64,000 nucleotides of DNA from contig NZ_JAFEVL010000048.1 of the NCBI RefSeq assembly GCF_016901135.1, positions 434,001 to 498,000 on the forward strand, read 5' to 3'. The position numbers and the translations under genes are program-made. Positions 1 to 64,000 of the stretch are shown here, in pieces (the first letter of the stretch is position 1; each line of letters starts with the position of its first letter). This stretch comes from Martinezella lusitana. GTDB lineage: Bacteria > Pseudomonadota > Alphaproteobacteria > Rhizobiales > Rhizobiaceae. The notes beneath the pieces are model-generated. The model did no database searches. It worked only from the letters and a program-made list of their open reading frames with translations, and was not told where the DNA came from.

Positions 1-1200
1 CCCGCCGATTGCCGAGCCTCTGGGCTGGAGGTTGCGCGCGAAGATGACCATACCGAGGCCGAACGCAGCCACCCCTGCCATCACATAGTAGCTGGAAAGG
101 TCGAGCCAGGCATAGAGATAGCCGGATGCGAGGGTCATCAGGCCGAGGAACATGCCGTTGTAGAAATAATACGCGCCCTGGGCGGAGGCCTCCTGCGTTT
201 CTTGAACGGATCCGACGATGCGGCGCTGGACGCCGGTGTGCACGCAGGCATAGGTGCAGGAATGGAAGCACTGCAGCAGAAAGTAGCCGAGGAAACCGAG
301 ATTGATGGGGAACAGGATCCAGCGCAGCACGCACATGGTCGAGCCGAAGAAAATTAGCGTCCATGCACTGAAACGGCGATTTAGCAGTCTCGAGAGGAAG
401 AATACCATCACCTCCGCCGCCACGCCGATGCTCCAGAGAACGGCGATCTCGGTTCCGGAAAAGCCGAGCTTGCGCCAATAGATCGACGCGAATGTGTAAA
501 GCATCGCGTGGCTCGACTGCTGCACCGATACCCCGATCATCGTGATCAGCAATTGCGGAGAGCGCAGCGAACTTCCGGTCGGCGACTGCAGGTTGATCGG
601 CTGGTTACGACGGCGCGTCGGCCCGATGCGCGGCGTGATCAGCGCCGTGAGCATGGTCAGCACGAAACCAGCGACCATGACGGGCAGTACCATGGTGCCT
701 CCCCACATCCCGATCATCTGGCCGCCGAGAAGGGTCGAAACGATGAAGATGATCGACCCCCAGACACGCATGGAGCCATAGTCGAACCCCCAGCGGCGCA
801 CCCCCGACATAGCGATCGATTCGACCACCGGCACATAGGGCGCGTAGGTCGCGCCCTGGACACCGTAAACGAGCAGCACCGGCCAGAATTCGCTCGTCCA
901 ACAAAGCGCGATCGCCGTCAGCAATGACAGTCCACCGGACCACAACAGCACATCGGCGCGTTCTTTCATGTGATCGGCAAACACCGCGATGACGGGCGTG
1001 ACCAGAACGCGCACGACCATCGGCACGGCGATCACGAGACCGATCTCGTGGTCGCTGAAATTCAATCCCGCCAGCCAGACGGGGAAAAACGGCAAAGCGA
1101 TCCCGTTGACGAACAACGGAGCGCAGTAGGACAAGGCGGTGCGCAGACGGAAATACGAAGGCGCGCCCTCGCCCTGCAAGGATTTTATCGCGGGAATCAT
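1..1200 (-). CDS. MFS transporter (HcaT/nucleoside-symporter-like), 3' end cut by window
   Basis: The minus-strand frame is open from an ATG at 1200 to the window edge, giving 400 codons with no stop, so the C-terminus is missing. The product is a hydrophobic multi-span protein. An N-terminal YFRLRTALSYCAPLFVNGI segment is followed by FFPVWLAGL and by repeated helices, which fits the MFS_1-like group that includes phenylpropionate permease HcaT. The substrate cannot be told from sequence. It lies downstream of, and on the same strand as, the metallophosphoesterase and glycerophosphodiesterase genes, but 167 bases separate it from the former, so co-transcription is uncertain. Confidence 0.85.
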   Translation of the reverse strand, partial: MIPAIKSLQGEGAPSYFRLRTALSYCAPLFVNGIALPFFPVWLAGLNFSDHEIGLVIAVPMVVRVLVTPVIAVFADHMKERADVLLWSGGLSLLTAIALCWTSEFWPVLLVYGVQGATYAPYVPVVESIAMSGVRRWGFDYGSMRVWGSIIFIVSTLLGGQMIGMWGGTMVLPVMVAGFVLTMLTALITPRIGPTRRRNQPINLQSPTGSSLRSPQLLITMIGVSVQQSSHAMLYTFASIYWRKLGFSGTEIAVLWSIGVAAEVMVFFLSRLLNRRFSAWTLIFFGSTMCVLRWILFPINLGFLGYFLLQCFHSCTYACVHTGVQRRIVGSVQETQEASAQGAYYFYNGMFLGLMTLASGYLYAWLDLSSYYVMAGVAAFGLGMVIFARNLQPRGSAIGG

Positions 1201-1309
1201 GACAGACCTGAAGGGAACTGAATTTGTCCCTATCACGCTATCGAGAGTACGACTATGGCGAGAAATAGCCAAATCGTAACGTTTCGGAAAAAACCCGAAT
1301 TACAAGCGC

Positions 1310-1333
1310 GTCATAACGATCAATAATTATGAC
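1310..1333. promoter_or_regulatory. Inverted repeat GTCATAA-N10-TTATGAC upstream of MFS gene
   Basis: Two 7-base arms, GTCATAA at 1310-1316 and TTATGAC at 1327-1333, pair perfectly across a 10-base AT-rich spacer, about 110 bases before the MFS start. The form suits an operator for a dimeric regulator. No regulator gene is adjacent, so the binding protein is unknown. Confidence 0.3.
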
Positions 1334-1367
1334 AGCCTCTTATTGCATCCGTGAAGCGGCGCTAAAA

Positions 1368-2192
1368 TTAGGCTGCCTGGGCGCCGACGCCGAGTGCCTT
1401 CGGCAACTCTTCGACAGATATGCCAGCCGGCTCCGTCTCGAGGATCGACCGCCAGGTGAGCAGCTCGAAAGTGCCGTCATCGTGCTCGGCGATCGCCGTG
1501 CAGCTTTCCACCCAGTCACCGGTATTGATATAGCGGATGCCGTCGAGATCCTCGATGACGGCATGATGGATATGGCCGCAGATCACGCCATCGGCATCGT
1601 TGCGCTTGGCTTCCTCGGCGACGACACGCTGGAACTCGCCGATGAAGTTGACGGCATGCTTCACCTGCAGCTTTGCCCAGGCCGAGAACGACCAATAGGG
1701 CATATTCAGGCGACGACGCACAGCGGCAAGGCCGATATTGATCAGAATGGCCATGTCGTAGGCCCAATCGCCGAGATAGGCGAGCAGGCGGGCGTTGCGA
1801 ACGACGACATCGAATTCATCGCCATGAAGAACGAGATATTTCTTCCCGTCGGCGGTTTCATGCATGGCGCGTTGCGCCACCTCGATGCCACCAAAATGCG
1901 TGCCGGGGAAATCGCGCAGGAATTCATCGTGATTGCCGGGGATATAGACGATGCGCGTGCCTTTGCGCGCCTTGCGCAGAAGCTTCTGCACCACATCATT
2001 GCAATCCTGCGGCCAGTACCAGTTTCGCTTGAGACGCCACCCATCGATGATGTCGCCGACAAGGAAGATGGTGTCGGCATCGTGATGGCGCAGAAAATCG
2101 AGAAGGAAGTCCGCCTTGGCGGCCTTCGAACCGAGGTGCACGTCAGAAATGAACAGTGTACGGAATCGCCGGGTGTCCATGTTTTCATTCAC
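1368..2192 (-). CDS. LpxH-like metallophosphoesterase (UDP-2,3-diacylglucosamine diphosphatase family)
   Basis: This 274-residue calcineurin-like phosphoesterase carries the metal-binding series in order: DVHLGS near residue 17, GDIIDGWRL near 47, GNHDE near 86, LHGDEFD near 122 and GHIHH near 206. The family includes LpxH, which hydrolyses UDP-diacylglucosamine in lipid A synthesis. Many rhizobia use LpxI for that step, so the true substrate may differ. It has no signal peptide and should be cytoplasmic or peripheral. The start is a GTG at 2192; an ATG at 2180 (MDTRRF) is equally possible, since neither has a clear ribosome site. It lies 101 bases after the glycerophosphodiesterase on the same strand. 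Confidence 0.85.
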   Translation of the reverse strand: MNENMDTRRFRTLFISDVHLGSKAAKADFLLDFLRHHDADTIFLVGDIIDGWRLKRNWYWPQDCNDVVQKLLRKARKGTRIVYIPGNHDEFLRDFPGTHFGGIEVAQRAMHETADGKKYLVLHGDEFDVVVRNARLLAYLGDWAYDMAILINIGLAAVRRRLNMPYWSFSAWAKLQVKHAVNFIGEFQRVVAEEAKRNDADGVICGHIHHAVIEDLDGIRYINTGDWVESCTAIAEHDDGTFELLTWRSILETEPAGISVEELPKALGVGAQAA

Positions 2193-2293
2193 GAACCAAA
2201 TGTCCGTGCCCTATCCTACTTTGGCTATTCCAAAAACAGACTCGTGTTTCAGGAAGATGACAAACCCTGTGCCTCGCGGCTTATCAGGCCGCA

Positions 2294-3049
2294 TCAGCCG
2301 CGTTTGGCCGCAATGGCGAGATCGGGGCGATCGGTTGTAAAACTGGCGACACCAAGGCGAAACATCGCTCTTGCCGCTTCGCTCGTATGCGCCGCCCAGC
2401 CGTGTACCGTCACACCGCTCCTCCGAAAGAGATCCATGACCCCCGCATCCAGGGCGTCGGCACGCACCGCTATCTCGCGCACGCCGCTGGTACGGAGCGC
2501 AGCGATGATCCCGTTCCAGCCAAGCTGCGCAGTCATTTGCGGCGAGCAAAGAAAGATGAAGCCGAGCAGATCGCCGACATTCAAACCACGCACGCCAAGC
2601 GCTGTACCAAAAGCTTCGAGACGCGGCAGGGCGAAACTGGTGATCATCGTCCGTGACAGCATGCCGGTCGCCGTCAACTCATCGACGATGCGGGCCTCCA
2701 TCCCCTCATATGGTTTCCCGTCTGCTTTGGTCTTGATCTCCAGTCGGAGATCGACCGGGGACGGGCCGAAGATATCGATGGTCTCGGCAAGGGTCGGAAT
2801 GGTCTCGCCGTCGCTGCCGATCACGACATGACGCATCAGCTCTTCATGGCTGAAATCGACGATAGCCCCTTTGCCGTCGGTCATCCGGTCGATCAGGGCA
2901 TCGTGATGCACAACCAGCTTGCCGTCCCGCGTCTGGTGAACGTCGAATTCAACGAGATCGACATCAAGCTTGGCCGTCCTTGAAAAGGCAAGCCTGGTAT
3001 TCTCTGGCCATAGATGTGCGCCGCCGCGATGAGAAGCGATCAATGTCAT
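2294..3049 (-). CDS. Glycerophosphodiester phosphodiesterase (UgpQ-type)
   Basis: This 251-residue protein hydrolyses glycerophosphodiesters to glycerol-3-phosphate and an alcohol. GDPD motifs are visible: SHRGGAHLWPENT at residues 6-18, FDVHQTRDGKLVVHHD around 38-53 and LEIKTK near 98. There is no signal peptide, so it resembles cytoplasmic UgpQ rather than periplasmic GlpQ. The ATG at 3049 is preceded by a good GGAGG, which rejects the much longer upstream extension of the same frame. It is divergent from maeB across 221 bases. Confidence 0.9.
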   Translation of the reverse strand: MTLIASHRGGAHLWPENTRLAFSRTAKLDVDLVEFDVHQTRDGKLVVHHDALIDRMTDGKGAIVDFSHEELMRHVVIGSDGETIPTLAETIDIFGPSPVDLRLEIKTKADGKPYEGMEARIVDELTATGMLSRTMITSFALPRLEAFGTALGVRGLNVGDLLGFIFLCSPQMTAQLGWNGIIAALRTSGVREIAVRADALDAGVMDLFRRSGVTVHGWAAHTSEAARAMFRLGVASFTTDRPDLAIAAKRG

Positions 3050-3270
3050 GGAGGATCCTCCGTCTGCCGTCCTCTTAGGCCCACGCGATGAACCCCTTAT
3101 GACTGTTCGAGCGGCCGAGCGGGGAAGCATGGTCCTCACCAGCGCAAAGACGAACACCGGCGAATCCGCGACGACAAAAAAGCGGTCGGCGACGTCAATT
3201 GCATACTGTGAACGCGAAGCGATTGATGTATTCAGGGGACTCAAAGCATAGGCAGGAATGGAGAAGTGTG

Positions 3271-5583
3271 GTGGATACGCACGATACATCGAAGGCAGCC
3301 AAGAACATGGCGAGTGGCGATCTCGACGAACAGGCTCTCTACTTTCATCGTTATCCCCGCCCCGGCAAGCTTGAAATCCAGGCCACCAAGCCGCTCGGCA
3401 ACCAGCGCGATCTGGCGCTGGCCTATTCTCCGGGTGTTGCCGCACCCTGCCTCGCCATCCGCGACAATCCCGAGACGGCAGCGTACTACACGTCCCGCGC
3501 CAATCTCGTTGCCGTGATTTCCAACGGTTCGGCCGTCCTCGGCCTCGGCAATATCGGCCCGCTCGCTTCCAAGCCCGTGATGGAAGGCAAGGCGGTTCTG
3601 TTCAAGAAATTCGCCGGCATCGACGTGTTCGACATCGAAGTGGCAGCGCCGACCGTCGACGAGATGGTCAACACGATTTCCGCACTGGAGCCGACCTTCG
3701 GTGGCATCAATCTGGAAGACATCAAGGCGCCGGAATGCTTCGACGTCGAACGGCGCCTGCGCGAAAAGATGGAAATCCCGGTTTTCCATGACGATCAGCA
3801 CGGCACCGCCATCATCGTCGCCGCCGCCATCCTCAACGGACTGGAACTGGCCGGCAAGAAGATCGAGGACGTCAAGATCGTCGCCTCCGGCGCCGGTGCC
3901 GCGGCGCTTGCCTGCCTCAACCTGCTCGTCATCCTCGGCGCCAAGCGCGAAAACATCTGGGTCCACGACATCGAGGGCCTTGTCTACAAAGACCGCAACG
4001 TGCTGATGGACGAATGGAAGTCCGTCTACGCCCAGGATAGCGACAAGCGCGAGCTTGCCGAGTCGATCCCCGGCGCCGACGTCTTCCTCGGCCTTTCTGC
4101 CGCGGGCGTGCTGAAGCCCGAGCTGCTGGAAAAAATGGCGGAGAAGCCGCTGATCATGGCGCTGGCCAACCCGACGCCGGAAATCATGCCTGACCTCGCC
4201 CGCGCCGCCCGTCCCGATGCGATGATCTGCACCGGCCGTTCGGATTTCCCGAACCAGGTGAACAACGTTCTCTGCTTCCCCTATATCTTCCGTGGCGCGC
4301 TCGACTGCGGCGCCAAGACGATCAACGAGGAAATGAAGATGGCCGCCGTGCGCGCCATCGCCTCGCTCGCCCGCGAAGAGCCGTCCGACGTTGCCGCCCG
4401 CGCCTATACCGGCGAGACCCCGGTCTTCGGCCCGAATTATCTGATCCCCTCGCCCTTCGATCCGCGCCTGATCCTGCGCATCGCTCCGGCCGTGGCGAAA
4501 GCCGCCGCCGAAAGCGGTGTGGCGCTGCGCCCCATCGCCGATTTCGATGCCTACATGGACGAGCTCAACCGCTTCGTCTTCCGCTCCGGCTTCATCATGA
4601 AGCCGATCTTCGCCGCTGCGAAGATTGCCGAGCGCAAGCGCGTCGTCTTCTCCGAAGGCGAGGACGAGCGCGTGCTGCGCGCCGCTCAGGTCCTGCTCGA
4701 AGAAGGCACCGCAGTGCCGATCCTCATCGGCCGTCCCTCCGTCATCGAGACCCGCCTGAAGCGCTACGGCCTCAAGATCCGGCCGCATACCGATTTCGCC
4801 GTCATCAATCCGGACGACGATCCGCGCTTCCGCGAGTACGTCGAGCTCTATTTTTCGCTCGTCGGCCGCAGCGGCGTCATTCCCGAAGCTGCCCGGACGA
4901 TCGTGCGCACCAACACGACGGTTATCGGCGCGCTTGCCCTGAAGCGTGGTGAAGCCGATGCGCTGATCTGCGGCCTCGAAGGCCGCTATGAGCGCCACCT
5001 GCGCATCGTCCGCCAGATCATCGGCAAGCGCCCAGATGTTCGGGACTTTTCGGCGCTGAGCCTGCTCATCTCGCAGCGCGGCGCTACCTTCTACACCGAT
5101 ACCTACGTGGCGTTTAATCCAGGCGCCCAGGAAATCGCGGAGTCGACGGTGCTGGCGGCGGAGGAAATCAAGCGCTTCGGCATCACGCCGCGTGCCGCCC
5201 TCGTCTCGCATTCCAACTTCGGCTCGCGGGAATCGGAAAGCGCCACCAAGATGCGCAATGCCTTGGCTCTCGTTCGCGAAGCCGCGCCGGAGCTGGAAGT
5301 CGATGGCGAGATGCACGGCGATAGCGCCATTTCCGAAAGCCTGCGCCGTCACGTCATGCCGGACAGCACGCTTTCCGGCGAAGCGAACCTGCTCGTCTTC
5401 CCCAATCTTGATGCCGCCAACATCACGCTTGGCGTGGTCAAGACCATGACCGACGGGTTGCATGTCGGGCCGATCCTGCTAGGCACGGCCCTTCCCGCTC
5501 ATATTCTCTCGCCTTCGGTTACCTCACGCGGCGTCGTCAACATGGCGGCTCTGGCCGTGGTCGAAGCATCGCAACTGGCCTGA
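3271..5583 (+). CDS. maeB: NADP-dependent malic enzyme, fused to phosphotransacetylase domain
   Basis: The enzyme decarboxylates malate to pyruvate and supplies NADPH and pyruvate during growth on C4-dicarboxylates. From a GTG at 3271 (GGAGAAG just upstream) it has 770 residues. The malic N-domain contains [11 protein letters not shown] at about 51-61. The NAD(P)-binding domain runs to about 415 with [10 protein letters not shown] and [15 protein letters not shown] phosphotransacetylase-like C-domain follows to the end. This is the long MaeB/TME/DME architecture of rhizobia; assignment to the NADP (TME) form rather than the NAD (DME) form is by overall resemblance. The C-domain is thought to be regulatory, binding acetyl-CoA, rather than catalytic. 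Confidence 0.95.
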
Positions 5584-5595
5584 CGAAGCATTTTT

Positions 5596-5626
5596 TTTGC
5601 GGCCGCCCGAGCACGGTGGCCGCAAA
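5596..5626 (+). terminator. Hairpin after maeB (no U-tract)
   Basis: A 9-bp stem, TTTGCGGCC (5596-5604) with GGCCGCAAA (5618-5626), lies 12 bases after the maeB stop. It follows rather than precedes a T-run, so it is a weak intrinsic terminator at best. It may instead protect the mRNA 3' end. Confidence 0.35.
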
Positions 5627-5733
5627 TCACAATTCGCTAAAATCCTCTCGAAATCCGTGTGTTTTGATGGATACGTTGTTAAGCTCCAACGTGTAGCTTC
5701 CAACGAAATCAAACCGCTTTCGAGAACAGAATC

Positions 5734-6471
5734 GTGAACCGCGGCACAAACCTTGTTTCCATCACCCTGCTGTCCCTGTTGACGGCCACACCGAGCTTCG
5801 CCCAGGCCAACCTGTGCGACGAATTGCGCGGCCGTTATGCCGATACCACTGAAGTGGTCGGCGCGAGCCAGGAAACGCGCCAGCTTTCGCGCGCCATAGT
5901 CCAGCAGAACATGATGATCCGCCGCTTGATGAGCGATCTGCGCAATCAGGGCTGCGTCGAAGACAGCAGCATGGTGATCATCGGCGCGAACAACGAAGGC
6001 GTCTGCGACGACATGCGAACGTCGCTGGATGAAATGCGGCACGATCTCGGCCTCTTGACGGATCAGCGCGAAGAGAGCGTCGGCCGCATCGACGCGGCTG
6101 GCCTTCAGCGCCGGCAGTTGCTGGATACCATGCAGCGGAACGGCTGCAGCGCGCCGGCCTCGGCCACGCCGGATATCGTCATCGATACCCGCACCAAGCT
6201 TGACGCCTATGCGCCGCAGCAGCAGTCCCTCGCGCAGCCGGAAAGCTCGATTACCATAATCGAAACGCCTAAACCCCAGAAGAATTCCGGTCTGCCGCAA
6301 AAGCAGGCTCCGGCGGTGACGCAGGTCGAGCCGCAGCAATTCCCGCCGGACCGACCCTACGATCCATCAGCCAACAATGTCCGCCAAGTCGGGCCGCAAT
6401 TCCTTGCGACCGACCAAGGCGGCATCGACCTCAAGCATCCGAAAGAGGCCGGGCCGCAGCCGACGCAATAG
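5734..6471 (+). CDS. Secreted hypothetical protein, coiled-coil and Q/P-rich
   Basis: I do not recognise the family. The 245-residue product begins at a GTG with a clear signal peptide (LVSITLLSLLTATPSFAQA, cleavage near residue 25). A Cys-containing, charged helical part follows at about 28-150, with Cys in NLCDELRG, QGCVED, GVCDD and NGCSAP. The last 90 residues are rich in Gln and Pro. The four regularly placed cysteines could form two disulfides in the periplasm. The final 41 bases overlap the 3' end of the convergent ankyrin gene. It stands alone downstream of maeB and is probably separately transcribed. Confidence 0.65.
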   Translation: MNRGTNLVSITLLSLLTATPSFAQANLCDELRGRYADTTEVVGASQETRQLSRAIVQQNMMIRRLMSDLRNQGCVEDSSMVIIGANNEGVCDDMRTSLDEMRHDLGLLTDQREESVGRIDAAGLQRRQLLDTMQRNGCSAPASATPDIVIDTRTKLDAYAPQQQSLAQPESSITIIETPKPQKNSGLPQKQAPAVTQVEPQQFPPDRPYDPSANNVRQVGPQFLATDQGGIDLKHPKEAGPQPTQ

Positions 6472-8206
6472 GCTGCCGCAACAGGGCAATGATGATTTCA
6501 TCGCCCGCTTCCTGCGCGATGTCGCGATAGGATCGTCCTGAGGCATCCCTGACCGAGCGATCCGCGCCGCGCTCCAGCAGCAAGCGTACCGTCTCCGCAC
6601 GCTGATTGCCGATGGCAAAGCCGAGAGGTGTCATCCAGTCATGATCGGAGCCCGGCCCTCCACGCGGGCGGAAATCGCCAAAGCGGATATTCGCCTGCTC
6701 CGGGTGCCTATCAAGAAGGTTTGCTAGCTGCTCGTTTTGTCCAAAGGCCGCCGCGGCAAAGACATCGAGCGGATAGGCTTTCAGAAACTCGACCATCTCC
6801 GGTTTGCCGTTGTACTCGGCCCAGCCGATCGCCGACGAATAGAAATAGGGGTCACGAATGGTGGTATCTGAACCATGCTCGATCAGCAGCTTCGCCATGT
6901 CGATATGGCCGTGGAGCGCCGCTTCATGCAGCGGGGTACGGCTGGTCATCGCGTTGACGTCGAGGCCGAGCGCCAACATGCGGCGGACCGGTACGAGCGC
7001 GTTTTCACCGGCCGCCTCATGCAGCATGGCCGGATGAGCGCGCCGCATCGCCTCGGGAATGTCGATATCACCTGCAACTCTTTTTATGTGCTCGACAAAT
7101 ACCGCTTGATCGGCAGATACATCGCCGGTTGTTAGCTGAATATAGACCCAATCTTCTCGCGTCAGACGGACGGCTATAGCTCCCTGCTGAACGAGATACA
7201 GCGCTAGATCCTTGTCATTACCCAGCCGCGCCCATTCGTAAGGCGTTCGCCCATTGACCGCCTTGTTGACGTCTGCCCCATGCTCCACCAGCAGCCTGAC
7301 GCGCGCGCCCATGCGCTTCTCGCAAGCCCAGGCCAGCTGATAATCGAACACGGTCTTCGAGTTCGCCACCAGCTCGCCGTCCTCGCGCACCAGCCAGTTG
7401 TTCCTGTCTTTAGCGGAAAGCCCGTATTCCAACAGAAGCTCCAGGCAGGAATTATCGGGCTCGAACATCCGGTTATAAAGCGCCTGGCTGTCATTCGCTT
7501 CAGCACCTGCATCGAGCAGCAAACGCGCGAAAGCCTCGCATTCTGGATGCGGCGGCTGCCGGATCTTGCCGGCTTCGCCCTCGCCGAAAACGCCGGTCAG
7601 CGCCGTGAAGCGATACTGGCCACTGTCGAGAAAGAAGGCATTGGGATCGGCGCCACGCTCGATCAGGGCCTTTGCCACCGCCAGGCTGGACCGGCCGGGC
7701 ACGCGGGCATAGGCGGCATAGAGCAAGGGCGGCCAGTCATGGGGGCCGCCCTTGCGCTCGAGAAGCTGAGGCTGGCGATCGAGCCAGCGCCTCACGCCGT
7801 CAGCGTCACCGAGAGCGGCAGCAATATGGATGCTATCCGCGGCAATGTCGGGATTGGCTCCCAGCAATTTTAATGCCTCGTCGAAGCGCGCCTGATCGGC
7901 AGCAATATGTGAAAAATAGGAAACCGTTGCCAGCGACAAGAATTGATTGTCAAGCTGATCTCGTGGAGGCTGTCCGCGATCGGCATTTTCCAGATGCGCC
8001 TTGAGTTTCGCCCAACTCGAGAAGCCATGTTCGCGTGCGAGGACAAGCTGGATGTCCTGAAGCCCGATATCGGTGACATCGGCAAAGTAAGGCGCGACGC
8101 GGCTTCGCGCGGATGCGTCGCCGGAATGAACGGCTTTCAGAAAAGCCTTGGCCTGCTTTTTCAGGGAATCGAGAGTGGCATTAACAGCCAGAGAGCGCGT
8201 GGTCAC
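6431..8206 (-). CDS. Ankyrin-repeat protein
   Basis: This 591-residue protein has an N-terminal part resembling ankyrin-associated proteins (DIQLVLAREHGFSSWAKLKAHLE, written here only as a landmark near residues 52-74). Ankyrin units follow: ALIERGADPNAFF, LLLDAGAEAND, LLVEHGADVNKAVNGRTPYEWA, TPLHEAALHGHIDMAKLLIEHGSD and TPLGFAIGNQRAETVRLLLERGAD. Ankyrins mediate protein-protein binding, and no enzyme domain is visible. There is no signal peptide, so it is probably cytoplasmic. The GTG start at 8206 is fixed by a strong AGGAGG five bases upstream. Its partner is unknown. Confidence 0.85.
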   Translation of the reverse strand: MTTRSLAVNATLDSLKKQAKAFLKAVHSGDASARSRVAPYFADVTDIGLQDIQLVLAREHGFSSWAKLKAHLENADRGQPPRDQLDNQFLSLATVSYFSHIAADQARFDEALKLLGANPDIAADSIHIAAALGDADGVRRWLDRQPQLLERKGGPHDWPPLLYAAYARVPGRSSLAVAKALIERGADPNAFFLDSGQYRFTALTGVFGEGEAGKIRQPPHPECEAFARLLLDAGAEANDSQALYNRMFEPDNSCLELLLEYGLSAKDRNNWLVREDGELVANSKTVFDYQLAWACEKRMGARVRLLVEHGADVNKAVNGRTPYEWARLGNDKDLALYLVQQGAIAVRLTREDWVYIQLTTGDVSADQAVFVEHIKRVAGDIDIPEAMRRAHPAMLHEAAGENALVPVRRMLALGLDVNAMTSRTPLHEAALHGHIDMAKLLIEHGSDTTIRDPYFYSSAIGWAEYNGKPEMVEFLKAYPLDVFAAAAFGQNEQLANLLDRHPEQANIRFGDFRPRGGPGSDHDWMTPLGFAIGNQRAETVRLLLERGADRSVRDASGRSYRDIAQEAGDEIIIALLRQPIASAAARPLSDA

Positions 8207-8372
8207 AAAGACCTCCTTTCATTCACGTCCGGTATCCGCGCCCACAGACTGAAAAGAGGTGTGGCAGTCTTTACGTTCTATGCATCAGGTGGGCCTTGCC
8301 CTTCCCGCGGATCGGATGCGCCCTGAGAACGACCAAAGATTTATAACGGAGCGCGCAGCCTGTCCAGAGCGC

Positions 8373-9200
8373 TCATGCTGGCTCGTAGCGGACATAGGCG
8401 AATTCATCGCCATTGGGCGACCAGTTCGGCACGTTGATCGAACCCTGTCCGCCGAAGAGTTCGAACAATGTCGTGAGATTGCCGCCATCCATGTCCATCA
8501 ACCGCATCCGCACATTCAGATCGCGCGGATGGTCGAAGACATCGGGATCGTAGGAGATCAACACGACCTTGTCGTTCCTGGGCGACGGATGGGCAAACCA
8601 GTTGCCATAATTATCATCGGTCAACTGCTGCAGCCCCGTGCCATCGGGGTGAATGCGCCAGATCTGCATGAGACCGGTGCGGCTGGAGTTGAAATAGATC
8701 CACTCTCCATCGGCCGAAAAGTCCGGGCCATCGTTGCGGCCCTCGCCATGCGTCAATCGCGTCTCTTCACCGCCGTCGATCGAGATCGTGTAGATATCGA
8801 AGATGTTGTCGCGGATGCCGCAATAAGAGAAGCGCTGACCATCGGGTGACCAGCCGTGCCAATAGGACGGCAGGTTGGTCGTGACTTGCCTGGGCGTGCC
8901 GCCTTCGGCCGGCAGCACATAGATGCAGGATTTGCCATGCTCCGTCTTGTCGGAAATCGCGATCAGCGATCCGTCCGGAGAAATCCCGTGATCGTTATTG
9001 CACCGCGCGGCGAAGCCGGTATCGACGCGAACGATCTTGCCACCGCCATCCAACGGCAGCCGGTAAAGCAGCCCGTCGCCGTTCAGCAGCAGATATTGGC
9101 CGTCAGGCGAATAATTCGGCGCCTCGATCAGCTGGTCCGTCTGGAAGACCACCCGGTTCGCACCCGTGCGGATATTGTAGATCTCGACCGAGCTGCGCAT
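8373..9200 (-). CDS. TolB-like WD40/beta-propeller protein
   Basis: The 275-residue product is built of repeated PD40-type blades: APNYSPDGQYLL, DHGISPDGSLIAIS, HGWSPDGQRFSYC, GPDFSADGEWIYFNSS, AHPSPRNDKVVLIS and VPNWSPNGDEFAYV. This pattern matches the propeller half of TolB and related biopolymer-transport proteins. TolB's export signal and N-terminal domain are absent, so the protein is likely cytoplasmic and is not TolB itself. The ligand is unknown. It is 28 bases downstream of nadE on the same strand, so the two may share a transcript. Confidence 0.8.
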   Translation of the reverse strand: MRSSVEIYNIRTGANRVVFQTDQLIEAPNYSPDGQYLLLNGDGLLYRLPLDGGGKIVRVDTGFAARCNNDHGISPDGSLIAISDKTEHGKSCIYVLPAEGGTPRQVTTNLPSYWHGWSPDGQRFSYCGIRDNIFDIYTISIDGGEETRLTHGEGRNDGPDFSADGEWIYFNSSRTGLMQIWRIHPDGTGLQQLTDDNYGNWFAHPSPRNDKVVLISYDPDVFDHPRDLNVRMRLMDMDGGNLTTLFELFGGQGSINVPNWSPNGDEFAYVRYEPA

Positions 9201-9228
9201 ACGTTCCCCTTTACCGCCGGCGTTGCGA

Positions 9229-10908
9229 TCAGCGATCGCGGAACCGGTTGGTGATTGGATAGCGGCGATCGCGGCCGAAATTCTTCTTGGTGATCTTCAC
9301 GCCCGGAGCGGACTGCCGACGCTTGTATTCGGCTAGGTAGAGCAGATGCTCGATGCGATGCACCGTCGCGACATCATGTCCACGCGCCACGATCTCCTCG
9401 ACCGACATTTCCTTTTCCACCAGGCATTCGAGGATATCGTCGAGCGCCGGATAGGGCGGAAGCGAATCCTGGTCCGTCTGGTTTGGTCTCAGTTCAGCCG
9501 AAGGCGCCTTATCGATGATGTTATGGGGGATCACCTCGCCCGACGGACCGAGCGCGCCTGGCGGCACATGCAAATTGCGCCAGCGCGACAGCGCATAGAC
9601 CTGCATCTTGTAGAGGTCCTTGATCGGGTTGAAGCCGCCATTCATGTCGCCATAGAGCGTGGCGTATCCAACGGACATTTCCGACTTGTTACCCGTCGTC
9701 ACCACCATCGAGCCGAACTTGTTGGAGATCGCCATCAGGATGGTGCCACGGGCACGGCTCTGCAGGTTTTCCTCGGTGATACCGCTTTCGGTGCCTTCAA
9801 AAAGGTCCGACAAAGCCGAATTGAAGCCAGTCACCGGCTCCTCGATCGGCACGATATCGTAGCGGCAGCCGAGCGCCTTGGCGCAATCCGCCGCATCCTT
9901 CAAAGAATCCTCTGAGGTATAGCGATAGGGCAGCATCACGGTGCGCACCCGCTCCTCGCCAAGCGCATCCACCGCAATCGCCGCGCAGATCGCCGAGTCG
10001 ATACCGCCGGACAGGCCGAGCACGACCGATTTGAAGCCGTTCTTGTTCACATAGTCGCGGAAGCCCAGCAGGCAGGCGCGGTAATCTGCCTCCTCGCCTT
10101 CCGGAATATGCGCCATCGGTCCTTCGGCGCAATGCCAGACGTCGCCGTTCTTCTTCCAGGTAGTGACTGCCAGCGCGGTCTCGAACTGGCTCATCTGAAA
10201 TGCCAGCGTCTTGTCGGCATTGAAGCCGAAGCTCGCGCCATCAAAAACCAATTCGTCCTGCCCCCCGACCTGGGCGGCAAAAATAAGCGGCAAACCCGAC
10301 TCGATCACCTGCCGCAAAGCGACCTGGTGACGGACATCGACCTTGCCGCGGTAATAGGGTGAACCGTTCGGAACCAGCAGGATTTCCGCACCGCTCTCGG
10401 CCAGCGTTTCACAGATGCCGAGATCGTTCCAGATCTCCTCGCAAATCGGTATGCCAAGGCGGACGCCGCGGAAATTGACCGGCCCCGCGATGGTCCCTTC
10501 GTCGAAAACCCGCTTCTCGTCGAACTCGCCGTAGTTCGGCAAATCGACCTTGTCCCTGATGAAGATCACCTTGCCGCCATCGAGCACGGCCACGGAATTG
10601 TAGCGGCCGGTGTCGTCCTGCCGTGGGACACCGACGACGACGCCCGGCCCGCCATCGGCGGTATCGGCAGCAAGACTTTCCACGGCTTTCCAGCAGGCGC
10701 GGATGAAGGCCGGCTTCAGCACCAGATCCTCCGGCGGATAGCCGGAAATGAACAATTCCGTCAGCATCAGGAGCTGCGCGCCTTCGCGCGCCGCCTCGGC
10801 CCGCGCCTCGCGCGCCTTGGCCAGGTTGCCGGAAACGTCGCCGACCGTCGGATTGAGCTGCGCGACGGCGATGCGGATGGTGTGAGTGATCGGGCTTTGC
10901 TCTGTCAT
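9229..10908 (-). CDS. nadE: Glutamine-dependent NAD+ synthetase
   Basis: It catalyses the last step of NAD biosynthesis, amidating deamido-NAD with ammonia taken from glutamine. The 559-residue protein has an N-terminal nitrilase-type glutaminase domain (Glu in LTELFISGYPP, Lys in RDKVDLPNYGEF, Cys in IPICEEIW) to about residue 260. The C-terminal synthetase domain carries the P-loop VLGLSGGIDSA and the contact segment TTGNKSEMSVGYATLYGD. I chose the ATG at 10908 (MTEQSP), in line with how relatives begin; an in-frame ATG at 10917 is also possible. Confidence 0.95.
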   Translation of the reverse strand: MTEQSPITHTIRIAVAQLNPTVGDVSGNLAKAREARAEAAREGAQLLMLTELFISGYPPEDLVLKPAFIRACWKAVESLAADTADGGPGVVVGVPRQDDTGRYNSVAVLDGGKVIFIRDKVDLPNYGEFDEKRVFDEGTIAGPVNFRGVRLGIPICEEIWNDLGICETLAESGAEILLVPNGSPYYRGKVDVRHQVALRQVIESGLPLIFAAQVGGQDELVFDGASFGFNADKTLAFQMSQFETALAVTTWKKNGDVWHCAEGPMAHIPEGEEADYRACLLGFRDYVNKNGFKSVVLGLSGGIDSAICAAIAVDALGEERVRTVMLPYRYTSEDSLKDAADCAKALGCRYDIVPIEEPVTGFNSALSDLFEGTESGITEENLQSRARGTILMAISNKFGSMVVTTGNKSEMSVGYATLYGDMNGGFNPIKDLYKMQVYALSRWRNLHVPPGALGPSGEVIPHNIIDKAPSAELRPNQTDQDSLPPYPALDDILECLVEKEMSVEEIVARGHDVATVHRIEHLLYLAEYKRRQSAPGVKITKKNFGRDRRYPITNRFRDR

Positions 10909-10993
10909 GCCATACATTTAGCGATGGCATTCTTCTTCCGCAACCGCCTTCCTCCGCCTGCAGCCATCAAAGATCGCGCTACGCGCATAGGCG

Positions 10994-11015
10994 GTATTTT
11001 TACCCGGAAAAATAC
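10994..11015. promoter_or_regulatory. Perfect palindrome GTATTTTT-ACCCGG-AAAAATAC
   Basis: Two perfect 8-base arms with a 6-base centre lie 84 bases before the TTG start of the membrane sulfatase gene and 86 bases before the divergent nadE start. The symmetry and AT-rich arms suggest an operator serving one or both genes. I cannot name the regulator. Confidence 0.4.
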
Positions 11016-11098
11016 TAAGCCTACCTTGCGGTTCATCCGGCATTCATGACAGAAGCATGACAATTATATGAATATATTATAGCATTCGGAGAAATCCT

Positions 11099-13027
11099 TT
11101 GGTCGCTCTGGTCATTGGTTCCGCTTTGGCGGGCAGGCTCGTTCTTTTCCGGAAGATCGGCGCCGCAAGACAGAAATCAGCTGTCCTGCGCCAGATTCTG
11201 AGCCTTACCCTGACCTTGCTGCTCGCCCTGTCGCTCGTCGTTGGCGTCGAGTGGATTGCGCGCGGCGAATTCTCGACCGTGTTGCCCTACCTGTTTTCTC
11301 CATCTCGGCCCGGCTTCACCACCATCGGCATCGTCATGCTGGTCATGTTGATATTGGATGCGATTTTCGGCCGTGCGCATCTATCGGTATTGGTCGCCGC
11401 CCCGCTGCTGCTGGTTCCGGCGTTCATTTCCAGCGAGAAGCAGAACTATCTTTCCGATCCGCTTTATCCCTCCGATTTGCTGTTTACGCGACAGATCATG
11501 GAATTGATGCCCGTGATGGTGCGTGATCGGCCGTTGACCGCGGTGGCGCTCGCCATCGGCATCATTGCGTCCCTCGCCGCCCTAGCCTTTCTGTGGCGCT
11601 ACGCCTGGCAACACGCCGCCGCGCTATCGCAAAAGGCGCGCATGATCAGGCTATCGGTATGCCTGCCGCTTGCGGCGCTGTTCGTTTCGCAGATGGACCC
11701 GACGCAATATTCCTTCATCCGCGAGAAACTGCGCATCATCCCGATCGTCTGGGATCAGAAGGAAAACTACGGCTATAACGGCTTCGTCATCGCCTTCTCG
11801 CTCAACCTGCCGATGGCCGACGTCAAATCCCCGGCGGGCTATGGACCGGACGCGATCGACGCCGTTCCGGCCAGAAACTACGGCTATCTCTCCGGTCCTC
11901 GCGAGAAGCCTGACGTCATCATGCTGATGAGCGAATCCCTCTGGGATCCGACCCGGCTTTCCAATATCGCCTTTACGCCCGATCCGATGCCGACGATCCG
12001 TGCCAGGCAATCCGGTTACGTCTTTTCGCCGGAATTCGGTGGCATGACCGCTAACGTGGAATTCGAGGCGCTGACGGGCTTTTCCAATGCCTTCCTGCCC
12101 TATGGCAGTATTCCCTATCAGCAATATGTGCGCCGGCCGATGCCGTCGCTTGCCACCTTCTTCCGAAGCGAAGGCTATGTGGCACGCGCGCTCCACCCCT
12201 TCAGCGGCTGGTTCTGGAATCGCAACGAAGTCTACAAGGCTTTCGGCTTCGAAGAATTCCACACCGAGGAAACCCTGCCGCCGATGGAGAAGCGCGGCAT
12301 GTTCGCCTCCGACGATTCCCTGATGAAGGAGATCATGCGCGAGGGAGGCGGAGCCGATCAGCCATTCTTCTTCTTCGCTGTCACTCTTCAGGGACATGGC
12401 CCCTATGAACCCAATCGCTATGTCCAGAACACGGTAAATATTGCCGGCAATCTCGATGAAAGCGACCGCGAAACGCTTGCCACCTACGCACAGGGCGTCA
12501 GGGAAGCCGATGACAGCCTGAAGATGCTAATGGACTGGGCTGAAAAGCGTGACCGTGAAACCATCATCGTCCTCTGGGGCGATCACCTGCCGCCGCTCGG
12601 CAGCGTCTATCCGGACACCGGCTACATGCCTCAGCAGGTAGCGACGCGTAAGGCACCGCTCGACGTCATGAAACAGCAGCACGAAACGCCGCTGGTCATC
12701 TGGTCGAGCAAGAAAGGCGTGCGCAAGGATGTCGGTACGATCAGCCCGTCACAACTGCCCTATCACGTGCTGAAAACAGCCGGATATGAGCATCCCTTCT
12801 ACACCGGCTTCCTCGGCCGCGTGCAGAAGAAATACACGATCATCGACCGCTACCAGCTCGCGACGCGCGACAACGAGGCTTTCCCGGACTGGGCGCGCAA
12901 GGAACAGGACCTCGACCCGATGGTGCGCGACTATCGCTACCTGCAGCACGACATCATGTTCGGACGGGAATATGGATTGGACCGCTTCTTCCCGTCGCAT
13001 GGCTGGCTGGTCAGCCAGGGGAGCTAG
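11099..13027 (+). CDS. LTA synthase-like membrane sulfatase (phosphoglycerol transferase family)
   Basis: This 642-residue protein has four or five N-terminal membrane helices (to about residue 205) and a large external sulfatase/alkaline-phosphatase fold. LIMLMSESLWDP-type metal and nucleophile motifs appear as DVIMLMSESLWDPTRLS near 274, GGMTANVEFEALTGFSNAF near 316, HPFSGWFWNR and LWGDHLPPLG. Relatives move phosphoglycerol or phosphoethanolamine groups onto glycans or lipids: LtaS in Firmicutes, OpgB and CgmB on periplasmic glucans. A role in decorating cyclic glucans or lipids is an inference. The TTG start has GGAGA six bases upstream, and an upstream in-frame TAG rules out extension. 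Confidence 0.8.
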   Translation: MVALVIGSALAGRLVLFRKIGAARQKSAVLRQILSLTLTLLLALSLVVGVEWIARGEFSTVLPYLFSPSRPGFTTIGIVMLVMLILDAIFGRAHLSVLVAAPLLLVPAFISSEKQNYLSDPLYPSDLLFTRQIMELMPVMVRDRPLTAVALAIGIIASLAALAFLWRYAWQHAAALSQKARMIRLSVCLPLAALFVSQMDPTQYSFIREKLRIIPIVWDQKENYGYNGFVIAFSLNLPMADVKSPAGYGPDAIDAVPARNYGYLSGPREKPDVIMLMSESLWDPTRLSNIAFTPDPMPTIRARQSGYVFSPEFGGMTANVEFEALTGFSNAFLPYGSIPYQQYVRRPMPSLATFFRSEGYVARALHPFSGWFWNRNEVYKAFGFEEFHTEETLPPMEKRGMFASDDSLMKEIMREGGGADQPFFFFAVTLQGHGPYEPNRYVQNTVNIAGNLDESDRETLATYAQGVREADDSLKMLMDWAEKRDRETIIVLWGDHLPPLGSVYPDTGYMPQQVATRKAPLDVMKQQHETPLVIWSSKKGVRKDVGTISPSQLPYHVLKTAGYEHPFYTGFLGRVQKKYTIIDRYQLATRDNEAFPDWARKEQDLDPMVRDYRYLQHDIMFGREYGLDRFFPSHGWLVSQGS

Positions 13028-13163
13028 CGGATCGAACGCAACGGTCGGGCCGAACACGCAATGTTGGATTCGATCCACCATGTCGCGACCCATTTCGCGT
13101 TGCATTTTCATTGAGCAGTCGAATACTTGGCGCTCAAAGGTGATCAAGCCCCCGGAGTGTCTC

Positions 13164-13700
13164 ATGTACAATCTGCCCAATTTCGTCCACCAGCATTTCG
13201 ACAAGACGGCCGAAGAGCTAGGCGAGACAGAAAAGCGCGTGCTCAAGAAAGCGCATGAGCGCAAGATCGTCTCGACCGATATCAATGCGGCCTTCTCCGC
13301 CAATGCGTCCTATGGCGAACGCCTCGCCGACGGCATCGCCCGTGTCGGCGGCTCGTGGTCCTTCATCGTCTGCTTCCTGCTGTTCCTGGTCTTCTGGTGC
13401 ATCGTCAACACCATCGTTCTCCTCACCCGCGCCTTCGATCCCTACCCTTTCATCTTCCTCAACCTCGTCCTCTCCATGGTCGCCGCCATCCAGGCGCCGA
13501 TCATCATGATGTCCCAGAACCGCCAAACCGAACGCGATCGCTTCGAAGCCGCCAAGGACTACGAGGTCAATCTCAAGGCTGAACTCGAAGTCCTCTCGCT
13601 GCACCAGAAGATCGACATGCAGGTGCTGACGGAGCTTTCGGTGGTCAAGGAGGAAATCGCCAAATTGAGCAAGCTGGTGGCAGAAAAGGGCGGCATCTGA
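13164..13700 (+). CDS. DUF1003 domain membrane protein
   Basis: The 178-residue product has a polar N-terminus, two close membrane helices (SFIVCFLLFLVFWCIVNTIV near 68-90 and FIFLNLVLSMVAAIQAPIIMM near 98-118) and a long C-terminal coiled coil beginning NRQTERDRFEAAKDYEVN. This is the standard DUF1003 layout, whose role is unknown. The ATG at 13164 has GGAG seven bases upstream; the same frame is open further upstream only inside the preceding gene. It converges on the GFA gene with three bases between stops. Confidence 0.9.
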   Translation: MYNLPNFVHQHFDKTAEELGETEKRVLKKAHERKIVSTDINAAFSANASYGERLADGIARVGGSWSFIVCFLLFLVFWCIVNTIVLLTRAFDPYPFIFLNLVLSMVAAIQAPIIMMSQNRQTERDRFEAAKDYEVNLKAELEVLSLHQKIDMQVLTELSVVKEEIAKLSKLVAEKGGI

Positions 13701-13703
13701 GGA

Positions 13704-14129
13704 TCAGTCTGACGGCCCTGCCGTGAGCAGCCCCGGCCGCCCCTGCCTGTATTGCGGCAGCCCGTCGGTGATCTCGTAATAATCGCCCTTGTCGGCGCAG
13801 TAGATATGACAGGCGACCTCAAGACCGCTTGGCTGGTCGAAAAGCCCGGCCATGATTGAGATTTCCTCGGCACCATCCGCCGCCCAGAATAGGGCCGAGC
13901 CGCAGGACTTGCAGAAGCCGCGGCGCGCAAATGAGCTGGCGCGATACCAGGTTATCGCCTCTTCCCCCTCGATGAAGAGGTTGCCGATCTGAACATTGGT
14001 GGCCGCATAATAGAGCCCGGTCTGCTTGCGGCATTGCGAACAATGGCAGGCGACCACCTCGCGCAACTCTCCGCGTGTTCTGAAACGCACGCTGCCGCAA
14101 AGGCAGGCCCCGGTATGTTCGTCGCTCAT
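13704..14129 (-). CDS. GFA family (glutathione-dependent formaldehyde-activating-like) protein
   Basis: The 141-residue protein has the Mss4-like zinc fold of the GFA family. Zinc ligands are visible as GACLCGSVRF (residues 8-17), CHCSQCRKQTG (28-38) and GFCKSCGSALFW (70-82). The founding member was thought to join formaldehyde to glutathione, but that role is disputed, and most relatives have no proven substrate. It stands alone on the minus strand, downstream of the aroG terminator. Confidence 0.9.
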   Translation of the reverse strand: MSDEHTGACLCGSVRFRTRGELREVVACHCSQCRKQTGLYYAATNVQIGNLFIEGEEAITWYRASSFARRGFCKSCGSALFWAADGAEEISIMAGLFDQPSGLEVACHIYCADKGDYYEITDGLPQYRQGRPGLLTAGPSD

Positions 14130-14232
14130 AGTCGTTCCCCTTTTTCAGGGAACCTTCCCGAGAACGACATGCCGGTCAATCTCAAAGAAATGAAGCGCAT
14201 CTTCAGCCGGATTGATCTATCCGGCACAAATG

Positions 14233-14263
14233 CAAACGGGCCGGCTTTTCGCCGGCCCGTTTG
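14233..14263 (-). terminator. Intrinsic terminator after class II DAHP synthase
   Basis: A 13-bp perfect stem, CAAACGGGCCGGC (14233-14245) with its complement at 14251-14263, has a 5-base loop and lies 24 bases beyond the stop of the minus-strand aroG-type gene. In that direction it is followed by a short T-containing tail. Confidence 0.8.
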
Positions 14264-14286
14264 ATAAATCAGAGATCCGTTTTCAC

Positions 14287-15660
14287 TCAGCCGTGGGCGC
14301 GCAGGCGCTTCTCGTCGCGGCCGCCCTTCATCCGCTCGGCGAGCAGGAAGGCAAGCTCGAGTGCCTGGTCGGCATTGAGGCGCGGGTCGCAATGGGTGTG
14401 GTAGCGATCCTGCAGATCCTCTGCGCCGACAGCGCGGGCGCCGCCTGTGCATTCGGTCACGTCCTTACCGGTCATCTCGATGTGGATGCCGCCCGGATGC
14501 GTGCCTTCGGCGCGATGGATCTGGAAGAAGCTTTCGACTTCCGACAGGATGCGCTCGAACGGACGCGTCTTGTAGTTGTTGAGCGTGATCGTATTGCCAT
14601 GCATCGGATCGCAGGACCACACGACCTTGCGGCCTTCCTTCTCGACGGCGCGGATGAGCCGCGGCAGGTTGTCGGCAACCTTGTCGTGGCCGAAGCGGCA
14701 GATCAGCGTCAGACGGCCGGCCTCGTTCTGAGGGTTGAGGATATCGATCAGATTGAGCAGATCGTCTGCCTGCAGCGAAGGACCACACTTCAGACCGATC
14801 GGGTTCTTGATGCCGCGGAAATATTCGACATGTGCATGGTCGGCCTGGCGCGTACGATCGCCAATCCAGAGCATGTGACCCGAGGTTGCGTACCAATCGC
14901 CGGAGGTGGAATCGACGCGGGTGAACGCCTCTTCATAGCCGAGCAGCAGCGCCTCGTGGCTGGTGAAGAAATCGGTCTCGCGCAGGTTCGGATTGGTCTC
15001 GGCGGTGATGCCGATCGCTCTCATGAAATCCATGGTCTCGCCGATACGATCGGCAAGCTTGCGATAGCGTTCGCCCTGCGGGCTGTCCTTGACGAAGCCG
15101 AGCATCCACTTCTGCACGTTTTCGAGGTTGGCATAGCCACCCATGGCGAAAGCACGCAGCAGGTTGAGCGTTGCGGCAGACTGGCGATAAGCCATCATCT
15201 GACGCTCCGGATTGGGAATGCGTGACTCTTCGTTGAAGTCGATGCCGTTGACGATGTCACCGCGGTAGCTCGGCAGAGATATGCCGGCCTGTGTTTCGAT
15301 ACCCGAAGAACGCGGCTTGGCGAACTGGCCGGCAATACGGCCGACCTTGACGACCGGCAGCTGCGCACCAAAAGTCAGCACGACTGCCATCTGCAGGAAT
15401 GCGCGGAAGAAGTCACGGATGTTGTCCGCGCCATGTTCCGCGAAGCTTTCGGCGCAATCGCCGCCCTGCAACAGGAAACCATTGCCTTCGGCGACATTGG
15501 CAAGATGCGCTTTCAGACGGCGGGCCTCACCGGCAAAAACAAGCGGTGGATAGCTTGCAAGCTGCGCTTCCGTTGCCGCCAGTGCCGCCGGATCCGGATA
15601 TTCCGGCACCTGCTGGATCGGTTTCTGCCGCCAACTGCTGGGTGTCCAATTCTGTGCCAT
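14287..15660 (-). CDS. 3-deoxy-7-phosphoheptulonate synthase, class II
   Basis: It catalyses the first shikimate-pathway step, condensing phosphoenolpyruvate with erythrose-4-phosphate. The 457-residue length and lack of similarity to short AroFGH enzymes mark the plant/Mycobacterium-type class II enzyme. Family motifs include [14 protein letters not shown] near 68, [12 protein letters not shown] near 110, [21 protein letters not shown] and [11 protein letters not shown]. The ATG at 15660 has AGGTGAG upstream; an in-frame GTG at 15669 is less likely. A strong terminator follows, so it is probably a single-gene unit. Confidence 0.95.
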
Positions 15661-15810
15661 CTCACTCACCTGCTTGTGCGCCCGGTCTTTGCCGGGTGTC
15701 CCGTCGTAAATAACGCGCGCTTATAAACCTTTGCCGGTCGCTTGCAAAGGCAGGCGAACTACTGTGCGAATCTTTTATGGCGTTGGCGACGACTGCGCCG
15801 ATCCAATCCG

Positions 15811-17196
15811 TTACACGCGCTCGCCATTGCGGATGCGATAGCTCGGCGAATACATCGTCACCAGTTCTTCCGACGCGGTCGGATGAACGGCCATGGTGTG
15901 GTCGAAATCATCCTTGGTGCAGCCTGCCTTGATCGGTATGCCGAGCAGTTGCGCCATCTCGCCGGCATCATGGCCGAGAATATGCGCGCCGATCACCTTG
16001 CGGTCGGCGGCATTGACGATCAGCTTCATGATCATCTTCTCGCTGCGGCCCGAAAGCGTCGCCTTCATCGGCCGGAATTGTGCTCGATAGACTTCGAGCT
16101 CCGGATAACGCTTGGCCGCGTCCTCTTCGGTCAGGCCGACCGTGCCGATCTCCGGCTGCGAGAAGACAGCCGTCGGGATCAGTTCATGATCCGGCCGCGT
16201 CGGATTGTTCTTGTAGACGGTTTCGATGAAGCACATGGCCTCGTGGATGGCCACGGGCGTCAGCTGTACCCGATCGGTGACGTCTCCAAGCGCATAGATG
16301 TTCGGCACGGAGGTGCGCGAATATGCGTCGACAACGATGGCGCCTTGCTCGTTGATTGCAACGCCGGCAGCTTCCAATCCGAGATTGGCGGTATTCGGGG
16401 TGCGACCGAGCGCAAGCATGACCGTATCGACCGTCAAGGCCTTGTCATTTTTCGTCCGGACGCTGAGCCCATTCTCCGTCTTCTCCACGCTCGTGATGAT
16501 ATCGTGGCAAAGAATGCGGATGCCCTTCTCCTCCATCGCCTCATGCAGGCCCTTGCGCAGGTCCTGGTCGAAGCGCGACAGGATCTCGGCGCCGCGATAG
16601 ATCAGCGTCGTCTCGACGCCGAGCCCATGGAAGATATTGGCGAATTCGACGGCGATATAGCCGCCGCCGGCAATCAGGATCGACTTTGGCAGCTCTGCCA
16701 GATGGAAGGCTTCGTTCGAAGAGATGCAGAATTCATGACCGGGCAAGGCCGTATGCAGGTTGGGCCTGCCGCCGGTCGCGATGACGATGGTTTCCGCAGT
16801 CACCGTCTGGCCGGTCTTCAACAGGCGAACCGTATGAGCGTCCACGAGTTCGGCGCGCGTGTCGAATATGTCAGCCTTGGCATTGTCGAGCCCCTTGCGA
16901 TAGAGCCCTTCCAGCCGGGCGATTTCCTTGTCCTTCGCCTCGATCAGCTTCTTCCAGTCGAAGCTGCTTTCGCCGACCGTCCAGCCGAAACCGGCCGCAT
17001 CCTCGAAATGCTCACTGTACTGCGAAGCATAGACAAAAAGCTTCTTCGGCACGCAGCCGCGAATGACGCAGGTGCCGCCGTAGCGATACTCCTCGGCGAT
17101 GCCGACCTTCTTGCCAAGCGACGCCGCCACGCGCGCGCCGCGCACGCCGCCGGAGCCGCCGCCAATCACGAAAAGGTCGAAATCAAACGAAGGCAT
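15811..17196 (-). CDS. gor: Glutathione-disulfide reductase
   Basis: The enzyme reduces oxidised glutathione with NADPH. The 461-residue flavoprotein shows the FAD-binding GGGSGGVRGARVAA (residues 9-22), the redox disulfide GGTCVIRGCVPKK (39-51), an NAD(P)-binding IAGGGYIAVEFA segment near 168-180, and the C-terminal active-site MAVHPTASEE. The ATG at 17196 with AGGAG seven bases upstream is preferred over an 18-residue upstream extension. It is preceded upstream by a terminator for the DUF2059-rpiA unit, so it has its own promoter. Confidence 0.95.
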   Translation of the reverse strand: MPSFDFDLFVIGGGSGGVRGARVAASLGKKVGIAEEYRYGGTCVIRGCVPKKLFVYASQYSEHFEDAAGFGWTVGESSFDWKKLIEAKDKEIARLEGLYRKGLDNAKADIFDTRAELVDAHTVRLLKTGQTVTAETIVIATGGRPNLHTALPGHEFCISSNEAFHLAELPKSILIAGGGYIAVEFANIFHGLGVETTLIYRGAEILSRFDQDLRKGLHEAMEEKGIRILCHDIITSVEKTENGLSVRTKNDKALTVDTVMLALGRTPNTANLGLEAAGVAINEQGAIVVDAYSRTSVPNIYALGDVTDRVQLTPVAIHEAMCFIETVYKNNPTRPDHELIPTAVFSQPEIGTVGLTEEDAAKRYPELEVYRAQFRPMKATLSGRSEKMIMKLIVNAADRKVIGAHILGHDAGEMAQLLGIPIKAGCTKDDFDHTMAVHPTASEELVTMYSPSYRIRNGERV

Positions 17197-17269
17197 CGAT
17201 GGCTCCTGTAGACATGAAAAGGCGCGCAAAGCGCTGATGGGGATCGGCATTCATATAGGAAGCCGGGGC

Positions 17270-17302
17270 ATAAAAAGAAAAGCCCGGAATGATCCGGGCT
17301 TT
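17270..17302 (-). terminator. Intrinsic terminator of rpiA-DUF2059 operon
   Basis: A 10-bp stem, AAAGCCCGGA with TCCGGGCTTT (17279-17302), has a 4-base loop. Read on the minus strand it is followed by TTTTCTTTTT, a textbook U-tract. It ends the minus-strand DUF2059 transcript and insulates gor. Confidence 0.85.
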
Positions 17303-17376
17303 GAATTTGCAACTGCCAGCCGATTCCCGAAAACGTGAAACTCCCTCTCGAGAACGATCGCAGCAGAAATTACGGC

Positions 17377-17931
17377 TTACTGCTTCGGTGCCGGCTGTAC
17401 GGCAGCGCCTGCGTCAGGCGCAGTGACCGGCTGCTTGACGACCTTCTGCAGAGCGTCATTGCTCTGGTTGGCGAGGTCACGCGAAATGCCCTGGCTCCAG
17501 ATATCGGCCGCCTTGTAAAGTTCGCGGGTTGCCAGCGGACCGTCCTTCAGAAGCTTCTTGCCAGCTGCCGAACTGTAGAAATCAGCGATTGCCTTGAGCT
17601 CGTCGGACGAGAAGGCCTTGGCGTAGGTCACGGCAGCTTCGCGCTCCAGATCGGCGCGGCGCGGCGCGAGCGCCAGAGCGGTGGCGTCAACCGTCGAGTT
17701 GATCGCGTCGCCGAAATTCGGGTTGGCCTGAATCATCGTGCTCTTCAGCTGCTCGGCGAGATTCGGCAGAATATTGTCGAACTGATTGGTGATGCCGAGT
17801 GCATTGATCGCGGCGCGCGCCGCCTTGATCTGATCCTCGGAAACTTCCTGAGCGCTGACAGAGCCGAACGCGATGCCCGAAAGAAGAATGGTTGCAGCGG
17901 CAAAACGGCCAAGGCCCGCTAGTTTGATCAT
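17377..17931 (-). CDS. DUF2059 periplasmic protein
   Basis: The 184-residue product has a signal peptide (MIKLAGLGRFAAATILLSGI, with cleavage after VSAQ near residue 28). A helical DUF2059 domain follows, with the typical SSDELKAIADFYSSAAGKKLL segment split across about residues 103-123, and a short Pro/Ala-rich tail. The function of this family is not established. The start at 17931 is an ATG with AGGAG ten bases before it; the longer frame is less likely. It follows rpiA by 13 bases, so the two are almost surely co-transcribed. Confidence 0.88.
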   Translation of the reverse strand: MIKLAGLGRFAAATILLSGIAFGSVSAQEVSEDQIKAARAAINALGITNQFDNILPNLAEQLKSTMIQANPNFGDAINSTVDATALALAPRRADLEREAAVTYAKAFSSDELKAIADFYSSAAGKKLLKDGPLATRELYKAADIWSQGISRDLANQSNDALQKVVKQPVTAPDAGAAVQPAPKQ

Positions 17932-17944
17932 GAGATGAGTGCTC

Positions 17945-18646
17945 CTATGTATTGTTCGCCCGCAACGTACGCGCACCGGCAGGGCCGGCGATGATCGCTA
18001 ATGTCGCCATATTGATAAAGAGCCCGTGTTCGACAACTCCGGGAATCGAGTTAAGCTCATTCGACAGCGCCTCTGCATCAGGAATGCGGCCGAAAGATGC
18101 ATCAAGGATAAAATGTCCGCCGTCGGTAACAAAGCTATTGTCACCCGCGCGACGCAGGTTGAACGCGCCCGACAAGCCCAAGCGCGATGCAGCCTTTTCG
18201 ATAAGGATACGGGTAGAAGCAAGGCCGAAGGGATTGACCTCGATCGGCAGCGGAAATGCGCCGAGCGTCTGAACGATCTTGCTTTCGTCAGCAATGACGA
18301 TCATGCGGGCCGTTGAGGCCGCGACGATCTTTTCGCGCAACAGCGCGCCGCCGCCGCCCTTGATCAGCGTCAGCGCTCCATCCACTTCATCGGCACCATC
18401 AATGGCAAGATCAAGTTCGGGAAGCTCATCCAGCGACTTCAGCGGCACGCCAAGCTCGTTGCAGAGTTTTGCCGTCCGTTCCGAGGTCGGAACACCCTCA
18501 ATCGAGAGACCGGATGCGACTTTTTCGGCGAGCAGCCGAACGAACTCCTCCGCCGTGCTGCCTGTGCCGATCCCCAGGCGCATGCCGCTCTCGACATAGG
18601 TCAGGGCCACCCTCGCAGCCTCAATCTTCATCTGGCGGGCGTCCAT
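17945..18646 (-). CDS. rpiA: Ribose-5-phosphate isomerase A
   Basis: It interconverts ribose-5-phosphate and ribulose-5-phosphate in the pentose phosphate pathway. The 233-residue protein has the family motifs [12 protein letters not shown] near 25, the catalytic DGADEVDG near 83 and [12 protein letters not shown] near 95. Length matches other RpiA proteins. It leads a two-gene unit with the DUF2059 gene, the same pairing I would expect in relatives. Confidence 0.96.
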
Positions 18647-18843
18647 GCGCCACCTGCTCCCATTGTTACGTTGGTCTGCTGTTTACACGGCTCTCCAGCC
18701 AAACGAAAGCCAAAATAACGGCATAACCTAGAAATCCCGTGCCGCTTCGCCAAGGCTTCCCGGGGCCTTCGGTTGCAATTGCCCGCGCGATCTTCTAACT
18801 CGGGAAAGCGCTCTTTTTCTTCTTATGCAAAGGCCGATTCCTC

Positions 18844-19518
18844 GTGAAATCCCCCCTTGTCGTATTCGATCTCGATGGCACGCTGCTGGACACGCATGCA
18901 GATCTCATCGTCAGCCTGAACCACACGATCGCGGCACTCAAGCTGCCGCCGGTCAGCTATGACGACGTGACGCACCTCGTCGGCTATGGCGCGCAGGTGA
19001 TGATCGAACGGGCTTGCAAGCTGCATGGCTATACGCTGACCTCCGCGGAACTACCAGCCCTGATGCAGCGCTTCATTACCCATTATTCAGAAACGATGCC
19101 GGGCGTCACGCAACCCTATCCCGGGCTCGTGGCTGCACTCAGCACGCTGAAGGGCAAGGGCTACAAGCTGGCCGTCTGCACGAACAAGATGGAATCCCTC
19201 GCACGCACGCTTCTCGATAGGCTCGATCTCACGCATTATTTCGAAGCTATCACCGGCGGCGATACGTTCGCCGTGCGCAAACCGAATGCCGAGCACCTGA
19301 TCGGCACCGTCGAACGCGCCGGGGGCGATATCGCCCGCACCATCATGATCGGCGACAGCGTCAACGACATTCTCGTCGCCCGCAACGCCGGCGTCCCTTC
19401 GATCGCCGTCCCCTTCGGCTATTCCGATGTCGGCATCGAAACGCTCGGCCCGAACCGCATCATCTACCACTACGACGAACTCACGCCCGAACTCGTCGAG
19501 GGGTTGCTCGTCGCCTGA
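18844..19518 (+). CDS. gph: Phosphoglycolate phosphatase (HAD family)
   Basis: The 224-residue HAD hydrolase shows motif I FDLDGTLLDTH at residues 8-18, motif II CTNK near 118, motif III Lys in RKPNAEHL near 145 and motif IV MIGDSVNDI near 162. Size and cap type fit Gph, which removes 2-phosphoglycolate formed in DNA repair or photorespiration-like reactions. Closely related phosphatases cannot be excluded. The start is a GTG with only a weak AAAGG site. A palindromic terminator follows. Confidence 0.85.
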   Translation: MKSPLVVFDLDGTLLDTHADLIVSLNHTIAALKLPPVSYDDVTHLVGYGAQVMIERACKLHGYTLTSAELPALMQRFITHYSETMPGVTQPYPGLVAALSTLKGKGYKLAVCTNKMESLARTLLDRLDLTHYFEAITGGDTFAVRKPNAEHLIGTVERAGGDIARTIMIGDSVNDILVARNAGVPSIAVPFGYSDVGIETLGPNRIIYHYDELTPELVEGLLVA

Positions 19519-19541
19519 GATATTCACATTCCTAAATTGCA

Positions 19542-19567
19542 AAAGGGCGGCCGATCGGCCGCCCTTT
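19542..19567. terminator. Bidirectional terminator between gph and L,D-transpeptidase
   Basis: A perfect 26-base palindrome (AAAGGGCGGCCG and its complement around a 2-base centre) sits between convergent genes. T-rich bases follow on both strands, so it can end both transcripts. Confidence 0.85.
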
Positions 19568-19593
19568 ATTGTCTCTCGACGTTACGCTGAAAC

Positions 19594-21495
19594 TCAAATC
19601 TGAGCCGTGCGCGACTTGGTGGTCGTATCGAGCGCCTTCAGCGTCGCCGCGTCGCGGTCGTAGACGTCGTTGAAATATTGGATAACGCCGTCCTTGTTCG
19701 GCCAGGCGGTGAAGTAGGCGATATAGATCGGGAACTTCTGCGGCACGGCAACGGCCTTGTTCTGGCCGTCTGCGATCTGCTTGGCGACATCATCGACCGT
19801 GGTGTTCAGGACGGCCGCAGCCATTGCGCGCGGATCGGCAAGGCGGACGCAGCCGTGGCTGAGCGCGCGCATGTCCTTCTTGAAGAAGCTCTTCTGCGGC
19901 GTGTCATGCATGTAGATCGCATGCGAATTCGGGAAGAGGATCTTCAGTTCACCGAGAGCGTTGTCGCTGCTCGGCGGCTGGCGCACGGAGATGCTTTTGG
20001 TCGAGCCGTACCAGTCGACGCTGGACGATGCGACGGCGTGACCACCGACTTCGACCTGGTAGCCCATACGATCGAGATAGTTCGGATCGGCGCGCAGCTT
20101 CGGCAGCATCTCGTTGATGATGATCGACTGCGGAACACCCCAGAACGGATTGAACTCGACGGTCTGAACCTGATTTTCGAAGAAGAAGGTCTGATGCTGC
20201 TTGCCGCCGACAACGACGCGCATCGACAGCTGTTCCTGGTTATTGTTGTAATAATAGACCATGAACGCCGGCTGATTGATCAGGACGTAGCGCGGCCCGA
20301 GCTCGGGCGGCAACCACCGCAGCTGCTCCATGGCAATGATCAGCTTCTGGATCTTCGTATCGTTGTTCTCGCCGACCATGGCGCGAACGGAAGACGGGCC
20401 GATCACGCCGTCCGACGTCAGGCCCTTTTCCTTCTGGAAGTCTTCGACCAGTGACACGAGCTCGGGCGTATAATCCGGCGTGTCTTGATAGGACGCGAAG
20501 ACATCCGCATGCGCCGTCTTCAGCGCATCAGATCCGCGATGCTGGATCGCCTTGACGATATTGGCCATTTCCGGCGAGCTGCCGCCCGGCTTCAGAGTGC
20601 CCGTCAAAGAGATCGAAATATGGCTCCCATCCGCGGAACTGGCCTCTGCTCGAAGCTTGGCAAGTTCGGCCTTGAGCAGCGCGAATTGCTGGTTGGAAGG
20701 GTTGCGGCTGTTGAGATAGGCGGCAACGTCCGGGCTTGCGCGCAGCACGTCGAGCGTAGCCGGCAGATTGACGTCCTTGCGCTTGAAATCGTGATAGCCG
20801 GAGATCCTGTTCGGGTCGAGACGGCCACGGATCGTATCCTGGACGAACATCAGCACCTTGCTGGAGAGCGTCAGCTCGAATTGCGTGAGGGCGCGGTCGC
20901 GCATCACCGGGTCGGCGGCGGGGTCGAAGCTCGGCGGCGTCACCGTATAATCCGAGGGATCGAGGCCGACGGAACCGGCGTCGGCGAGAACGGCCATCGC
21001 AGCCTTCGCCTTATCGCTGACGGCATGATCGGCGATCCAAAGCAGCGGCTTGTTCTGATCTGCGTAATAGGACTCGATTGCCTTGGCCACATCGTTGGTG
21101 GCCATGACGCGCGCGTCCGCAAGGTAGCGGCGCTGCGACGACTCAGTATCGACGGCAACCGGTGCGGGCGACGCATCGGCAACGGCTCCGGTCACTACCG
21201 GATCGGCAAAATGCGCCGTCGACACCAGACGCATCGCGTCTGCCTTGTAGGTATAATATTTCGGCGCGCTGACCGTGGGAAGCGGCAGCTTGGCCTGTCC
21301 GGGCTCATTGGGGTCCATCATCGTCTGCGCCGGATTGCCGGGAACCGGAGCCGAGACTTGCGTGCTCTGCTGGCGTCCCTGGCCACCGCGGATGAAATCC
21401 ATGAGGGTCATGGCGTTCGCGGACGTCGCGCCGATGGCGGAAAGGCAACAGGAGAGAGCCAGGACGGATGCTGTGGCTTTGGTGACGAGTTTCAT
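19594..21495 (-). CDS. L,D-transpeptidase, YcbB/LdtD-type
   Basis: This 633-residue envelope enzyme forms 3-3 cross-links in peptidoglycan, abundant in Rhizobiales. A signal peptide (ends near residue 28, ATSANA) precedes a low-complexity linker to about 130. An LdtD scaffold domain is followed by a peptidoglycan-binding segment (VEDFQKEKGLTSDGVIG near 352). The YkuD domain ends with the catalytic His/Cys motif MHDTP...RALSHGCVRLADP, Cys in SHGCVRL near 563. It is a single-gene unit bounded by a terminator downstream and a 405-base intergenic region upstream. Confidence 0.92.
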   Translation of the reverse strand: MKLVTKATASVLALSCCLSAIGATSANAMTLMDFIRGGQGRQQSTQVSAPVPGNPAQTMMDPNEPGQAKLPLPTVSAPKYYTYKADAMRLVSTAHFADPVVTGAVADASPAPVAVDTESSQRRYLADARVMATNDVAKAIESYYADQNKPLLWIADHAVSDKAKAAMAVLADAGSVGLDPSDYTVTPPSFDPAADPVMRDRALTQFELTLSSKVLMFVQDTIRGRLDPNRISGYHDFKRKDVNLPATLDVLRASPDVAAYLNSRNPSNQQFALLKAELAKLRAEASSADGSHISISLTGTLKPGGSSPEMANIVKAIQHRGSDALKTAHADVFASYQDTPDYTPELVSLVEDFQKEKGLTSDGVIGPSSVRAMVGENNDTKIQKLIIAMEQLRWLPPELGPRYVLINQPAFMVYYYNNNQEQLSMRVVVGGKQHQTFFFENQVQTVEFNPFWGVPQSIIINEMLPKLRADPNYLDRMGYQVEVGGHAVASSSVDWYGSTKSISVRQPPSSDNALGELKILFPNSHAIYMHDTPQKSFFKKDMRALSHGCVRLADPRAMAAAVLNTTVDDVAKQIADGQNKAVAVPQKFPIYIAYFTAWPNKDGVIQYFNDVYDRDAATLKALDTTTKSRTAQI

Positions 21496-21900
21496 TCTGT
21501 AATCAGTCCCTTGTCGAGCGGTAACTTCGAGCTAGCGGTGCTGTTTTCAACCCGGCCGCGATGTCGGAAACATCGTATACCGACTATAATGAAAACGGCG
21601 AGACCCCGCATTTCGTTCAATGCCTCAACTTCGCGTTACAAAGCGAAGGCGCTTTCCACGATTTAATTCACACAAAATTATGAAATTATTGGTTAATCTT
21701 TTATTGAAATTTCCTGAGATTTTTGCGCGACGGAAAAAACGCCTTCAAGAATATCTGCGGAGCGTGTTAAAAAGAGCACGCCTGACGGGCGCGCAAAACA
21801 TGATTACGACAATCATGAAATCGCGCCTTTGGTGTTTTCATAAGCGCCGTTCAGGCCTATATGGCTGCTATCTATTTCAATGGAAAGCAGGATCAGGAAC
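21496..21900. other. 405-base divergent intergenic region, L,D-transpeptidase / fumC
   Basis: No gene is supported here. The middle (about 21660-21730) is AT-rich and is the likely promoter zone. The inverted repeat at 21799-21817 lies on the fumC side. A short hairpin, AAAGCG-AAG-GCGCTTT, lies near 21638-21655. Short open frames in this stretch have no ribosome site or coding character. Confidence 0.6.
21799..21817. promoter_or_regulatory. Inverted repeat CATGATT-N5-AATCATG upstream of fumC
   Basis: Perfect 7-base arms at 21799-21805 and 21811-21817, with a 5-base spacer, lie about 84 bases before the fumC start. The spacing suits a dimeric regulator; the protein is unknown. Confidence 0.35.
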
Positions 21901-23292
21901 ATGACTTCCACCCGCACCGAAACCGATACCTTTGGCCCGATCGAAGTCGCCAGCGACCGCTATTGGGGCGCGCAGGCTCAGCGCTCGCTCGGCAACTTCA
22001 AGATCGGCTGGGAAAAGCAACCTTTGTCGGTCATACGGGCCCTCGGCATCGTCAAGCAGGCGGCCGCGCGGACCAACATGGAGCTTGGCCAGCTGGACCC
22101 TGCTCTCGGTAAAGTGATCGTCGCAGCCGCACAGGAAGTCATCGACGGCAAGCTCAACGACCATTTTCCGCTGGTTGTCTGGCAAACCGGTTCGGGCACG
22201 CAGTCGAACATGAACGCCAATGAGGTGATCTCTAACCGCGCGATCGAAATGCTCGGTGGCATCATGGGCTCGAAGAAGCCGGTGCATCCGAACGACCACG
22301 TCAACATGAGCCAGTCGTCGAACGACACCTATCCGACCGCCATGCACATCGCCTGCGCCGAAGAGATCGTCCACCATCTGCTGCCGGCCCTGCGACATCT
22401 GCACGCAGCGCTCGAAAAGAAGGTCGCCGAGTTCGCCCATATCATCAAGATCGGCCGTACCCATACTCAGGATGCGACGCCGCTGACGCTCGGCCAGGAG
22501 TTTTCCGGCTATGCCGCCCAGGTCGCCTCGGCCATCAAGCGCATAGAGCTGACATTGCCGGGCCTCTGCGAACTCGCCCAGGGCGGCACGGCCGTCGGTA
22601 CCGGTCTCAACGCGCCGATCGGCTTTGCCCAGAAGGTGGCAAACGAAATCGCTGGAATCACCGGCCTGCCCTTCGTCACGGCCCCGAACAAGTTCGAGGC
22701 GCTTGCAGCGCATGATTCGATGGTGTTCAGCCACGGCGCCATCAATGCGGCAGCGGCCGCACTCTTCAAGATCGCCAATGACATCCGCCTGCTCGGATCA
22801 GGCCCGCGCTCCGGTCTCGGCGAACTGGCGCTGCCGGAAAACGAGCCGGGCTCGTCGATCATGCCGGGCAAGGTCAATCCGACTCAGTGTGAAGCGATGA
22901 CGCAGGTCTGCATCCATATCTTCGGCAACAATGGCGCCCTGACATTTGCCGACAGCCAGGGTCACTTCGAACTCAACGTCTACAATCCGATGATGGCCTA
23001 CAATTTCCTGCAGTCGGTGCAGCTGCTCGGCGACGCCGCCGTCTCCTTCACCGACAATTGCGTCGTCGGCATCGAGGCCCGCGAGGATAACATCAGGGCT
23101 GGCCTAGAACGATCGCTGATGCTGGTGACGGCGCTCGCACCGAAGATCGGCTACGACAATGCCGCCAAGATCGCCAAGACGGCGCACAAGAACGGCACGA
23201 CGCTGAAGGAAGAAGCCTTGGCGAGCGGATTGGTGTCCTCGGAAGAGTATGATGCGATCGTGCGGCCGGAAACGATGATCGGGCCGAAGTAG
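21901..23292 (+). CDS. fumC: Fumarate hydratase, class II
   Basis: The 463-residue iron-independent fumarase interconverts fumarate and malate in the TCA cycle. Motifs are [14 protein letters not shown] near 97, [14 protein letters not shown] near 129, GRTHTQDA near 186, and the superfamily signature [16 protein letters not shown] near 317. The ATG at 21901 with AGGA eight bases before it is preferred over the 7-residue upstream extension. It is followed after 372 bases, holding a palindromic repeat, by the class I fumarase gene. Confidence 0.96.
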
Positions 23293-23664
23293 GTTCGTCA
23301 TTTGGTGAGGTCAGGCACACCCGCCGGTGACGCAATTGCCTGCCTGGCCCCTCACCCCAACCCTCTCCCCGCTCATACGGGGGAGAGGGAGTTTACCGCG
23401 TTAAATCACAGACCTTCATCCGTGTGGAGCGACCGTTGTCTTGCTTGGCCGTCCCTTCGCCCCGCTTTGCGGGGAGAGGGCTAGGGTGAGGAGCCAGGCA
23501 AAGGGTCTCGGCATGGGAGGACCTACCCGACCTGCGCATATTCCATCGACGATCTGCTGCTTTGAAATTCCATAGCGGCAGCCAAGCAATTGCTTTTGCC
23601 TCAAGCCGGATTTAGATCGTTTCCAAACATCTTCTTCCGCCATCCGGCTTGAAAGGTTTCCCAA
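23293..23664. other. 372-base fumC-fumA intergenic region
   Basis: It contains the nested inverted repeat at 23341-23500. The remaining 160 bases before fumA hold no gene I can support; a weakly AT-rich stretch near 23540-23600 may contain the fumA promoter. Confidence 0.6.
23341..23500. repeat. Nested inverted repeat, RIME/REP-like rhizobial intergenic element
   Basis: Outer arms 23341-23371 and 23470-23500 are 31 bases each and match at 28 positions when inverted. Each end also folds on itself: CCCTCTCCCC with GGGGGAGAGGG on the left, and CCCCGC-TTT-GCGGGG on the right. The ACCCTCTCCCCG core resembles mosaic palindromic elements described in Rhizobium, but I name it by memory of that type, not by a search. 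It carries no open frame. Confidence 0.7.
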
Positions 23665-25272
23665 ATGGCTGACGATCTATTTCCACTCGGTGACGACGCC
23701 ACCCCCTATCGCAAGATTTCCAGCGATTATGTCTCCGTCGAGACGTTCAAGGGCCAGGACATCCTGACTGTCGATCCGGAAGGCATTCGCCTGCTCGCCG
23801 AAACGGCCTTTGCCGATATCAACCACCTGCTGCGCCCCGGCCATCTGAAGCAACTGGCCTCCATTCTCGAAGACCCGGAAGCGACCGACAACGACCGCTT
23901 TGTGGCCTATGATTTGCTGAAGAATGCCAATATCGCCGCCGGCGGCGTGTTGCCCATGTGCCAGGATACAGGCACGGCCATCATCATGGGCAAGAAGGGC
24001 CGCCGCGTCTGGACAGAAGGCGGCGACAGCGGCGCCCTGGCCAAGGGCGTGCTGGACGCCTACGAGAAAAAGAACCTGCGCTATTCGCAGCTCGCCCCCA
24101 TCAAGATGTTCGAGGAAAAGAACACCAAGAACAACCTTCCGGCCCAGATCGACATCTATGAGGAAGGCACCGACGCCTACGAATTCCTTTTCGTTGCCAA
24201 GGGCGGCGGTTCGGCCAACAAGACCTTCCTCTACCAGGGCACGCCATCGCTGCTGACGCACGACCGCATGCTCGACTTCCTCAAGGAAAAGATCCTGACG
24301 CTCGGCACGGCGGCCTGTCCTCCCTATCATCTCGCCATCGTCATCGGCGGCACATCGGCCGAGATGACTGTCAAGACGGTCAAGCTTGCCTCGACACGAT
24401 ATCTGGACTGTCTTCCCACGGAGGGCTCCGAAAGCGGGCATGCCTTCCGGGATATCGAAATGGAAAAGGAAATCCACAAGCTTACGCAGAGCCTCGGCGT
24501 CGGCGCGCAGTTCGGCGGCAAGTATTTCTGTCACGATGTCCGCGTCATCCGCCTGCCCCGCCACGGCGCCTCGCTGCCGATCGGCCTCGGCGTCTCCTGC
24601 TCCGCCGACCGCCAGGCCAAGGGCAAGATCACCCGCGACGGCATCTTCATCGAGCAGCTCGAAACCGATCCGTCGAAATACATGCCTGAGATCGACGAGG
24701 CGAAGCTTTCCGAATCGATGGTTCGCATCGATCTCAACAGGCCGATGGCCGATGTCCTTTCCGAGCTGTCGCAGCATCCGGTCAAGACGCGCCTGTCGTT
24801 GAGCGGCACCATCATCGTGGCGCGCGACCTGGCGCATGCGAAAATCCGCGAGCGCCTGGAAAAGGGTGAAGGCATGCCCGAATACCTGAAGAACCATCCG
24901 GTCTATTATGCCGGCCCGGCCAAGACGCCCGCCGGCTATGCATCCGGCTCCTTCGGTCCGACGACAGCGGGTCGCATGGACAGCTATGTCGATCAGTTCC
25001 AGTCGTTCGGCGGTTCGATGATCATGCTCGCCAAGGGCAATCGTTCGCGCGCCGTTCGCGAGGCTTGCAAGACATATCACGGCTTCTATCTCGGCTCGAT
25101 CGGCGGTCCGGCAGCACGCCTGGCTCAGGATTGCATCAAGAAGGTCGAAGTACTCGAATATCCCGAACTCGGTATGGAAGCCGTGTGGAAAATCGAAGTG
25201 GAGAACTTCCCTGCCTTCATAGTCATCGACGACAAGGGCAATGACTTTTTCCAGGAACTCAACCTAGGGTGA
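23665..25272 (+). CDS. fumA: Fumarate hydratase, class I (4Fe-4S)
   Basis: The 535-residue oxygen-sensitive iron-sulfur fumarase is of the single-chain FumA/FumB type. Cluster cysteines are expected in [10 protein letters not shown] near 104, [12 protein letters not shown] near 217 and GVSCSADRQ near 312. The C-terminal domain ([16 protein letters not shown] near 430) is typical. It duplicates the reaction of the adjacent fumC; E. coli-style regulation would use the two forms under different iron and oxygen states, an inference here. A terminator lies 26 bases past the stop. Confidence 0.95.
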
Positions 25273-25297
25273 TGAAATCCAGGCAATCCGGGTCTAA

Positions 25298-25325
25298 AGA
25301 AGGCGCCGATGGCGCCTTCTTCTGT
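25298..25325 (+). terminator. Intrinsic terminator of fumA
   Basis: A 10-bp perfect stem, AGAAGGCGCC (25298-25307) with GGCGCCTTCT (25311-25320), has a 3-base loop followed by TCTGT. It lies just after the fumA stop. Confidence 0.8.
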
Positions 25326-25464
25326 AAAACATGCTTTAACTGTAAAACTTTCGAATAAATCTATATTTGCCAATGAATTTCCACAGTCATCCTCTTAATA
25401 TTTTTCAAAGAATCTTCGTATAAGTAAAAGTAGTGATTTAGTTGATACATAACGGAGCTCACCG

Positions 25465-26532
25465 ATGAGTACGGCGATTGCGCCCAGGGCGCAAACTCCC
25501 GACGTGGCAGGGCAGATTACCTACGCCATGCGATCCATGGGGGTCGCACCTATTCCGCGCAATTACGAGCTGTTCTACGAAGCCTATATCGGATCCAATC
25601 CAACTCTGACCCGCGAACTGGCCGCTCTCGGGAGCAGCGCCACGCAGGAGGAATTGGACGCGATCGGGGCCAAGTACTTCTCTGTCCATGCGGGCCGCGT
25701 CTTCGATGACGCACATGCCCGCCTGACCACGGAGCTCGACGCCATCCTTCGCGCGTTGCGGCAGGAGCAGGCCACGCTCGAAAGCTACAACCGACTGCTC
25801 GGCGAAACCTCCGAATGCATAACGTCCAGGAGCAACAACAGCGCCGATCTGCTGCGCAGCGCCATCGATATGCTCACGGTCGCGACCGGTGACACCATGG
25901 CACAGGGCGAAAAAACCGTTGAGAACGTCGCCCAGCACAGCCAGGAAATGGATCAGGTTCGAAAGGAACTGGACGAATACAAGCGCATCGCCAATACCGA
26001 CGCGCTGACGCGGCTTTCCAACCGCCGCGCCTTCGAGAATCGCCTGGCCTCCATCTTCGACAACCGGCTGACCCGTCCGACGACGGCGCTCGTGCTGGCC
26101 GATATCGATCATTTCAAGAAGGTCAACGATACCCACGGCCACCCGGTCGGCGACAAGATCCTTGCCACCGTCGCCTCCATTCTCCGCGCCAATGTCCAGC
26201 GTGATGTCTTCGTGGCTCGCGTCGGCGGCGAGGAGTTCGCGCTGATTCTGGAAGGCACCACGGTGGAAGAGGTCACGGCGATTTCCGAGCGGATCCGCCG
26301 CACCCTGGAAACGACGCCGTTCAAGAATTCACGGACCAAGATCGACTACGGTCCGATCACCATATCGCTCGGCATCTGCATGGGCTCCGATGCTTCGGAT
26401 CCCGGCGAGCTCTACAACAAGGCGGATCTTGCGCTCTATTGCGCCAAGAATGCCGGCCGCAACTGCAGCAATGTCTACCAGGAAAGCATGCAGAAGGATT
26501 TCACCAAAAGTTGGCTCATCTACAAGAACTAG
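25465..26532 (+). CDS. Diguanylate cyclase (GGDEF), soluble
   Basis: The 355-residue protein makes cyclic di-GMP from GTP. An N-terminal helical region (about 1-165, with GVAPIPRNYELFYEAY near 26-41) precedes a GGDEF domain. The active-site loop reads RVGGEEFAL near 253, with metal-binding LVLADIDHFKKVND near 211-224. The usual RxxD product-inhibition site five residues before GGEEF is absent; the equivalent positions read QRDV. No membrane segment is seen. The ATG has GGAGCTC upstream. It is transcribed alone between two terminators. Confidence 0.92.
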   Translation: MSTAIAPRAQTPDVAGQITYAMRSMGVAPIPRNYELFYEAYIGSNPTLTRELAALGSSATQEELDAIGAKYFSVHAGRVFDDAHARLTTELDAILRALRQEQATLESYNRLLGETSECITSRSNNSADLLRSAIDMLTVATGDTMAQGEKTVENVAQHSQEMDQVRKELDEYKRIANTDALTRLSNRRAFENRLASIFDNRLTRPTTALVLADIDHFKKVNDTHGHPVGDKILATVASILRANVQRDVFVARVGGEEFALILEGTTVEEVTAISERIRRTLETTPFKNSRTKIDYGPITISLGICMGSDASDPGELYNKADLALYCAKNAGRNCSNVYQESMQKDFTKSWLIYKN

Positions 26533-26548
26533 AAATGAAGCCAGCCAG

Positions 26549-26590
26549 CCGCCGGCGCTGCCTTCCCGGGCACGCCGGCGGTTTTGTTTG
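26549..26590 (+). terminator. Intrinsic terminator of diguanylate cyclase gene
   Basis: A 9-bp stem, CCGCCGGCG (26549-26557) with CGCCGGCGG (26573-26581), is followed by TTTTGTTTG, a good U-tract, 17 bases after the stop. Confidence 0.85.
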
Positions 26591-26653
26591 CCAGTGTGTC
26601 TTGACGGCGTGCACCGGCCATTCCCGATAGGTCCGGCGCGGCGCATCCTTTTG

Positions 26654-27619
26654 CTATGATAAGCGCCGTACCGGCGTTCGGTAAAACGACAGCACCGTTC
26701 CGTCGCCGTCCTCGTGCGAATTTTCCGTTTTGACAGTCTCCGAAAGAAAGTCACTTATCGCTTCGAGTACCGGAGCGGCGCTGACGATGCGCCGGTGCCC
26801 GAAACCATTGGCCCAGAAGAGGCGAACATTCCCTCCCCCGGCGGCATAGGCACGGGCATGGTCGGCACTCACTTCCTTGTCGTCCTCGGCATGGACGACG
26901 AGAACCGGCAGGCCTGGATCGAGAACGCCGCGCCGTTCGTCATAGGCGGCAAGCGCACGCCCCGTGACACGCCCGGCCTCCGCCTCCAACGCCATCTGCG
27001 TCGCAGGGCCAAGGCCCATCAACTCACCGAAATCCTTGAACAGCCATCCCATGGCGCTCGGCGCTCCGATCAGCACCAATCTCTCCGTCTGGAGCGGTTT
27101 GATCCCAGGCAGAAAGCCTGCGGAGGCAAGCGCCAGAGACGCGCCACCGAAGGAGTGCCCGATAGCAGCATCCAAGACACCGAAGCGGGTGGAGGCAGCC
27201 GCGATGGCGGAAACCGCGAGGCGCACATTGAGGAACCGTCCGGCCGACCGGCCGTGGCCTGGAAGGTCGAGCGAGATCACCTCCGCTCCCGTATTCGCCA
27301 GAAAAATTGTTAGCTCCGACATATACTCGCTACTGGAACCCCAGCCGTGCACAACGAGATAGCGCTTGCGCGGCCCCTTGGCTCCTCCGTTGAAGCGATA
27401 CGCCGTCGCCCTGCCGCCCGGAAAGGACAGCATGACCTGTTCGGCCGTAACGAGACGTTGTCTGCCCTCCATATGTGCCGCCCTGGCCTTGGAGCCGCGA
27501 GGCCGCCGCGACGGCGTCAGGCAGAAAAGCCGGAAAGCTGCCTTGCCGGCGAGCCGCGGAGAAAGCCTGCCGAGGCCGAACAGGCCCGACCGGGTGACCT
27601 TGAGCGCAAAGGATGGCAT
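26654..27619 (-). CDS. Alpha/beta hydrolase
   Basis: The 321-residue protein has the alpha/beta hydrolase fold: oxyanion segment VVHGWGSSSEY near 89, nucleophile elbow GHSFGGAS near 155, acid Asp in VVHAEDDKEVS near 247 and catalytic His in NGFGHRRI near 276. The substrate is unknown. The N-terminal 60 residues are basic and slightly hydrophobic. I start at the ATG at 27619; an in-frame TTG at 27643 would lie inside the putative operator. It is divergent from the MarR regulator, which probably controls it. Confidence 0.85.
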   Translation of the reverse strand: MPSFALKVTRSGLFGLGRLSPRLAGKAAFRLFCLTPSRRPRGSKARAAHMEGRQRLVTAEQVMLSFPGGRATAYRFNGGAKGPRKRYLVVHGWGSSSEYMSELTIFLANTGAEVISLDLPGHGRSAGRFLNVRLAVSAIAAASTRFGVLDAAIGHSFGGASLALASAGFLPGIKPLQTERLVLIGAPSAMGWLFKDFGELMGLGPATQMALEAEAGRVTGRALAAYDERRGVLDPGLPVLVVHAEDDKEVSADHARAYAAGGGNVRLFWANGFGHRRIVSAAPVLEAISDFLSETVKTENSHEDGDGTVLSFYRTPVRRLS

Positions 27620-27636
27620 AGTGAGAATCCAAAAAA

Positions 27637-27672
27637 TGTTCAACTATGAACAATAAAGTACAACGATGAACA
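27637..27672. promoter_or_regulatory. Candidate MarR operators between divergent hydrolase and marR genes
   Basis: An inverted repeat TGTTC-N6-GAACA occupies 27637-27652. Its right half, AACTATGAACA (27642-27652), recurs as AACGATGAACA at 27662-27672, exactly 20 bases or two helical turns away and overlapping the marR start codon. MarR proteins usually bind such sites in divergent promoters. Confidence 0.5.
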
Positions 27673-28151
27673 AAAATCAATCCCTTCCCTGGGACCATCC
27701 GCGTTTTCGAAGCTGGATCGCTGTGGCGCGCGCCTGCCAGCTGATGCAGCAATCGCTCGGCCGCGCGCTCGCGCATCTCGACATCAAGCCGCCGCACCTC
27801 GACATTCTCGTCAACCTGTTTCGCTTCGAGGGTATCTCCCAGCAGGAACTCGCCCGCAAGCTGCTGGTCGGCCGCTCCAACATGAGCATGCTACTGCCGC
27901 AGATGGAAAACCGCGGCCTGATCGAACGTCGTGGAGACAAACACGACAAGCGCGTTCTGCGCCTCTATCTGACCGAAGCGGGCCGGCGCGTCACGGAAGA
28001 GGCCATGACCATTCAAACCGCTCTCATCGACCGCATGCTGTCGCATGCACCCGTCGAAGAATGCGAAAGAATGACTGTGCATATGGAGCGTATCGTCAGC
28101 CTGCTGATGCAGGACGAGAGCGAACCTCTGGAGACAGTCGGCGATCAGTGA
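27666..28151 (+). CDS. MarR family transcriptional regulator
   Basis: The 161-residue protein has a winged helix with DILVNLFRFEGISQQELARKL split over residues 40-60, a recognition segment VGRSNMSMLLPQMENRGLIER near 61-81, and the wing RRGDKHDKRVLRLYLTEAG. It should bind DNA as a dimer and respond to small phenolic or similar ligands. Divergence from the alpha/beta hydrolase and the repeated TGAACA sites at its start suggest autoregulation. Its last 7 bases overlap the convergent ltrA-like gene. Confidence 0.92.
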   Translation: MNKNQSLPWDHPRFRSWIAVARACQLMQQSLGRALAHLDIKPPHLDILVNLFRFEGISQQELARKLLVGRSNMSMLLPQMENRGLIERRGDKHDKRVLRLYLTEAGRRVTEEAMTIQTALIDRMLSHAPVEECERMTVHMERIVSLLMQDESEPLETVGDQ

Positions 28152-29344
28152 TCGCCGGTCGAGCGCGCCGACGGGACAACCCGTGTCAAGGATGCAAACT
28201 CCCAGATCGCCACGACGACGAGCACGGCTGTTGCGAGAATGCCGAGTTGGTAGACCACGACCTCCGGCAAGGTGAAAAGCAGCAATCCCAATCCGACGAG
28301 GCCCACCAGATGCGACAGTGGCGGCCGGCCGGTCGTCACCCCCTTGAACCAGAGATTTCCGATCAGGAACACGGCCGGGCCACCGAGAATGGCCGCGGCG
28401 GCGTGCATATCGGCCTGATCGTGCGGATGCGCGAACAGGAATTCATCGCCAACGACGCTCAGGATGATGCCGGCGAGAATGGGAATATGCGCATAGGTGA
28501 AGGCCTGCCTTGCCAGGCTGCCGGGCATGTCGTCATGCTCTATGCGGTGGGCCGCACGCTCATGCCCGAACTGGAAATAGATCCACCACAAGGCAACGGT
28601 GCCGACGAAAGCCGTGACGAACACCATGACGATCAAAGGCGAGACCGGCTGTTCGGCAAAGGTCTGGCCGGCCTGAAGGACAGCTTCGCCGAGGCAGATG
28701 ATGATGAACAACGCACAGCGTTCGGCGAGATGTGCGCCGGATACGTCCCAATCCGCAGCCGTCGACTTGCCGAGACCCGGAACCCGGAAGCCGAGCGCAG
28801 GCGCTGAATATTCGATTACGAGCGCCGCCAGCCAGAGACCTAACCTCATCTCGCCTTCCATCAGCGCACCGACGATCCATAAGACGCCGGACAGGACCAG
28901 CCAGGAGGTGATGCGAAGGAAATTGCGGTGGTTGGCGGGGCTGACATCCTTGAGGGCATAGACCGTAAACAGGGAACGGCCGACCTGCATGAAGACATAG
29001 GCGCCCGCAAAGAAAATCGCCTTCTCGCCAAAGGCGTCCGGAATAGCGGAAGACAGTATAAGCCCGGCAAACATCAGAACGAACAGCATGATGCGCACAG
29101 GCATACGGTCGGGATCAAGCCAGTTCGTCACCCAGGCCGTGAAGACCCATACCCACCATACCGCAAAGATCAGCATGACGGCTTCCAGGGCTCCCAGCGG
29201 CGTGAAGTGCTCCGCCAGGAAATGCGCAAGCTGGGAAATCGAGAAAACGAACACCAGATCGAAAAACAGCTCGACGAAAGAGACCTTGCTCTCGTTCTTG
29301 CCGCCCTTGGCGCGAAGCCAGCTTACCCTACCCCCAAGGACCAT
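28145..29344 (-). CDS. Low temperature requirement protein A (LtrA) family membrane protein
   Basis: The 399-residue integral membrane protein has about 11 helices. The family signature VSFVELFFDLVFVFSISQLAH lies across residues 21-41, a WW-rich helix (AVWWVWVFTAWVTNW) near 60, and HLAERCALFIIICLGEAV near 205. LtrA was named from a cold-sensitive Listeria mutant, but its biochemical role is unknown. It stands alone on the minus strand, overlapping the convergent marR end by 7 bases. Confidence 0.88.
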   Translation of the reverse strand: MVLGGRVSWLRAKGGKNESKVSFVELFFDLVFVFSISQLAHFLAEHFTPLGALEAVMLIFAVWWVWVFTAWVTNWLDPDRMPVRIMLFVLMFAGLILSSAIPDAFGEKAIFFAGAYVFMQVGRSLFTVYALKDVSPANHRNFLRITSWLVLSGVLWIVGALMEGEMRLGLWLAALVIEYSAPALGFRVPGLGKSTAADWDVSGAHLAERCALFIIICLGEAVLQAGQTFAEQPVSPLIVMVFVTAFVGTVALWWIYFQFGHERAAHRIEHDDMPGSLARQAFTYAHIPILAGIILSVVGDEFLFAHPHDQADMHAAAAILGGPAVFLIGNLWFKGVTTGRPPLSHLVGLVGLGLLLFTLPEVVVYQLGILATAVLVVVAIWEFASLTRVVPSARSTGDH

Positions 29345-29381
29345 GCCTACCTACGTCCTTTTCCCATTGATGACGCCAATG

Positions 29382-29756
29382 CTAATGCGGCCTTGCAGCC
29401 GTGTCGCGACTGAGGCCTTTTTCCTTCAATTCGGCTTCGTAGGCCGCAAAGAGCTCTGCGCCCTTCTCGCCGAGTTCGCGCAGATAGGGCCAGGTGAAAA
29501 TGCCGGTATCGTGCATATCGTCGAAGCCGATGCGCACGGCGTAATTGCCTGTTGGCGTCATCGACATGATGCCGACATTGCGCTTGCCCGGTACGGTGAT
29601 CTTCTGCCCCGGTCCATGTCCCTGCACTTCGGCGGAAGGCGATAACACTCGCAGCATCTCGGCAGGCAAATCGAAGCTCGTCCCGTCGTTAAAGCTCACG
29701 ACAAGGTGATGGCGGTCCTTCGATACCCTCAATTCGGTCGGCCAGACGTCGCTCAT
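29382..29756 (-). CDS. DUF971 domain protein
   Basis: A DUF971 domain, the same fold as the N-terminus of gamma-butyrobetaine hydroxylase, fills this 124-residue protein: [18 protein letters not shown] near 4-21, [19 protein letters not shown] near 29-47, and IRFDD-type [20 protein letters not shown] near 75-94. Small stand-alone DUF971 proteins occur beside iron-sulfur or molybdenum cofactor genes, and moaA is divergent here; a link is only suggestive. I start at MSDVW (29756); ATG 29768 and TTG 29777 are alternatives in frame. Confidence 0.85.
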
Positions 29757-29890
29757 CGATTTTTCCATGCGTTTCAATAGGTGTTTCGAGAATTATGCCG
29801 CCACTCGTTCACGCGCAAGTGCAATCAAAATGCATTTTCCTTGACGCAACAATCGCCTATGCACACATTAGCAGTGTAACGGAGGTTTGT

Positions 29891-30940
29891 GTGAATAGCA
29901 TTGTTGGTACGATAGGCAATGGATCGCCGCTTGTGGCGGATGCGTCCCCGATGGTTGACCCTTTCGGACGGGCGGTCACCTATCTGCGCGTCTCGGTCAC
30001 CGACCGCTGCGACTTCCGCTGCACTTACTGCATGGCCGAGCACATGACCTTCCTGCCGAAGAAGGATCTGTTGACGCTCGAAGAGCTCAATCGCCTCTGT
30101 TCCGCCTTCATCGCCAAGGGCGTGCGCAAGATCAGGCTCACCGGCGGCGAGCCGCTGGTGCGCAAGAACATCATGTTTTTGGTCCGCGAGCTCGGAAGGC
30201 AAGTCGGGGATGGTGCGCTCGACGAATTGACCTTGACGACAAATGGCTCGCAGCTCGCCCGCCATGCCGATGAGCTCTACGACTGCGGTGTGCGGCGCAT
30301 CAACGTCTCGCTCGACACGCTCGACCCCGACAAATTCCGAAGCATCACCCGCTGGGGCGATTTCGCCAAGGTGATGGAGGGTATCGACGCAGCACAAAGG
30401 GCCGGCCTGAAGATCAAGCTCAATACCGTCGCTCTCAAGGGCTTCAACGAGGCCGAAATTCCCGAGCTGCTGCGCTTCGCCCACGGCCGGGGCATGGACC
30501 TGACCGTTATCGAGACGATGCCGATGGGCGAGATCGATGAGGATCGCACCGATCAGTACCTGCCGCTGTCGAAGCTGCGCGCCGACCTTGAGCGTCAGTT
30601 CACGCTGGCCGATATTCCCTACAAGACAGGCGGCCCGGCCCGTTATGTCAAGGTGGCGGAAACTGATGGAAGGCTCGGCTTCATCACGCCGATGACGCAT
30701 AATTTCTGCGAGAGCTGCAACCGCGTGCGGCTCACCTGCACGGGCACGCTCTACATGTGTCTCGGACAGAACGACGCGGCCGACCTGCGCACGGCGCTGC
30801 GTGCGACGGAAGATGATGCGCTCCTTTGTGCCGCGATCGACGAAGCGATCACCCGCAAGCCGAAAGGTCATGACTTCATCATCGACCGTACCCATAACCG
30901 GCCGGCTGTCGCGCGCCACATGAGCGTCACCGGCGGCTAG
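29891..30940 (+). CDS. moaA: GTP 3',8-cyclase (molybdenum cofactor biosynthesis)
   Basis: This radical-SAM enzyme converts GTP to 3',8-cyclo-GTP, the first committed molybdopterin step. The 349-residue protein shows the N-terminal cluster motif CDFRCTYC near 38-45, the C-terminal cluster cysteines in [11 protein letters not shown] and LYMCLG (about 275-293), and the conserved terminal GG needed for activity. The start is a GTG at 29891 with GGAGG five bases before it, rejecting an upstream extension of 32 codons. mobA-mobB lie 6 kb away; moaC and other partners are not in the window. Confidence 0.95.
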
Positions 30941-30960
30941 CCAACATCGAGAAAATCAAA

Positions 30961-31713
30961 ATGCAGCTTGAGCTCATTCGCAACGCGACGCTGAAGATCA
31001 GCTATGGCGGCCATGTGCTGTTGATCGACCCCTATTTCGCGCCACGCCACAGCCTGCCGTCCTTTACCGGCCGCTCTCCCAACCCGATGACGGTACTGCC
31101 CCGCGCGATCGACGACATTCTCCAAGGTGTGGAGCTGGTGATCGTGTCGCATCTGCATACCGATCACTTCGATTCCGTGGCAAAGGAACGCGTCCCGAAG
31201 ACCCTGCCGCTCCTCTGCCAGCCCGGCGACGAAGGCTCTATCAGGGAAACTGGATTCGCTGATGTCACACCCCTGTCCGAGACTACGGTCTGGCAAGGGA
31301 TAACGATCACGCCGCGGCAAGGCAGCCACGGTCTCGGCCCGGTCGTGGAGAAAATGGGACATGTCATCGGCTTCACGCTGGAGGCTGCCGGCGAACCCAC
31401 CGTCTATTGGGCAGGCGATACCGTGCTTTATCCGCCGGTTGCCGAGACGATCCGGCAGGTCTCGCCCGATATCGTCGTCACGCATTCCTGCGGCGCGCGC
31501 TGGGACGGCGATCTCATCGTCATGGATGCCGAGCAGACGGTCGCGCTCAGCCGCCTCGCCTCGCAAGCAATCGTCGTTGCAACCCATATGGAAGCGCTCG
31601 ACCATGCGACGATCACGCGACAAGACCTTCGCCAGGCAGCGGATATAGCAGGTATCGATCCATCGCGCCTGCTGATCCCTGCCGATGGCGAAACACTCCA
31701 CTTGGGCCGATGA
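30961..31713 (+). CDS. MBL-fold metal-dependent hydrolase
   Basis: The 250-residue protein has the metallo-beta-lactamase fold with metal motif VSHLHTDHFD near 62-71, a further His in GSHGLGP near 122, and the bridging Asp in YWAGDTVLYPP near 142-152. It resembles UlaG/YtnP-type hydrolases; the substrate is unknown. It begins 20 bases after moaA on the same strand and may be co-transcribed, but I know no functional link. Confidence 0.85.
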   Translation: MQLELIRNATLKISYGGHVLLIDPYFAPRHSLPSFTGRSPNPMTVLPRAIDDILQGVELVIVSHLHTDHFDSVAKERVPKTLPLLCQPGDEGSIRETGFADVTPLSETTVWQGITITPRQGSHGLGPVVEKMGHVIGFTLEAAGEPTVYWAGDTVLYPPVAETIRQVSPDIVVTHSCGARWDGDLIVMDAEQTVALSRLASQAIVVATHMEALDHATITRQDLRQAADIAGIDPSRLLIPADGETLHLGR

Positions 31714-31738
31714 TCTGATCGCGCTTCGCCAAGCACGA

Positions 31739-32137
31739 CTAGCGCGACGCGAAGCGCTTCTTCGCCGCATCGGTCGCCGGCATGTACAGCGAAACTGCAG
31801 TTCCCTCGGGGTCGCGGAATTGGAAGGTCTTGTTGCCCCAGGGCATCATCTTCAGCTCGTGCACAAGAGGAACCTTGTCCTTCAGGCGTTCGTATTCGGC
31901 GTCGATGTCTTCGACCTGGAATTCGATGCAGGCGGTGCGATTGGCGCCAGGCTCGGCGCTGCCCTCTCTCCAAAGGGCGACGGTTTCGACGGCGCCGATG
32001 GCCAACGTGCCCGCCGACGTCTCGATCTCAGCAAAAACGGGGGCAAGCCATTCGGCCTGGAGCCCGGTTACCATTTCATAGAAGGCAACCATGGCCTTTA
32101 TGTCGGCCGCGATGAGACGGGTGGAAGCGAACTTCAT
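31739..32137 (-). CDS. VOC (glyoxalase/bleomycin-resistance-like) protein
   Basis: The 132-residue protein has the paired beta-alpha-beta-beta-beta VOC units: STRLIAADIKAMVAFYEMVTG near 5-25 and, in the second half, CIEFQVEDIDAEYERL near 70 and FQFRDPEGTAVSLY near 105-118. Such proteins bind metals or small hydrophobic ligands; the role is unknown. It is divergent from a YafY-type regulator, a common pairing, with a palindrome between them that probably controls both. Confidence 0.88.
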   Translation of the reverse strand: MKFASTRLIAADIKAMVAFYEMVTGLQAEWLAPVFAEIETSAGTLAIGAVETVALWREGSAEPGANRTACIEFQVEDIDAEYERLKDKVPLVHELKMMPWGNKTFQFRDPEGTAVSLYMPATDAAKKRFASR

Positions 32138-32199
32138 AACTAGTCCTTTTGATTGGATGCAAAGCCCTTGCAGCTCCGCAGAACCTCTTGTCGCATAGC

Positions 32200-32225
32200 C
32201 CTGCTGCCACCATACTGTCAGCAGG
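32200..32225. promoter_or_regulatory. Palindromic operator between VOC and YafY-type genes
   Basis: Arms CCTGCTGCCA (32200-32209) and TGTCAGCAGG (32216-32225) pair at 9 of 10 positions around a 6-base centre. The right arm runs into the ribosome site of the regulator gene. This is the expected place for an autoregulatory operator. Confidence 0.55.
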
Positions 32226-32237
32226 AGTAAGTATGCG

Positions 32238-32957
32238 ATGCGCCGCGGCGACCGACTGTTTCAGATCATTCAGATTCTGCGCCGATCGACCCGGCCGGTG
32301 ACGGCGACCGCGCTGGCAGTGGAACTTGAGGTATCGAAACGCACGGTTTATCGCGACATGGCCGACCTGATAGGCCAGCGGGTTCCGATCGAAGGCGAGG
32401 CAGGGCTGGGCTACGTGCTCGCCGCTGGCTACGACATGCCGCCGCTGATGCTGGCGCCTGACGAGCTGGAAGCGGTGGTGCTGGGCGCGCAGTGGGTCTC
32501 GGGCCATTCCGACAAGGTGCTTGCCAATGCGGCGCGCGATGTGATTGCAAAGATCGCCGCTGTCGTCCCCGAGCACCTGCGCCCCTTCATCGTCGAGCCG
32601 AGCGTGGGCGCAAGACCGACTGGCGGGAGGCCTGAGGAGCGTGTCGATGCGTCGCTGCTCAGATCGGCAATCCGCAATGGTGTGAAACTGCGGCTGCGGT
32701 ACAGCTCGGAAGCGAGCGACGAGACGGAGCGAACAGTGTGGCCGGTGATCCTCGGCTATGCCGAGACCAGCAGCCTGCTGGTCGCCTGGTGCGAGCTGCG
32801 ACAGGGTTTCCGCCATTTCCGCACTGACCGGATTGTCGCGGCCGAGATACTCGAAGAACCTATCGGCTTGCGATCGGGCGAATTGCGCCGCCGCTGGCAG
32901 CGCTGGCGCGAAGAGCAAGTCCGGCTGTCCCCGGGCTTGCTGCAACCGCAGCCTTGA
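32238..32957 (+). CDS. YafY-type transcriptional regulator (HTH-WYL)
   Basis: The 239-residue protein has an N-terminal HTH_11 helix-turn-helix (RLFQIIQILRRSTRPVTATALAVELEVSKRTVYRDM spans about residues 6-41) and a WYL ligand-sensing domain near 130-205 (LRYSSEASDETERTVWPVILG split around 147-167). WYL proteins sense nucleic-acid or nucleotide ligands in known cases. It is divergent from the VOC gene. An AGGAG lies ten bases before the ATG. A bidirectional terminator follows. Confidence 0.9.
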   Translation: MRRGDRLFQIIQILRRSTRPVTATALAVELEVSKRTVYRDMADLIGQRVPIEGEAGLGYVLAAGYDMPPLMLAPDELEAVVLGAQWVSGHSDKVLANAARDVIAKIAAVVPEHLRPFIVEPSVGARPTGGRPEERVDASLLRSAIRNGVKLRLRYSSEASDETERTVWPVILGYAETSSLLVAWCELRQGFRHFRTDRIVAAEILEEPIGLRSGELRRRWQRWREEQVRLSPGLLQPQP

Positions 32958-32971
32958 TTAGGTTTTGGCCA

Positions 32972-33012
32972 AATTGAAAAGCACCGGCTCATTTGGCCGG
33001 CGCTTTTCAATT
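32972..33012. terminator. Bidirectional terminator between YafY-type regulator and chemoreceptor
   Basis: Arms of 16 bases (32972-32987 and 32997-33012) pair with a single mismatch; the outer part AATTGAAAAGC is perfect. T-rich tails follow on both strands. It sits between convergent genes. Confidence 0.8.
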
Positions 33013-33040
33013 AATTATAATAATCTGCTAATGTGATACT

Positions 33041-35593
33041 TTAGGCTGCACGATAGCGCGCCACCTCTGCAGCGCTATGATGTTCGTAGCCCACATCGCC
33101 ATCACCGGTGCGGAAGCGATCGATCTTCTCGGACAGCGTATCGACACGCTGGCGCAGACCGTGGATCTCGGCATTGTTCTCCTCGACCATGGCCGCATTC
33201 CGCTGCGTAATCAGCTCCACTTCGGCGACCGCCCGGGTTACTTCTTCGATGCCGGTCGATTGCTCGGTCGTTGCCGAAGAAATATCGGCCACGAGCCTCT
33301 GCACGCCGGTGACATGGCTGATGATCTCCGTCAGTGCCGCACCGGTCTGTTCGACCAGGCGAACGCCGTTCTGCACCTGGGTGGAACTTGCCGAGATCAA
33401 GCCTTTGATCTCCTTTGCCGCATTGGCGCAGCGCTGCGCCAGCTCGCGCACTTCCTGCGCCACGACAGCAAAACCGCGACCCGCCTCACCGGCACGCGCC
33501 GCCTCGACGCCGGCGTTCAGCGCCAGAAGATTGGTCTGGAAAGCGATTTCATCGATGACGCCGATGATGGTGGCGATTTTTTCAGACGAACGGTTGATCT
33601 CGCTCATCGCGCCGACAGCCTTGGCGACCACTTCACCGGACCGGCTGGCATAGGCCTGCGTCTCGTTGACCGATGTCGCCGTCTGCCGCGCGCGGTCCGC
33701 CGTTGAGCGCACGACGTCGCTCAGGCGGTGCAGCGCGCGCGAGCTTTCCTCGAGGGCTGCTGCCTGCTGTTCGGTGCGGCGCGCCAGATCATCGGCCGAC
33801 ATAGCAAGGTTGCCGGTGCCGCCCTTGATCTCTTCCGCCGTGTAGCGAACATCCGTCAAGGTTTCGCGCAGGGCTTCGATGGCATGATTGTAGGTGAAGG
33901 CCATTTCGACGAAGTCCGCTGAAAGGTCTTCGCGCATGCTCTCTTCCAGATTGCCGTCGGCAAGCTTGGCAAGAACATCCGCCAGCGCATTCAGGGCCTG
34001 CTTCTGCTCGGCTTCGATGCGGGCACGCTCGGCAGCACGACGGGTGGCGTCCTCCTCCGAAAGCGCCCGGGCGCTCTCCGCTTCCCGCTCCAATCGGACG
34101 TTCTCCAATGCGGCGTCCCGGAAGACGCTGACGGAACGCACCATGTCGCCGATCTCGTCGCCGCGATTGCGTCCGTCGATCGCCACCTCCAGATCGCCGC
34201 TCGCAAGCCGCGTCATGATCTCGGTCACGCGCTTCAGCGGTCCGCGCAGGGTTTCCACCAGCATCAGGCCGCCGACGATGGCAAGCAGAGTGCCGAGGAT
34301 CATCGCAATCACGGAAACATTGGCGGAGCGCTCGCTGTCTTCCTTGCCGAGTTCCTGCGCCTGGGCCACGAAACTGCGAAGCGATGTCATCGCATCGGCC
34401 AGCAGTTGGTTGGACTGGATGCGTGTCGTCTTCCAGTCGGCTGCCGTCTGCAGCAAGTCGGCCGATCCGTTCGTCAGGCCGTCGATCAAGGGCTGCATGT
34501 GGGCCGCAAAATCGCGCATGGTGGCATTGGTCTGGCCGAGCGCGGAAATCTTCGCAGCCGCAACCTGCAGATCCTTGAGATCGGCCATCACGGGTTCGCG
34601 CGACGCGGCGTCGCGGACATTTTCCATGCGCGATGCGTGCAAGGTCAGGCGGTCGGTGATCCCAAGCGCTTCGTCGACATGATCCAGAAGCTCCTTCTGA
34701 CCGTCGATGATCTTGTCGAGGCTGACGAAGCGACCAGCGGCAGTGTCGCTGTTCTTGGCTGACTGCAGCGTCATGTCGCCTTCGATCTTGACGAAGCTCT
34801 GCAGGATCGGTCCCATCGCCTCGACCTTCTGATCGGGCGTGTCGGAATTCTTCAATACGGCATCGAGCTTGTCGGCGGCATCGGAGGCGTTGTTGACAAG
34901 GCCGGCGCCGCGCTTGGAGACCAACGCCTTGGATACCGCCACCTGCTTCAAAATGGCGTCGGCATAGGTGCGCGCATCGGAAATCTCTTCCGTGGAGTCG
35001 GCCGCCATCTGCACCTGGATGCGCAGATTGCTCATCTTCTCCGACAAACCCTTATAGGCCGCGGCATCGTAAAGCAGCTCCTTGGCAAAGGTTTCCTTGT
35101 CACTGAAATCCTTGCGGATGATATCGATCTGCTTGGCAGCGGCCTTGCCGGTGGCTTCCACACCCTGCACTGCCTTGCGGATCGCCTCGACATCGCTGTC
35201 CTGCTTCTGCCTGATCGCCCAGAGCGTTGCTTCCTGGGTGCGCATCTTGTCGGCCAACTCGCTGACAGGAACGATCTTGGCGCGCTGATCGTCGCTGAGC
35301 AGGCCGCTCAGCCGGTGCACGCCCTGCTCCTGCGCATCGATCTTGTCGGCAAGCGCCTGACGCGTGTCGTCAGACGGCGCTGCCGTGAACTCCTGCAGCG
35401 CAGCCTGCAAATTCTCGAAATCGCTGATGTTTTCGATCGTCGCGCGCGTCACGGTCATGTGGCCATTCAGAATATTGGCCGTGTGATAGCCGACCAGACC
35501 GACGCCGGCGATGAGGACCACCAGCGGCACCACGAAGATGAGGACCTTGGTCACAATCCGGCGGCTCTGCAGAAGACGATCAATGAAAAACAT
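33041..35593 (-). CDS. Methyl-accepting chemotaxis protein, large periplasmic sensor
   Basis: The 850-residue receptor has a first membrane helix near 14-36 ([19 protein letters not shown]), a helical periplasmic sensor of about 390 residues, a second helix near 428-448, a HAMP domain ([22 protein letters not shown] split near 450-472), and a long cytoplasmic signalling domain. The conserved hairpin tip, [20 protein letters not shown], is complete near 700. The sensor length and all-helical content resemble helical bimodular (HBM) domains. There is no CheR-binding pentapeptide at the C-terminus, which ends YRAA. The ligand is unknown. Confidence 0.93.
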
Positions 35594-35927
35594 GCGGCGC
35601 CCTAACTGGGTTATTTAAGTCTCCGGCGAAGGCGGGATCGTCATTCCTGCTGCGCTGCGGTAGGTGCTTCTGCCTCATGCAAAACCGCTGTGAGCCTCGG
35701 GAAATAAGATTGAATAAGAATTAATCGGACACCTAAAACCTTGCGGTATATGCAAAAAATATACAACCGGCGTATCATTTTACGACTGAGGCGCGAAAAT
35801 ACTCATCACTTCGGAGCTAACTGCGCTGCAGCGCACAATCGAATTCCGCCGCCATGAAAAGACAAGCGATTACAATTTGCTGAAAACGGCGCTAATCCAG
35901 ACTGACAATCCGGAGACTCGTTTTTTC
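35594..35927. other. 334-base divergent intergenic region, chemoreceptor / DMT transporter
   Basis: No gene is supported. It holds the inverted repeat GTATAT-N7-ATATAC (35746-35764) in an AT-rich, promoter-like stretch, and the perfect 14-base palindrome TGCGCTGCAGCGCA (35822-35835). The frame of the following gene is open back to a TTG at 35877, but the ATG at 35928 fits better. Confidence 0.55.
35746..35764. promoter_or_regulatory. Inverted repeat GTATAT-N7-ATATAC
   Basis: Perfect 6-base arms flank an A-rich spacer, midway between divergent starts. It could be an operator or overlap a -10 element. The assignment is tentative. Confidence 0.25.
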
Positions 35928-36839
35928 ATGCGACTGACCAAGAATATGCAGGGCGCGCTCTTCATGGCCGCATCCATGGCCGGCTTCTGCTGCAGCGACG
36001 CTCTGTCCAAGACGGTCATCGCCTCGATGAACGCCGGCGAAATCATCTTCATCCGCGGCTTGTTTACGGCCTTCCTCGTCTATCTCCTCGCCCGCAGAAT
36101 GGGCGCGCTGCGTTCCTGGAAAGTCGTTCTGCAGCCGATGATCGCTCTGCGCATCGCCTGCGAAGCCATAGCCGCGGCAACCTACATCACCGCGCTCGGG
36201 ATGATGCCGATCGCCAATGCCTCGGCCATTCAGCAGGCCGTGCCTCTGGCGGTGACGCTCGGTGCAGTGGTGTTTCTGAAAGAACCTGTGGGATGGCGGC
36301 GATGGGCGGCGATTACGGTCGGCTTCATCGGCGTCCTGATCATCATCCGGCCTGGCCCTGAGGGTTTTACCACGGCTGCGTTGCTCGCTATCGCCTGCAT
36401 GTTCGCGACCGCCGCCCGCGACCTGTCCACACGCTGCATCAGCAAGGACGTGCCGTCGCTGATGGTCACGGTATGTACCGCAATCTTTATTTCCATCTTC
36501 GGTGCCCTCTGCATCGTTCCGCTCGGCGGCTGGCAGCCCGTGAATATCACGTCTCTCCTCCAGATCCTGCTCGCGTCCGTTCTCGTGCTGATTGGCTATC
36601 AGGCTGTCATCCTGGCAATGCGCACGGGCGAAATCTCCTTCGTCGCGCCGTTTCGCTATCTGAGCCTCATCTGGTCAGCCTTGCTCGGCCTGATCGTCTT
36701 CGGCGAGAGGCCTGACAGTTGGGCCATCATCGGCGCCGCGATTGTCATCGCCTCCGGCATCTATACATTCTATCGGGAAAACAAACGGCGGGCCGCCGAG
36801 CGCGTCGCGCAGGAATCAGAGCCCCGCGTTCCCGCCTGA
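35928..36839 (+). CDS. DMT/EamA family transporter
   Basis: The 303-residue protein has ten predicted membrane helices arranged as two EamA repeats: IFIRGLFTAFLVYLLARR near 36, IQQAVPLAVTLGAVVFLKEPVGWRRW near 104-129, and FVAPFRYLSLIWSALLGLIVFGERP near 240-264. Family members export metabolites or amino acids; the substrate is unknown. I use the ATG at 35928; GGAG lies 12 bases upstream. mobA follows after 10 bases, so it may share a transcript with mobAB. Confidence 0.88.
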   Translation: MRLTKNMQGALFMAASMAGFCCSDALSKTVIASMNAGEIIFIRGLFTAFLVYLLARRMGALRSWKVVLQPMIALRIACEAIAAATYITALGMMPIANASAIQQAVPLAVTLGAVVFLKEPVGWRRWAAITVGFIGVLIIIRPGPEGFTTAALLAIACMFATAARDLSTRCISKDVPSLMVTVCTAIFISIFGALCIVPLGGWQPVNITSLLQILLASVLVLIGYQAVILAMRTGEISFVAPFRYLSLIWSALLGLIVFGERPDSWAIIGAAIVIASGIYTFYRENKRRAAERVAQESEPRVPA

Positions 36840-36849
36840 GGTCGCAATC

Positions 36850-37500
36850 ATGTCCGGCTTCATCGCCAATGCCGACGATATCCCAGTCGTCCTGCTCGCA
36901 GGGGGGCGGTCGAGCCGCATGGGCGCGAACAAGGCATTTGTCATACTGGGCGGCGAAAGCCTTCTCGCCCGTATCTCAACACGAATCACGCAGCGACAAA
37001 GACAACCCGTCGCGCTCAACGCCGATCCCGATTGGCCCGACTCGCTGGGGTTGACGCTTGTCCCGGACGGGATTCCCGGCAAGCTCGGGCCGCTGGCAGG
37101 TGTGCTCACCGCCATGCGGGATACGGCGCTGCGCTATCCGCAGGTTTCGCATGTTGCCACTGTCCCCATAGACAGCCCCTTCTTCCCGCTCGATCTGATC
37201 GCGCGGCTGGCGGATGCCGTTCAAGGCCGTGATGAAATTGCAATCGCCGCGTCGTTCGACCGCGACCACCCGGTTTTCGGTCTCTGGCCCGTCTCCGCCG
37301 CCAGTGATCTCGAGACATGGATCGTCTCGGACCCGAAACGACGCGTCAGCGATTTTCTCGCACGCCACAACGTCCGAAGGGTGGAGTTTCCCGCGATCGG
37401 AACACCGATCGGTCCCCTCGACCCCTTCTTCAACGTCAACACTCCAGCCGATCTGATCGAGGCGGAGAAATGGCTCACCGAACTGGAGGGCATGTCATGA
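36850..37500 (+). CDS. mobA: Molybdenum cofactor guanylyltransferase
   Basis: It transfers GMP from GTP to molybdopterin to form the MGD cofactor used by nitrate reductase-type enzymes. The 216-residue protein has the nucleotide-binding signature LLAGGRSSRMGANKAF near 14-29, a GPLAGVLTAM segment near 81 and PIDSPFFPLDL near 104. The ATG at 36850 with GAGG eight bases upstream is preferred over a 36-codon extension lying inside the preceding gene. Its stop overlaps the mobB start as ATGA. Confidence 0.93.
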   Translation: MSGFIANADDIPVVLLAGGRSSRMGANKAFVILGGESLLARISTRITQRQRQPVALNADPDWPDSLGLTLVPDGIPGKLGPLAGVLTAMRDTALRYPQVSHVATVPIDSPFFPLDLIARLADAVQGRDEIAIAASFDRDHPVFGLWPVSAASDLETWIVSDPKRRVSDFLARHNVRRVEFPAIGTPIGPLDPFFNVNTPADLIEAEKWLTELEGMS

Positions 37501-38027
37501 CGACACCCCGACCGAAGATCTTCGGCATTGCAGGCTGGAAGAATTCCGGCAAGACCGGGCTCGCTGTGCGCCTCGTCACCGAATTCACCCGACGCGGCTA
37601 CCGGATTTCAACGATCAAGCATGCGCATCATGACTTCGATATCGACAAGGTGGGCGCCGACAGCTTTCGCCATCGCGAGGCCGGAGCGCATGAAGTTACC
37701 ATCGTCTCGGGCACGCGTTATGCCATCATGCACGAATTGCGCGGCGCGCCTGAACCCAGCTTCGAGGAAATACTGGCGCGCCTCGCTCCCTGCGACCTCG
37801 TCCTGATCGAAGGCTACAAGCGCGAGCCCATCCCGAAGATCGAGGCACGCCGCCTGGAGGCCGTCAACCGGGAGCCGCTTGCCGCACACGACCCGCATAT
37901 CGTCGCCATCGCCGCCGACCATCCTGTCGAGGACGCCGGTTCGCTTAAAGTCTTCGACCTCGATAACACGCTGGCAATCGCCGATTTTATCGCCGCAACC
38001 GTCGGCCTTGATGAGCCGGCAAAATAA
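37497..38027 (+). CDS. mobB: Molybdopterin-guanine dinucleotide biosynthesis protein B
   Basis: The 176-residue GTP-binding adapter assists MobA in cofactor attachment. The P-loop reads GWKNSGKTGLA near 13-23; STIKHAHHDFDIDKVGADSFRHREAGA runs across about 38-64, and VLIEGYKREPIPKIE near 102-116. The ATG overlaps the mobA stop in ATGA, indicating translational coupling. A terminator-like hairpin lies right after the stop. Confidence 0.94.
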   Translation: MTTPRPKIFGIAGWKNSGKTGLAVRLVTEFTRRGYRISTIKHAHHDFDIDKVGADSFRHREAGAHEVTIVSGTRYAIMHELRGAPEPSFEEILARLAPCDLVLIEGYKREPIPKIEARRLEAVNREPLAAHDPHIVAIAADHPVEDAGSLKVFDLDNTLAIADFIAATVGLDEPAK

Positions 38028-38051
38028 AAGGCCGCCGGTCTCCCGGCGGCC
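38021..38051 (-). terminator. Terminator of OmpA-like gene (also follows mobB)
   Basis: A 9-bp stem, GGCCGCCGG with CCGGCGGCC (38030-38051), has a 4-base loop. Read on the minus strand it is followed by TTTTATTTT, so it chiefly ends the OmpA-like transcript, though it may also stop mobB transcription. Confidence 0.75.
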
Positions 38052-38074
38052 TCGCGACATGGCTCGAACCTGCC

Positions 38075-40426
38075 TTACTGGTTGGAAGCGACCGGTCGCA
38101 CCAGCGGCGTGATGCGGCGGATGGTGACGCGGCGGTTCTCCTGCGAAGGCCCGAGCGTATTCACCTTGAGATACTGTTCGCCATAGCCCTGGGTCACCAG
38201 GTTTTCAGCCGGAATGCCATAGACATCGCTAAGCACATTGGCGACCGATTCCGCACGGCGGTCGGACAGGATCAGGTTGCTTTCCGCCGAGCCGACAGCA
38301 TCCGTATGGCCTTCGATAAGGAAGGTTTCGGTCGGATCACGCTTGACGATCTGCGATATCCCGTCGGCAACACCCCGCAGCGAGCTGGCCTGCGACATCG
38401 GAATATCGGCGCTGCCCGTTGCGAAGGTGATCGTGTCGAGATCGATACGGCGGATCTTGTCGCGGATACGGGCGGAATACCGCACTTCGTTGACGGAATA
38501 GATCCGCTCGACCGGCTCGACCGGCGGTTCGCGCAGGAAGTCGTAGTAATCCGCGTTGCGGTTGGATGCCGTGTCGATGATGTACTGGCTCAGCGGAATG
38601 AGCAGGCGCATCGGCGGCAGATCGTCGCCCGGGTCGCGGAAATAATCGTCGTGATCAGGCTGCCGCTCGAGCTCGGGCGAGTAGAACAGAACATATTCCC
38701 GGCCGCTGCCATCGATGCGGGACCGCTGGATGATGTCGCCATAGCGGTTGCGGATGGTGATGACGCGATCGCCATCCGGCCGGTCGATCGTCTCGCGATA
38801 ACGATCCCTCGGCAGCTGCTCGTAGGTGGGCCGCTCACCGCCGCGGACGAAGCGATCGGTATCGTCATGGCGAACGACGTAGTTGTTGTCGACATTCACG
38901 ATGGTGCGATTGTCCTGATTGATGATGGTCTGGACCGCCGTTCCTTGCGGCGAGGCAAAGTCCGGCCGGCGATCGATCCGGCGGCCCTGCTCGCTGGTCA
39001 CGGCTTCCATCTTGACGGGCGGTTGCGGCTGGCCGCCAGGTGCCGCGCGCTGCGCCTCGGCGTCAGAGGTCGGCGGTTTCGTATAGGCCGGCGACGGCTG
39101 CTGTGCCGGGGCATTTTGCGCCTGCCCGTTCTGGCCCTGCCCTTTCCGACCCTGACCGCCCTGGGCACCCGGAGTGCCGGGATTCTGCCCACCGTTCAGA
39201 TGTTCGCCGCGGCGAACCGCATCCTTCTGGCTGTCCAGAACAGCGCTGCCGTTTTGAACAGGCAGGATGACAGGCCCCTTCGCGGAGGCTGGATCTTCCG
39301 CAATCTTCTTGCGGCGCTCCAGGTCCTGCGGCGAGATCTGTTCTGCCGGAGGCAGCTGGATCTCGGCACCCTGCTGTGCGTTGCCATTGGCCGGCGCGGG
39401 CGCAGCATTGCCAGTGGCAGGAGCAGGCGTTCCATTGCCGTTGGCCGGAGCAGGTGTTGCATTGCCCTGAGCCGGCGTCTCAGCGCCCTTACTCGGTTGC
39501 TGCTTGCCGGGCTGAGGTGCGGCCTGGTTTTGCTCCTGCCCCTGCGGCTCGGTCTTCTGAGCCGGCTGCTGCGGATTAGCCGCCGGCTGTTCGCCCTGCT
39601 GCTGATTCTGCGGCTGCTTGCCGTGCGTCTTGTCTCCGGCCGGCTTTTGCCCCTGCGCTGCGCCGGGCGCTACCTGCGTGCCAGGTTGGGTTTCAGGCTG
39701 CGCCTGTGTCTCCGGTTGAGCCTTATGACCCTTCGGAGGCTGGCCAGCAGGTGTTTGTGGCTGCTCGGCCGGCTGCTGCGCCGGAGCCTCCTTCTGGGCC
39801 GGGGCTGGCTGCTGCGCCTTCGGCGCGGGCTGGCCCTGCGGCTCTTCGGCGGCCGGCTGCTTATGCTCTGCCTTTGGCTGCGGCGCCGTCTCAGGCTGCT
39901 TTGCCTCGGGCTGCTTTGCTTCAGGCTGCTTTGCCGGTTGCTGGGTATTCTGCTTGTGCTGCTGTGTCTCGGGCGCCGGCTCCGGCGCTGCAGCCTTGGG
40001 CTGCGGCTTGGCTTCGGGCTGCGCCTGCGGCGCTTCGGCCGGCTGCTTGTGTTCCGCCTTGGGTTGTTCTTGCTGTGCGGGCTGCTGATGTTCCGCCTTC
40101 GGCGGCTGCGCTTCCGGCTGCTGCTTCGGCGGCTTCTGCTGCTGCTCCGCACCGCCTTCATGCTTCTGGCCTTGCGGCTCACCCTTGCCGGCCTCGCCAG
40201 GTTTCTTGTGCTTCAGCTGTTCTTCGTCCGTTTGACCTGCGGGCGCCTCTTGCTGCGCGACCTCGATGTTCGCATCGGCACCGCCCGCGACGCCGCCGGC
40301 AATGTCATTGGTCAATGGTGCGATGGGCTGCTCGCGCAGCGCCGCAGCTGCTGCCGGCTCGAATGCGAGCGATAGTGAAAGCAGCGGAAACGCGGCGCTG
40401 GCAAATAGTCTGGATCGCTTTCCCAT
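38075..40426 (-). CDS. OmpA-family protein with long Q/P/A/K-rich spacer
   Basis: The 783-residue protein begins with a signal peptide (to about residue 28, EPAAAAA). Residues 60-360 are extremely rich in Gln, Pro, Ala and Lys. A charged middle part with RYRETIDRPDGDRVITIRN near 553 follows, and an OmpA-type peptidoglycan-binding domain occupies about 665-775 (TFATGSADIP, IEGHTDAVGS, NLILSDRRAESVANVL). The layout suggests an envelope protein whose flexible spacer crosses the periplasm and whose C-domain grips peptidoglycan. No outer-membrane barrel is seen. Spacer length probably varies among strains because of DNA-level repeats. Confidence 0.88.
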   Translation of the reverse strand: MGKRSRLFASAAFPLLSLSLAFEPAAAAALREQPIAPLTNDIAGGVAGGADANIEVAQQEAPAGQTDEEQLKHKKPGEAGKGEPQGQKHEGGAEQQQKPPKQQPEAQPPKAEHQQPAQQEQPKAEHKQPAEAPQAQPEAKPQPKAAAPEPAPETQQHKQNTQQPAKQPEAKQPEAKQPETAPQPKAEHKQPAAEEPQGQPAPKAQQPAPAQKEAPAQQPAEQPQTPAGQPPKGHKAQPETQAQPETQPGTQVAPGAAQGQKPAGDKTHGKQPQNQQQGEQPAANPQQPAQKTEPQGQEQNQAAPQPGKQQPSKGAETPAQGNATPAPANGNGTPAPATGNAAPAPANGNAQQGAEIQLPPAEQISPQDLERRKKIAEDPASAKGPVILPVQNGSAVLDSQKDAVRRGEHLNGGQNPGTPGAQGGQGRKGQGQNGQAQNAPAQQPSPAYTKPPTSDAEAQRAAPGGQPQPPVKMEAVTSEQGRRIDRRPDFASPQGTAVQTIINQDNRTIVNVDNNYVVRHDDTDRFVRGGERPTYEQLPRDRYRETIDRPDGDRVITIRNRYGDIIQRSRIDGSGREYVLFYSPELERQPDHDDYFRDPGDDLPPMRLLIPLSQYIIDTASNRNADYYDFLREPPVEPVERIYSVNEVRYSARIRDKIRRIDLDTITFATGSADIPMSQASSLRGVADGISQIVKRDPTETFLIEGHTDAVGSAESNLILSDRRAESVANVLSDVYGIPAENLVTQGYGEQYLKVNTLGPSQENRRVTIRRITPLVRPVASNQ
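39386..39466. repeat. 27-bp tandem repeat (3 copies) in the OmpA-like gene
   Basis: Three in-frame 27-base units at 39386-39412, 39413-39439 and 39440-39466 encode the nine-residue units GNAAPAPAN, GNGTPAPAT and GNATPAPAN. Such repeats can expand or contract without breaking the frame. Confidence 0.8.
39891..39935. repeat. 15-bp tandem repeat (3 copies) in the OmpA-like gene
   Basis: Three consecutive 15-base units at 39891-39905, 39906-39920 and 39921-39935 share GGCTGCTTTGC and encode repeated KQPEA-type residues. The copies differ by one or two bases. Confidence 0.8.
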
Positions 40427-40492
40427 ATGGGGTCTCCTCTTATGATCTTTTCTTTGTCCGCCGAATTGCGAATCTCAGCGGGCAAGGCGATG

Positions 40493-40528
40493 CCTCACGA
40501 AGCCGGCCGATTTTCGGTTCTCGTGAGG
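40493..40528. promoter_or_regulatory. Stem-loop in probable 5' leader of OmpA-like gene
   Basis: An 8-bp perfect stem (40493-40500 with 40521-40528) encloses a 20-base loop that itself contains CCGAAAATCGG on the minus strand. It lies 67 bases upstream of the OmpA-like start and would sit in its mRNA leader if transcription begins further up. There is no U-tract, so it is not a terminator. Confidence 0.35.
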
Positions 40529-40638
40529 CTGAATCGCGGCAGGCCGCTATATGTTCCGGAACTATTAGGATGCCGCAATTAACCCTGGCTGAATGCGCCG
40601 GACGGCTTCCATTCAGATTTCCCGCCCGCGCATTCGCA

Positions 40639-40660
40639 TTGCCGCGGGATCGCGCGGCAA
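40639..40660. promoter_or_regulatory. Inverted repeat TTGCCGCG-N6-CGCGGCAA
   Basis: Perfect 8-base arms lie about 140 bases before the amino-acid binding-protein gene. It may be an operator or a leader hairpin; nothing in the sequence decides which. Confidence 0.3.
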
Positions 40661-40801
40661 AAAATCGTCCTCGTAATTCCAGTTGCAATTTTCAAAAAAA
40701 AAGTACGAATATCGCCGCAAGGCGGATCACCCACCCGCTCCACTCGAGCCGGACGCCAATCAACAATAATGAGCTGCCGGCCGCCAACTGAGAGGATCAA
40801 T

Positions 40802-41584
40802 ATGCGCATCTCCACTCGTCTTCTTGCCGCTGCGTCCTTCGCCGCGATGTCGCTTCTGGCCGGCGCCGCGCTTGCTGACGGCGACGCGATCGTCATCGGC
40901 ACGGACGCGACTTACCCGCCGTTCGAATCGCTCGATGCCGGTGGCAAGTTCGTCGGCTTCGACATCGATATAGCCAATGCGCTTTGCGATCAGATGAAGG
41001 TCAAGTGCACCTTCGTGAACCAGGATTTCGACGGCATCATTCCGGCCCTCCAGGCCAAGAAGTTCGACGCCATCGTCTCCTCCATGTCGATCACGCCGGA
41101 GCGCGAGAAGATCGTCGACTTCACCAACAAGTACTACAACACGCCGCCGGCGATCGCCGTGCCGAAGGATTCGACCATCAAGGAACCGACGGACGAAGCT
41201 CTGAAGGGCAAGTCCATTGGTGCCCAGTCCTCGACGACGCATGCCAACTACGCCTCCGCCCACCTCAAGGATGCCGAACTGAAGCTCTATCCGTCGGCTG
41301 ACGAATACAAGCTCGACCTCGGCAACGGCCGTATCGACGCCGCCATCGACGATGTCGTCGTGCTGTCGGAATGGGTGAAGTCGGATGCGGGCGCCTGCTG
41401 CAAGATGCTCGGCACGCTGAAGATCGATCCGGTCATCAACGGCGCCGGTGCGGGTATCGCTGTTCGCAAGGGCGATACGGCTCTCAAGGACAAGTTCAAC
41501 GCCGCCATCGTCGCGATCCGCGCTGACGGCACCTATAAGAAGATTCAGGACAAATACTTCGATTTCGACGTTTACGGCGACTGA
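40802..41584 (+). CDS. Basic amino-acid ABC transporter substrate-binding protein (HisJ/ArgT-like)
   Basis: The 260-residue periplasmic protein has a signal peptide (MRISTRLLAAASFAAMSLLA, mature from about 26). The solute-binding signature GTDATYPPFESLD lies near 33-45, with GFDIDIANALCDQMKVKC near 54 and VVSSMSITPEREK-type IVSSMSITPEREKIVDFT near 93-110. This clade binds lysine, arginine, ornithine, histidine or opines; the exact ligand is not decidable. The ATG at 40802 has AGAGGA six bases before it. Two permease genes follow after a terminator; the ATPase gene is missing here. Confidence 0.92.
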   Translation: MRISTRLLAAASFAAMSLLAGAALADGDAIVIGTDATYPPFESLDAGGKFVGFDIDIANALCDQMKVKCTFVNQDFDGIIPALQAKKFDAIVSSMSITPEREKIVDFTNKYYNTPPAIAVPKDSTIKEPTDEALKGKSIGAQSSTTHANYASAHLKDAELKLYPSADEYKLDLGNGRIDAAIDDVVVLSEWVKSDAGACCKMLGTLKIDPVINGAGAGIAVRKGDTALKDKFNAAIVAIRADGTYKKIQDKYFDFDVYGD

Positions 41585-41612
41585 TCGCCCGTCGATTCCC
41601 TTGGAAAAGACG

Positions 41613-41646
41613 ACGGCGGAAGCTTGCTCTTCCGCCGTTTTTGTTT
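41613..41646 (+). terminator. Terminator/attenuator between binding protein and permease genes
   Basis: A 10-bp stem, ACGGCGGAAG with CTTCCGCCGT (41613-41638), is followed by TTTTGTTT. It lies 29 bases after the binding-protein stop and 64 bases before the first permease start. Partial read-through would give excess binding protein, a common arrangement in ABC uptake operons. Confidence 0.85.
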
Positions 41647-41702
41647 GACAACGAGAACAATATAAGCAGAAACGCGGCAAAAGCCGCTAGGGGAAATACA
41701 GC

Positions 41703-42506
41703 ATGAGCGGATTGTTTTCCGCGCTCGGTTCCTTGTGGACCTGGCTGAGTACGATTTTCGACCCTTTGTGTGGTCCGGCCGGTTTGTTCACTGTGTTCGG
41801 CCAGAATACGATGCTCGCCTGTGGCGATACGGGCTGGGGCGATGAACTCGCCGGCGGCCTGAAGGTCACCATTGCCGTTGCGGTCCTGACACTGCCGCTC
41901 GGCCTGGTCATCGGCTTCTTCGTCGCGCTGGCGCAGCAATCGGAGGAGAGGTCGCTACGGCTCGCGGCGGGTGTCTTCACGACGATTTTCCGCGGCCTGC
42001 CGGAGCTGCTGACGCTCTTCATCATTTATTACGGCATGCAGATCCTGCTGCAATCCGTCCTTGCCAGATTTGGCTATGACGGACCCATTGAGATCAATGC
42101 CTTCGCCGCCGGCATGTTCGCATTGGCGATCGTCTTCTCGGCCTATTGCTCGGAAGTGCTGGTATCTGCTTTCAAGGCGATCCCGAAGGGCCAATACGAG
42201 GCGGGCGACGCACTCGGCTTCCATCGCGTCCGTACGATGCGGCTGATCATTTTGCCGCAGCTTGTTCGCATCTCGCTGCCGAACCTCGGAAACCTCTGGA
42301 TGAACCTGCTGAAGGACACGTCCTACGTCTCGATCATCGGTCTCGCCGACATCATCCGGCAGACGGGGATTGCCGTGCGCTCCACAAAGGCGCCCTTCAC
42401 CTTCTATTCAATCGCCTGCTTGTTCTATCTGACGCTGGCCGTCACTTCCTCTGTCGGCCTCTTCTATCTCGATCGATGGGCCAAACGTGCGGAGGTTCGT
42501 CGATGA
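41703..42506 (+). CDS. Amino-acid ABC transporter permease (HisQ-like)
   Basis: The 267-residue inner-membrane permease has five or six helices. An N-terminal extension with two cysteines (PLCGPAG, MLACGDTGWG) precedes the conserved FRGLPELLTLFIIYYG near 96 and the cytoplasmic ATPase-contact loop EAGDALGFHRVRTMRLIILPQ split around 159-179. It pairs with the next gene to form the membrane channel for basic amino acids. Its TGA overlaps the next ATG (ATGA). Confidence 0.92.
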   Translation: MSGLFSALGSLWTWLSTIFDPLCGPAGLFTVFGQNTMLACGDTGWGDELAGGLKVTIAVAVLTLPLGLVIGFFVALAQQSEERSLRLAAGVFTTIFRGLPELLTLFIIYYGMQILLQSVLARFGYDGPIEINAFAAGMFALAIVFSAYCSEVLVSAFKAIPKGQYEAGDALGFHRVRTMRLIILPQLVRISLPNLGNLWMNLLKDTSYVSIIGLADIIRQTGIAVRSTKAPFTFYSIACLFYLTLAVTSSVGLFYLDRWAKRAEVRR

Positions 42507-43333
42507 GCCATGCCGAAATTCTGATTGCGGCGCAACCAGCGCCGCCCAAGACAATCAGAAAGCTATCCAAGTCCCGCATTGCCGGCTATTTCTTCCTGAC
42601 GCTCTGGAGCCTTCTCGGCATTTCGCTGCTGGCGATGATCGTGACCAACTGGGACGTCGAGAAGCTTCAGACCTATGGACCGCGGCTTCTCCACGGCCTC
42701 TGGATCACCGTCAAGCTGGTCGGCATGTCCTTCATACTCGGCGCGATCCTGTCGATACCGCTCGCCTTTGCACGCATGTCGAAAAACAAGATCCTGAGCA
42801 CCCTCACCTACTGCTATGTCTATCTTTTCCGCGGCACGCCGCTGCTGGCGCAGATATTCATGGTCTATTACGGCTTCCCGAGCTTTCGCTGGCTCTTCGA
42901 GGATATCGGCCTCTGGTGGTTCTTCAAGGATCCGTTCTATTGCGGCGTCTTCGCCATGACGCTGAATACCGCAGCCTATCAGACGGAAATCGTCCGGGGC
43001 GCCATCCAGAGCGTGCCGAGCGGCCAGAGGGAGGCTGCAGACTCCCTGGGCATCCATACGTGGATCGCCCTGCGCAAGATCATCATCCCCCAGGCGCTTA
43101 TCGTCGCTCTACGTCCCTACGGCAACGAGATCATCCTGCTGATCAAGAGTTCGGCCACGGTGTCGATCATCACCGTCTACGATCTGATGGGCGAGACGCG
43201 CTACGCTTTCTCGCGCACCTATGATTACCAGACCTATCTCTGGGCGGCGATCTTCTACCTGGCGATCGTTGAACTCATGCGTAACGGTTGGGCTCGGATG
43301 GAGGGGCAGCTGACCCGGCATCTTAAGCGCTAA
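42503..43333 (+). CDS. Amino-acid ABC transporter permease (HisM-like)
   Basis: The 276-residue permease begins in the ATGA overlap with its partner, so the two are coupled. A cytoplasmic N-terminus of 25 residues precedes the first helix. Then come the family segments LFRGTPLLAQIFMVYYGFP near 110 and the ATPase-contact loop EAADSLGIHTWIALRKIIIPQ near 175-195. No ATP-binding gene follows; the next genes are usg and a divergent DUF2270 gene. A HisP-type ATPase must be encoded elsewhere or be shared. Confidence 0.92.
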   Translation: MSHAEILIAAQPAPPKTIRKLSKSRIAGYFFLTLWSLLGISLLAMIVTNWDVEKLQTYGPRLLHGLWITVKLVGMSFILGAILSIPLAFARMSKNKILSTLTYCYVYLFRGTPLLAQIFMVYYGFPSFRWLFEDIGLWWFFKDPFYCGVFAMTLNTAAYQTEIVRGAIQSVPSGQREAADSLGIHTWIALRKIIIPQALIVALRPYGNEIILLIKSSATVSIITVYDLMGETRYAFSRTYDYQTYLWAAIFYLAIVELMRNGWARMEGQLTRHLKR

Positions 43334-43509
43334 GGCGGCGGCACTCATTTGCTTGGCAGCACTCGCCAACGCACGCTGCTAACACATTGATTTTTGTTAG
43401 GAAAATTTCTTTTACGACACTTTTGTAAAGCTTGGGTTTACTATGAGCTGCTTCCATATCCTTGTGACCCTGAGTCACGAACAAGAATGGGAACGGAAAG
43501 AGAGACCTC

Positions 43510-43776
43510 ATGCACGAAGACATGCAAAAGCAGTTGCAAGGCTATGGGTTGACGACGGCGCAGATCCTGTACCGCCTGCCCGATCATCCTCAATTTCTCC
43601 AGACCTATATCTGGCAGGACTATGACCTCGCCCCGAACTTCCCGGAAATGCGCGGCTTCCTGAAATTCTGGCAGGAGAAGTTGGACGGCCCGCTGCATTC
43701 GGTGCGCTATGTTCATCGCAAGCTCATATCGGCAACCGAGTGGCGAGCATTGAAAGGCGAATTCATTCTGCACTAG
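43510..43776 (+). CDS. Usg family protein
   Basis: This 88-residue protein belongs to the small Usg family found in alphaproteobacteria, with LTTAQILYRLPDHPQFLQTY split near 14-33, WQDYDLAPNFPEM near 35-47 and the C-terminal Trp in ATEWRALKGEFILH. Its role is not known. GAGAGACC lies just before the ATG. The preceding 176 bases contain small inverted repeats, GTAAA/TTTAC and GTGAC/GTCAC, that may mark its promoter. Confidence 0.85.
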   Translation: MHEDMQKQLQGYGLTTAQILYRLPDHPQFLQTYIWQDYDLAPNFPEMRGFLKFWQEKLDGPLHSVRYVHRKLISATEWRALKGEFILH

Positions 43777-43794
43777 ACCGGCTGCGCCGATCGT

Positions 43795-44520
43795 TCAGAC
43801 ATGCGCTTCGCCATGGATGAAATCACTGTCATCCGGCCCGCGACTTAGCACGCCATAGAGAATGGCGGCATAAAAGACGACGACTATCGCAATCACCGGC
43901 CAGCCGGGGATTGGTCCGAGCGCTGCGTTGTCGGCAAGATAGCTCCACGAATGCGCAAGCTCCTGCGGCGCGCCCTCACTTTGCAGCTTCGGCGTCGAGA
44001 TCTTCAAGATCCATGCAAGCAGAAGAATCGCATACAGCCAGCAATAATTCCGCCGCAACCGACGCTCCATCGCCTCGAAATAGCCGAGCAGAAACCGCGG
44101 TGCTCGCAGGCTCTTGGCAATGGACAGCGCCCAATCGGGATTGAGCTCCGCTTCCGGTGCGAGAATCTGCGCAAAATAGCTGCGCTCCAACTGCCGCACG
44201 CGTGCGCGATAGATATCGAAGAAACGATAGCGCCGTGCCTCGATCATCAGCAGCAGCGTGATCAGCATCATGCCGAACAGCAAAACGCCGTGATGCGATG
44301 TCGGCGAAGACAGCGATACCGACAGCAACGCGGCAACGACGGTGATCGCCCAGTTCGACGTCCGATCAATGCGGTCCCGCCAGCTGGTCATCCGGCCAAG
44401 CTCGCCGCGATAATAGTGGCTCAAGGTGCTGGTGATCTCCCCCGGCGTCGAAGGCATCGGCGGCCGTTTCTGATCCGCAGCGCCGTCGATGAGATGGGAT
44501 GTAGTGAATTCCGTAGCCAT
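43795..44520 (-). CDS. DUF2270 integral membrane protein
   Basis: The 241-residue protein has the DUF2270 layout: a polar N-terminus with TLSHYYRGELGRMTSWRDRID near 31-51, two helices (WAITVVAALLSVSLS and VLLFGMMLITLLLMIEARRY) to about 97, a cytoplasmic middle with FFDIYRARVRQLERSYF, and two more helices near the C-terminus. Function is unknown. The ATG at 44520 has GGGAGGA eight bases upstream. It is divergent from the methyltransferase gene. Confidence 0.88.
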   Translation of the reverse strand: MATEFTTSHLIDGAADQKRPPMPSTPGEITSTLSHYYRGELGRMTSWRDRIDRTSNWAITVVAALLSVSLSSPTSHHGVLLFGMMLITLLLMIEARRYRFFDIYRARVRQLERSYFAQILAPEAELNPDWALSIAKSLRAPRFLLGYFEAMERRLRRNYCWLYAILLLAWILKISTPKLQSEGAPQELAHSWSYLADNAALGPIPGWPVIAIVVVFYAAILYGVLSRGPDDSDFIHGEAHV

Positions 44521-44665
44521 CGTCTTATCCTCCCTTTTCTTTTTTTGAGCGACAGCCGCCTGGCTCGCCATTGCCGCAGGCCGCATTTTGCTCCTCCAAG
44601 GCAAGCATTGCAAAAGCCGATCAAGCGCCTTAATGCCTGCGGGACAAACGAAAGGCAGCTGATCC

Positions 44666-45490
44666 ATGGCAAAGAAGAAGATCGACGAAGACGCGCTGGC
44701 CGAAGCCTATAATCGCGCCCTGGCGCTGGAAAAGGCCGGCGATATCGACGCCGCTGTGCGGGCCTATGAGCAAGTGCTGGCCATCGACCCCGAGGACCAT
44801 GGCGGCGCGGCCGTCCGCATCGCCTCGATGGGGCGCGGCGAAACGCCCGTGAAGGCGCCGGATGCCTATGTCGAAACGCTGTTCGACCAGCATGCCGAGG
44901 TTTTCGAGGACGTGCTCGTCGAGCAGCTCGGCTATCATGTCCCCGCCCTCGTCCGCCAACGCCTGCAGGCGCTCGGCCTCGGCCCCTTCAAGCGCATGCT
45001 CGATCTCGGCTGCGGCACGGGCCTGACGGGGAGCACCTTGCGCGACATCGTCGAGGACATCACCGGCATCGACATCTCCGAAAACATGGTCGAGGTCGCC
45101 CATGAGAAGGACGTCTACGAAACCCTCTTCGTTGCCGAGGTCGAGGACTTTCTTGACGACAATGACGAAGAGCCTTTCGACCTGATCACCGCCACCGACG
45201 TCCTGCCCTATCTCGGCGCACTGGAGCCCCTGTTCTTCGGCGCCGCTGACAATATGACGCCTGGCGGCCTCTTCATCTTCTCTTCCGAAACCCTGCCGGA
45301 TGCGATCATGGCCGGGCGCCCCTACATGGTCGGCGCGCACCAGCGTTTCGCCCACGCAGAGGCCTATGTGCGCGAGCGGCTGAAGGAGACCGGCTTCGAG
45401 CTGATCGAGATCACCGACATTAATGTCCGGATGCAGGAAGGCCAGCCGACGCCGGGCCATCTGGTCATCGCACGCCGCCTTGCAGACTGA
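44666..45490 (+). CDS. TPR-containing SAM-dependent methyltransferase
   Basis: The 274-residue protein starts with a TPR pair of helices (EAYNRALALEKAGDIDAAVRAYEQVLAIDPED over about 11-42) followed by a class I methyltransferase domain with SAM-binding MLDLGCGTGLTG near 112-123 and DIVEDITGIDISENMVEVA near 128-146. The acceptor substrate is unknown. It is a single gene followed by a 130-base gap with a large palindrome. Confidence 0.88.
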   Translation: MAKKKIDEDALAEAYNRALALEKAGDIDAAVRAYEQVLAIDPEDHGGAAVRIASMGRGETPVKAPDAYVETLFDQHAEVFEDVLVEQLGYHVPALVRQRLQALGLGPFKRMLDLGCGTGLTGSTLRDIVEDITGIDISENMVEVAHEKDVYETLFVAEVEDFLDDNDEEPFDLITATDVLPYLGALEPLFFGAADNMTPGGLFIFSSETLPDAIMAGRPYMVGAHQRFAHAEAYVRERLKETGFELIEITDINVRMQEGQPTPGHLVIARRLAD

Positions 45491-45510
45491 CATCGCCGAA
45501 ACTGGGCAGT

Positions 45511-45542
45511 AGGAATAGTTATCCGAATGGATAACTATTCCT
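45511..45542. promoter_or_regulatory. 32-base palindrome before the GST-ArsR-SRPBCC operon
   Basis: Arms AGGAATAGTTATCC (45511-45524) and GGATAACTATTCCT (45529-45542) are perfectly complementary around GAAT. No U-tract follows on the plus strand. It lies 20 bases after the methyltransferase stop and 78 bases before the GST start. AT-rich palindromes of this form are typical of ArsR-type operators, and an ArsR gene is in the downstream operon. A weaker repeat ACTTA-N10-TAAGT (45566-45585) lies between it and the start. Confidence 0.55.
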
Positions 45543-45620
45543 TGCAAGATGACATCTGAGCCGTTACTTAGCCATTTAGATAAGTTTCAGCTCGAACCTT
45601 GATGCAGGAAAGGTCGTCGC

Positions 45621-46313
45621 ATGTCCCTTGTTCTCTACCAGCATCCCCTTGCCTCCTTTTGCCACAAGGTGCTGATGGCGCTTTACGAGAACGGCACGCC
45701 GTTCGAAAGCCGGATCATCGACCTCGGCAATGAGGAATCGCGGGCGTCTCTGGTGCGCCTCTGGCCCATCGGCAAGTTTCCCGTGATGCGCGACGAAGCC
45801 CTCGACAGCACCATTCCCGAAACCAGCATCATCATCGAATATCTCGACCGGCATTATCCGAGTGCGACACCGCTATTGCCGCTCGATCCGACGGATGCCT
45901 TGTGCGTCCGGCTCTGGGATCGCTTCTTCGATCTCTATGTGCAGGAGCCGATGCAGAAGATCGTTGCGGACAAACGCCGACCGGATGATGCACGCGACCC
46001 TCAGAGCGTCGCCGAAGCACAAGCGCTGCTGCGCACCGCCTATGGCATGATCGAACAGCAGCTCGGCGAGAAGACCTGGATCACCGGCGATACCTTGACC
46101 ATGGCCGATTGCGCCGCAGCACCTGCTCTCTTCTACGCCGAAACGCTCGTGCCCTTCGATGAAACACAACCTCGGCTGAATGGATACTATCAACGCCTTC
46201 TCGACCGCCCGTCCTTCGCGCGCGTCCTCAAGGAAGCGATGCCCTATTTCCACTTTTATCCCTATCACGATAAACTGCCGGCACAGTTCCGCCCGGAACA
46301 ACCGCATGCTTGA
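45621..46313 (+). CDS. Glutathione S-transferase family protein
   Basis: The 230-residue protein has the thioredoxin-like N-domain (LYQHPLASFCHKVLMALYENG near 5-25, with the cis-Pro of GKFPVM near 54 and the glutathione gamma-glutamyl contact ETSIIIEYLD near 69-78) and an all-helical C-domain with LTMADCAAAPAL near 160. Ser/Cys at SFC is the likely catalytic site. Substrate is unknown. AGGAAAGG precedes the ATG. The last 8 bases overlap the ArsR gene start, so the trio is coupled. Confidence 0.88.
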   Translation: MSLVLYQHPLASFCHKVLMALYENGTPFESRIIDLGNEESRASLVRLWPIGKFPVMRDEALDSTIPETSIIIEYLDRHYPSATPLLPLDPTDALCVRLWDRFFDLYVQEPMQKIVADKRRPDDARDPQSVAEAQALLRTAYGMIEQQLGEKTWITGDTLTMADCAAAPALFYAETLVPFDETQPRLNGYYQRLLDRPSFARVLKEAMPYFHFYPYHDKLPAQFRPEQPHA

Positions 46314-46650
46314 GGAACCGCAGGCACTGGACCGGATGTTTCAGGCGCTTTCCGATCAGAGCCGGCGCGGCATGATCGACCGGCTCGGCCAGGGGCCTGC
46401 TTCCGTAACGGAATTGGCGCAGCCCTTCGCCATGGCGCTGCCAACCGTGATGAAGCATCTGCATGTGCTGGAGGCGAGCGGCCTGGTATTGTCGGAAAAA
46501 GCCGGCCGGGTGCGGACCTATCATCTTCGCAAGGAGGCGCTGGCATCGGTCGAGCGCTGGGTTGCCGAACGCAAGGCATCATGGAACAAGACTTTCGACC
46601 GTCTCGATCTTTTTCTGGCGGATGCGTCCACGGAGACAACGACCGAATGA
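46306..46650 (+). CDS. ArsR family transcriptional regulator
   Basis: The 114-residue winged-helix protein has the ArsR pattern: ALSDQSRRGMIDRLGQGPAS near 14-33 and the recognition region LAQPFAMALPTVMKHLHVLEASGLV near 37-62. It lacks the metal-binding ELCVCDL-type cysteines, so it is not a metal sensor. It belongs to the ArsR group that is co-transcribed with SRPBCC proteins. Start ATG at 46306 lies inside the GST gene end; its stop overlaps the next ATG. Confidence 0.9.
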   Translation: MLEEPQALDRMFQALSDQSRRGMIDRLGQGPASVTELAQPFAMALPTVMKHLHVLEASGLVLSEKAGRVRTYHLRKEALASVERWVAERKASWNKTFDRLDLFLADASTETTTE

Positions 46651-47123
46651 GCCTCAAATTGACGGAACATACGACGCTCACCATAGAGCGTCACTTCGCG
46701 GCACCGCTGTCACGGGTCTTCAATGCCTGGGCGATCGCCGAGCAGAAACGGCAATGGTTTGCCTGCCACGAGGATTGGGTCCCGTTGGAATTCCGGCTCG
46801 ACTTTCGCGCCGGCGGCAGTGAAAGCAGCCGCGTCGCCTCAACGGACGGCGTCGTGCACGCCTATCAGGCCCGTTACATCGATGTCGTCGAGAACGAACG
46901 CATTATCTATGCCTTCGACATGATGCTCGACGACAAGCGCATTTCCGTATCGCTGGCAACCGTCACCTTCACACCGGAGCCTGCGAGCACGAAAATGTCC
47001 TTCGTCGAACAGGTGGTTTTCCTCGACGGCTACGGCGACAACGGATCGCGGCTGATGGGCACCGAAATCGGCTTCGATCGCCTTCGGCTCTACATCGAGG
47101 GCGACGAGACCAGGCCGAACTAG
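46647..47123 (+). CDS. SRPBCC (AHSA1-like) domain protein
   Basis: The 158-residue protein has the START-like helix-grip fold of AHSA1/SRPBCC proteins: TIERHFAAPLSRVFNAWA near 12-29, a WVPLEFRLDFRAGG region near 44-58, and a C-terminal helix. These proteins bind hydrophobic ligands, and when paired with an ArsR regulator may bind the signal or a toxic compound. It begins in an ATGA overlap with the ArsR gene. Its TAG stop lies at the end of a dispersed palindromic element. Confidence 0.88.
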   Translation: MSLKLTEHTTLTIERHFAAPLSRVFNAWAIAEQKRQWFACHEDWVPLEFRLDFRAGGSESSRVASTDGVVHAYQARYIDVVENERIIYAFDMMLDDKRISVSLATVTFTPEPASTKMSFVEQVVFLDGYGDNGSRLMGTEIGFDRLRLYIEGDETRPN

Positions 47124-47215
47124 AGCGATTAAGCATTGCCTAATTGCTCCATTCCGTTGCTTTTACGCAATTCCGGACGGAAAACCGCTCTACACTTTTC
47201 CTGGAATTGCGCTAG
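47121..47215. repeat. Palindromic dispersed intergenic element (rhizobial type)
   Basis: The element contains CGCAATTCC (47166-47174) pairing with GGAATTGCG (47203-47211), and inside it GGAAAA (47179-47184) pairing with TTTTCC (47196-47201). The GGAAAACCGC and TTTTCCTGGAATTGC words are ones I associate with a very common rhizobial intergenic repeat; a genome search would settle this. Both ends carry CTAG, and the stop codons of both flanking convergent genes fall within those ends. Confidence 0.65.
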
Positions 47216-48015
47216 CTGGCGCGCGCCTCGCCGAGGATCGCGGCCAGCAGCTGCCCTTCGAGTTCGGCCAGCGCCGGATTGCCGTGACGTCGCGGATGCG
47301 GATAGGGAACGGCAAGATCGAGTACGATCCGCCCTTCGTCCAGCACCACGACGCGATCCGCCAGGTGCACGGCTTCGCTGACATCATGCGTCACGAGCAC
47401 TGCGGTAAAGCCAAGCTCACGCCAGACGCGGTTCAGCAGCTCCTGCATGCTGATGCGGGTCAGCGCATCCAGTGCGCCCAAGGGCTCATCAAGTGCAAGC
47501 ACACCGGGCTTGCTGACGAGTGCCCGGGCGAGCGCCACGCGTTGCTTCTGGCCGCCGGAAAGCCTGGACGGCCATTCGCCGGTCTTCTCCGCAAGCTGCA
47601 CTTCGGAGAGAACCGAAGCCGTTGCACCGCGCACTACATCGCGGGGTATACCCTCGCCCAGTCCGACAGCCACATTGTCCGCGACCGAAAGCCAGGGCAG
47701 CAAGCGCGGCTCCTGAAAGACGATGCGGGTATTGGGTTCCGTTTCACTCCCGCCTGCGGCCTCGAAGCGCAGATGACCTGCGCTCGGCTCGTCGAGCCCC
47801 ATCAGGATGCGCAGCAGCGTGCTCTTGCCGCACCCGCTTTTCCCGATCACGGCAAGGAACTGGCCGGCCGGGACATCAAGGTCGATGCCGCGCAGGACCC
47901 GATTGTTCCCGAAGCTCTTTTCCAGCCCCCTGATATGTATGGCGGCAGCGCCTGTGGCTTGCGGAGCGGCACTTGCGGCTTGCGGTCGAAAACGATCCGG
48001 TGCGATCACGCTCAT
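47212..48015 (-). CDS. ssuB: Aliphatic sulfonate ABC transporter ATP-binding protein
   Basis: The 267-residue ATPase powers sulfonate import with SsuA and SsuC. It shows Walker [13 protein letters not shown] near 63-74, Q-loop [12 protein letters not shown] near 105, signature [16 protein letters not shown] near 145-160 and Walker [13 protein letters not shown] near 168-179. The ATG at 48015 has GAGGAG upstream, rejecting a 26-codon extension. It follows ssuC by 10 bases and is last in the unit; its stop lies in the repeat element. Confidence 0.93.
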
Positions 48016-48025
48016 GGCACGCTCC

Positions 48026-48862
48026 TCAATTCTGATAGGCCGGGTTCCAGCGGAGCGTCCTGCGCTCGATTGTCCGTGCGACGACATCAGCAAGCTTGCC
48101 GAGGATGGCGTAGATGACCAGCGTCAGGACCACAACATCGGTCATGCCGAACTCACGGGCATTGTTGGCCATGTAGCCGATGCCCGACGATGCGGCGATC
48201 GACTCTGCGACGATCAGCGTCAGCCACATGATGCCGAGTGCAAAGCGCAGTCCGACCAGAATGGATGGCAGGGCGCCGGGAAAGATCACCTTCCTGAACA
48301 GGGTCCAGTTGCTCATGCCGTAGACCCTTCCCATCTCGACCAGACCACGATCGACATTGCGCACGCCGTGATAGGTGTTGAGATAGATCGGGAAAAGCAC
48401 GCCGAGCGCCGTCAGAAACAGCTTCGATTCCTCACCAATCCCGAACCAGAGGATGACAAGCGGCACCATGGCAAGGTGCGGAATGGTGCGCAGCATCTGC
48501 AGCGTTGTGTCGGTCAACTGTTCCGACAGACGCGATACGCCGTTGGCGATGCCGAGCAGGAAGCCGATCGAGCCGCCGACCAGCAGGCCGGCAAAGGCGC
48601 GACCGGCGCTGACGAGAATATTGTTCGGCAGCTGACCGGAAATCGTCGTCTGCCAGAAGGCGGTCACGACAGCCGCTGGTGACGGCATGATCCGTGTGGA
48701 GATCCATCCGACCGACGAGCCGAGCTGCCATGCCGCTATGACGACGATGGGCAGCAGGAAGGGCAGAAACCGCTCGAGCGAGATGGTCTGCCTTGCAGCC
48801 TTGACCGGACGAGCCCGGCTTTCGGCGCCGACGCGTATGAAGGAAATATCGAATGCCGACAT
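48026..48862 (-). CDS. ssuC: Aliphatic sulfonate ABC transporter permease
   Basis: The 278-residue inner-membrane permease has a polar N-terminus, about six helices ([21 protein letters not shown] near 34, [19 protein letters not shown] near 92) and the ATPase-contact loop [22 protein letters not shown] near 180-201. The layout matches the SsuC/TauC family. The ATG at 48862 has AAGGAG seven bases upstream. It sits between ssuD (23 bases upstream) and ssuB. Confidence 0.93.
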
Positions 48863-48885
48863 GGGGATCTCCTTGGAAGGATGGC

Positions 48886-50061
48886 TCACGAGCCGGAAAC
48901 GACTTTCAGATTGCCGCCATGGCTGCCGCCGGCAAAAATCTGCTTCGCGCCGAATTCGTTGCGGAATCCGGCTCGCTGCTCCTCGCGGTTCAATCCGAGT
49001 TCGGGGAACAAGAGCTCCGCGACGCGATAGGCTTCCTCCAGATGCGGATAACCGGAGCCGATCACCGTTTCGATGCCGAGCTCCTGATATTCACGCAGCC
49101 TTGCCGCCACCGTCTTCGGCGATCCAACCAGGGCCGTGCCGGCGCCAGCGCGCACCAGGCCAACGCCGGCCCAGAGGTTCGGCGAAACTTCGAGCTTGTC
49201 GCGACGGCCGCCATGAAGAGCCGCCATGCGCTTCTGGCCGACGGAGTCGGATTGCTTGACGAATTGCTCCTGCGCTTCGCGGATCGTCTCGTCGTCGAGC
49301 TTGGAGATCAGCCGGTCAGCCGCCGCCCATGCCTCCTCATCCGTCTCGCGGACGATGAAGTGCAGGCGAATACCGAAGCTGACCTCGCGGCCCCGCTTGG
49401 CGGCAGCGGCCCGCACCTTCTCGATCTTCTCCGCCACCAGCGCCGGCGGCTCGCCCCAGGTCAGGTATTTGTCGACGCGGCCGACAGAGAATTCGATGCC
49501 GGCATCCGAAGAGCCGCCGAAATAGAGCGGCGGGCGCGGCGACTGCACCGGCGGCAGGCCAAGTCTTGCATTGGTGGCCTTGATATACTTGCCCTCGAAC
49601 GTCGAGGATCCCTTCTCCAGCAATTCCTCCCACACATGGAAGAACTCATCGGCATGGGCATAGCGCTCGTCATGCTCCAGATGAATGCCGTCGCCCGCCA
49701 GTTCCGCCGGGCTCCCGCCCACGACGATGTTGAGCAGCACGCGACCGTTCGAAACGCGGTCGAGCGTCGAGGCGAGACGCGCGTAATAGGCTGGCGAAGC
49801 CGTACCGGGACGGATCGCGACCAGGAATTTCAGCTTCTGGGTATGCGCCGAAAGGGCGGCCGCCGTAACGAAGGACTCCTCGCAGGAGACGCCCGTCGGC
49901 AGCAGCACGCCGGAATAACCCAGCCGGTCGACCGCCTGCGCGATCTGCTGGAGATAGCCGATGTCCGGCCCACGATTAAGATCGGTCGAACCGAGATAGG
50001 TACCGTCGCCGGAGGTCGGAATGAACCACAGGAAGTCGATGGGTTTTGCGGTCGCGGTCAT
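48886..50061 (-). CDS. ssuD: FMNH2-dependent alkanesulfonate monooxygenase
   Basis: It cleaves alkanesulfonates to aldehyde and sulfite using reduced flavin, releasing sulfur during sulfate starvation. The 391-residue length and family motifs fit Ssu[17 protein letters not shown] near 10-25, the active-site Cys region [13 protein letters not shown] near 53-65, [11 protein letters not shown] near 80 and [12 protein letters not shown] near 110-121. It lies between ssuA and ssuC, but a 203-base gap from ssuA with its own upstream motif suggests a second promoter. The flavin reductase SsuE is not in the window. Confidence 0.95.
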
Positions 50062-50135
50062 GAAGTGTTCCTGCCTTCTGGATGCGCGTGGTCGGGAGCC
50101 ACTTCCCGATGCTTCGGACCGGATAGTGACATAGA

Positions 50136-50156
50136 CTATGGATTATATCGACAATG
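50136..50156 (-). promoter_or_regulatory. Shared ssu upstream motif, ssuD copy
   Basis: This 21-base site matches the copy before ssuA at 17 of 21 positions, with the core TATATCGACAA identical. Its near edge is 75 bases before the ssuD start. On the minus strand it reads TTGTCGATATAATC, which contains TATAAT, so it may be a promoter, an activator site, or both. Confidence 0.5.
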
Positions 50157-50264
50157 CAGATTTTCTATTGCCGGGCGTTCGGCGGAATATTTTTTCTCAT
50201 GCGGCCCCGTCCGCGATGTTTGAGACGCGGGCCGCATGGGGATCTGCAAGCAGGTCGTCAGTGC

Positions 50265-51233
50265 TCAGCTCGCCTTCGGCCGCCAGACGATATCAGTAAC
50301 GGTCAGCTTTTTCGGAACAATCCCGAGATTGTAGAATTCGTCGGCCAGCCCCTGCTGATAGGCGACCGCCGCATCGGTGATGGTCGAAACACTGCCAAGA
50401 TCCGAGCCGGGGCGCGTCAACGTTACCCGCGTCACGTCGGCCGGAACGCCGGTGATCTCAGACAAGGCCGTAACTGTGTCGTCGAGATTGGACTGTGCCG
50501 CCGCCCCAACCTTCGCGAGTTCGGCGATGACGTCGGTAACGACCTGCGGATTGTCCTTGGTAAAATCGCCGTTCGCCAGGAAATAGCTGAAGGAGTCGAC
50601 GATGCCGCGCGCCGTCGCAAGGATGCGGGTATCCGGATCCGCTTCGGCAATGGCAAGATAGGGATCCCAGATCGACCAGGCATCGATGGCGCCTGTCTTG
50701 AAAGCAGCGGAGGCATCCGGCGGCGCGAGATCGAGCGCCTGGACGTCGTTGACCGTCAGTCCGCCCTTGCGCAACGCCTTGACGGTGACGTTGTGGGCGC
50801 TGGAGCCGCGCTTGAAGGCAACCTTCTTCCCCTTGAGATCGGCAAGCGTCTGGATCGGCGAATCCTTGCGCACGAGAATGGCGGAGCTTTCGGGGCTGCC
50901 CGTATAAAGACCGACATAGAGCAGGTTACCATTGGCGGCCTGGGCAAAGAGCGGCGGTACATCGCCGGTGGCGCCGAAATCAAGGGCGCCCGCACCGAGC
51001 GCTTCGAGCAGCGGCGGGCCGGAGGTGAATTCCGACCATTCGACGGAGATGCCGCGACCGGAGAGCAGTTTTTCCAATGCTCCCTTACGCTTTGCGAGTG
51101 CCAGGACACCGTTCTTCTGCCAGCCGATGCGAAGGCTCGTCGCCGCAGCGGCACGCGCCGGTCGGAGAGAGGGCAACGCGAAGGCAGCTGCCGTGGCGCC
51201 GAGGAGGCCGAGTGTCTGTCTGCGCGAAATCAT
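50265..51233 (-). CDS. ssuA: Aliphatic sulfonate-binding periplasmic protein
   Basis: The 322-residue binding protein has a signal with a twin-arginine-like motif (SRRQTLGLLG, residues 3-12; cleavage after PARA near 28). The SsuA/TauA-type domain shows LRIGWQKNGVLALAKRKG split near 34-51, FGATGDVPPLFAQAA near 85-99 and the sulfonate-binding region GSSAHNVTVKAL near 143. It is first in the transcriptional order ssuA-ssuD-ssuC-ssuB. A hairpin CGATGC-TTGA-GCATCG lies in its leader at 51288-51303. Confidence 0.92.
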   Translation of the reverse strand: MISRRQTLGLLGATAAAFALPSLRPARAAAATSLRIGWQKNGVLALAKRKGALEKLLSGRGISVEWSEFTSGPPLLEALGAGALDFGATGDVPPLFAQAANGNLLYVGLYTGSPESSAILVRKDSPIQTLADLKGKKVAFKRGSSAHNVTVKALRKGGLTVNDVQALDLAPPDASAAFKTGAIDAWSIWDPYLAIAEADPDTRILATARGIVDSFSYFLANGDFTKDNPQVVTDVIAELAKVGAAAQSNLDDTVTALSEITGVPADVTRVTLTRPGSDLGSVSTITDAAVAYQQGLADEFYNLGIVPKKLTVTDIVWRPKAS

Positions 51234-51308
51234 CGAAGATCCTTTTCATGGCGCCTTGGCGCTTTCCGCAGCCGCCGGCTTGTTTGTCGATGCTTGAGCA
51301 TCGCAAAT

Positions 51309-51329
51309 CCATAGAATATATCGACAAAG
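51309..51329 (-). promoter_or_regulatory. Shared ssu upstream motif, ssuA copy
   Basis: This is the partner of the site before ssuD (17 of 21 identical). Its near edge is 76 bases before the ssuA start, almost the same offset. A reversed TTGTCGAT at 51284-51291 lies on the gene side. A LysR-type sulfur regulator such as Cbl/SsuR/CysB is the expected binder, but none is encoded nearby. Confidence 0.5.
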
Positions 51330-51502
51330 GATATATTGAAGTTTCTTACCCGAGACGAAATTTGGTTTCGAGAAACATCGGAACTGAGAAATGAAATTCC
51401 AACTCCTATGGCACCGTGACAAGTTGGCCGATAAATCGGTCTTCCGTCCCTCTAGCCTTTCCGCTAAGCCTTCGAGTCAAAATCGGTCAGGGAGTAATGA
51501 AA

Positions 51503-52375
51503 ATGGCAAAGGTCGCATTCATCGGCATGGGAGTCATGGGATATCCCATGGCGGGGCATCTGAAGGTCAAGGGCGGGCATGACGTCACCGTCTATAACCG
51601 GACCATTGCCAAGGCCGAGGCATGGGCCAAGCAGTTCGAGGGCAAATTCGCCCTTACCCCGGCTGAGGTCGCCGAAGGCGCCGACTTCGTTTTCACCTGC
51701 GTCGGCAATGACGATGACCTGCGCTCGGTCACAACAGGCGAGAACGGTGTCTTTTCAGGCATAAAAGCTGGCGCGGTACTCATCGACAATACGACCGCCA
51801 GCGCCGAAGTGGCGCGTGAACTCTATGCTGCCGCCAAGGAGAAAGGCGCCGACTTCATCGATGCCCCCGTCTCCGGCGGACAGGCCGGCGCGGAAAACGG
51901 TGTGTTGACCGTCATGTGCGGCGGCGATGAAGCCGTGTTCGAGAAAGCACGACCTGTTATCGACGCCTATGCCCGCATGGTCGGCCTGATGGGCTCGGTC
52001 GGCGCTGGCCAATTGACCAAGATGATCAACCAGATCTGCATCGCCGGCATCGTTCAGGGTCTTGCCGAAGGCATCCACTTCGGCAAACAGGCCGGCCTCG
52101 ACATCGAAAAGGTGGTGGACGTCATATCCAAGGGCGCCGCCGGCTCCTGGCAGATGGAAAACCGCCACAAGACCATGAATGCCGGCAAATATGATTTCGG
52201 CTTTGCCGTCGACTGGATGCGCAAGGATCTCGGCATCGTGCTCGCCGAAGCCCGCCAGAACCAAGCCAAGCTGCCGCTGACGGCGCTCGTCGACCAATTC
52301 TACGGCGATGTTCAGGCGATGGGCGGCAACCGCTGGGATACGTCGTCCCTGCTCGCACGGCTGGACAGGAAATAA
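51503..52375 (+). CDS. NAD(P)-dependent beta-hydroxyacid dehydrogenase (HIBADH family)
   Basis: The 290-residue protein has the Rossmann motif FIGMGVMGYPMAGHL near 5-19, the catalytic-domain substrate motif DAPVSGGQAGAENG near 120-133, and the conserved Lys in GQLTKMINQ near 169-177. Members include 3-hydroxyisobutyrate dehydrogenase and tartronate-semialdehyde reductase; which acid it uses is not decidable. I start at ATG 51503 with GGAG eight bases before it, rather than the ATG six bases upstream. It converges with the Lrp gene. Confidence 0.88.
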   Translation: MAKVAFIGMGVMGYPMAGHLKVKGGHDVTVYNRTIAKAEAWAKQFEGKFALTPAEVAEGADFVFTCVGNDDDLRSVTTGENGVFSGIKAGAVLIDNTTASAEVARELYAAAKEKGADFIDAPVSGGQAGAENGVLTVMCGGDEAVFEKARPVIDAYARMVGLMGSVGAGQLTKMINQICIAGIVQGLAEGIHFGKQAGLDIEKVVDVISKGAAGSWQMENRHKTMNAGKYDFGFAVDWMRKDLGIVLAEARQNQAKLPLTALVDQFYGDVQAMGGNRWDTSSLLARLDRK

Positions 52376-52405
52376 CGAAAAGCGTCGCCGGCGTGACGGT
52401 ATCGG

Positions 52406-52434
52406 CTGAGCGCCCTCGCGAAAGCGGCGCTCAG
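52406..52434 (-). terminator. Hairpin at the end of the Lrp-type gene
   Basis: CTGAGCGCC (52406-52414) pairs perfectly with GGCGCTCAG (52426-52434), which includes the stop codon of the minus-strand Lrp gene. It has no U-tract. It may act as a weak terminator between the convergent genes. Confidence 0.35.
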
Positions 52435-52919
52435 TCCTCGTTCGACTTCGCATTCTCCAGCAGCATGTAGTCCAGCGGCAGCTCCGTCGAATACTTGATC
52501 TTCTCCATCGCAAAAACCGACGATACGTCGCGGATTTCGATCTTGGCAATCATGCGCTTGTAGAAAGCATCATAGGCGGCGATATCGGGAACGACGACCC
52601 GCAGCAAATAGTCGACATCGCCGCTCATGCGATAGAATTCCACCACTTCCGGGAAATCGGCGATCACTTCGGAGAAGCGCTTCAGCCATTCGATGGAGTG
52701 GCTGTTGGTGCGGATGGAAACGAAAACGGTGACCTTGGTGTTGACCTTTTCAGGATCGAGGAGCGCCACGCGGCGGCGAATGACGCCGTCCTCTTCCATC
52801 TTCTGGATGCGGCGCCAGCACGGTGTCGTCGACAGCCCGACCTTCTTGGCAAGGTCGGCCACAGCCAGAGTGGAATCCTCCTGCAGAAGACGCAGGATTT
52901 TGCGGTCAAGACGGTCCAT
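52431..52919 (-). CDS. Lrp/AsnC family transcriptional regulator
   Basis: The 162-residue protein has the AsnC helix-turn-helix (LDRKILRLLQEDSTLAVADLAKKVGLS spans residues 4-30, with TTPCWRRIQKMEEDGVI after it) and a RAM ligand-binding domain with MSGDVDYLLRVVVPDIAAYD near 98-117. It senses amino acids in relatives. The target is unknown; the gene follows the uracil glycosylase by 65 bases on the same strand and has an AT-rich stretch upstream. Confidence 0.93.
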   Translation of the reverse strand: MDRLDRKILRLLQEDSTLAVADLAKKVGLSTTPCWRRIQKMEEDGVIRRRVALLDPEKVNTKVTVFVSIRTNSHSIEWLKRFSEVIADFPEVVEFYRMSGDVDYLLRVVVPDIAAYDAFYKRMIAKIEIRDVSSVFAMEKIKYSTELPLDYMLLENAKSNED

Positions 52920-52984
52920 TTAAGCATCCCTTCGAATTATATTCTCTCTATAGCCTACTTTAAGCAGGAGAAAAGAAACTTTTT

Positions 52985-53617
52985 TCAAGAAATCAGGATT
53001 TTCACATGTTCTTGCAATGCCGGGAGCAGCTCCGCCTCAAACCAGGGATGACGCTTCAGCCAGCCGCTGTTGCGCCAGCTCGGATGCGGCAACGGCAGAA
53101 CAGCCGGCGATCGGTGCGAGAGTAAATAGTGCCGCCATTCCGCGACCGTTTCCGTCATCGACGCCATGCGCTCAGCGCCGAGATGCCATGCCTGGGCATA
53201 CTGACCGATCGTCAGGATCAGCTCGATCTGCGGCATGGCATCCATGGCCTTCTGTCGCCACAAAGGCGCGCATTCCTTGCGCGGCGGCAGGTCGCTACCG
53301 GCGGCATCATAGCCGGGGAAACAGAAGCCCATGGGCAACATGGCGAAATGATCGCGGTTATAGAAGCTCTCGCGATCCACACTCAACCATTGTCGCAGCC
53401 GATCGCCGGAGGCATCGTTGAACGGCAAGCCGCTCTCATGAACGCGCAAGCCAGGCGCCTGCCCCGCAATCAGGATACGCGCCGTCGATGAGAGCGTGGC
53501 AACCGGCCGTGGCTCATGCGGCAACCGACCCGCCTCGCCTTTCGCCGGCGCGTCCCGACAGAGGCGACAGGCGGCAATCGCCGAATGCAGGGCCTGCAAT
53601 TCGTTCTCCCGCGTCAT
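52985..53617 (-). CDS. Uracil-DNA glycosylase family protein
   Basis: The 210-residue protein has the UDG-like fold: active-site loop ILIAGQAPGLRVHESG near 48-63 with FNDASGDRLRQWL just after, and the C-terminal HPSWRNSGWLKRHPWF near 177-192. An N-terminal CRLC pair is present, but I do not see the full cysteine set of iron-sulfur UDGs. It probably acts on uracil or related damaged bases in DNA. The ATG at 53617 lies in an ATGA overlap with the nuclease gene. Confidence 0.82.
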   Translation of the reverse strand: MTRENELQALHSAIAACRLCRDAPAKGEAGRLPHEPRPVATLSSTARILIAGQAPGLRVHESGLPFNDASGDRLRQWLSVDRESFYNRDHFAMLPMGFCFPGYDAAGSDLPPRKECAPLWRQKAMDAMPQIELILTIGQYAQAWHLGAERMASMTETVAEWRHYLLSHRSPAVLPLPHPSWRNSGWLKRHPWFEAELLPALQEHVKILIS

Positions 53618-54189
53618 TGTGTCCTCCATCCGACGAGTTGCTGCAGATAGTCGATCAGGCCCGTGACCGGATTGCCTCGATCGGATTGCGCCACATGCTC
53701 CTCGCGCCGATAGTCCTTGGGCCGCTCGAAATCACTGCCCCAAACTCCGGCCTTCGCCTGCCGCGCCGCTTGCTCGTCGGCCGCATAGCCGCCGTAGGAC
53801 AGCGCCATGCCGCTGCGAACCATTGCACCATTGATATCGAGCTTACCCGCCATGCAAGTTACGAGCAGCCGGCCATAGCGATCGCGGTCGCGTCCACGGC
53901 ATTCCGGCGCGCCGGCGTTAATGAGTGTGTTCAGGGTTCGGCGCGCCTCTTCGCCGCAGGCCCAGTCTACGCCGTTGCGTCGACATTGTTGATGATACTC
54001 CGGCGCATCGATGCCAAGCAGTCGGAAGCGCTCGCCATTGGATGAGAGCGTATCACCATCGACAACGAAAAACCTGCCGGTTTGAATGAGTTCCGGGCGA
54101 TTGTTCATCTTCAACGCCAGCAAACCGAGCACCGCGAGCAGAGCAAATGTGGTCACGCCGTCGCGAAACAGGCGGCTGGACCGCGTCAC
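53614..54189 (-). CDS. Thermonuclease-family (SNase-like) protein, membrane-anchored or secreted
   Basis: The 191-residue protein has an N-terminal hydrophobic helix (TTFALLAVLGLLALKM near 13-28) that could be a signal or an anchor, then an SNase domain: VVDGDTLSSNGERFRLLGIDAPE over 42-64 and the catalytic Arg/Glu region GEEARRTLN near 79-87 with RDRYGRLL near 102-109. The active-site Arg-Asp-Glu set appears complete. The GTG start is set by AGGAGG seven bases upstream. It is translationally coupled to the uracil glycosylase. Confidence 0.88.
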   Translation of the reverse strand: MTRSSRLFRDGVTTFALLAVLGLLALKMNNRPELIQTGRFFVVDGDTLSSNGERFRLLGIDAPEYHQQCRRNGVDWACGEEARRTLNTLINAGAPECRGRDRDRYGRLLVTCMAGKLDINGAMVRSGMALSYGGYAADEQAARQAKAGVWGSDFERPKDYRREEHVAQSDRGNPVTGLIDYLQQLVGWRTQ

Positions 54190-54306
54190 GCTGCTGCCTC
54201 CTTTAAGAATAAATCCTTGGCAAAGATGGCAAACAAATCATTTCATCGCAGCATCTTCTTAAGGTTTGACCGCTAGTCTGTAATCTCACGCAGGCCAAGT
54301 TTCAAC

Positions 54307-55842
54307 GTGTCCATGAGAACCGGCGTCAGCACATCGACAGATAAAAACATCGTCGACCGATCGCGCAGTCACCGCAACCGGGCTGTGTCGAAGGCCGTGC
54401 GGCAGACCCGCGAGCGCCTGCAGACCGGCCACAGCCGCAACTTCGATCGCGAACTTATGGTCATGCATATCGACACCTTGCTGCAAGGTGCGGCGATCGT
54501 GCCGATCTTCGCCATCGTCGTCGCGGCGCTCGGTGTCTATCTGACGCGTGACGTAGAAATACTCTTCTGGACCATTCCGATCCTGACTGCGCATGCGATC
54601 AACATGCTGCTCGGCAGACGTGCAAAGAAGCAGGAAATAACCGCCGAGAGCGCCAGGAAATGGCGTCAGATCCTGTTGCTGGGGCAACTGCTCGTCGGCG
54701 TCTGCTGGGCAATCTTCGCGATGCAGAGCTGCACGACCTGCGGCGGCGACAGCTTCGCCCTCTACAAGGGCTCGACGCTGCTGGTGGCGATCTGCATCGC
54801 CGCGATGGCCAACTTCATGCTGCCGCGCGCCGTTCCCTTCTCCTTTGCACCAGTTGCGGTAGCGCTCGCCGTAACCGCGATCCTGACACGAAAGCCCTCC
54901 GACATCGCGCTGACTGCGGCGATCTCCGTCGCCGTGGTTTTCTTCACCCTCATCACCAACCGTATGTTTCAATCCAATCTGAAGATCCTCTCCTTCCAAT
55001 CGGAAAAGGATGATCTGATCGCGGAGCTGGAAGTCGCAAAGTCGATGTCCGATGAGGCGCGCCGGCGCGCCGAGGAGGCAAACCTCGCCAAATCGCGCTT
55101 CCTCGCCTCCATGTCGCATGAGCTCAGAACGCCGCTGAACGCCATCCTCGGCTTTTCCGAGGTCATGTCGGCTGAGGTCATGGGACCGCTGAACAACGCG
55201 ACCTATCGCGAGTACACCACCGATATCCATCGCTCCGGACAGCACCTGCTCAACCTGATCAACGAAATCCTCGATCTGTCGCGCATCGAAGCCGGCAAAT
55301 ACGAGCTGAATGAGGAAGCAATCTCGCTGCTCGATGTGGCGGAGGATTGCATCGGCATGGTGCAGCTGCGCGCCCGCGGCAAGAACATATCCATCTCGTC
55401 TCAGTTCGAGCCGCAGCTTCCCTCGGTCTGGGCCGACGAAAAGTCACTGCGCCAGGTGATCCTCAACCTTCTGTCGAACGCCGTGAAATTCACGCCGCAG
55501 GGCGGCGAGATCAGCGTCAAGGTGGGCTGGACGGCCGGAGGCGGACAGTATGTGGCAATCAAGGACAATGGGCCTGGTATTCCCGAGGAGGAAATCCCAG
55601 TGGTCCTCTCTGCCTTCGGGCAGGGCTCGATCGCCATCAAGAGCGCGGAGCAAGGGACCGGCCTGGGGCTGCCGATCGTGCAGGCCATCCTCGCCAAGCA
55701 TGACGGTCAGTTCATGCTGAAATCCAAGCTGCGTGAAGGCACCGAGGTCATCGCCATCCTGCCGGCCAGGCGCGTGCTGCAAAGCCTGCCGGCCGTCGAA
55801 GACGCGCCGCTCGTCGAACGGCGCAAGAAGAGCTTCGCCTGA
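54307..55842 (+). CDS. Membrane sensor histidine kinase, DivJ/PleC/PdhS-like
   Basis: The 511-residue kinase has an N-terminal region of about 190 residues with six hydrophobic helices, a short coiled coil near 235-265, and a HisKA/HATPase core. The H-box reads SMSHELRTPLNAILGFSEVM near 272-291 and the N-box RQVILNLLSNAVKFTP near 383-398; G-boxes are DNGPGIP near 420 and GTGLGLPI near 453. The H-box and the GXXXY...IHRSGQHLLNLINEILDLSRIEAG segment resemble the alphaproteobacterial cell-cycle kinases. No response regulator is adjacent. The GTG start has AGG 12 bases upstream; ATG 54313 is possible. Confidence 0.88.
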   Translation: MSMRTGVSTSTDKNIVDRSRSHRNRAVSKAVRQTRERLQTGHSRNFDRELMVMHIDTLLQGAAIVPIFAIVVAALGVYLTRDVEILFWTIPILTAHAINMLLGRRAKKQEITAESARKWRQILLLGQLLVGVCWAIFAMQSCTTCGGDSFALYKGSTLLVAICIAAMANFMLPRAVPFSFAPVAVALAVTAILTRKPSDIALTAAISVAVVFFTLITNRMFQSNLKILSFQSEKDDLIAELEVAKSMSDEARRRAEEANLAKSRFLASMSHELRTPLNAILGFSEVMSAEVMGPLNNATYREYTTDIHRSGQHLLNLINEILDLSRIEAGKYELNEEAISLLDVAEDCIGMVQLRARGKNISISSQFEPQLPSVWADEKSLRQVILNLLSNAVKFTPQGGEISVKVGWTAGGGQYVAIKDNGPGIPEEEIPVVLSAFGQGSIAIKSAEQGTGLGLPIVQAILAKHDGQFMLKSKLREGTEVIAILPARRVLQSLPAVEDAPLVERRKKSFA

Positions 55843-55859
55843 GGTTCGGTTTCCGGCGC

Positions 55860-56252
55860 CTAGCGGAAAAGCAAATGGCTGCCGATGACGTAAAGCACAT
55901 AGAGACCGGAAGCGGCCAGCACGCAGAAGACGGCGAAGGAGCCGAGATCCTTGGCATGCTTGCCGACATTGGAAATCTCCGGCGAAATCCGGTCGATGAC
56001 CTCCTCGACAGCCGTATTCATTGCTTCGACCGCGAAAACACCAAGGAAGAGGATGATGCCGATCATGATCTCGCCAACGCTCGCGCCGACGGCGATCAGC
56101 AGGATCAGCGACACCGCCGCAAACAGAAGTTCCTGCCGGAAGGCCGCTTCCTGCAGCAGCCGCTGAAAGCCGCCCCAGGAGTAGCCGGCGGCGGCAAAGA
56201 AATGCCTGATACCCGTTTCCTTGGTGACTGCTGATTTCGAAAACTCGGCCAT
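55860..56252 (-). CDS. dgkA: Diacylglycerol kinase
   Basis: The 130-residue membrane enzyme phosphorylates diacylglycerol to phosphatidic acid, recycling lipid left by membrane-derived glucan decoration. It has three helices and the catalytic signature EAMNTAVEEVIDR near 70-82. The ATG at 56252 has GGAG six bases upstream, rejecting a 27-codon extension. It converges with the histidine kinase, 17 bases apart. Confidence 0.93.
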   Translation of the reverse strand: MAEFSKSAVTKETGIRHFFAAAGYSWGGFQRLLQEAAFRQELLFAAVSLILLIAVGASVGEIMIGIILFLGVFAVEAMNTAVEEVIDRISPEISNVGKHAKDLGSFAVFCVLAASGLYVLYVIGSHLLFR

Positions 56253-56438
56253 TCCCGCTCCGCCCGCAATGTTCCGATTGCAAATTAGACGCTTTGCGAA
56301 TACCGCCTCAGCTTCGATGAAGCAAGACGACACTTTCGAACGCCCTCGAAATTCATTACAGATTTATGACGCGAAACGATCGCTCCACAGGAAATTCAGC
56401 GGCGAAATGCTTTTCCGGCATCTCGCCACTATAGTCGA

Positions 56439-57455
56439 TCAATGCTTGTTGGCGACACCGGCGCTTTCGAACGTCGCCATGCCGGAATGGCAGGCCGCGG
56501 CGGCCTTGACGATCCCCGCTGCAAGCGCGGCACCCGTGCCCTCGCCGAGCCGCATGCCGAGCGCCAGGAGCGGCGTCTTGCCGAGCTTCTCGATGGACCT
56601 CAAATGCCCCGGCTCCGCCGAAACGTGACCGATCAGGCAATGATCGAGCGCCGACGGATTGGCCGCCTTGAGGATGGAAGCGGCGGCTGTTGCGACATAG
56701 CCGTCGATGATAACCGGGATGCGCTCCATCCGTGCCGCAAGAATGGCGCCAGCCATGGCGGCGATCTCGCGCCCGCCGAGACGACGCAGGACCTCCAGCG
56801 GATCGGAAAGATGATCGCGGTGCAGCGCGACCGCCTTCTCGACGGCAGCGATCTTGCGCCTCAGCATCTCGCCCTCGGAGCCCGTTCCCGGACCCACCCA
56901 GTCCTCCGCCTTGCCGCCGTAAAGAGCATAGTGGATGGCGGCGGCGATGGTGGTGTTGCCGATGCCCATTTCGCCGATGCAGAGCAAGTCCGTGCCGCCG
57001 GCGATCGCCTCCATGCCGAAGGCCATGGTTGCGGCACAGTCGCGCTCGCTCAGCGCCGGCTCCTCGGTAATGTCGGCAGTCGGAAAATCGAGCGCCAGAT
57101 CGAAGACCTTGAGGCCGAGATCATAGGTGACGCAGATCTGGTTGATCGCCGCGCCGCCGGCGGCGAAGTTCTCCACCATCTGCTGCGTGACGGAAGGCGG
57201 GAACGGCGTAATTCCCTGCTTGGTGACACCGTGATTGCCGGCGAAGATCGCGACCAGCGGCCGGGTCACTGCCGGCTGCCGGCCGGTCCAGGCCGCCAGC
57301 CAGAAGGCGATCTCCTCGAGCCGACCGAGCGCGCCGGGCGGCTTGGTGAGCTGCGCGTCGCGCTCGCGCGCCGCCACAAGAGCCCGTGCATCCGGCCCAG
57401 GAAGGTCGCGCAGCAGGGTGCGGAAATCGTCGAATGGCAAGCCGGTTACGCTCAT
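56439..57455 (-). CDS. cobT: Nicotinate-nucleotide-dimethylbenzimidazole phosphoribosyltransferase
   Basis: It makes alpha-ribazole phosphate, the lower-ligand precursor of cobalamin. The 338-residue protein shows FAGNHGVTKQGITPFP near 70-85, the GEMGIGNTTIAAAI segment near 156-169 and the catalytic Glu in GMRLGEGTGAALA near 305-317. The Pseudomonas-style name is cobU; I use the Salmonella-style symbol. It is divergent from cobS across 128 bases, with no cobalamin riboswitch seen between them. Confidence 0.95.
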   Translation of the reverse strand: MSVTGLPFDDFRTLLRDLPGPDARALVAARERDAQLTKPPGALGRLEEIAFWLAAWTGRQPAVTRPLVAIFAGNHGVTKQGITPFPPSVTQQMVENFAAGGAAINQICVTYDLGLKVFDLALDFPTADITEEPALSERDCAATMAFGMEAIAGGTDLLCIGEMGIGNTTIAAAIHYALYGGKAEDWVGPGTGSEGEMLRRKIAAVEKAVALHRDHLSDPLEVLRRLGGREIAAMAGAILAARMERIPVIIDGYVATAAASILKAANPSALDHCLIGHVSAEPGHLRSIEKLGKTPLLALGMRLGEGTGAALAAGIVKAAAACHSGMATFESAGVANKH

Positions 57456-57583
57456 GAATGCCGTTCCTTGTCTTTTGGTCTCAAATCAGGTTCTTTGCGT
57501 GCGACTCTATTAGTCTTCGGAATCGGCGCGAACAACTCCAAAAGCGCCCGATGCTGTCGCGCCAGTAGCGGGGAGAGGAAGAA

Positions 57584-58360
57584 ATGCGGGAATACATGCG
57601 CGACATCGCGCGCGCTGTCGCCTTTTTAAGTCGCTTTCCCGTGCCGACCTCGTTTTTCACAGGCCATGACGGCAAGCTCGCGCGGGTTTCCCGCGCCTTT
57701 CCCTTTGCCGGATTGCTGATCGCCCTGCCCGCCGCTTTTGTCTTCGGTGTGCTGCTTGCCCTTCACACCGATCCGCTGATGGCAGCGCTGCTGGCTCTCA
57801 CGGCGCAAACGGTCATGACAGGCGCGCTGCACGAAGACGGTCTCAGCGACACCGCTGACGGATTGGGCGGTGGCAAGGACCGAGAGCGCGCGCTTGCCAT
57901 CATGAAGGACAGCCGCATCGGCACCTATGGCGCTTGCGCGCTGATCCTCTCCTTCGGACTGCGCACCGCGGCATTGGCGGCCATAGGCCGTGGCACCCTG
58001 CCCTACGATGCAGCGCTCGCTCTTCTGGCAACCGCCGCCCTCAGCCGCGGCGCGATGGTGTGGCACTGGTATGCGCTCCCTCCCGCCAAACCGGACGGAA
58101 TCGCAGCTTCCGCCGGCAGACCGGATGGCGATGCCATGCAACTGGCGCTGATCGTGGCACTCGGCCTTGCGACGCTCCTGATCTGGCCGAGCCTGGGTCT
58201 TCTAGCGCTTGTTCCTTGCCTTCTCGTAACCGCCGCCGCGACATTTCTCGTCACCCGACGCGTGCGCCAGAGACTGTCCGGTCACACCGGCGACACCATC
58301 GGTGCGACGCAGCAGATTTGCGAGATCGCATCCCTCTGTACCCTTGCCATGTGCATTTGA
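57584..58360 (+). CDS. cobS: Cobalamin synthase (adenosylcobinamide-GDP ribazoletransferase)
   Basis: The 258-residue integral membrane enzyme joins adenosylcobinamide-GDP to alpha-ribazole. Features: FLSRFPVP near 14-21, the metal-binding [31 protein letters not shown] over about 83-113, and several membrane helices, with [10 protein letters not shown] near 235-244. The Pseudomonas-style name is cobV. GGGAGAGGAAG precedes the ATG. DUF1289 and retropepsin genes follow closely on the same strand. Confidence 0.95.
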
Positions 58361-58379
58361 AGCATCGATATATGATCTC

Positions 58380-58601
58380 ATGCTGACACCCTGCATCCTT
58401 GTCTGTTCCATCGATATGAATACCGGCTATTGCTTCGGCTGCGGACGCACGCCCGAGGAAATCGGTGCCTGGATGACCTATAGCGACGACGAACGCCGCC
58501 AGATCATGCAGATCCTGCCCGAGCGCCTGACGAAGGTCGAACGCAAGCCTCGCAGGGAAACCCGCCGCCAACGGCTGGCGCGGGAGCGCAGCCCCGCATG
58601 A
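58380..58601 (+). CDS. DUF1289 small Cys-rich protein
   Basis: The 73-residue product has the DUF1289 cysteine pattern: TPCILVCSIDMNTGYCFGCGRT at residues 3-24 in pieces TPCILVC and YCFGCGRTPEEIGAW. The four cysteines may bind zinc or an iron-sulfur cluster; the function is unknown. It follows cobS by 19 bases, and its TGA overlaps the next ATG. It is often the neighbour of cobS in rhizobia. Confidence 0.88.
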   Translation: MLTPCILVCSIDMNTGYCFGCGRTPEEIGAWMTYSDDERRQIMQILPERLTKVERKPRRETRRQRLARERSPA

Positions 58602-59299
58602 ACCGCCTGAACATCGTTCTCGCCATTCTCGGGATCGGCCTTGCACTGCTCATCTTCAACAACAGCGGCGGCACGACCTTCGGCATGCATAATGACGACT
58701 TCGCCCGCGTCATCTATCTTTTGCCGATCGCCCTGATGATGAGCGCCGCCGTCTGGGCGAGCCGTCAGACCGTCAGCCAGTCGCTGCGCAATCTCCTGAT
58801 CTGGCTGGTCATCATCATGGCGCTGGCGACGGTCTATATCTATCGCCGCGACGCCGAGCAGGTCGGAAACCGCGTCTTCGCCGGATTGATGCCCGGACAT
58901 GCCGTCGTGGTTACGACGAGCGAAGGCGGACAGGAGGTCATCCTCCATAAGCGCTCGAACGGGCATTTCGAAGCGGAAGTGCTGATCAACGGACAGCCGA
59001 TCGATATGCTCATCGATACCGGCGCGAGCACCATCGCGCTTTCGCAGGAAGACGCCGAGCGTGTCGGCATCATCCCGGAAAACCTCACCTATTCCATGAC
59101 CGTGCTGACCGCCAATGGCCGCGCCAGGGCCGCTCCCGTCGAACTCGGCTCCGTCGCTATCGGCCCGATCAAGCGCCGCGACGTCGAGGCAACCGTCGCC
59201 GAGGCAGGCAGGCTCGACCAGAGCCTGCTTGGCATGAGCTTCCTTGAGACTTTGGGTTCATTGCAAATGCAGACCGACGAGCTTCGGCTCAGGGATTGA
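58598..59299 (+). CDS. Membrane-anchored retropepsin-like aspartic protease (TIGR02281-type)
   Basis: The 233-residue protein has two or three N-terminal helices (NIVLAILGIGLALLIF, VIYLLPIALMMSAAVWA, NLLIWLVIIMALATVYIY) to about 82. A periplasmic retropepsin fold follows with the catalytic MLIDTGASTIALS near 136-148 and a second-half segment LDQSLLGMSFLETLG near 209-223. Such single-domain proteases should act as dimers. Substrate is unknown. It starts in an ATGA overlap with the DUF1289 gene. Confidence 0.9.
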   Translation: MNRLNIVLAILGIGLALLIFNNSGGTTFGMHNDDFARVIYLLPIALMMSAAVWASRQTVSQSLRNLLIWLVIIMALATVYIYRRDAEQVGNRVFAGLMPGHAVVVTTSEGGQEVILHKRSNGHFEAEVLINGQPIDMLIDTGASTIALSQEDAERVGIIPENLTYSMTVLTANGRARAAPVELGSVAIGPIKRRDVEATVAEAGRLDQSLLGMSFLETLGSLQMQTDELRLRD

Positions 59300-59405
59300 G
59301 CGAGACGAACGGCGGCAATCGATAGTTCGGCCGGGATCGAAGCATTCCTCAGTCCCGTCACTCTAAAAGGCGGCAGATCTGAACCGTACAAAGAGTGAAA
59401 TACGC

Positions 59406-60311
59406 ATGGCGCCCGCAAAGACCAACGTGACGACAGAGTTGCTGCTTCTCTTGATCCTGGCGACCTGCTGGGGCGCGTCCTACAGCTTTATCCGCGTCGG
59501 CGTGGCAACCATTCCGCCCATCACACTGATCGCCGCCCGCACCTTGATCGCCGGCCTCATTCTCCTTGCGATCATTCGCTGGCGCGGCCTCCGCCTGCCG
59601 AGGGATGCGGCGACCTGGAGGCGCTTTCTCGTCCAATCCTGCCTCAACAGCGCTGTTCCCTTCACGCTGATCGCCTGGGCCGAACAGACGCTCGACGCCG
59701 GCCTGGCGACGATACTGAATTCCACGACGCCGATCTTTGCATTCCTGCTCTCGGCAATCCTTCTTCGCAGCGAGCGACTGACGGGACGCAAGCTGTTCGG
59801 CGTGGTTGCAGGCATGGCGGGAATTTGCCTGATCATCGGCCTCGATGCATTGAATGGAGTAGGCCGGCAACTGCCCGCGCAGCTCGCCGTCATCGCCGCA
59901 TCGGTCTGCTATGCCAGCGCCGCACTGTTCGGGCGCAATTTCAAAGGACTGGATCCGATGATGCCCGCCGCCGGTTCGTTGCTATGCGGCGCCGCTCTTC
60001 TTATCCCCGCCAGCTTATTCTTCGAACATCCTTGGCAGCTCGCTCCGTCAACGGCCTCGATCCTGTCCCTGCTCGGCTTGTCGATCGTTTCGACCGCCCT
60101 CGCCTTCAGCATCTATTTCCGGCTCATTCAAACCCTGGGTTCCGTCGCTACCACCGCGCAAGCCTACCTGCGTGTTCCCATCGGCGTCGGAATCGGCGTG
60201 ATCTTCCTGGGCGAACCCGTATCGTCGACGGCAGCCGCGGGTCTTGTTTGCGTCGTAGCGGGTGTCATGGCCATGACCATTGCTCCGCGCAAAAAGATGG
60301 CAACCGGCTGA
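59406..60311 (+). CDS. DMT/EamA family transporter
   Basis: The 301-residue protein has ten predicted helices in two EamA repeats: ATCWGASYSFIRVGVATIPP near 19-38, ILNSTTPIFAFLLSAILLRSERL near 104-126, and ATTAQAYLRVPIGVGIGVIFLGEP near 250-273. The substrate is unknown. It is a separate paralogue of the DMT gene at 35.9 kb with low identity in the motifs I can see. It converges with folC, with 25 bases between. Confidence 0.88.
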   Translation: MAPAKTNVTTELLLLLILATCWGASYSFIRVGVATIPPITLIAARTLIAGLILLAIIRWRGLRLPRDAATWRRFLVQSCLNSAVPFTLIAWAEQTLDAGLATILNSTTPIFAFLLSAILLRSERLTGRKLFGVVAGMAGICLIIGLDALNGVGRQLPAQLAVIAASVCYASAALFGRNFKGLDPMMPAAGSLLCGAALLIPASLFFEHPWQLAPSTASILSLLGLSIVSTALAFSIYFRLIQTLGSVATTAQAYLRVPIGVGIGVIFLGEPVSSTAAAGLVCVVAGVMAMTIAPRKKMATG

Positions 60312-60336
60312 ACGCGGCTTGGGGGCTGTCGAGAAA

Positions 60337-61656
60337 TCAAGTCACAGCGCTTCGCAGCGCGCCAACCAAATAGAGAGAACCGGTCACAAGGATCCAGTCG
60401 CCGCCTTGCGATACCTTCTTCGCGGCTCGGTCCAACGCCTTTTTCGGGTCAGGCTCGGACTCGCAAGCCATCCCCATCGATATTGCCAGTGCTTCCAATT
60501 CACTCGCCGCATGAGCGCGACCGGACCCGGATGCTTCAGTAAAGACCGCATGGACAACGTATCGGGACAGGACGGTCAGGAAACCGTGCGCGTCCTTGTC
60601 GGACGCCAGCGCAACGATGGCCACACACCCACCGGAGACGTCAGGAGAGCGGGAGATATCCCGCAGCACAGCCTCGATATTGAACGGAACATGCGCGCCA
60701 TCCATCACCATTGGCACCGTACGCTCCGTGCCATCCGACGCGGCTGGAAGCCGGAAGGCAAACCGCTCCATCCGCCCCGGCAGACGCGCACTGTCCACGA
60801 CAGCCTGATCGAGCAGCCAGGCGCCGATCGGCGTGCCTGTTTCGGTTCCTTCGCGCACGCGTTCGCCCTGCTCCCCCAAACGATCCAGCACCAGGCCGAC
60901 CAGCGCAGCGTTCCTGTCCGCGATTGTCGCATCTTCGGAAACGTCAGTTCTCAATACGCGGCAGCCGAGCTCATCGGCGCGTTGCTGCAAAACACGTCCG
61001 GCGGCGTCGGTGACGGCAAGTGTGGTGGCAAGCGTTGCGCCAGGCTTCAATATGCCGACCTTTTCGCCAGCGATCGCTTCACGCGTGTCCCCGAGAATTT
61101 CCGTATGTTCAAGCTCGATATTGGTGACGACGGCGATTTCACCGAAGACCACATTGGTCGAGTCCAGCCGACCGCCGAGCCCGACCTCGACGACGGCCCA
61201 GTCCAAACCGGCATCTCGGAAGACGATGAAGGCGGCGGCTGTTATCACATCGAACCAGGTGGCATCCTCACCCGGCGTTGCCTCCTGCTTTGCGATTTCG
61301 TAGCAGTCCAGCACCTGCCTTACGGCTTTCGCCAGCTTGTCGTCCTCGACCTCCTCACCCAAGACGCTGATGCGTTCATTCACGCGGTCTACATGCGGCG
61401 AGGCGTAACGGCCGACGCGCCATCCCGCCCGCAGCAAACCGGCTTCGACAAGTGCGCAGACGGACCCTTTGCCCTTGGTACCGGCGACATGGATGGCGCG
61501 AAAACTCTGGTGAGGATTACCCAGCCGCTGCATGAGATCGAGCATGGGCTCAAGACCGACACGCATCTCTCCGCGGGGTTTGCGCTCCCAATTGGTCAGC
61601 CGGTCGAGGCGGGAAAGGGCGTCGGACAGTGCTTGGCTAGGATAGGATGGAGGCAT
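60337..61656 (-). CDS. folC: Bifunctional folylpolyglutamate synthase / dihydrofolate synthase
   Basis: It adds glutamate to dihydropteroate and to folates. The 439-residue Mur-ligase-like enzyme has the P-loop HVAGTKGKGSVCALVEAG near 56-73, an omega-loop region YASPHVDRVNERISVLG near 83-99, GLGGRLDSTNVV near 151-162 and the C-domain VMDGAHVPFN near 318. In many rhizobia folC follows accD near trpBA; here it does not, so it may be a second copy. It is 172 bases after the ABC exporter permease on the same strand. Confidence 0.92.
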   Translation of the reverse strand: MPPSYPSQALSDALSRLDRLTNWERKPRGEMRVGLEPMLDLMQRLGNPHQSFRAIHVAGTKGKGSVCALVEAGLLRAGWRVGRYASPHVDRVNERISVLGEEVEDDKLAKAVRQVLDCYEIAKQEATPGEDATWFDVITAAAFIVFRDAGLDWAVVEVGLGGRLDSTNVVFGEIAVVTNIELEHTEILGDTREAIAGEKVGILKPGATLATTLAVTDAAGRVLQQRADELGCRVLRTDVSEDATIADRNAALVGLVLDRLGEQGERVREGTETGTPIGAWLLDQAVVDSARLPGRMERFAFRLPAASDGTERTVPMVMDGAHVPFNIEAVLRDISRSPDVSGGCVAIVALASDKDAHGFLTVLSRYVVHAVFTEASGSGRAHAASELEALAISMGMACESEPDPKKALDRAAKKVSQGGDWILVTGSLYLVGALRSAVT

Positions 61657-61828
61657 GGGACACCTTCAGCAAGATTCGAGTTTAGTGCCCGGGCGCACCG
61701 CATGCTTGTCATCTCGCGCCGCCCCCCGATGATTTCTTACCTTGCGTCGCCTGCTACGCGGGCGTCGCGTTTATGGGCCGCGGGTACAGCGATTTCAACC
61801 GTCAAGTTTGCGGAAAAATGCTCCGCCA

Positions 61829-62590
61829 TCAGTTCCTCAACCGATATCCCGTCCTGAAAATCCATCCGAGAACACCCAGGCAGATGACCAGGAAAAGCGT
61901 GATCATGGCAAGGCTCAGCACCGGATTGACGTCGGCGATACCGTAGAAGCTCCAGCGAAAGCCGCTTACGAGATAGAGAACCGGATTGAGGTGGCTGACG
62001 GCCTGCCAGAAGGGCGGCAGCATGCTGATGGAATAGAAGCTGCCGCCAAGGAAGGTCAACGGGGGCACGACCAGCATGGGGATAAGGTTCAATTGCTCGA
62101 AATTCCCGGCCCATATGCCGATCATGAAGCCGAACAGACTGAAGGTCACCGCCGTCAGCACGAAGAAAAGGATCATCATGAACGGATGCTGGATGGTGAT
62201 ATCCACGAAGAAGTTCGCCGTCAGCAGGATGATCAGGCCGATCATCATGCCCTTGGTCGCCGCCGCGCCGACATAGCCGAGAACGATCTCGGTCATGGCG
62301 ACCGGCGCGGACAGGACTTCATAAATCGTGCCCGTGAATTTCGGGAAGTAGATGCCGAAGGAGCCGTTGCTGATGCATTGGCCGAGCAACGTCAGCATGA
62401 TCAGGCCCGGTGTGATGAAGGCGCCGTAGGAAATGCCTTCGACCATATGGATGCGCGAGCCGATGGCGGCACCGAAGACGATGAAGTAGAGCGAGGTGGA
62501 AATAACCGGCGAGACGACGCTCTGCAGCAGCGTGCGCCGCGTGCGGGCCATTTCGAAGGAATAGATTGACTTGATCGCCTCGAAGTTCAT
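61829..62590 (-). CDS. ABC-2 type exporter permease (YadH-like)
   Basis: The 253-residue protein has six helices. The N-terminal [19 protein letters not shown] segment spans about 14-32, [16 protein letters not shown] near 84-99, and [19 protein letters not shown] near 178-196, with an ABC-2 style [10 protein letters not shown] end. It resembles E. coli YadH and the NodJ group. Its ATG overlaps the stop of the ATPase gene (ATGA), so the two form one transporter. The exported substrate is unknown. Confidence 0.9.
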
Positions 62591-63513
62591 TTGTCTTCTC
62601 CCACCAGCGATACGAAGATGTCCTCGAGCGAGCTCTGGCGCGTCGAGAGGTCCTTGAAGTGGATCCCTTCGGCTGCCAACCGCGACAGGAGAGCCGCGAT
62701 GCTCGACTGTTCGTGCTGGGCATCGAAATCGTAGATCAGCGTCAGGCCGTTCGGCCCGAGCGAAAGCCCATTCCCCTCCAGACAGTGCGGTATGGCATCC
62801 AGCGGCTCGCTGAGATCAAGGATCAGCTGCTTGCGGCCGAGCTTGGCCATGAGCGCCTTCTTCTCTTCCACGAGCAGCAATTGGCCGCCATTGATGACGC
62901 CGACGCGATCGGCGATTTCTTCGGCTTCCTCGATATAATGCGTCGTCAGGATGATCGTGACGCCGGAGCCCCGCAGGCGCTCGACCACGTGCCACATGTC
63001 CTTGCGCAGCGTGACGTCGACGCCCGCGGTCGGCTCGTCGAGGAACAGGATCTGCGGTTCGTGCGACAGCGCCTTGGCGATCAGGACGCGCCGCTTCATG
63101 CCGCCGGACAGCTCGCGAAGCGTGTTGTCCTTCTTATCCCACAGTGAGAGATCGCGCAGCACCTTCTCTATGTGTGCGGGGTTCCGTTTCTTGCCGTGCA
63201 GTCCGCGCGAAAAGCTCACCGTGTTCCACACGGTTTCGAACTGGTCGGTGGTCAACTCCTGCGGCACGAGGCCGATCATGCTGCGCGTGGCGCGAAAATC
63301 GCGCACGACGTCATGGCCGCCGACCATCACCGAGCCACCGCTCGGATTGGCAATCCCGCAGACGATGGAGATCAGTGTCGTCTTGCCAGCACCATTCGGC
63401 CCGAGCAAGGCAAGGATTTCTCCCTGCTCGATATCGAGATCGACACCTTTCAGCGCCTGGAATCCGTTAGCATATGTTTTCGTAAGACTGCGGATGGAAA
63501 TGATCGGAGCCAT
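62587..63513 (-). CDS. ABC exporter ATP-binding protein (YadG-like)
   Basis: The 308-residue ATPase has Walker [15 protein letters not shown] near 38-51, Q-loop [11 protein letters not shown] near 83, signature [18 protein letters not shown] near 138-155, Walker [13 protein letters not shown] near 160-171 and H-loop [11 protein letters not shown] near 192. The long C-terminus after about 220 is typical of DrrA/YadG-type proteins. It leads the two-gene exporter unit; a CTATAT-like -10 element lies near 63563-63568 on the minus strand. Confidence 0.92.
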
Positions 63514-63746
63514 GATGCAAGTAAAGTCCGGCCTATATGATTAATTTCGCGGCGTTTGCCCGCTATATAGCCCGTCTTACGCTTTTACCATCCCGCCGGG
63601 TTGAAACACAGCGTTCGCTTAAGTCAAATAAGCTGTCATCAAATCGTGACCTTCATCGGGCATATACATCCTTAGGTGAGCAACGTTTGTCGCAACTCCG
63701 CCCAACGCCTCTTGGCGACACCGTCAGCGCCGACAATACTCAATGA

Positions 63747-63870
63747 TTTATTGCCGCCATATCCGTATTGCATCGCATCATTACAACATAAAGTTGTTTT
63801 TTGGAGCAGGCAAGGATCCCCGTCATTGCCATGCACCGCTCAAGCCGGCCCTCGCCGGCTTTTCTTTTTT
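63747..63870 (+). ncRNA. Candidate small RNA ending at an orphan terminator
   Basis: A TTGGCG (63712-63717), 17-base spacer, AATACT (63735-63740) pair would start a transcript near 63747. It would end at the strong hairpin and U-tract at 63842-63870. No plus-strand gene lies upstream within reach of that terminator, since both flanking genes are on the minus strand. The start is a guess; family is unknown. Confidence 0.3.
63842..63870 (+). terminator. Strong plus-strand intrinsic terminator without an annotated gene
   Basis: An 8-bp stem, AAGCCGGC (63842-63849) with GCCGGCTT (63854-63861), has a CCTC loop and is followed by TTCTTTTTT. The T-run is only on the plus strand, so it does not serve the flanking minus-strand genes. 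Confidence 0.75.
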
Positions 63871-63898
63871 CGTCAGCTTACGATCGATAACGTGACGA

Positions 63899-64000
63899 TT
63901 ACCAGCTGCCGTTTATGCCGCAACCGGCCGGCGGCAGTGTCTTGTGTTCAAAACGAGCCTTCAACATCTCGCAGCCCTTGTCGCGTATGGGTCCGGGCAT
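63899..64000 (-). CDS. Unidentified protein, C-terminal 33 residues only (cut at window edge)
   Basis: A minus-strand frame enters from the right edge and stops at TAA 63899-63901, giving a C-terminus that reads KGCEMLKARFEHKTLPPAGC then GINGSW. I do not recognise it from 33 residues. The two cysteines might form a disulfide in a secreted protein. That this is coding is inferred from the open frame to the edge, so confidence is modest. Confidence 0.4.
   Translation of the reverse strand: MPGPIRDKGCEMLKARFEHKTLPPAGCGINGSW

Follow-up and report, generated by a model that had tools for sequence, protein, structure and literature searches.

A predicted operator pair for the ArsR-family repressor of a GST-ArsR-SRPBCC operon in Martinezella lusitana

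The locus and its gene products

The window, that is, the whole 64,000-nt stretch of DNA that was analysed, contains three overlapping genes on the plus strand, namely, a glutathione S-transferase (GST) family gene at 45621-46313, an ArsR-family repressor gene at 46306-46650, and an SRPBCC (AHSA1) gene at 46647-47123. The GST gene and arsR overlap by 8 nt, and arsR and the SRPBCC gene by 4 nt. The GST has both the N- and the C-terminal domain of its family, with Pfam GST_N_3 and GST_C_2 above cut-off (PF13417, 42.7 against 22; PF13410, 45.2 against 24.9), and no NCBIfam equivalog was reached in the profile search. The product of the third gene is a member of the AHSA1/SRPBCC family (PF08327, 57.7 bits against a cut-off of 22.1), with 3otl and 3put as solved relatives. 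Downstream of the operon and convergent with it lies a minus-strand gene set at 47212-51233, with an apparent ATPase, permease, monooxygenase, and binding protein, that on inspection by eye resembles a gene cluster for sulfonate uptake and monooxygenase activity.

The ArsR protein scores 68.3 bits with NF033788 (cut-off 55) and has the winged helix-turn-helix of the ArsR/SmtB family in both sequence and fold. Its AlphaFold2 model has a mean pLDDT of 88.7, and the helix modelled at residues 45-58 was taken as the recognition helix. Among solved structures the ArsR regulator 3f6o of Rhodococcus RHA1, determined as the protein alone, comes nearest both in sequence (E 6.6e-30) and in fold, where it ranks first. 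With the profile of the SdpR autorepressor subfamily (NF033789) the protein reached 59.8 bits against a cut-off of 100. The preliminary description had it that this ArsR is without metal-binding cysteines, and indeed the window protein has no cysteine at all, nor do 84 of the 90 distinct ArsR proteins of GST operons. A cysteine metal sensor is therefore unlikely; the metal-binding residues looked for, and not found, in the window ArsR were cysteine sites only, and the argument is against a cysteine-based metal site only.

A perfect palindrome and a second dyad upstream of the GST gene

Upstream of the operon lies site 1, AGGAATAGTTATCC-GAAT-GGATAACTATTCCT, a perfect dyad at 45511-45542 with arms of 14 bases that are 100% complementary and a centre of 4 bases. 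Its 26-bp core is 45514-45539 and its axis falls at 45526|45527. It begins 20 bases past the stop codon of a methyltransferase gene and ends 78 bases before the GST ATG (45621). The arms, the centre, and the 78-base gap to three overlapping genes are as previously described, as is the lack of a U-tract, since no T-run is found 3' of the dyad. With loops of 0-8 it is the longest perfect dyad of the window, and perfect dyads with arms of at least 14 occurred in none of six first-order Markov resamples of the window; the palindrome exceeds chance expectation. It is A+T-rich, whereas the other three perfect dyads of the window with arms of at least 11 are G+C-rich and terminator-like. These three, at 14233-14263, 19542-19567, and 25297-25321 (arms of 13, 13, and 11, respectively), are intergenic, at least two of them have A-runs 5' and T-runs 3', and they look like ordinary (bidirectional) terminators. 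No terminator-like element was called at 45511-45542.

A second, imperfect dyad, site 2, which the preliminary description lacks, lies at 45563-45588 in the GST promoter, and its axis (45575|45576) is 49 bp downstream of that of site 1. The segment 45565-45586 has two mismatches to the symmetric consensus TASTTANCC-N4-GGNTAASTA, and in the orthologous locus L010 site 2 is a near-perfect dyad. When the 7.43-Mb genome was scanned for this consensus with up to two mismatches, only site 1 and site 2 matched. The number of matches is unremarkable because a reversed control pattern also gave two in the same genome; what is remarkable is that the pair lies 49 bp apart in one promoter. That the genome holds no third site suggests that this ArsR is a local regulator. 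Both sites fit the 12-2-12-type imperfect inverted repeats near the promoter by which ArsR/SmtB family operators are recognized, and both are predicted operators that are conserved in orthologues.

The site pair follows arsR across orthologous loci

It had been suggested that the palindrome be looked for upstream of orthologous operons. It is present there as a pair of sites, and the pair tracks the presence of ArsR. A search for relatives of the ArsR at E<=1e-15 gave matches in 45 of 61 genomes, counting that of the window itself, and the GST gene stands in front of arsR in 29 of 30 fetched loci. In the 27 of these that are Rhizobium-type both sites are visible by eye upstream and site 1 is followed by TTGC or TTG; two further loci (L030 and L031) have the same two-site layout with half-sites that are GTTTCC-like.

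For a wider comparison, 80 of 365 GST homologues were kept, all on genome contigs whose titles name Rhizobium, Rhizobiaceae, or Rhizobiales, and GST matches were also gathered from 48 of 297 genomes of the order. After duplicates and short flanks were dropped, 134 of 159 upstream regions could be tested, 90 with ArsR directly after GST and 44 without. A sequence-blind test asked for two dyads 44-58 bp apart and compared each locus with 200 dinucleotide shuffles. At p<=0.01 it was positive in 42 of the 90 loci with ArsR and in 0 of the 44 without, and the best dyad pair was spaced 49 or 50 bp in 64 of the 90. Because this test misses 48 of the 90 ArsR loci, many of which are R. leguminosarum-type and have asymmetric sites, a two-site weight model was also used, trained on the 31 Rhizobium GST-ArsR loci nearest the window and run against 100 mononucleotide shuffles per locus. 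At p<=0.01 the trained model found the sites in all 43 of the remaining Rhizobium loci that have ArsR. Of the 13 Rhizobium GST loci lacking ArsR and SRPBCC it found them in one, where they are decayed, and of the 31 further GST loci that lack ArsR in none. The model fits Rhizobium half-sites only, and in the 16 loci with ArsR from other families, where the half-sites are GTTTCC-like, it found 7 and the dyad test 10.

Loci with lost or altered neighbours bear on which gene the sites belong to. The 13 Rhizobium loci have GST, and tblastn (E<=1e-6) detects neither ArsR nor SRPBCC in the 2.5-kb flank. The same methyltransferase gene precedes GST in 12 of them; the sites are below the p<=0.01 threshold in 12 of the 13. 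Most of these loci look like one clade, so they represent few independent losses. One of them, L056, has a degraded copy of the sites with a model score of 5, as against 27-95 in loci with ArsR, and such ArsR-less loci would be cases of operators decaying once the regulator was lost. Conversely, in L062 and L064 no SRPBCC gene is found in the fetched flank and ArsR is shortened to 93 residues and has its DNA-binding part intact, and here the operators are kept. In four loci of genus g26 an ArsR with Gln at residue 50 comes after the same GST; these have a single clear dyad, site 2, in which 8 of 8 arms read AAG, where almost every arm near the window has TCC, CCC, or GCC, and no clear site 1 was seen in them. 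Lastly, the arms of site 1 change together: at the 9th base 21 of 26 distinct sites have G..C, 5 have C..G, and none is mismatched, and over all positions only 10 of 2000 permutations of the arms were as good. From these cases of loss, retention, replacement in g26, and arm covariation the sites appear to be tied to ArsR and not to GST, SRPBCC, or the methyltransferase.

ArsR-first relatives and the presumed promoter of the GST operon

In many relatives arsR is the first gene and SRPBCC follows. Among 104 distinct ArsR-first loci with downstream SRPBCC, a dyad whose axis falls exactly between -1 and +1 of an in-frame ArsR start codon is present in 60 when at least 7 of 10 pairs are required, and in 35 when at least 8 are; the remaining 44 loci are below the 7-pair threshold. 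The 24 other offsets tabulated have 0-11 loci (at least 7 pairs) and 0-6 loci (at least 8 pairs). In a partly overlapping set of 82 ArsR-first loci a score of at least 8 near the start was reached in 32.9%, as against 2.3% of shuffled regions. No start-centred dyad was found at the arsR start of GST-first operons (0/11). The 65 positive loci, 60 with SRPBCC and 5 without, span 28 family codes, and 5 of the loci are outside the class. ATG is the start codon in 63 of the 65, a Shine-Dalgarno-like motif is present in only 4, and TTGAC lies 34-37 bases upstream in 28, which together points to leaderless messages. A further dyad at -47 to -51 was matched 17 times in the 65 loci, as against 0-5 times at any single offset elsewhere; this excess is modest, and we do not claim an upstream dyad near -49 as universal in ArsR-first operons. 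Many genomes have several ArsR-SRPBCC operons (loci L161-L186), and the half-sites differ between paralogues as if to keep them apart.

A start-centred operator would also encode the first residues of its own repressor (M-V-Q-Y, M-L-N-Y, or M-A-N), so that DNA specificity and the N-terminus of ArsR would evolve together.

As the ArsR-first relatives have the axis on the start codon, a -10 element and a start of transcription can be presumed for the GST operon. The start is predicted at 45576, on the axis of site 2, and the presumed -10, GTTACT at 45563-45568 on the plus strand, would lie in the left arm of site 2, where many orthologues have GATACT. The presumed -35, CTTGCA at 45541-45546 on the same strand, lies directly 3' of site 1, and TTGC is kept there in orthologues. 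A sigma-70 consensus scan called no promoter at these presumed -35 and -10 elements. The GST promoter would be a variant of the common ArsR-SRPBCC design, with the GST gene between promoter and arsR.

A residue of the recognition helix and the fourth base of the half-site

Residue 50 of ArsR, in the putative recognition helix, goes with the fourth base from the axis. In the 65 ArsR-first sites, counting both arms, Lys50 has C in 76 of 76 arms and Gln50 has G in 37 of 40; with Arg50, C is found in 6 of 8 arms. These loci were picked by symmetry and not by the bases of the rule. When one representative per 70% cluster was taken, 18 clusters had Lys with C, 15 had Gln with G, 3 with Gln were mixed, and none was reversed (Fisher 1e-9 on the 33 unmixed clusters). 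At 60% clustering 13 and 6 clusters gave p 4e-5, and at 50% clustering no contrast remains for residue 50. In the GST-first operons, counted without L140 in which the dyads were misplaced, Lys is accompanied by C in 122 of 124 arms in the training set of 31 loci, in 39 of the 44 arms from 11 loci of other families, and in 105 of 172 arms of the 43 non-training Rhizobium loci (R. leguminosarum-type and others). In the four g26 loci, which are of the Gln type, 8 of 8 site 2 arms have G. Residue 47 and the fifth base are similarly matched in ArsR-first loci (57 of 68 and 60 of 62 arms), and because Lys-type GST-first operons break this second rule we do not claim it generally. On a tree the two rules could be compared over 4 and 8 independent contrasts, of which 1 each falls on well-supported branches; these contrasts agree with the rules and are too few for significance. 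Together, these counts suggest a link between Lys or Gln at residue 50 and C or G, respectively, at the fourth base of the half-site.

Interpretation and alternative explanations

The most likely explanation, to which we give a probability of about 0.85, is that the ArsR encoded in the operon has two operators here, that the palindrome is the upstream member of this pair, and that dimers on both shut off transcription. The preliminary description had proposed that ArsR represses the operon at the palindrome; the assignment to the operon's own ArsR agrees with the orthologous site pairs, with their tracking of ArsR, and with the helix covariation, whereas a single site does not agree with the two that are found. 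This reading is strongly supported by the comparison of loci, which brings out the two sites, their spacing, their dependence on the presence of ArsR, and, in the wider family, their covariation with the recognition helix. From this we infer ArsR binding and repression as well as the promoter elements and the start site. One ArsR dimer would sit on site 1 beside the -35 and a second on site 2 over the -10 and the start, and together they would silence GST-arsR-SRPBCC until a signal releases ArsR. Steric block is the mechanism that would fit sites adjoining the presumed -35 and covering the -10 and the start, both likewise presumed. That a ligand releases ArsR is assumed by analogy with the ArsR family, and an organic compound that would be bound by SRPBCC and conjugated by GST, as the preliminary description proposed, is a reasonable candidate.

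GST genes are frequently under the control of other regulators, and the two sites could be operators of such a regulator with ArsR a mere neighbour. We consider this very unlikely: GST homologues without ArsR have the sites in 1 of 44 (trained model) or 0 of 44 loci (dyad test), the half-site changes when the neighbouring ArsR goes from Lys to Gln type, and the same dyads are found at the start of ArsR-first operons that have no GST. We see as little chance that ArsR-SRPBCC is a toxin-antitoxin module with the palindrome as its autoregulatory operator. The pair ArsR-COG3832 was listed as a candidate by Makarova et al. in 2009, who name antibiotic resistance as its most plausible function (PMC2701414), and a COG3832-ArsR pair of Stenotrophomonas was, according to PMC7650669, non-toxic in E. 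coli and in its own species; moreover, a GST as first gene would suit detoxification better. Least probable of all is that the palindrome acts at the RNA level, by ending the methyltransferase transcript or forming a stem-loop at its 3' end. It does lie close behind the methyltransferase stop, and the 130-nt RNA has a better fold than its shuffled versions (z -4.0), mostly via the palindrome hairpin. Yet it lacks the T-run, the terminator call, and the composition of the terminator-like dyads of the window, the dyads persist in families without a detected upstream methyltransferase and are lost in 12 of the 13 ArsR-less Rhizobium loci where the methyltransferase is mostly kept, and site 2 would be left unexplained. 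The data do not support a terminator or RNA element, stable as the hairpin is, nor the possibility raised earlier that the palindrome ends the methyltransferase transcript.

Relation to known systems

That ArsR-SRPBCC pairs are widespread, as stated in the preliminary description, agrees with PMC2701414, in which they are common, with up to 10 copies per genome, and in which the ArsR-COG3832 pairs and their missing metal motifs were published in 2009. The window operon has the same pairing of ArsR with COG3832 (AHSA1/SRPBCC) and likewise lacks a cysteine metal motif, and differs in that GST comes first and in that operators are proposed here. For SmtB/ArsR repressors a known arrangement is a single 12-2-12 repeat, or two of them, close to the transcription start or spanning it (PMC8790569). 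Fold (winged helix), dyad geometry, and position are alike in the window operon, whereas its ArsR is cysteine-free with no link to a metal, and half-site and partner genes are other ones. Rv2034 of Mycobacterium tuberculosis is an autorepressor. The pair Rv2034-Rv2035 is also COG3832-ArsR (PMC3968373); it has no GST and is likened to the window operon by its gene pairing. In Frankia ArsR-AHSA1 operons were noted with no known link (PMC4531530). Brucella ArsR6 (PMC8509827, available part) was considered as a relative and set aside, its membership in the SRPBCC-linked group not being established. The available parts of PMC9425974 and PMC2577659 hold nothing on the operator, and a literature search, largely of papers outside subscription, found no operator, start-codon-centred dyad, or recognition rule for SRPBCC-linked ArsR and no ligands for ArsR-SRPBCC pairs.

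From the comparison come predictions of an operator pair and of a start site, together with a suggested rule that relates a residue to a base. With a known operator a reporter becomes possible, and this would be a practical route to the ligand. For the family as a whole we think it rather probable, with less confidence than for the window operon, that ArsR-SRPBCC repressors have their operator axis between -1 and +1 of their own start, that their messages are leaderless, and that Lys or Gln at residue 50 predicts C or G at the fourth base. The Rhizobium operon would have arisen when a GST gene came between a start-centred promoter and arsR.

A minor observation concerns the axis of site 2. In L011, L132, and L135, in which arsR comes after GST, an ATG and a few codons that resemble the N-terminus of an ArsR-first protein lie on this axis. 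They may be the remnant of an arsR start or may only reflect the symmetry of the dyad.
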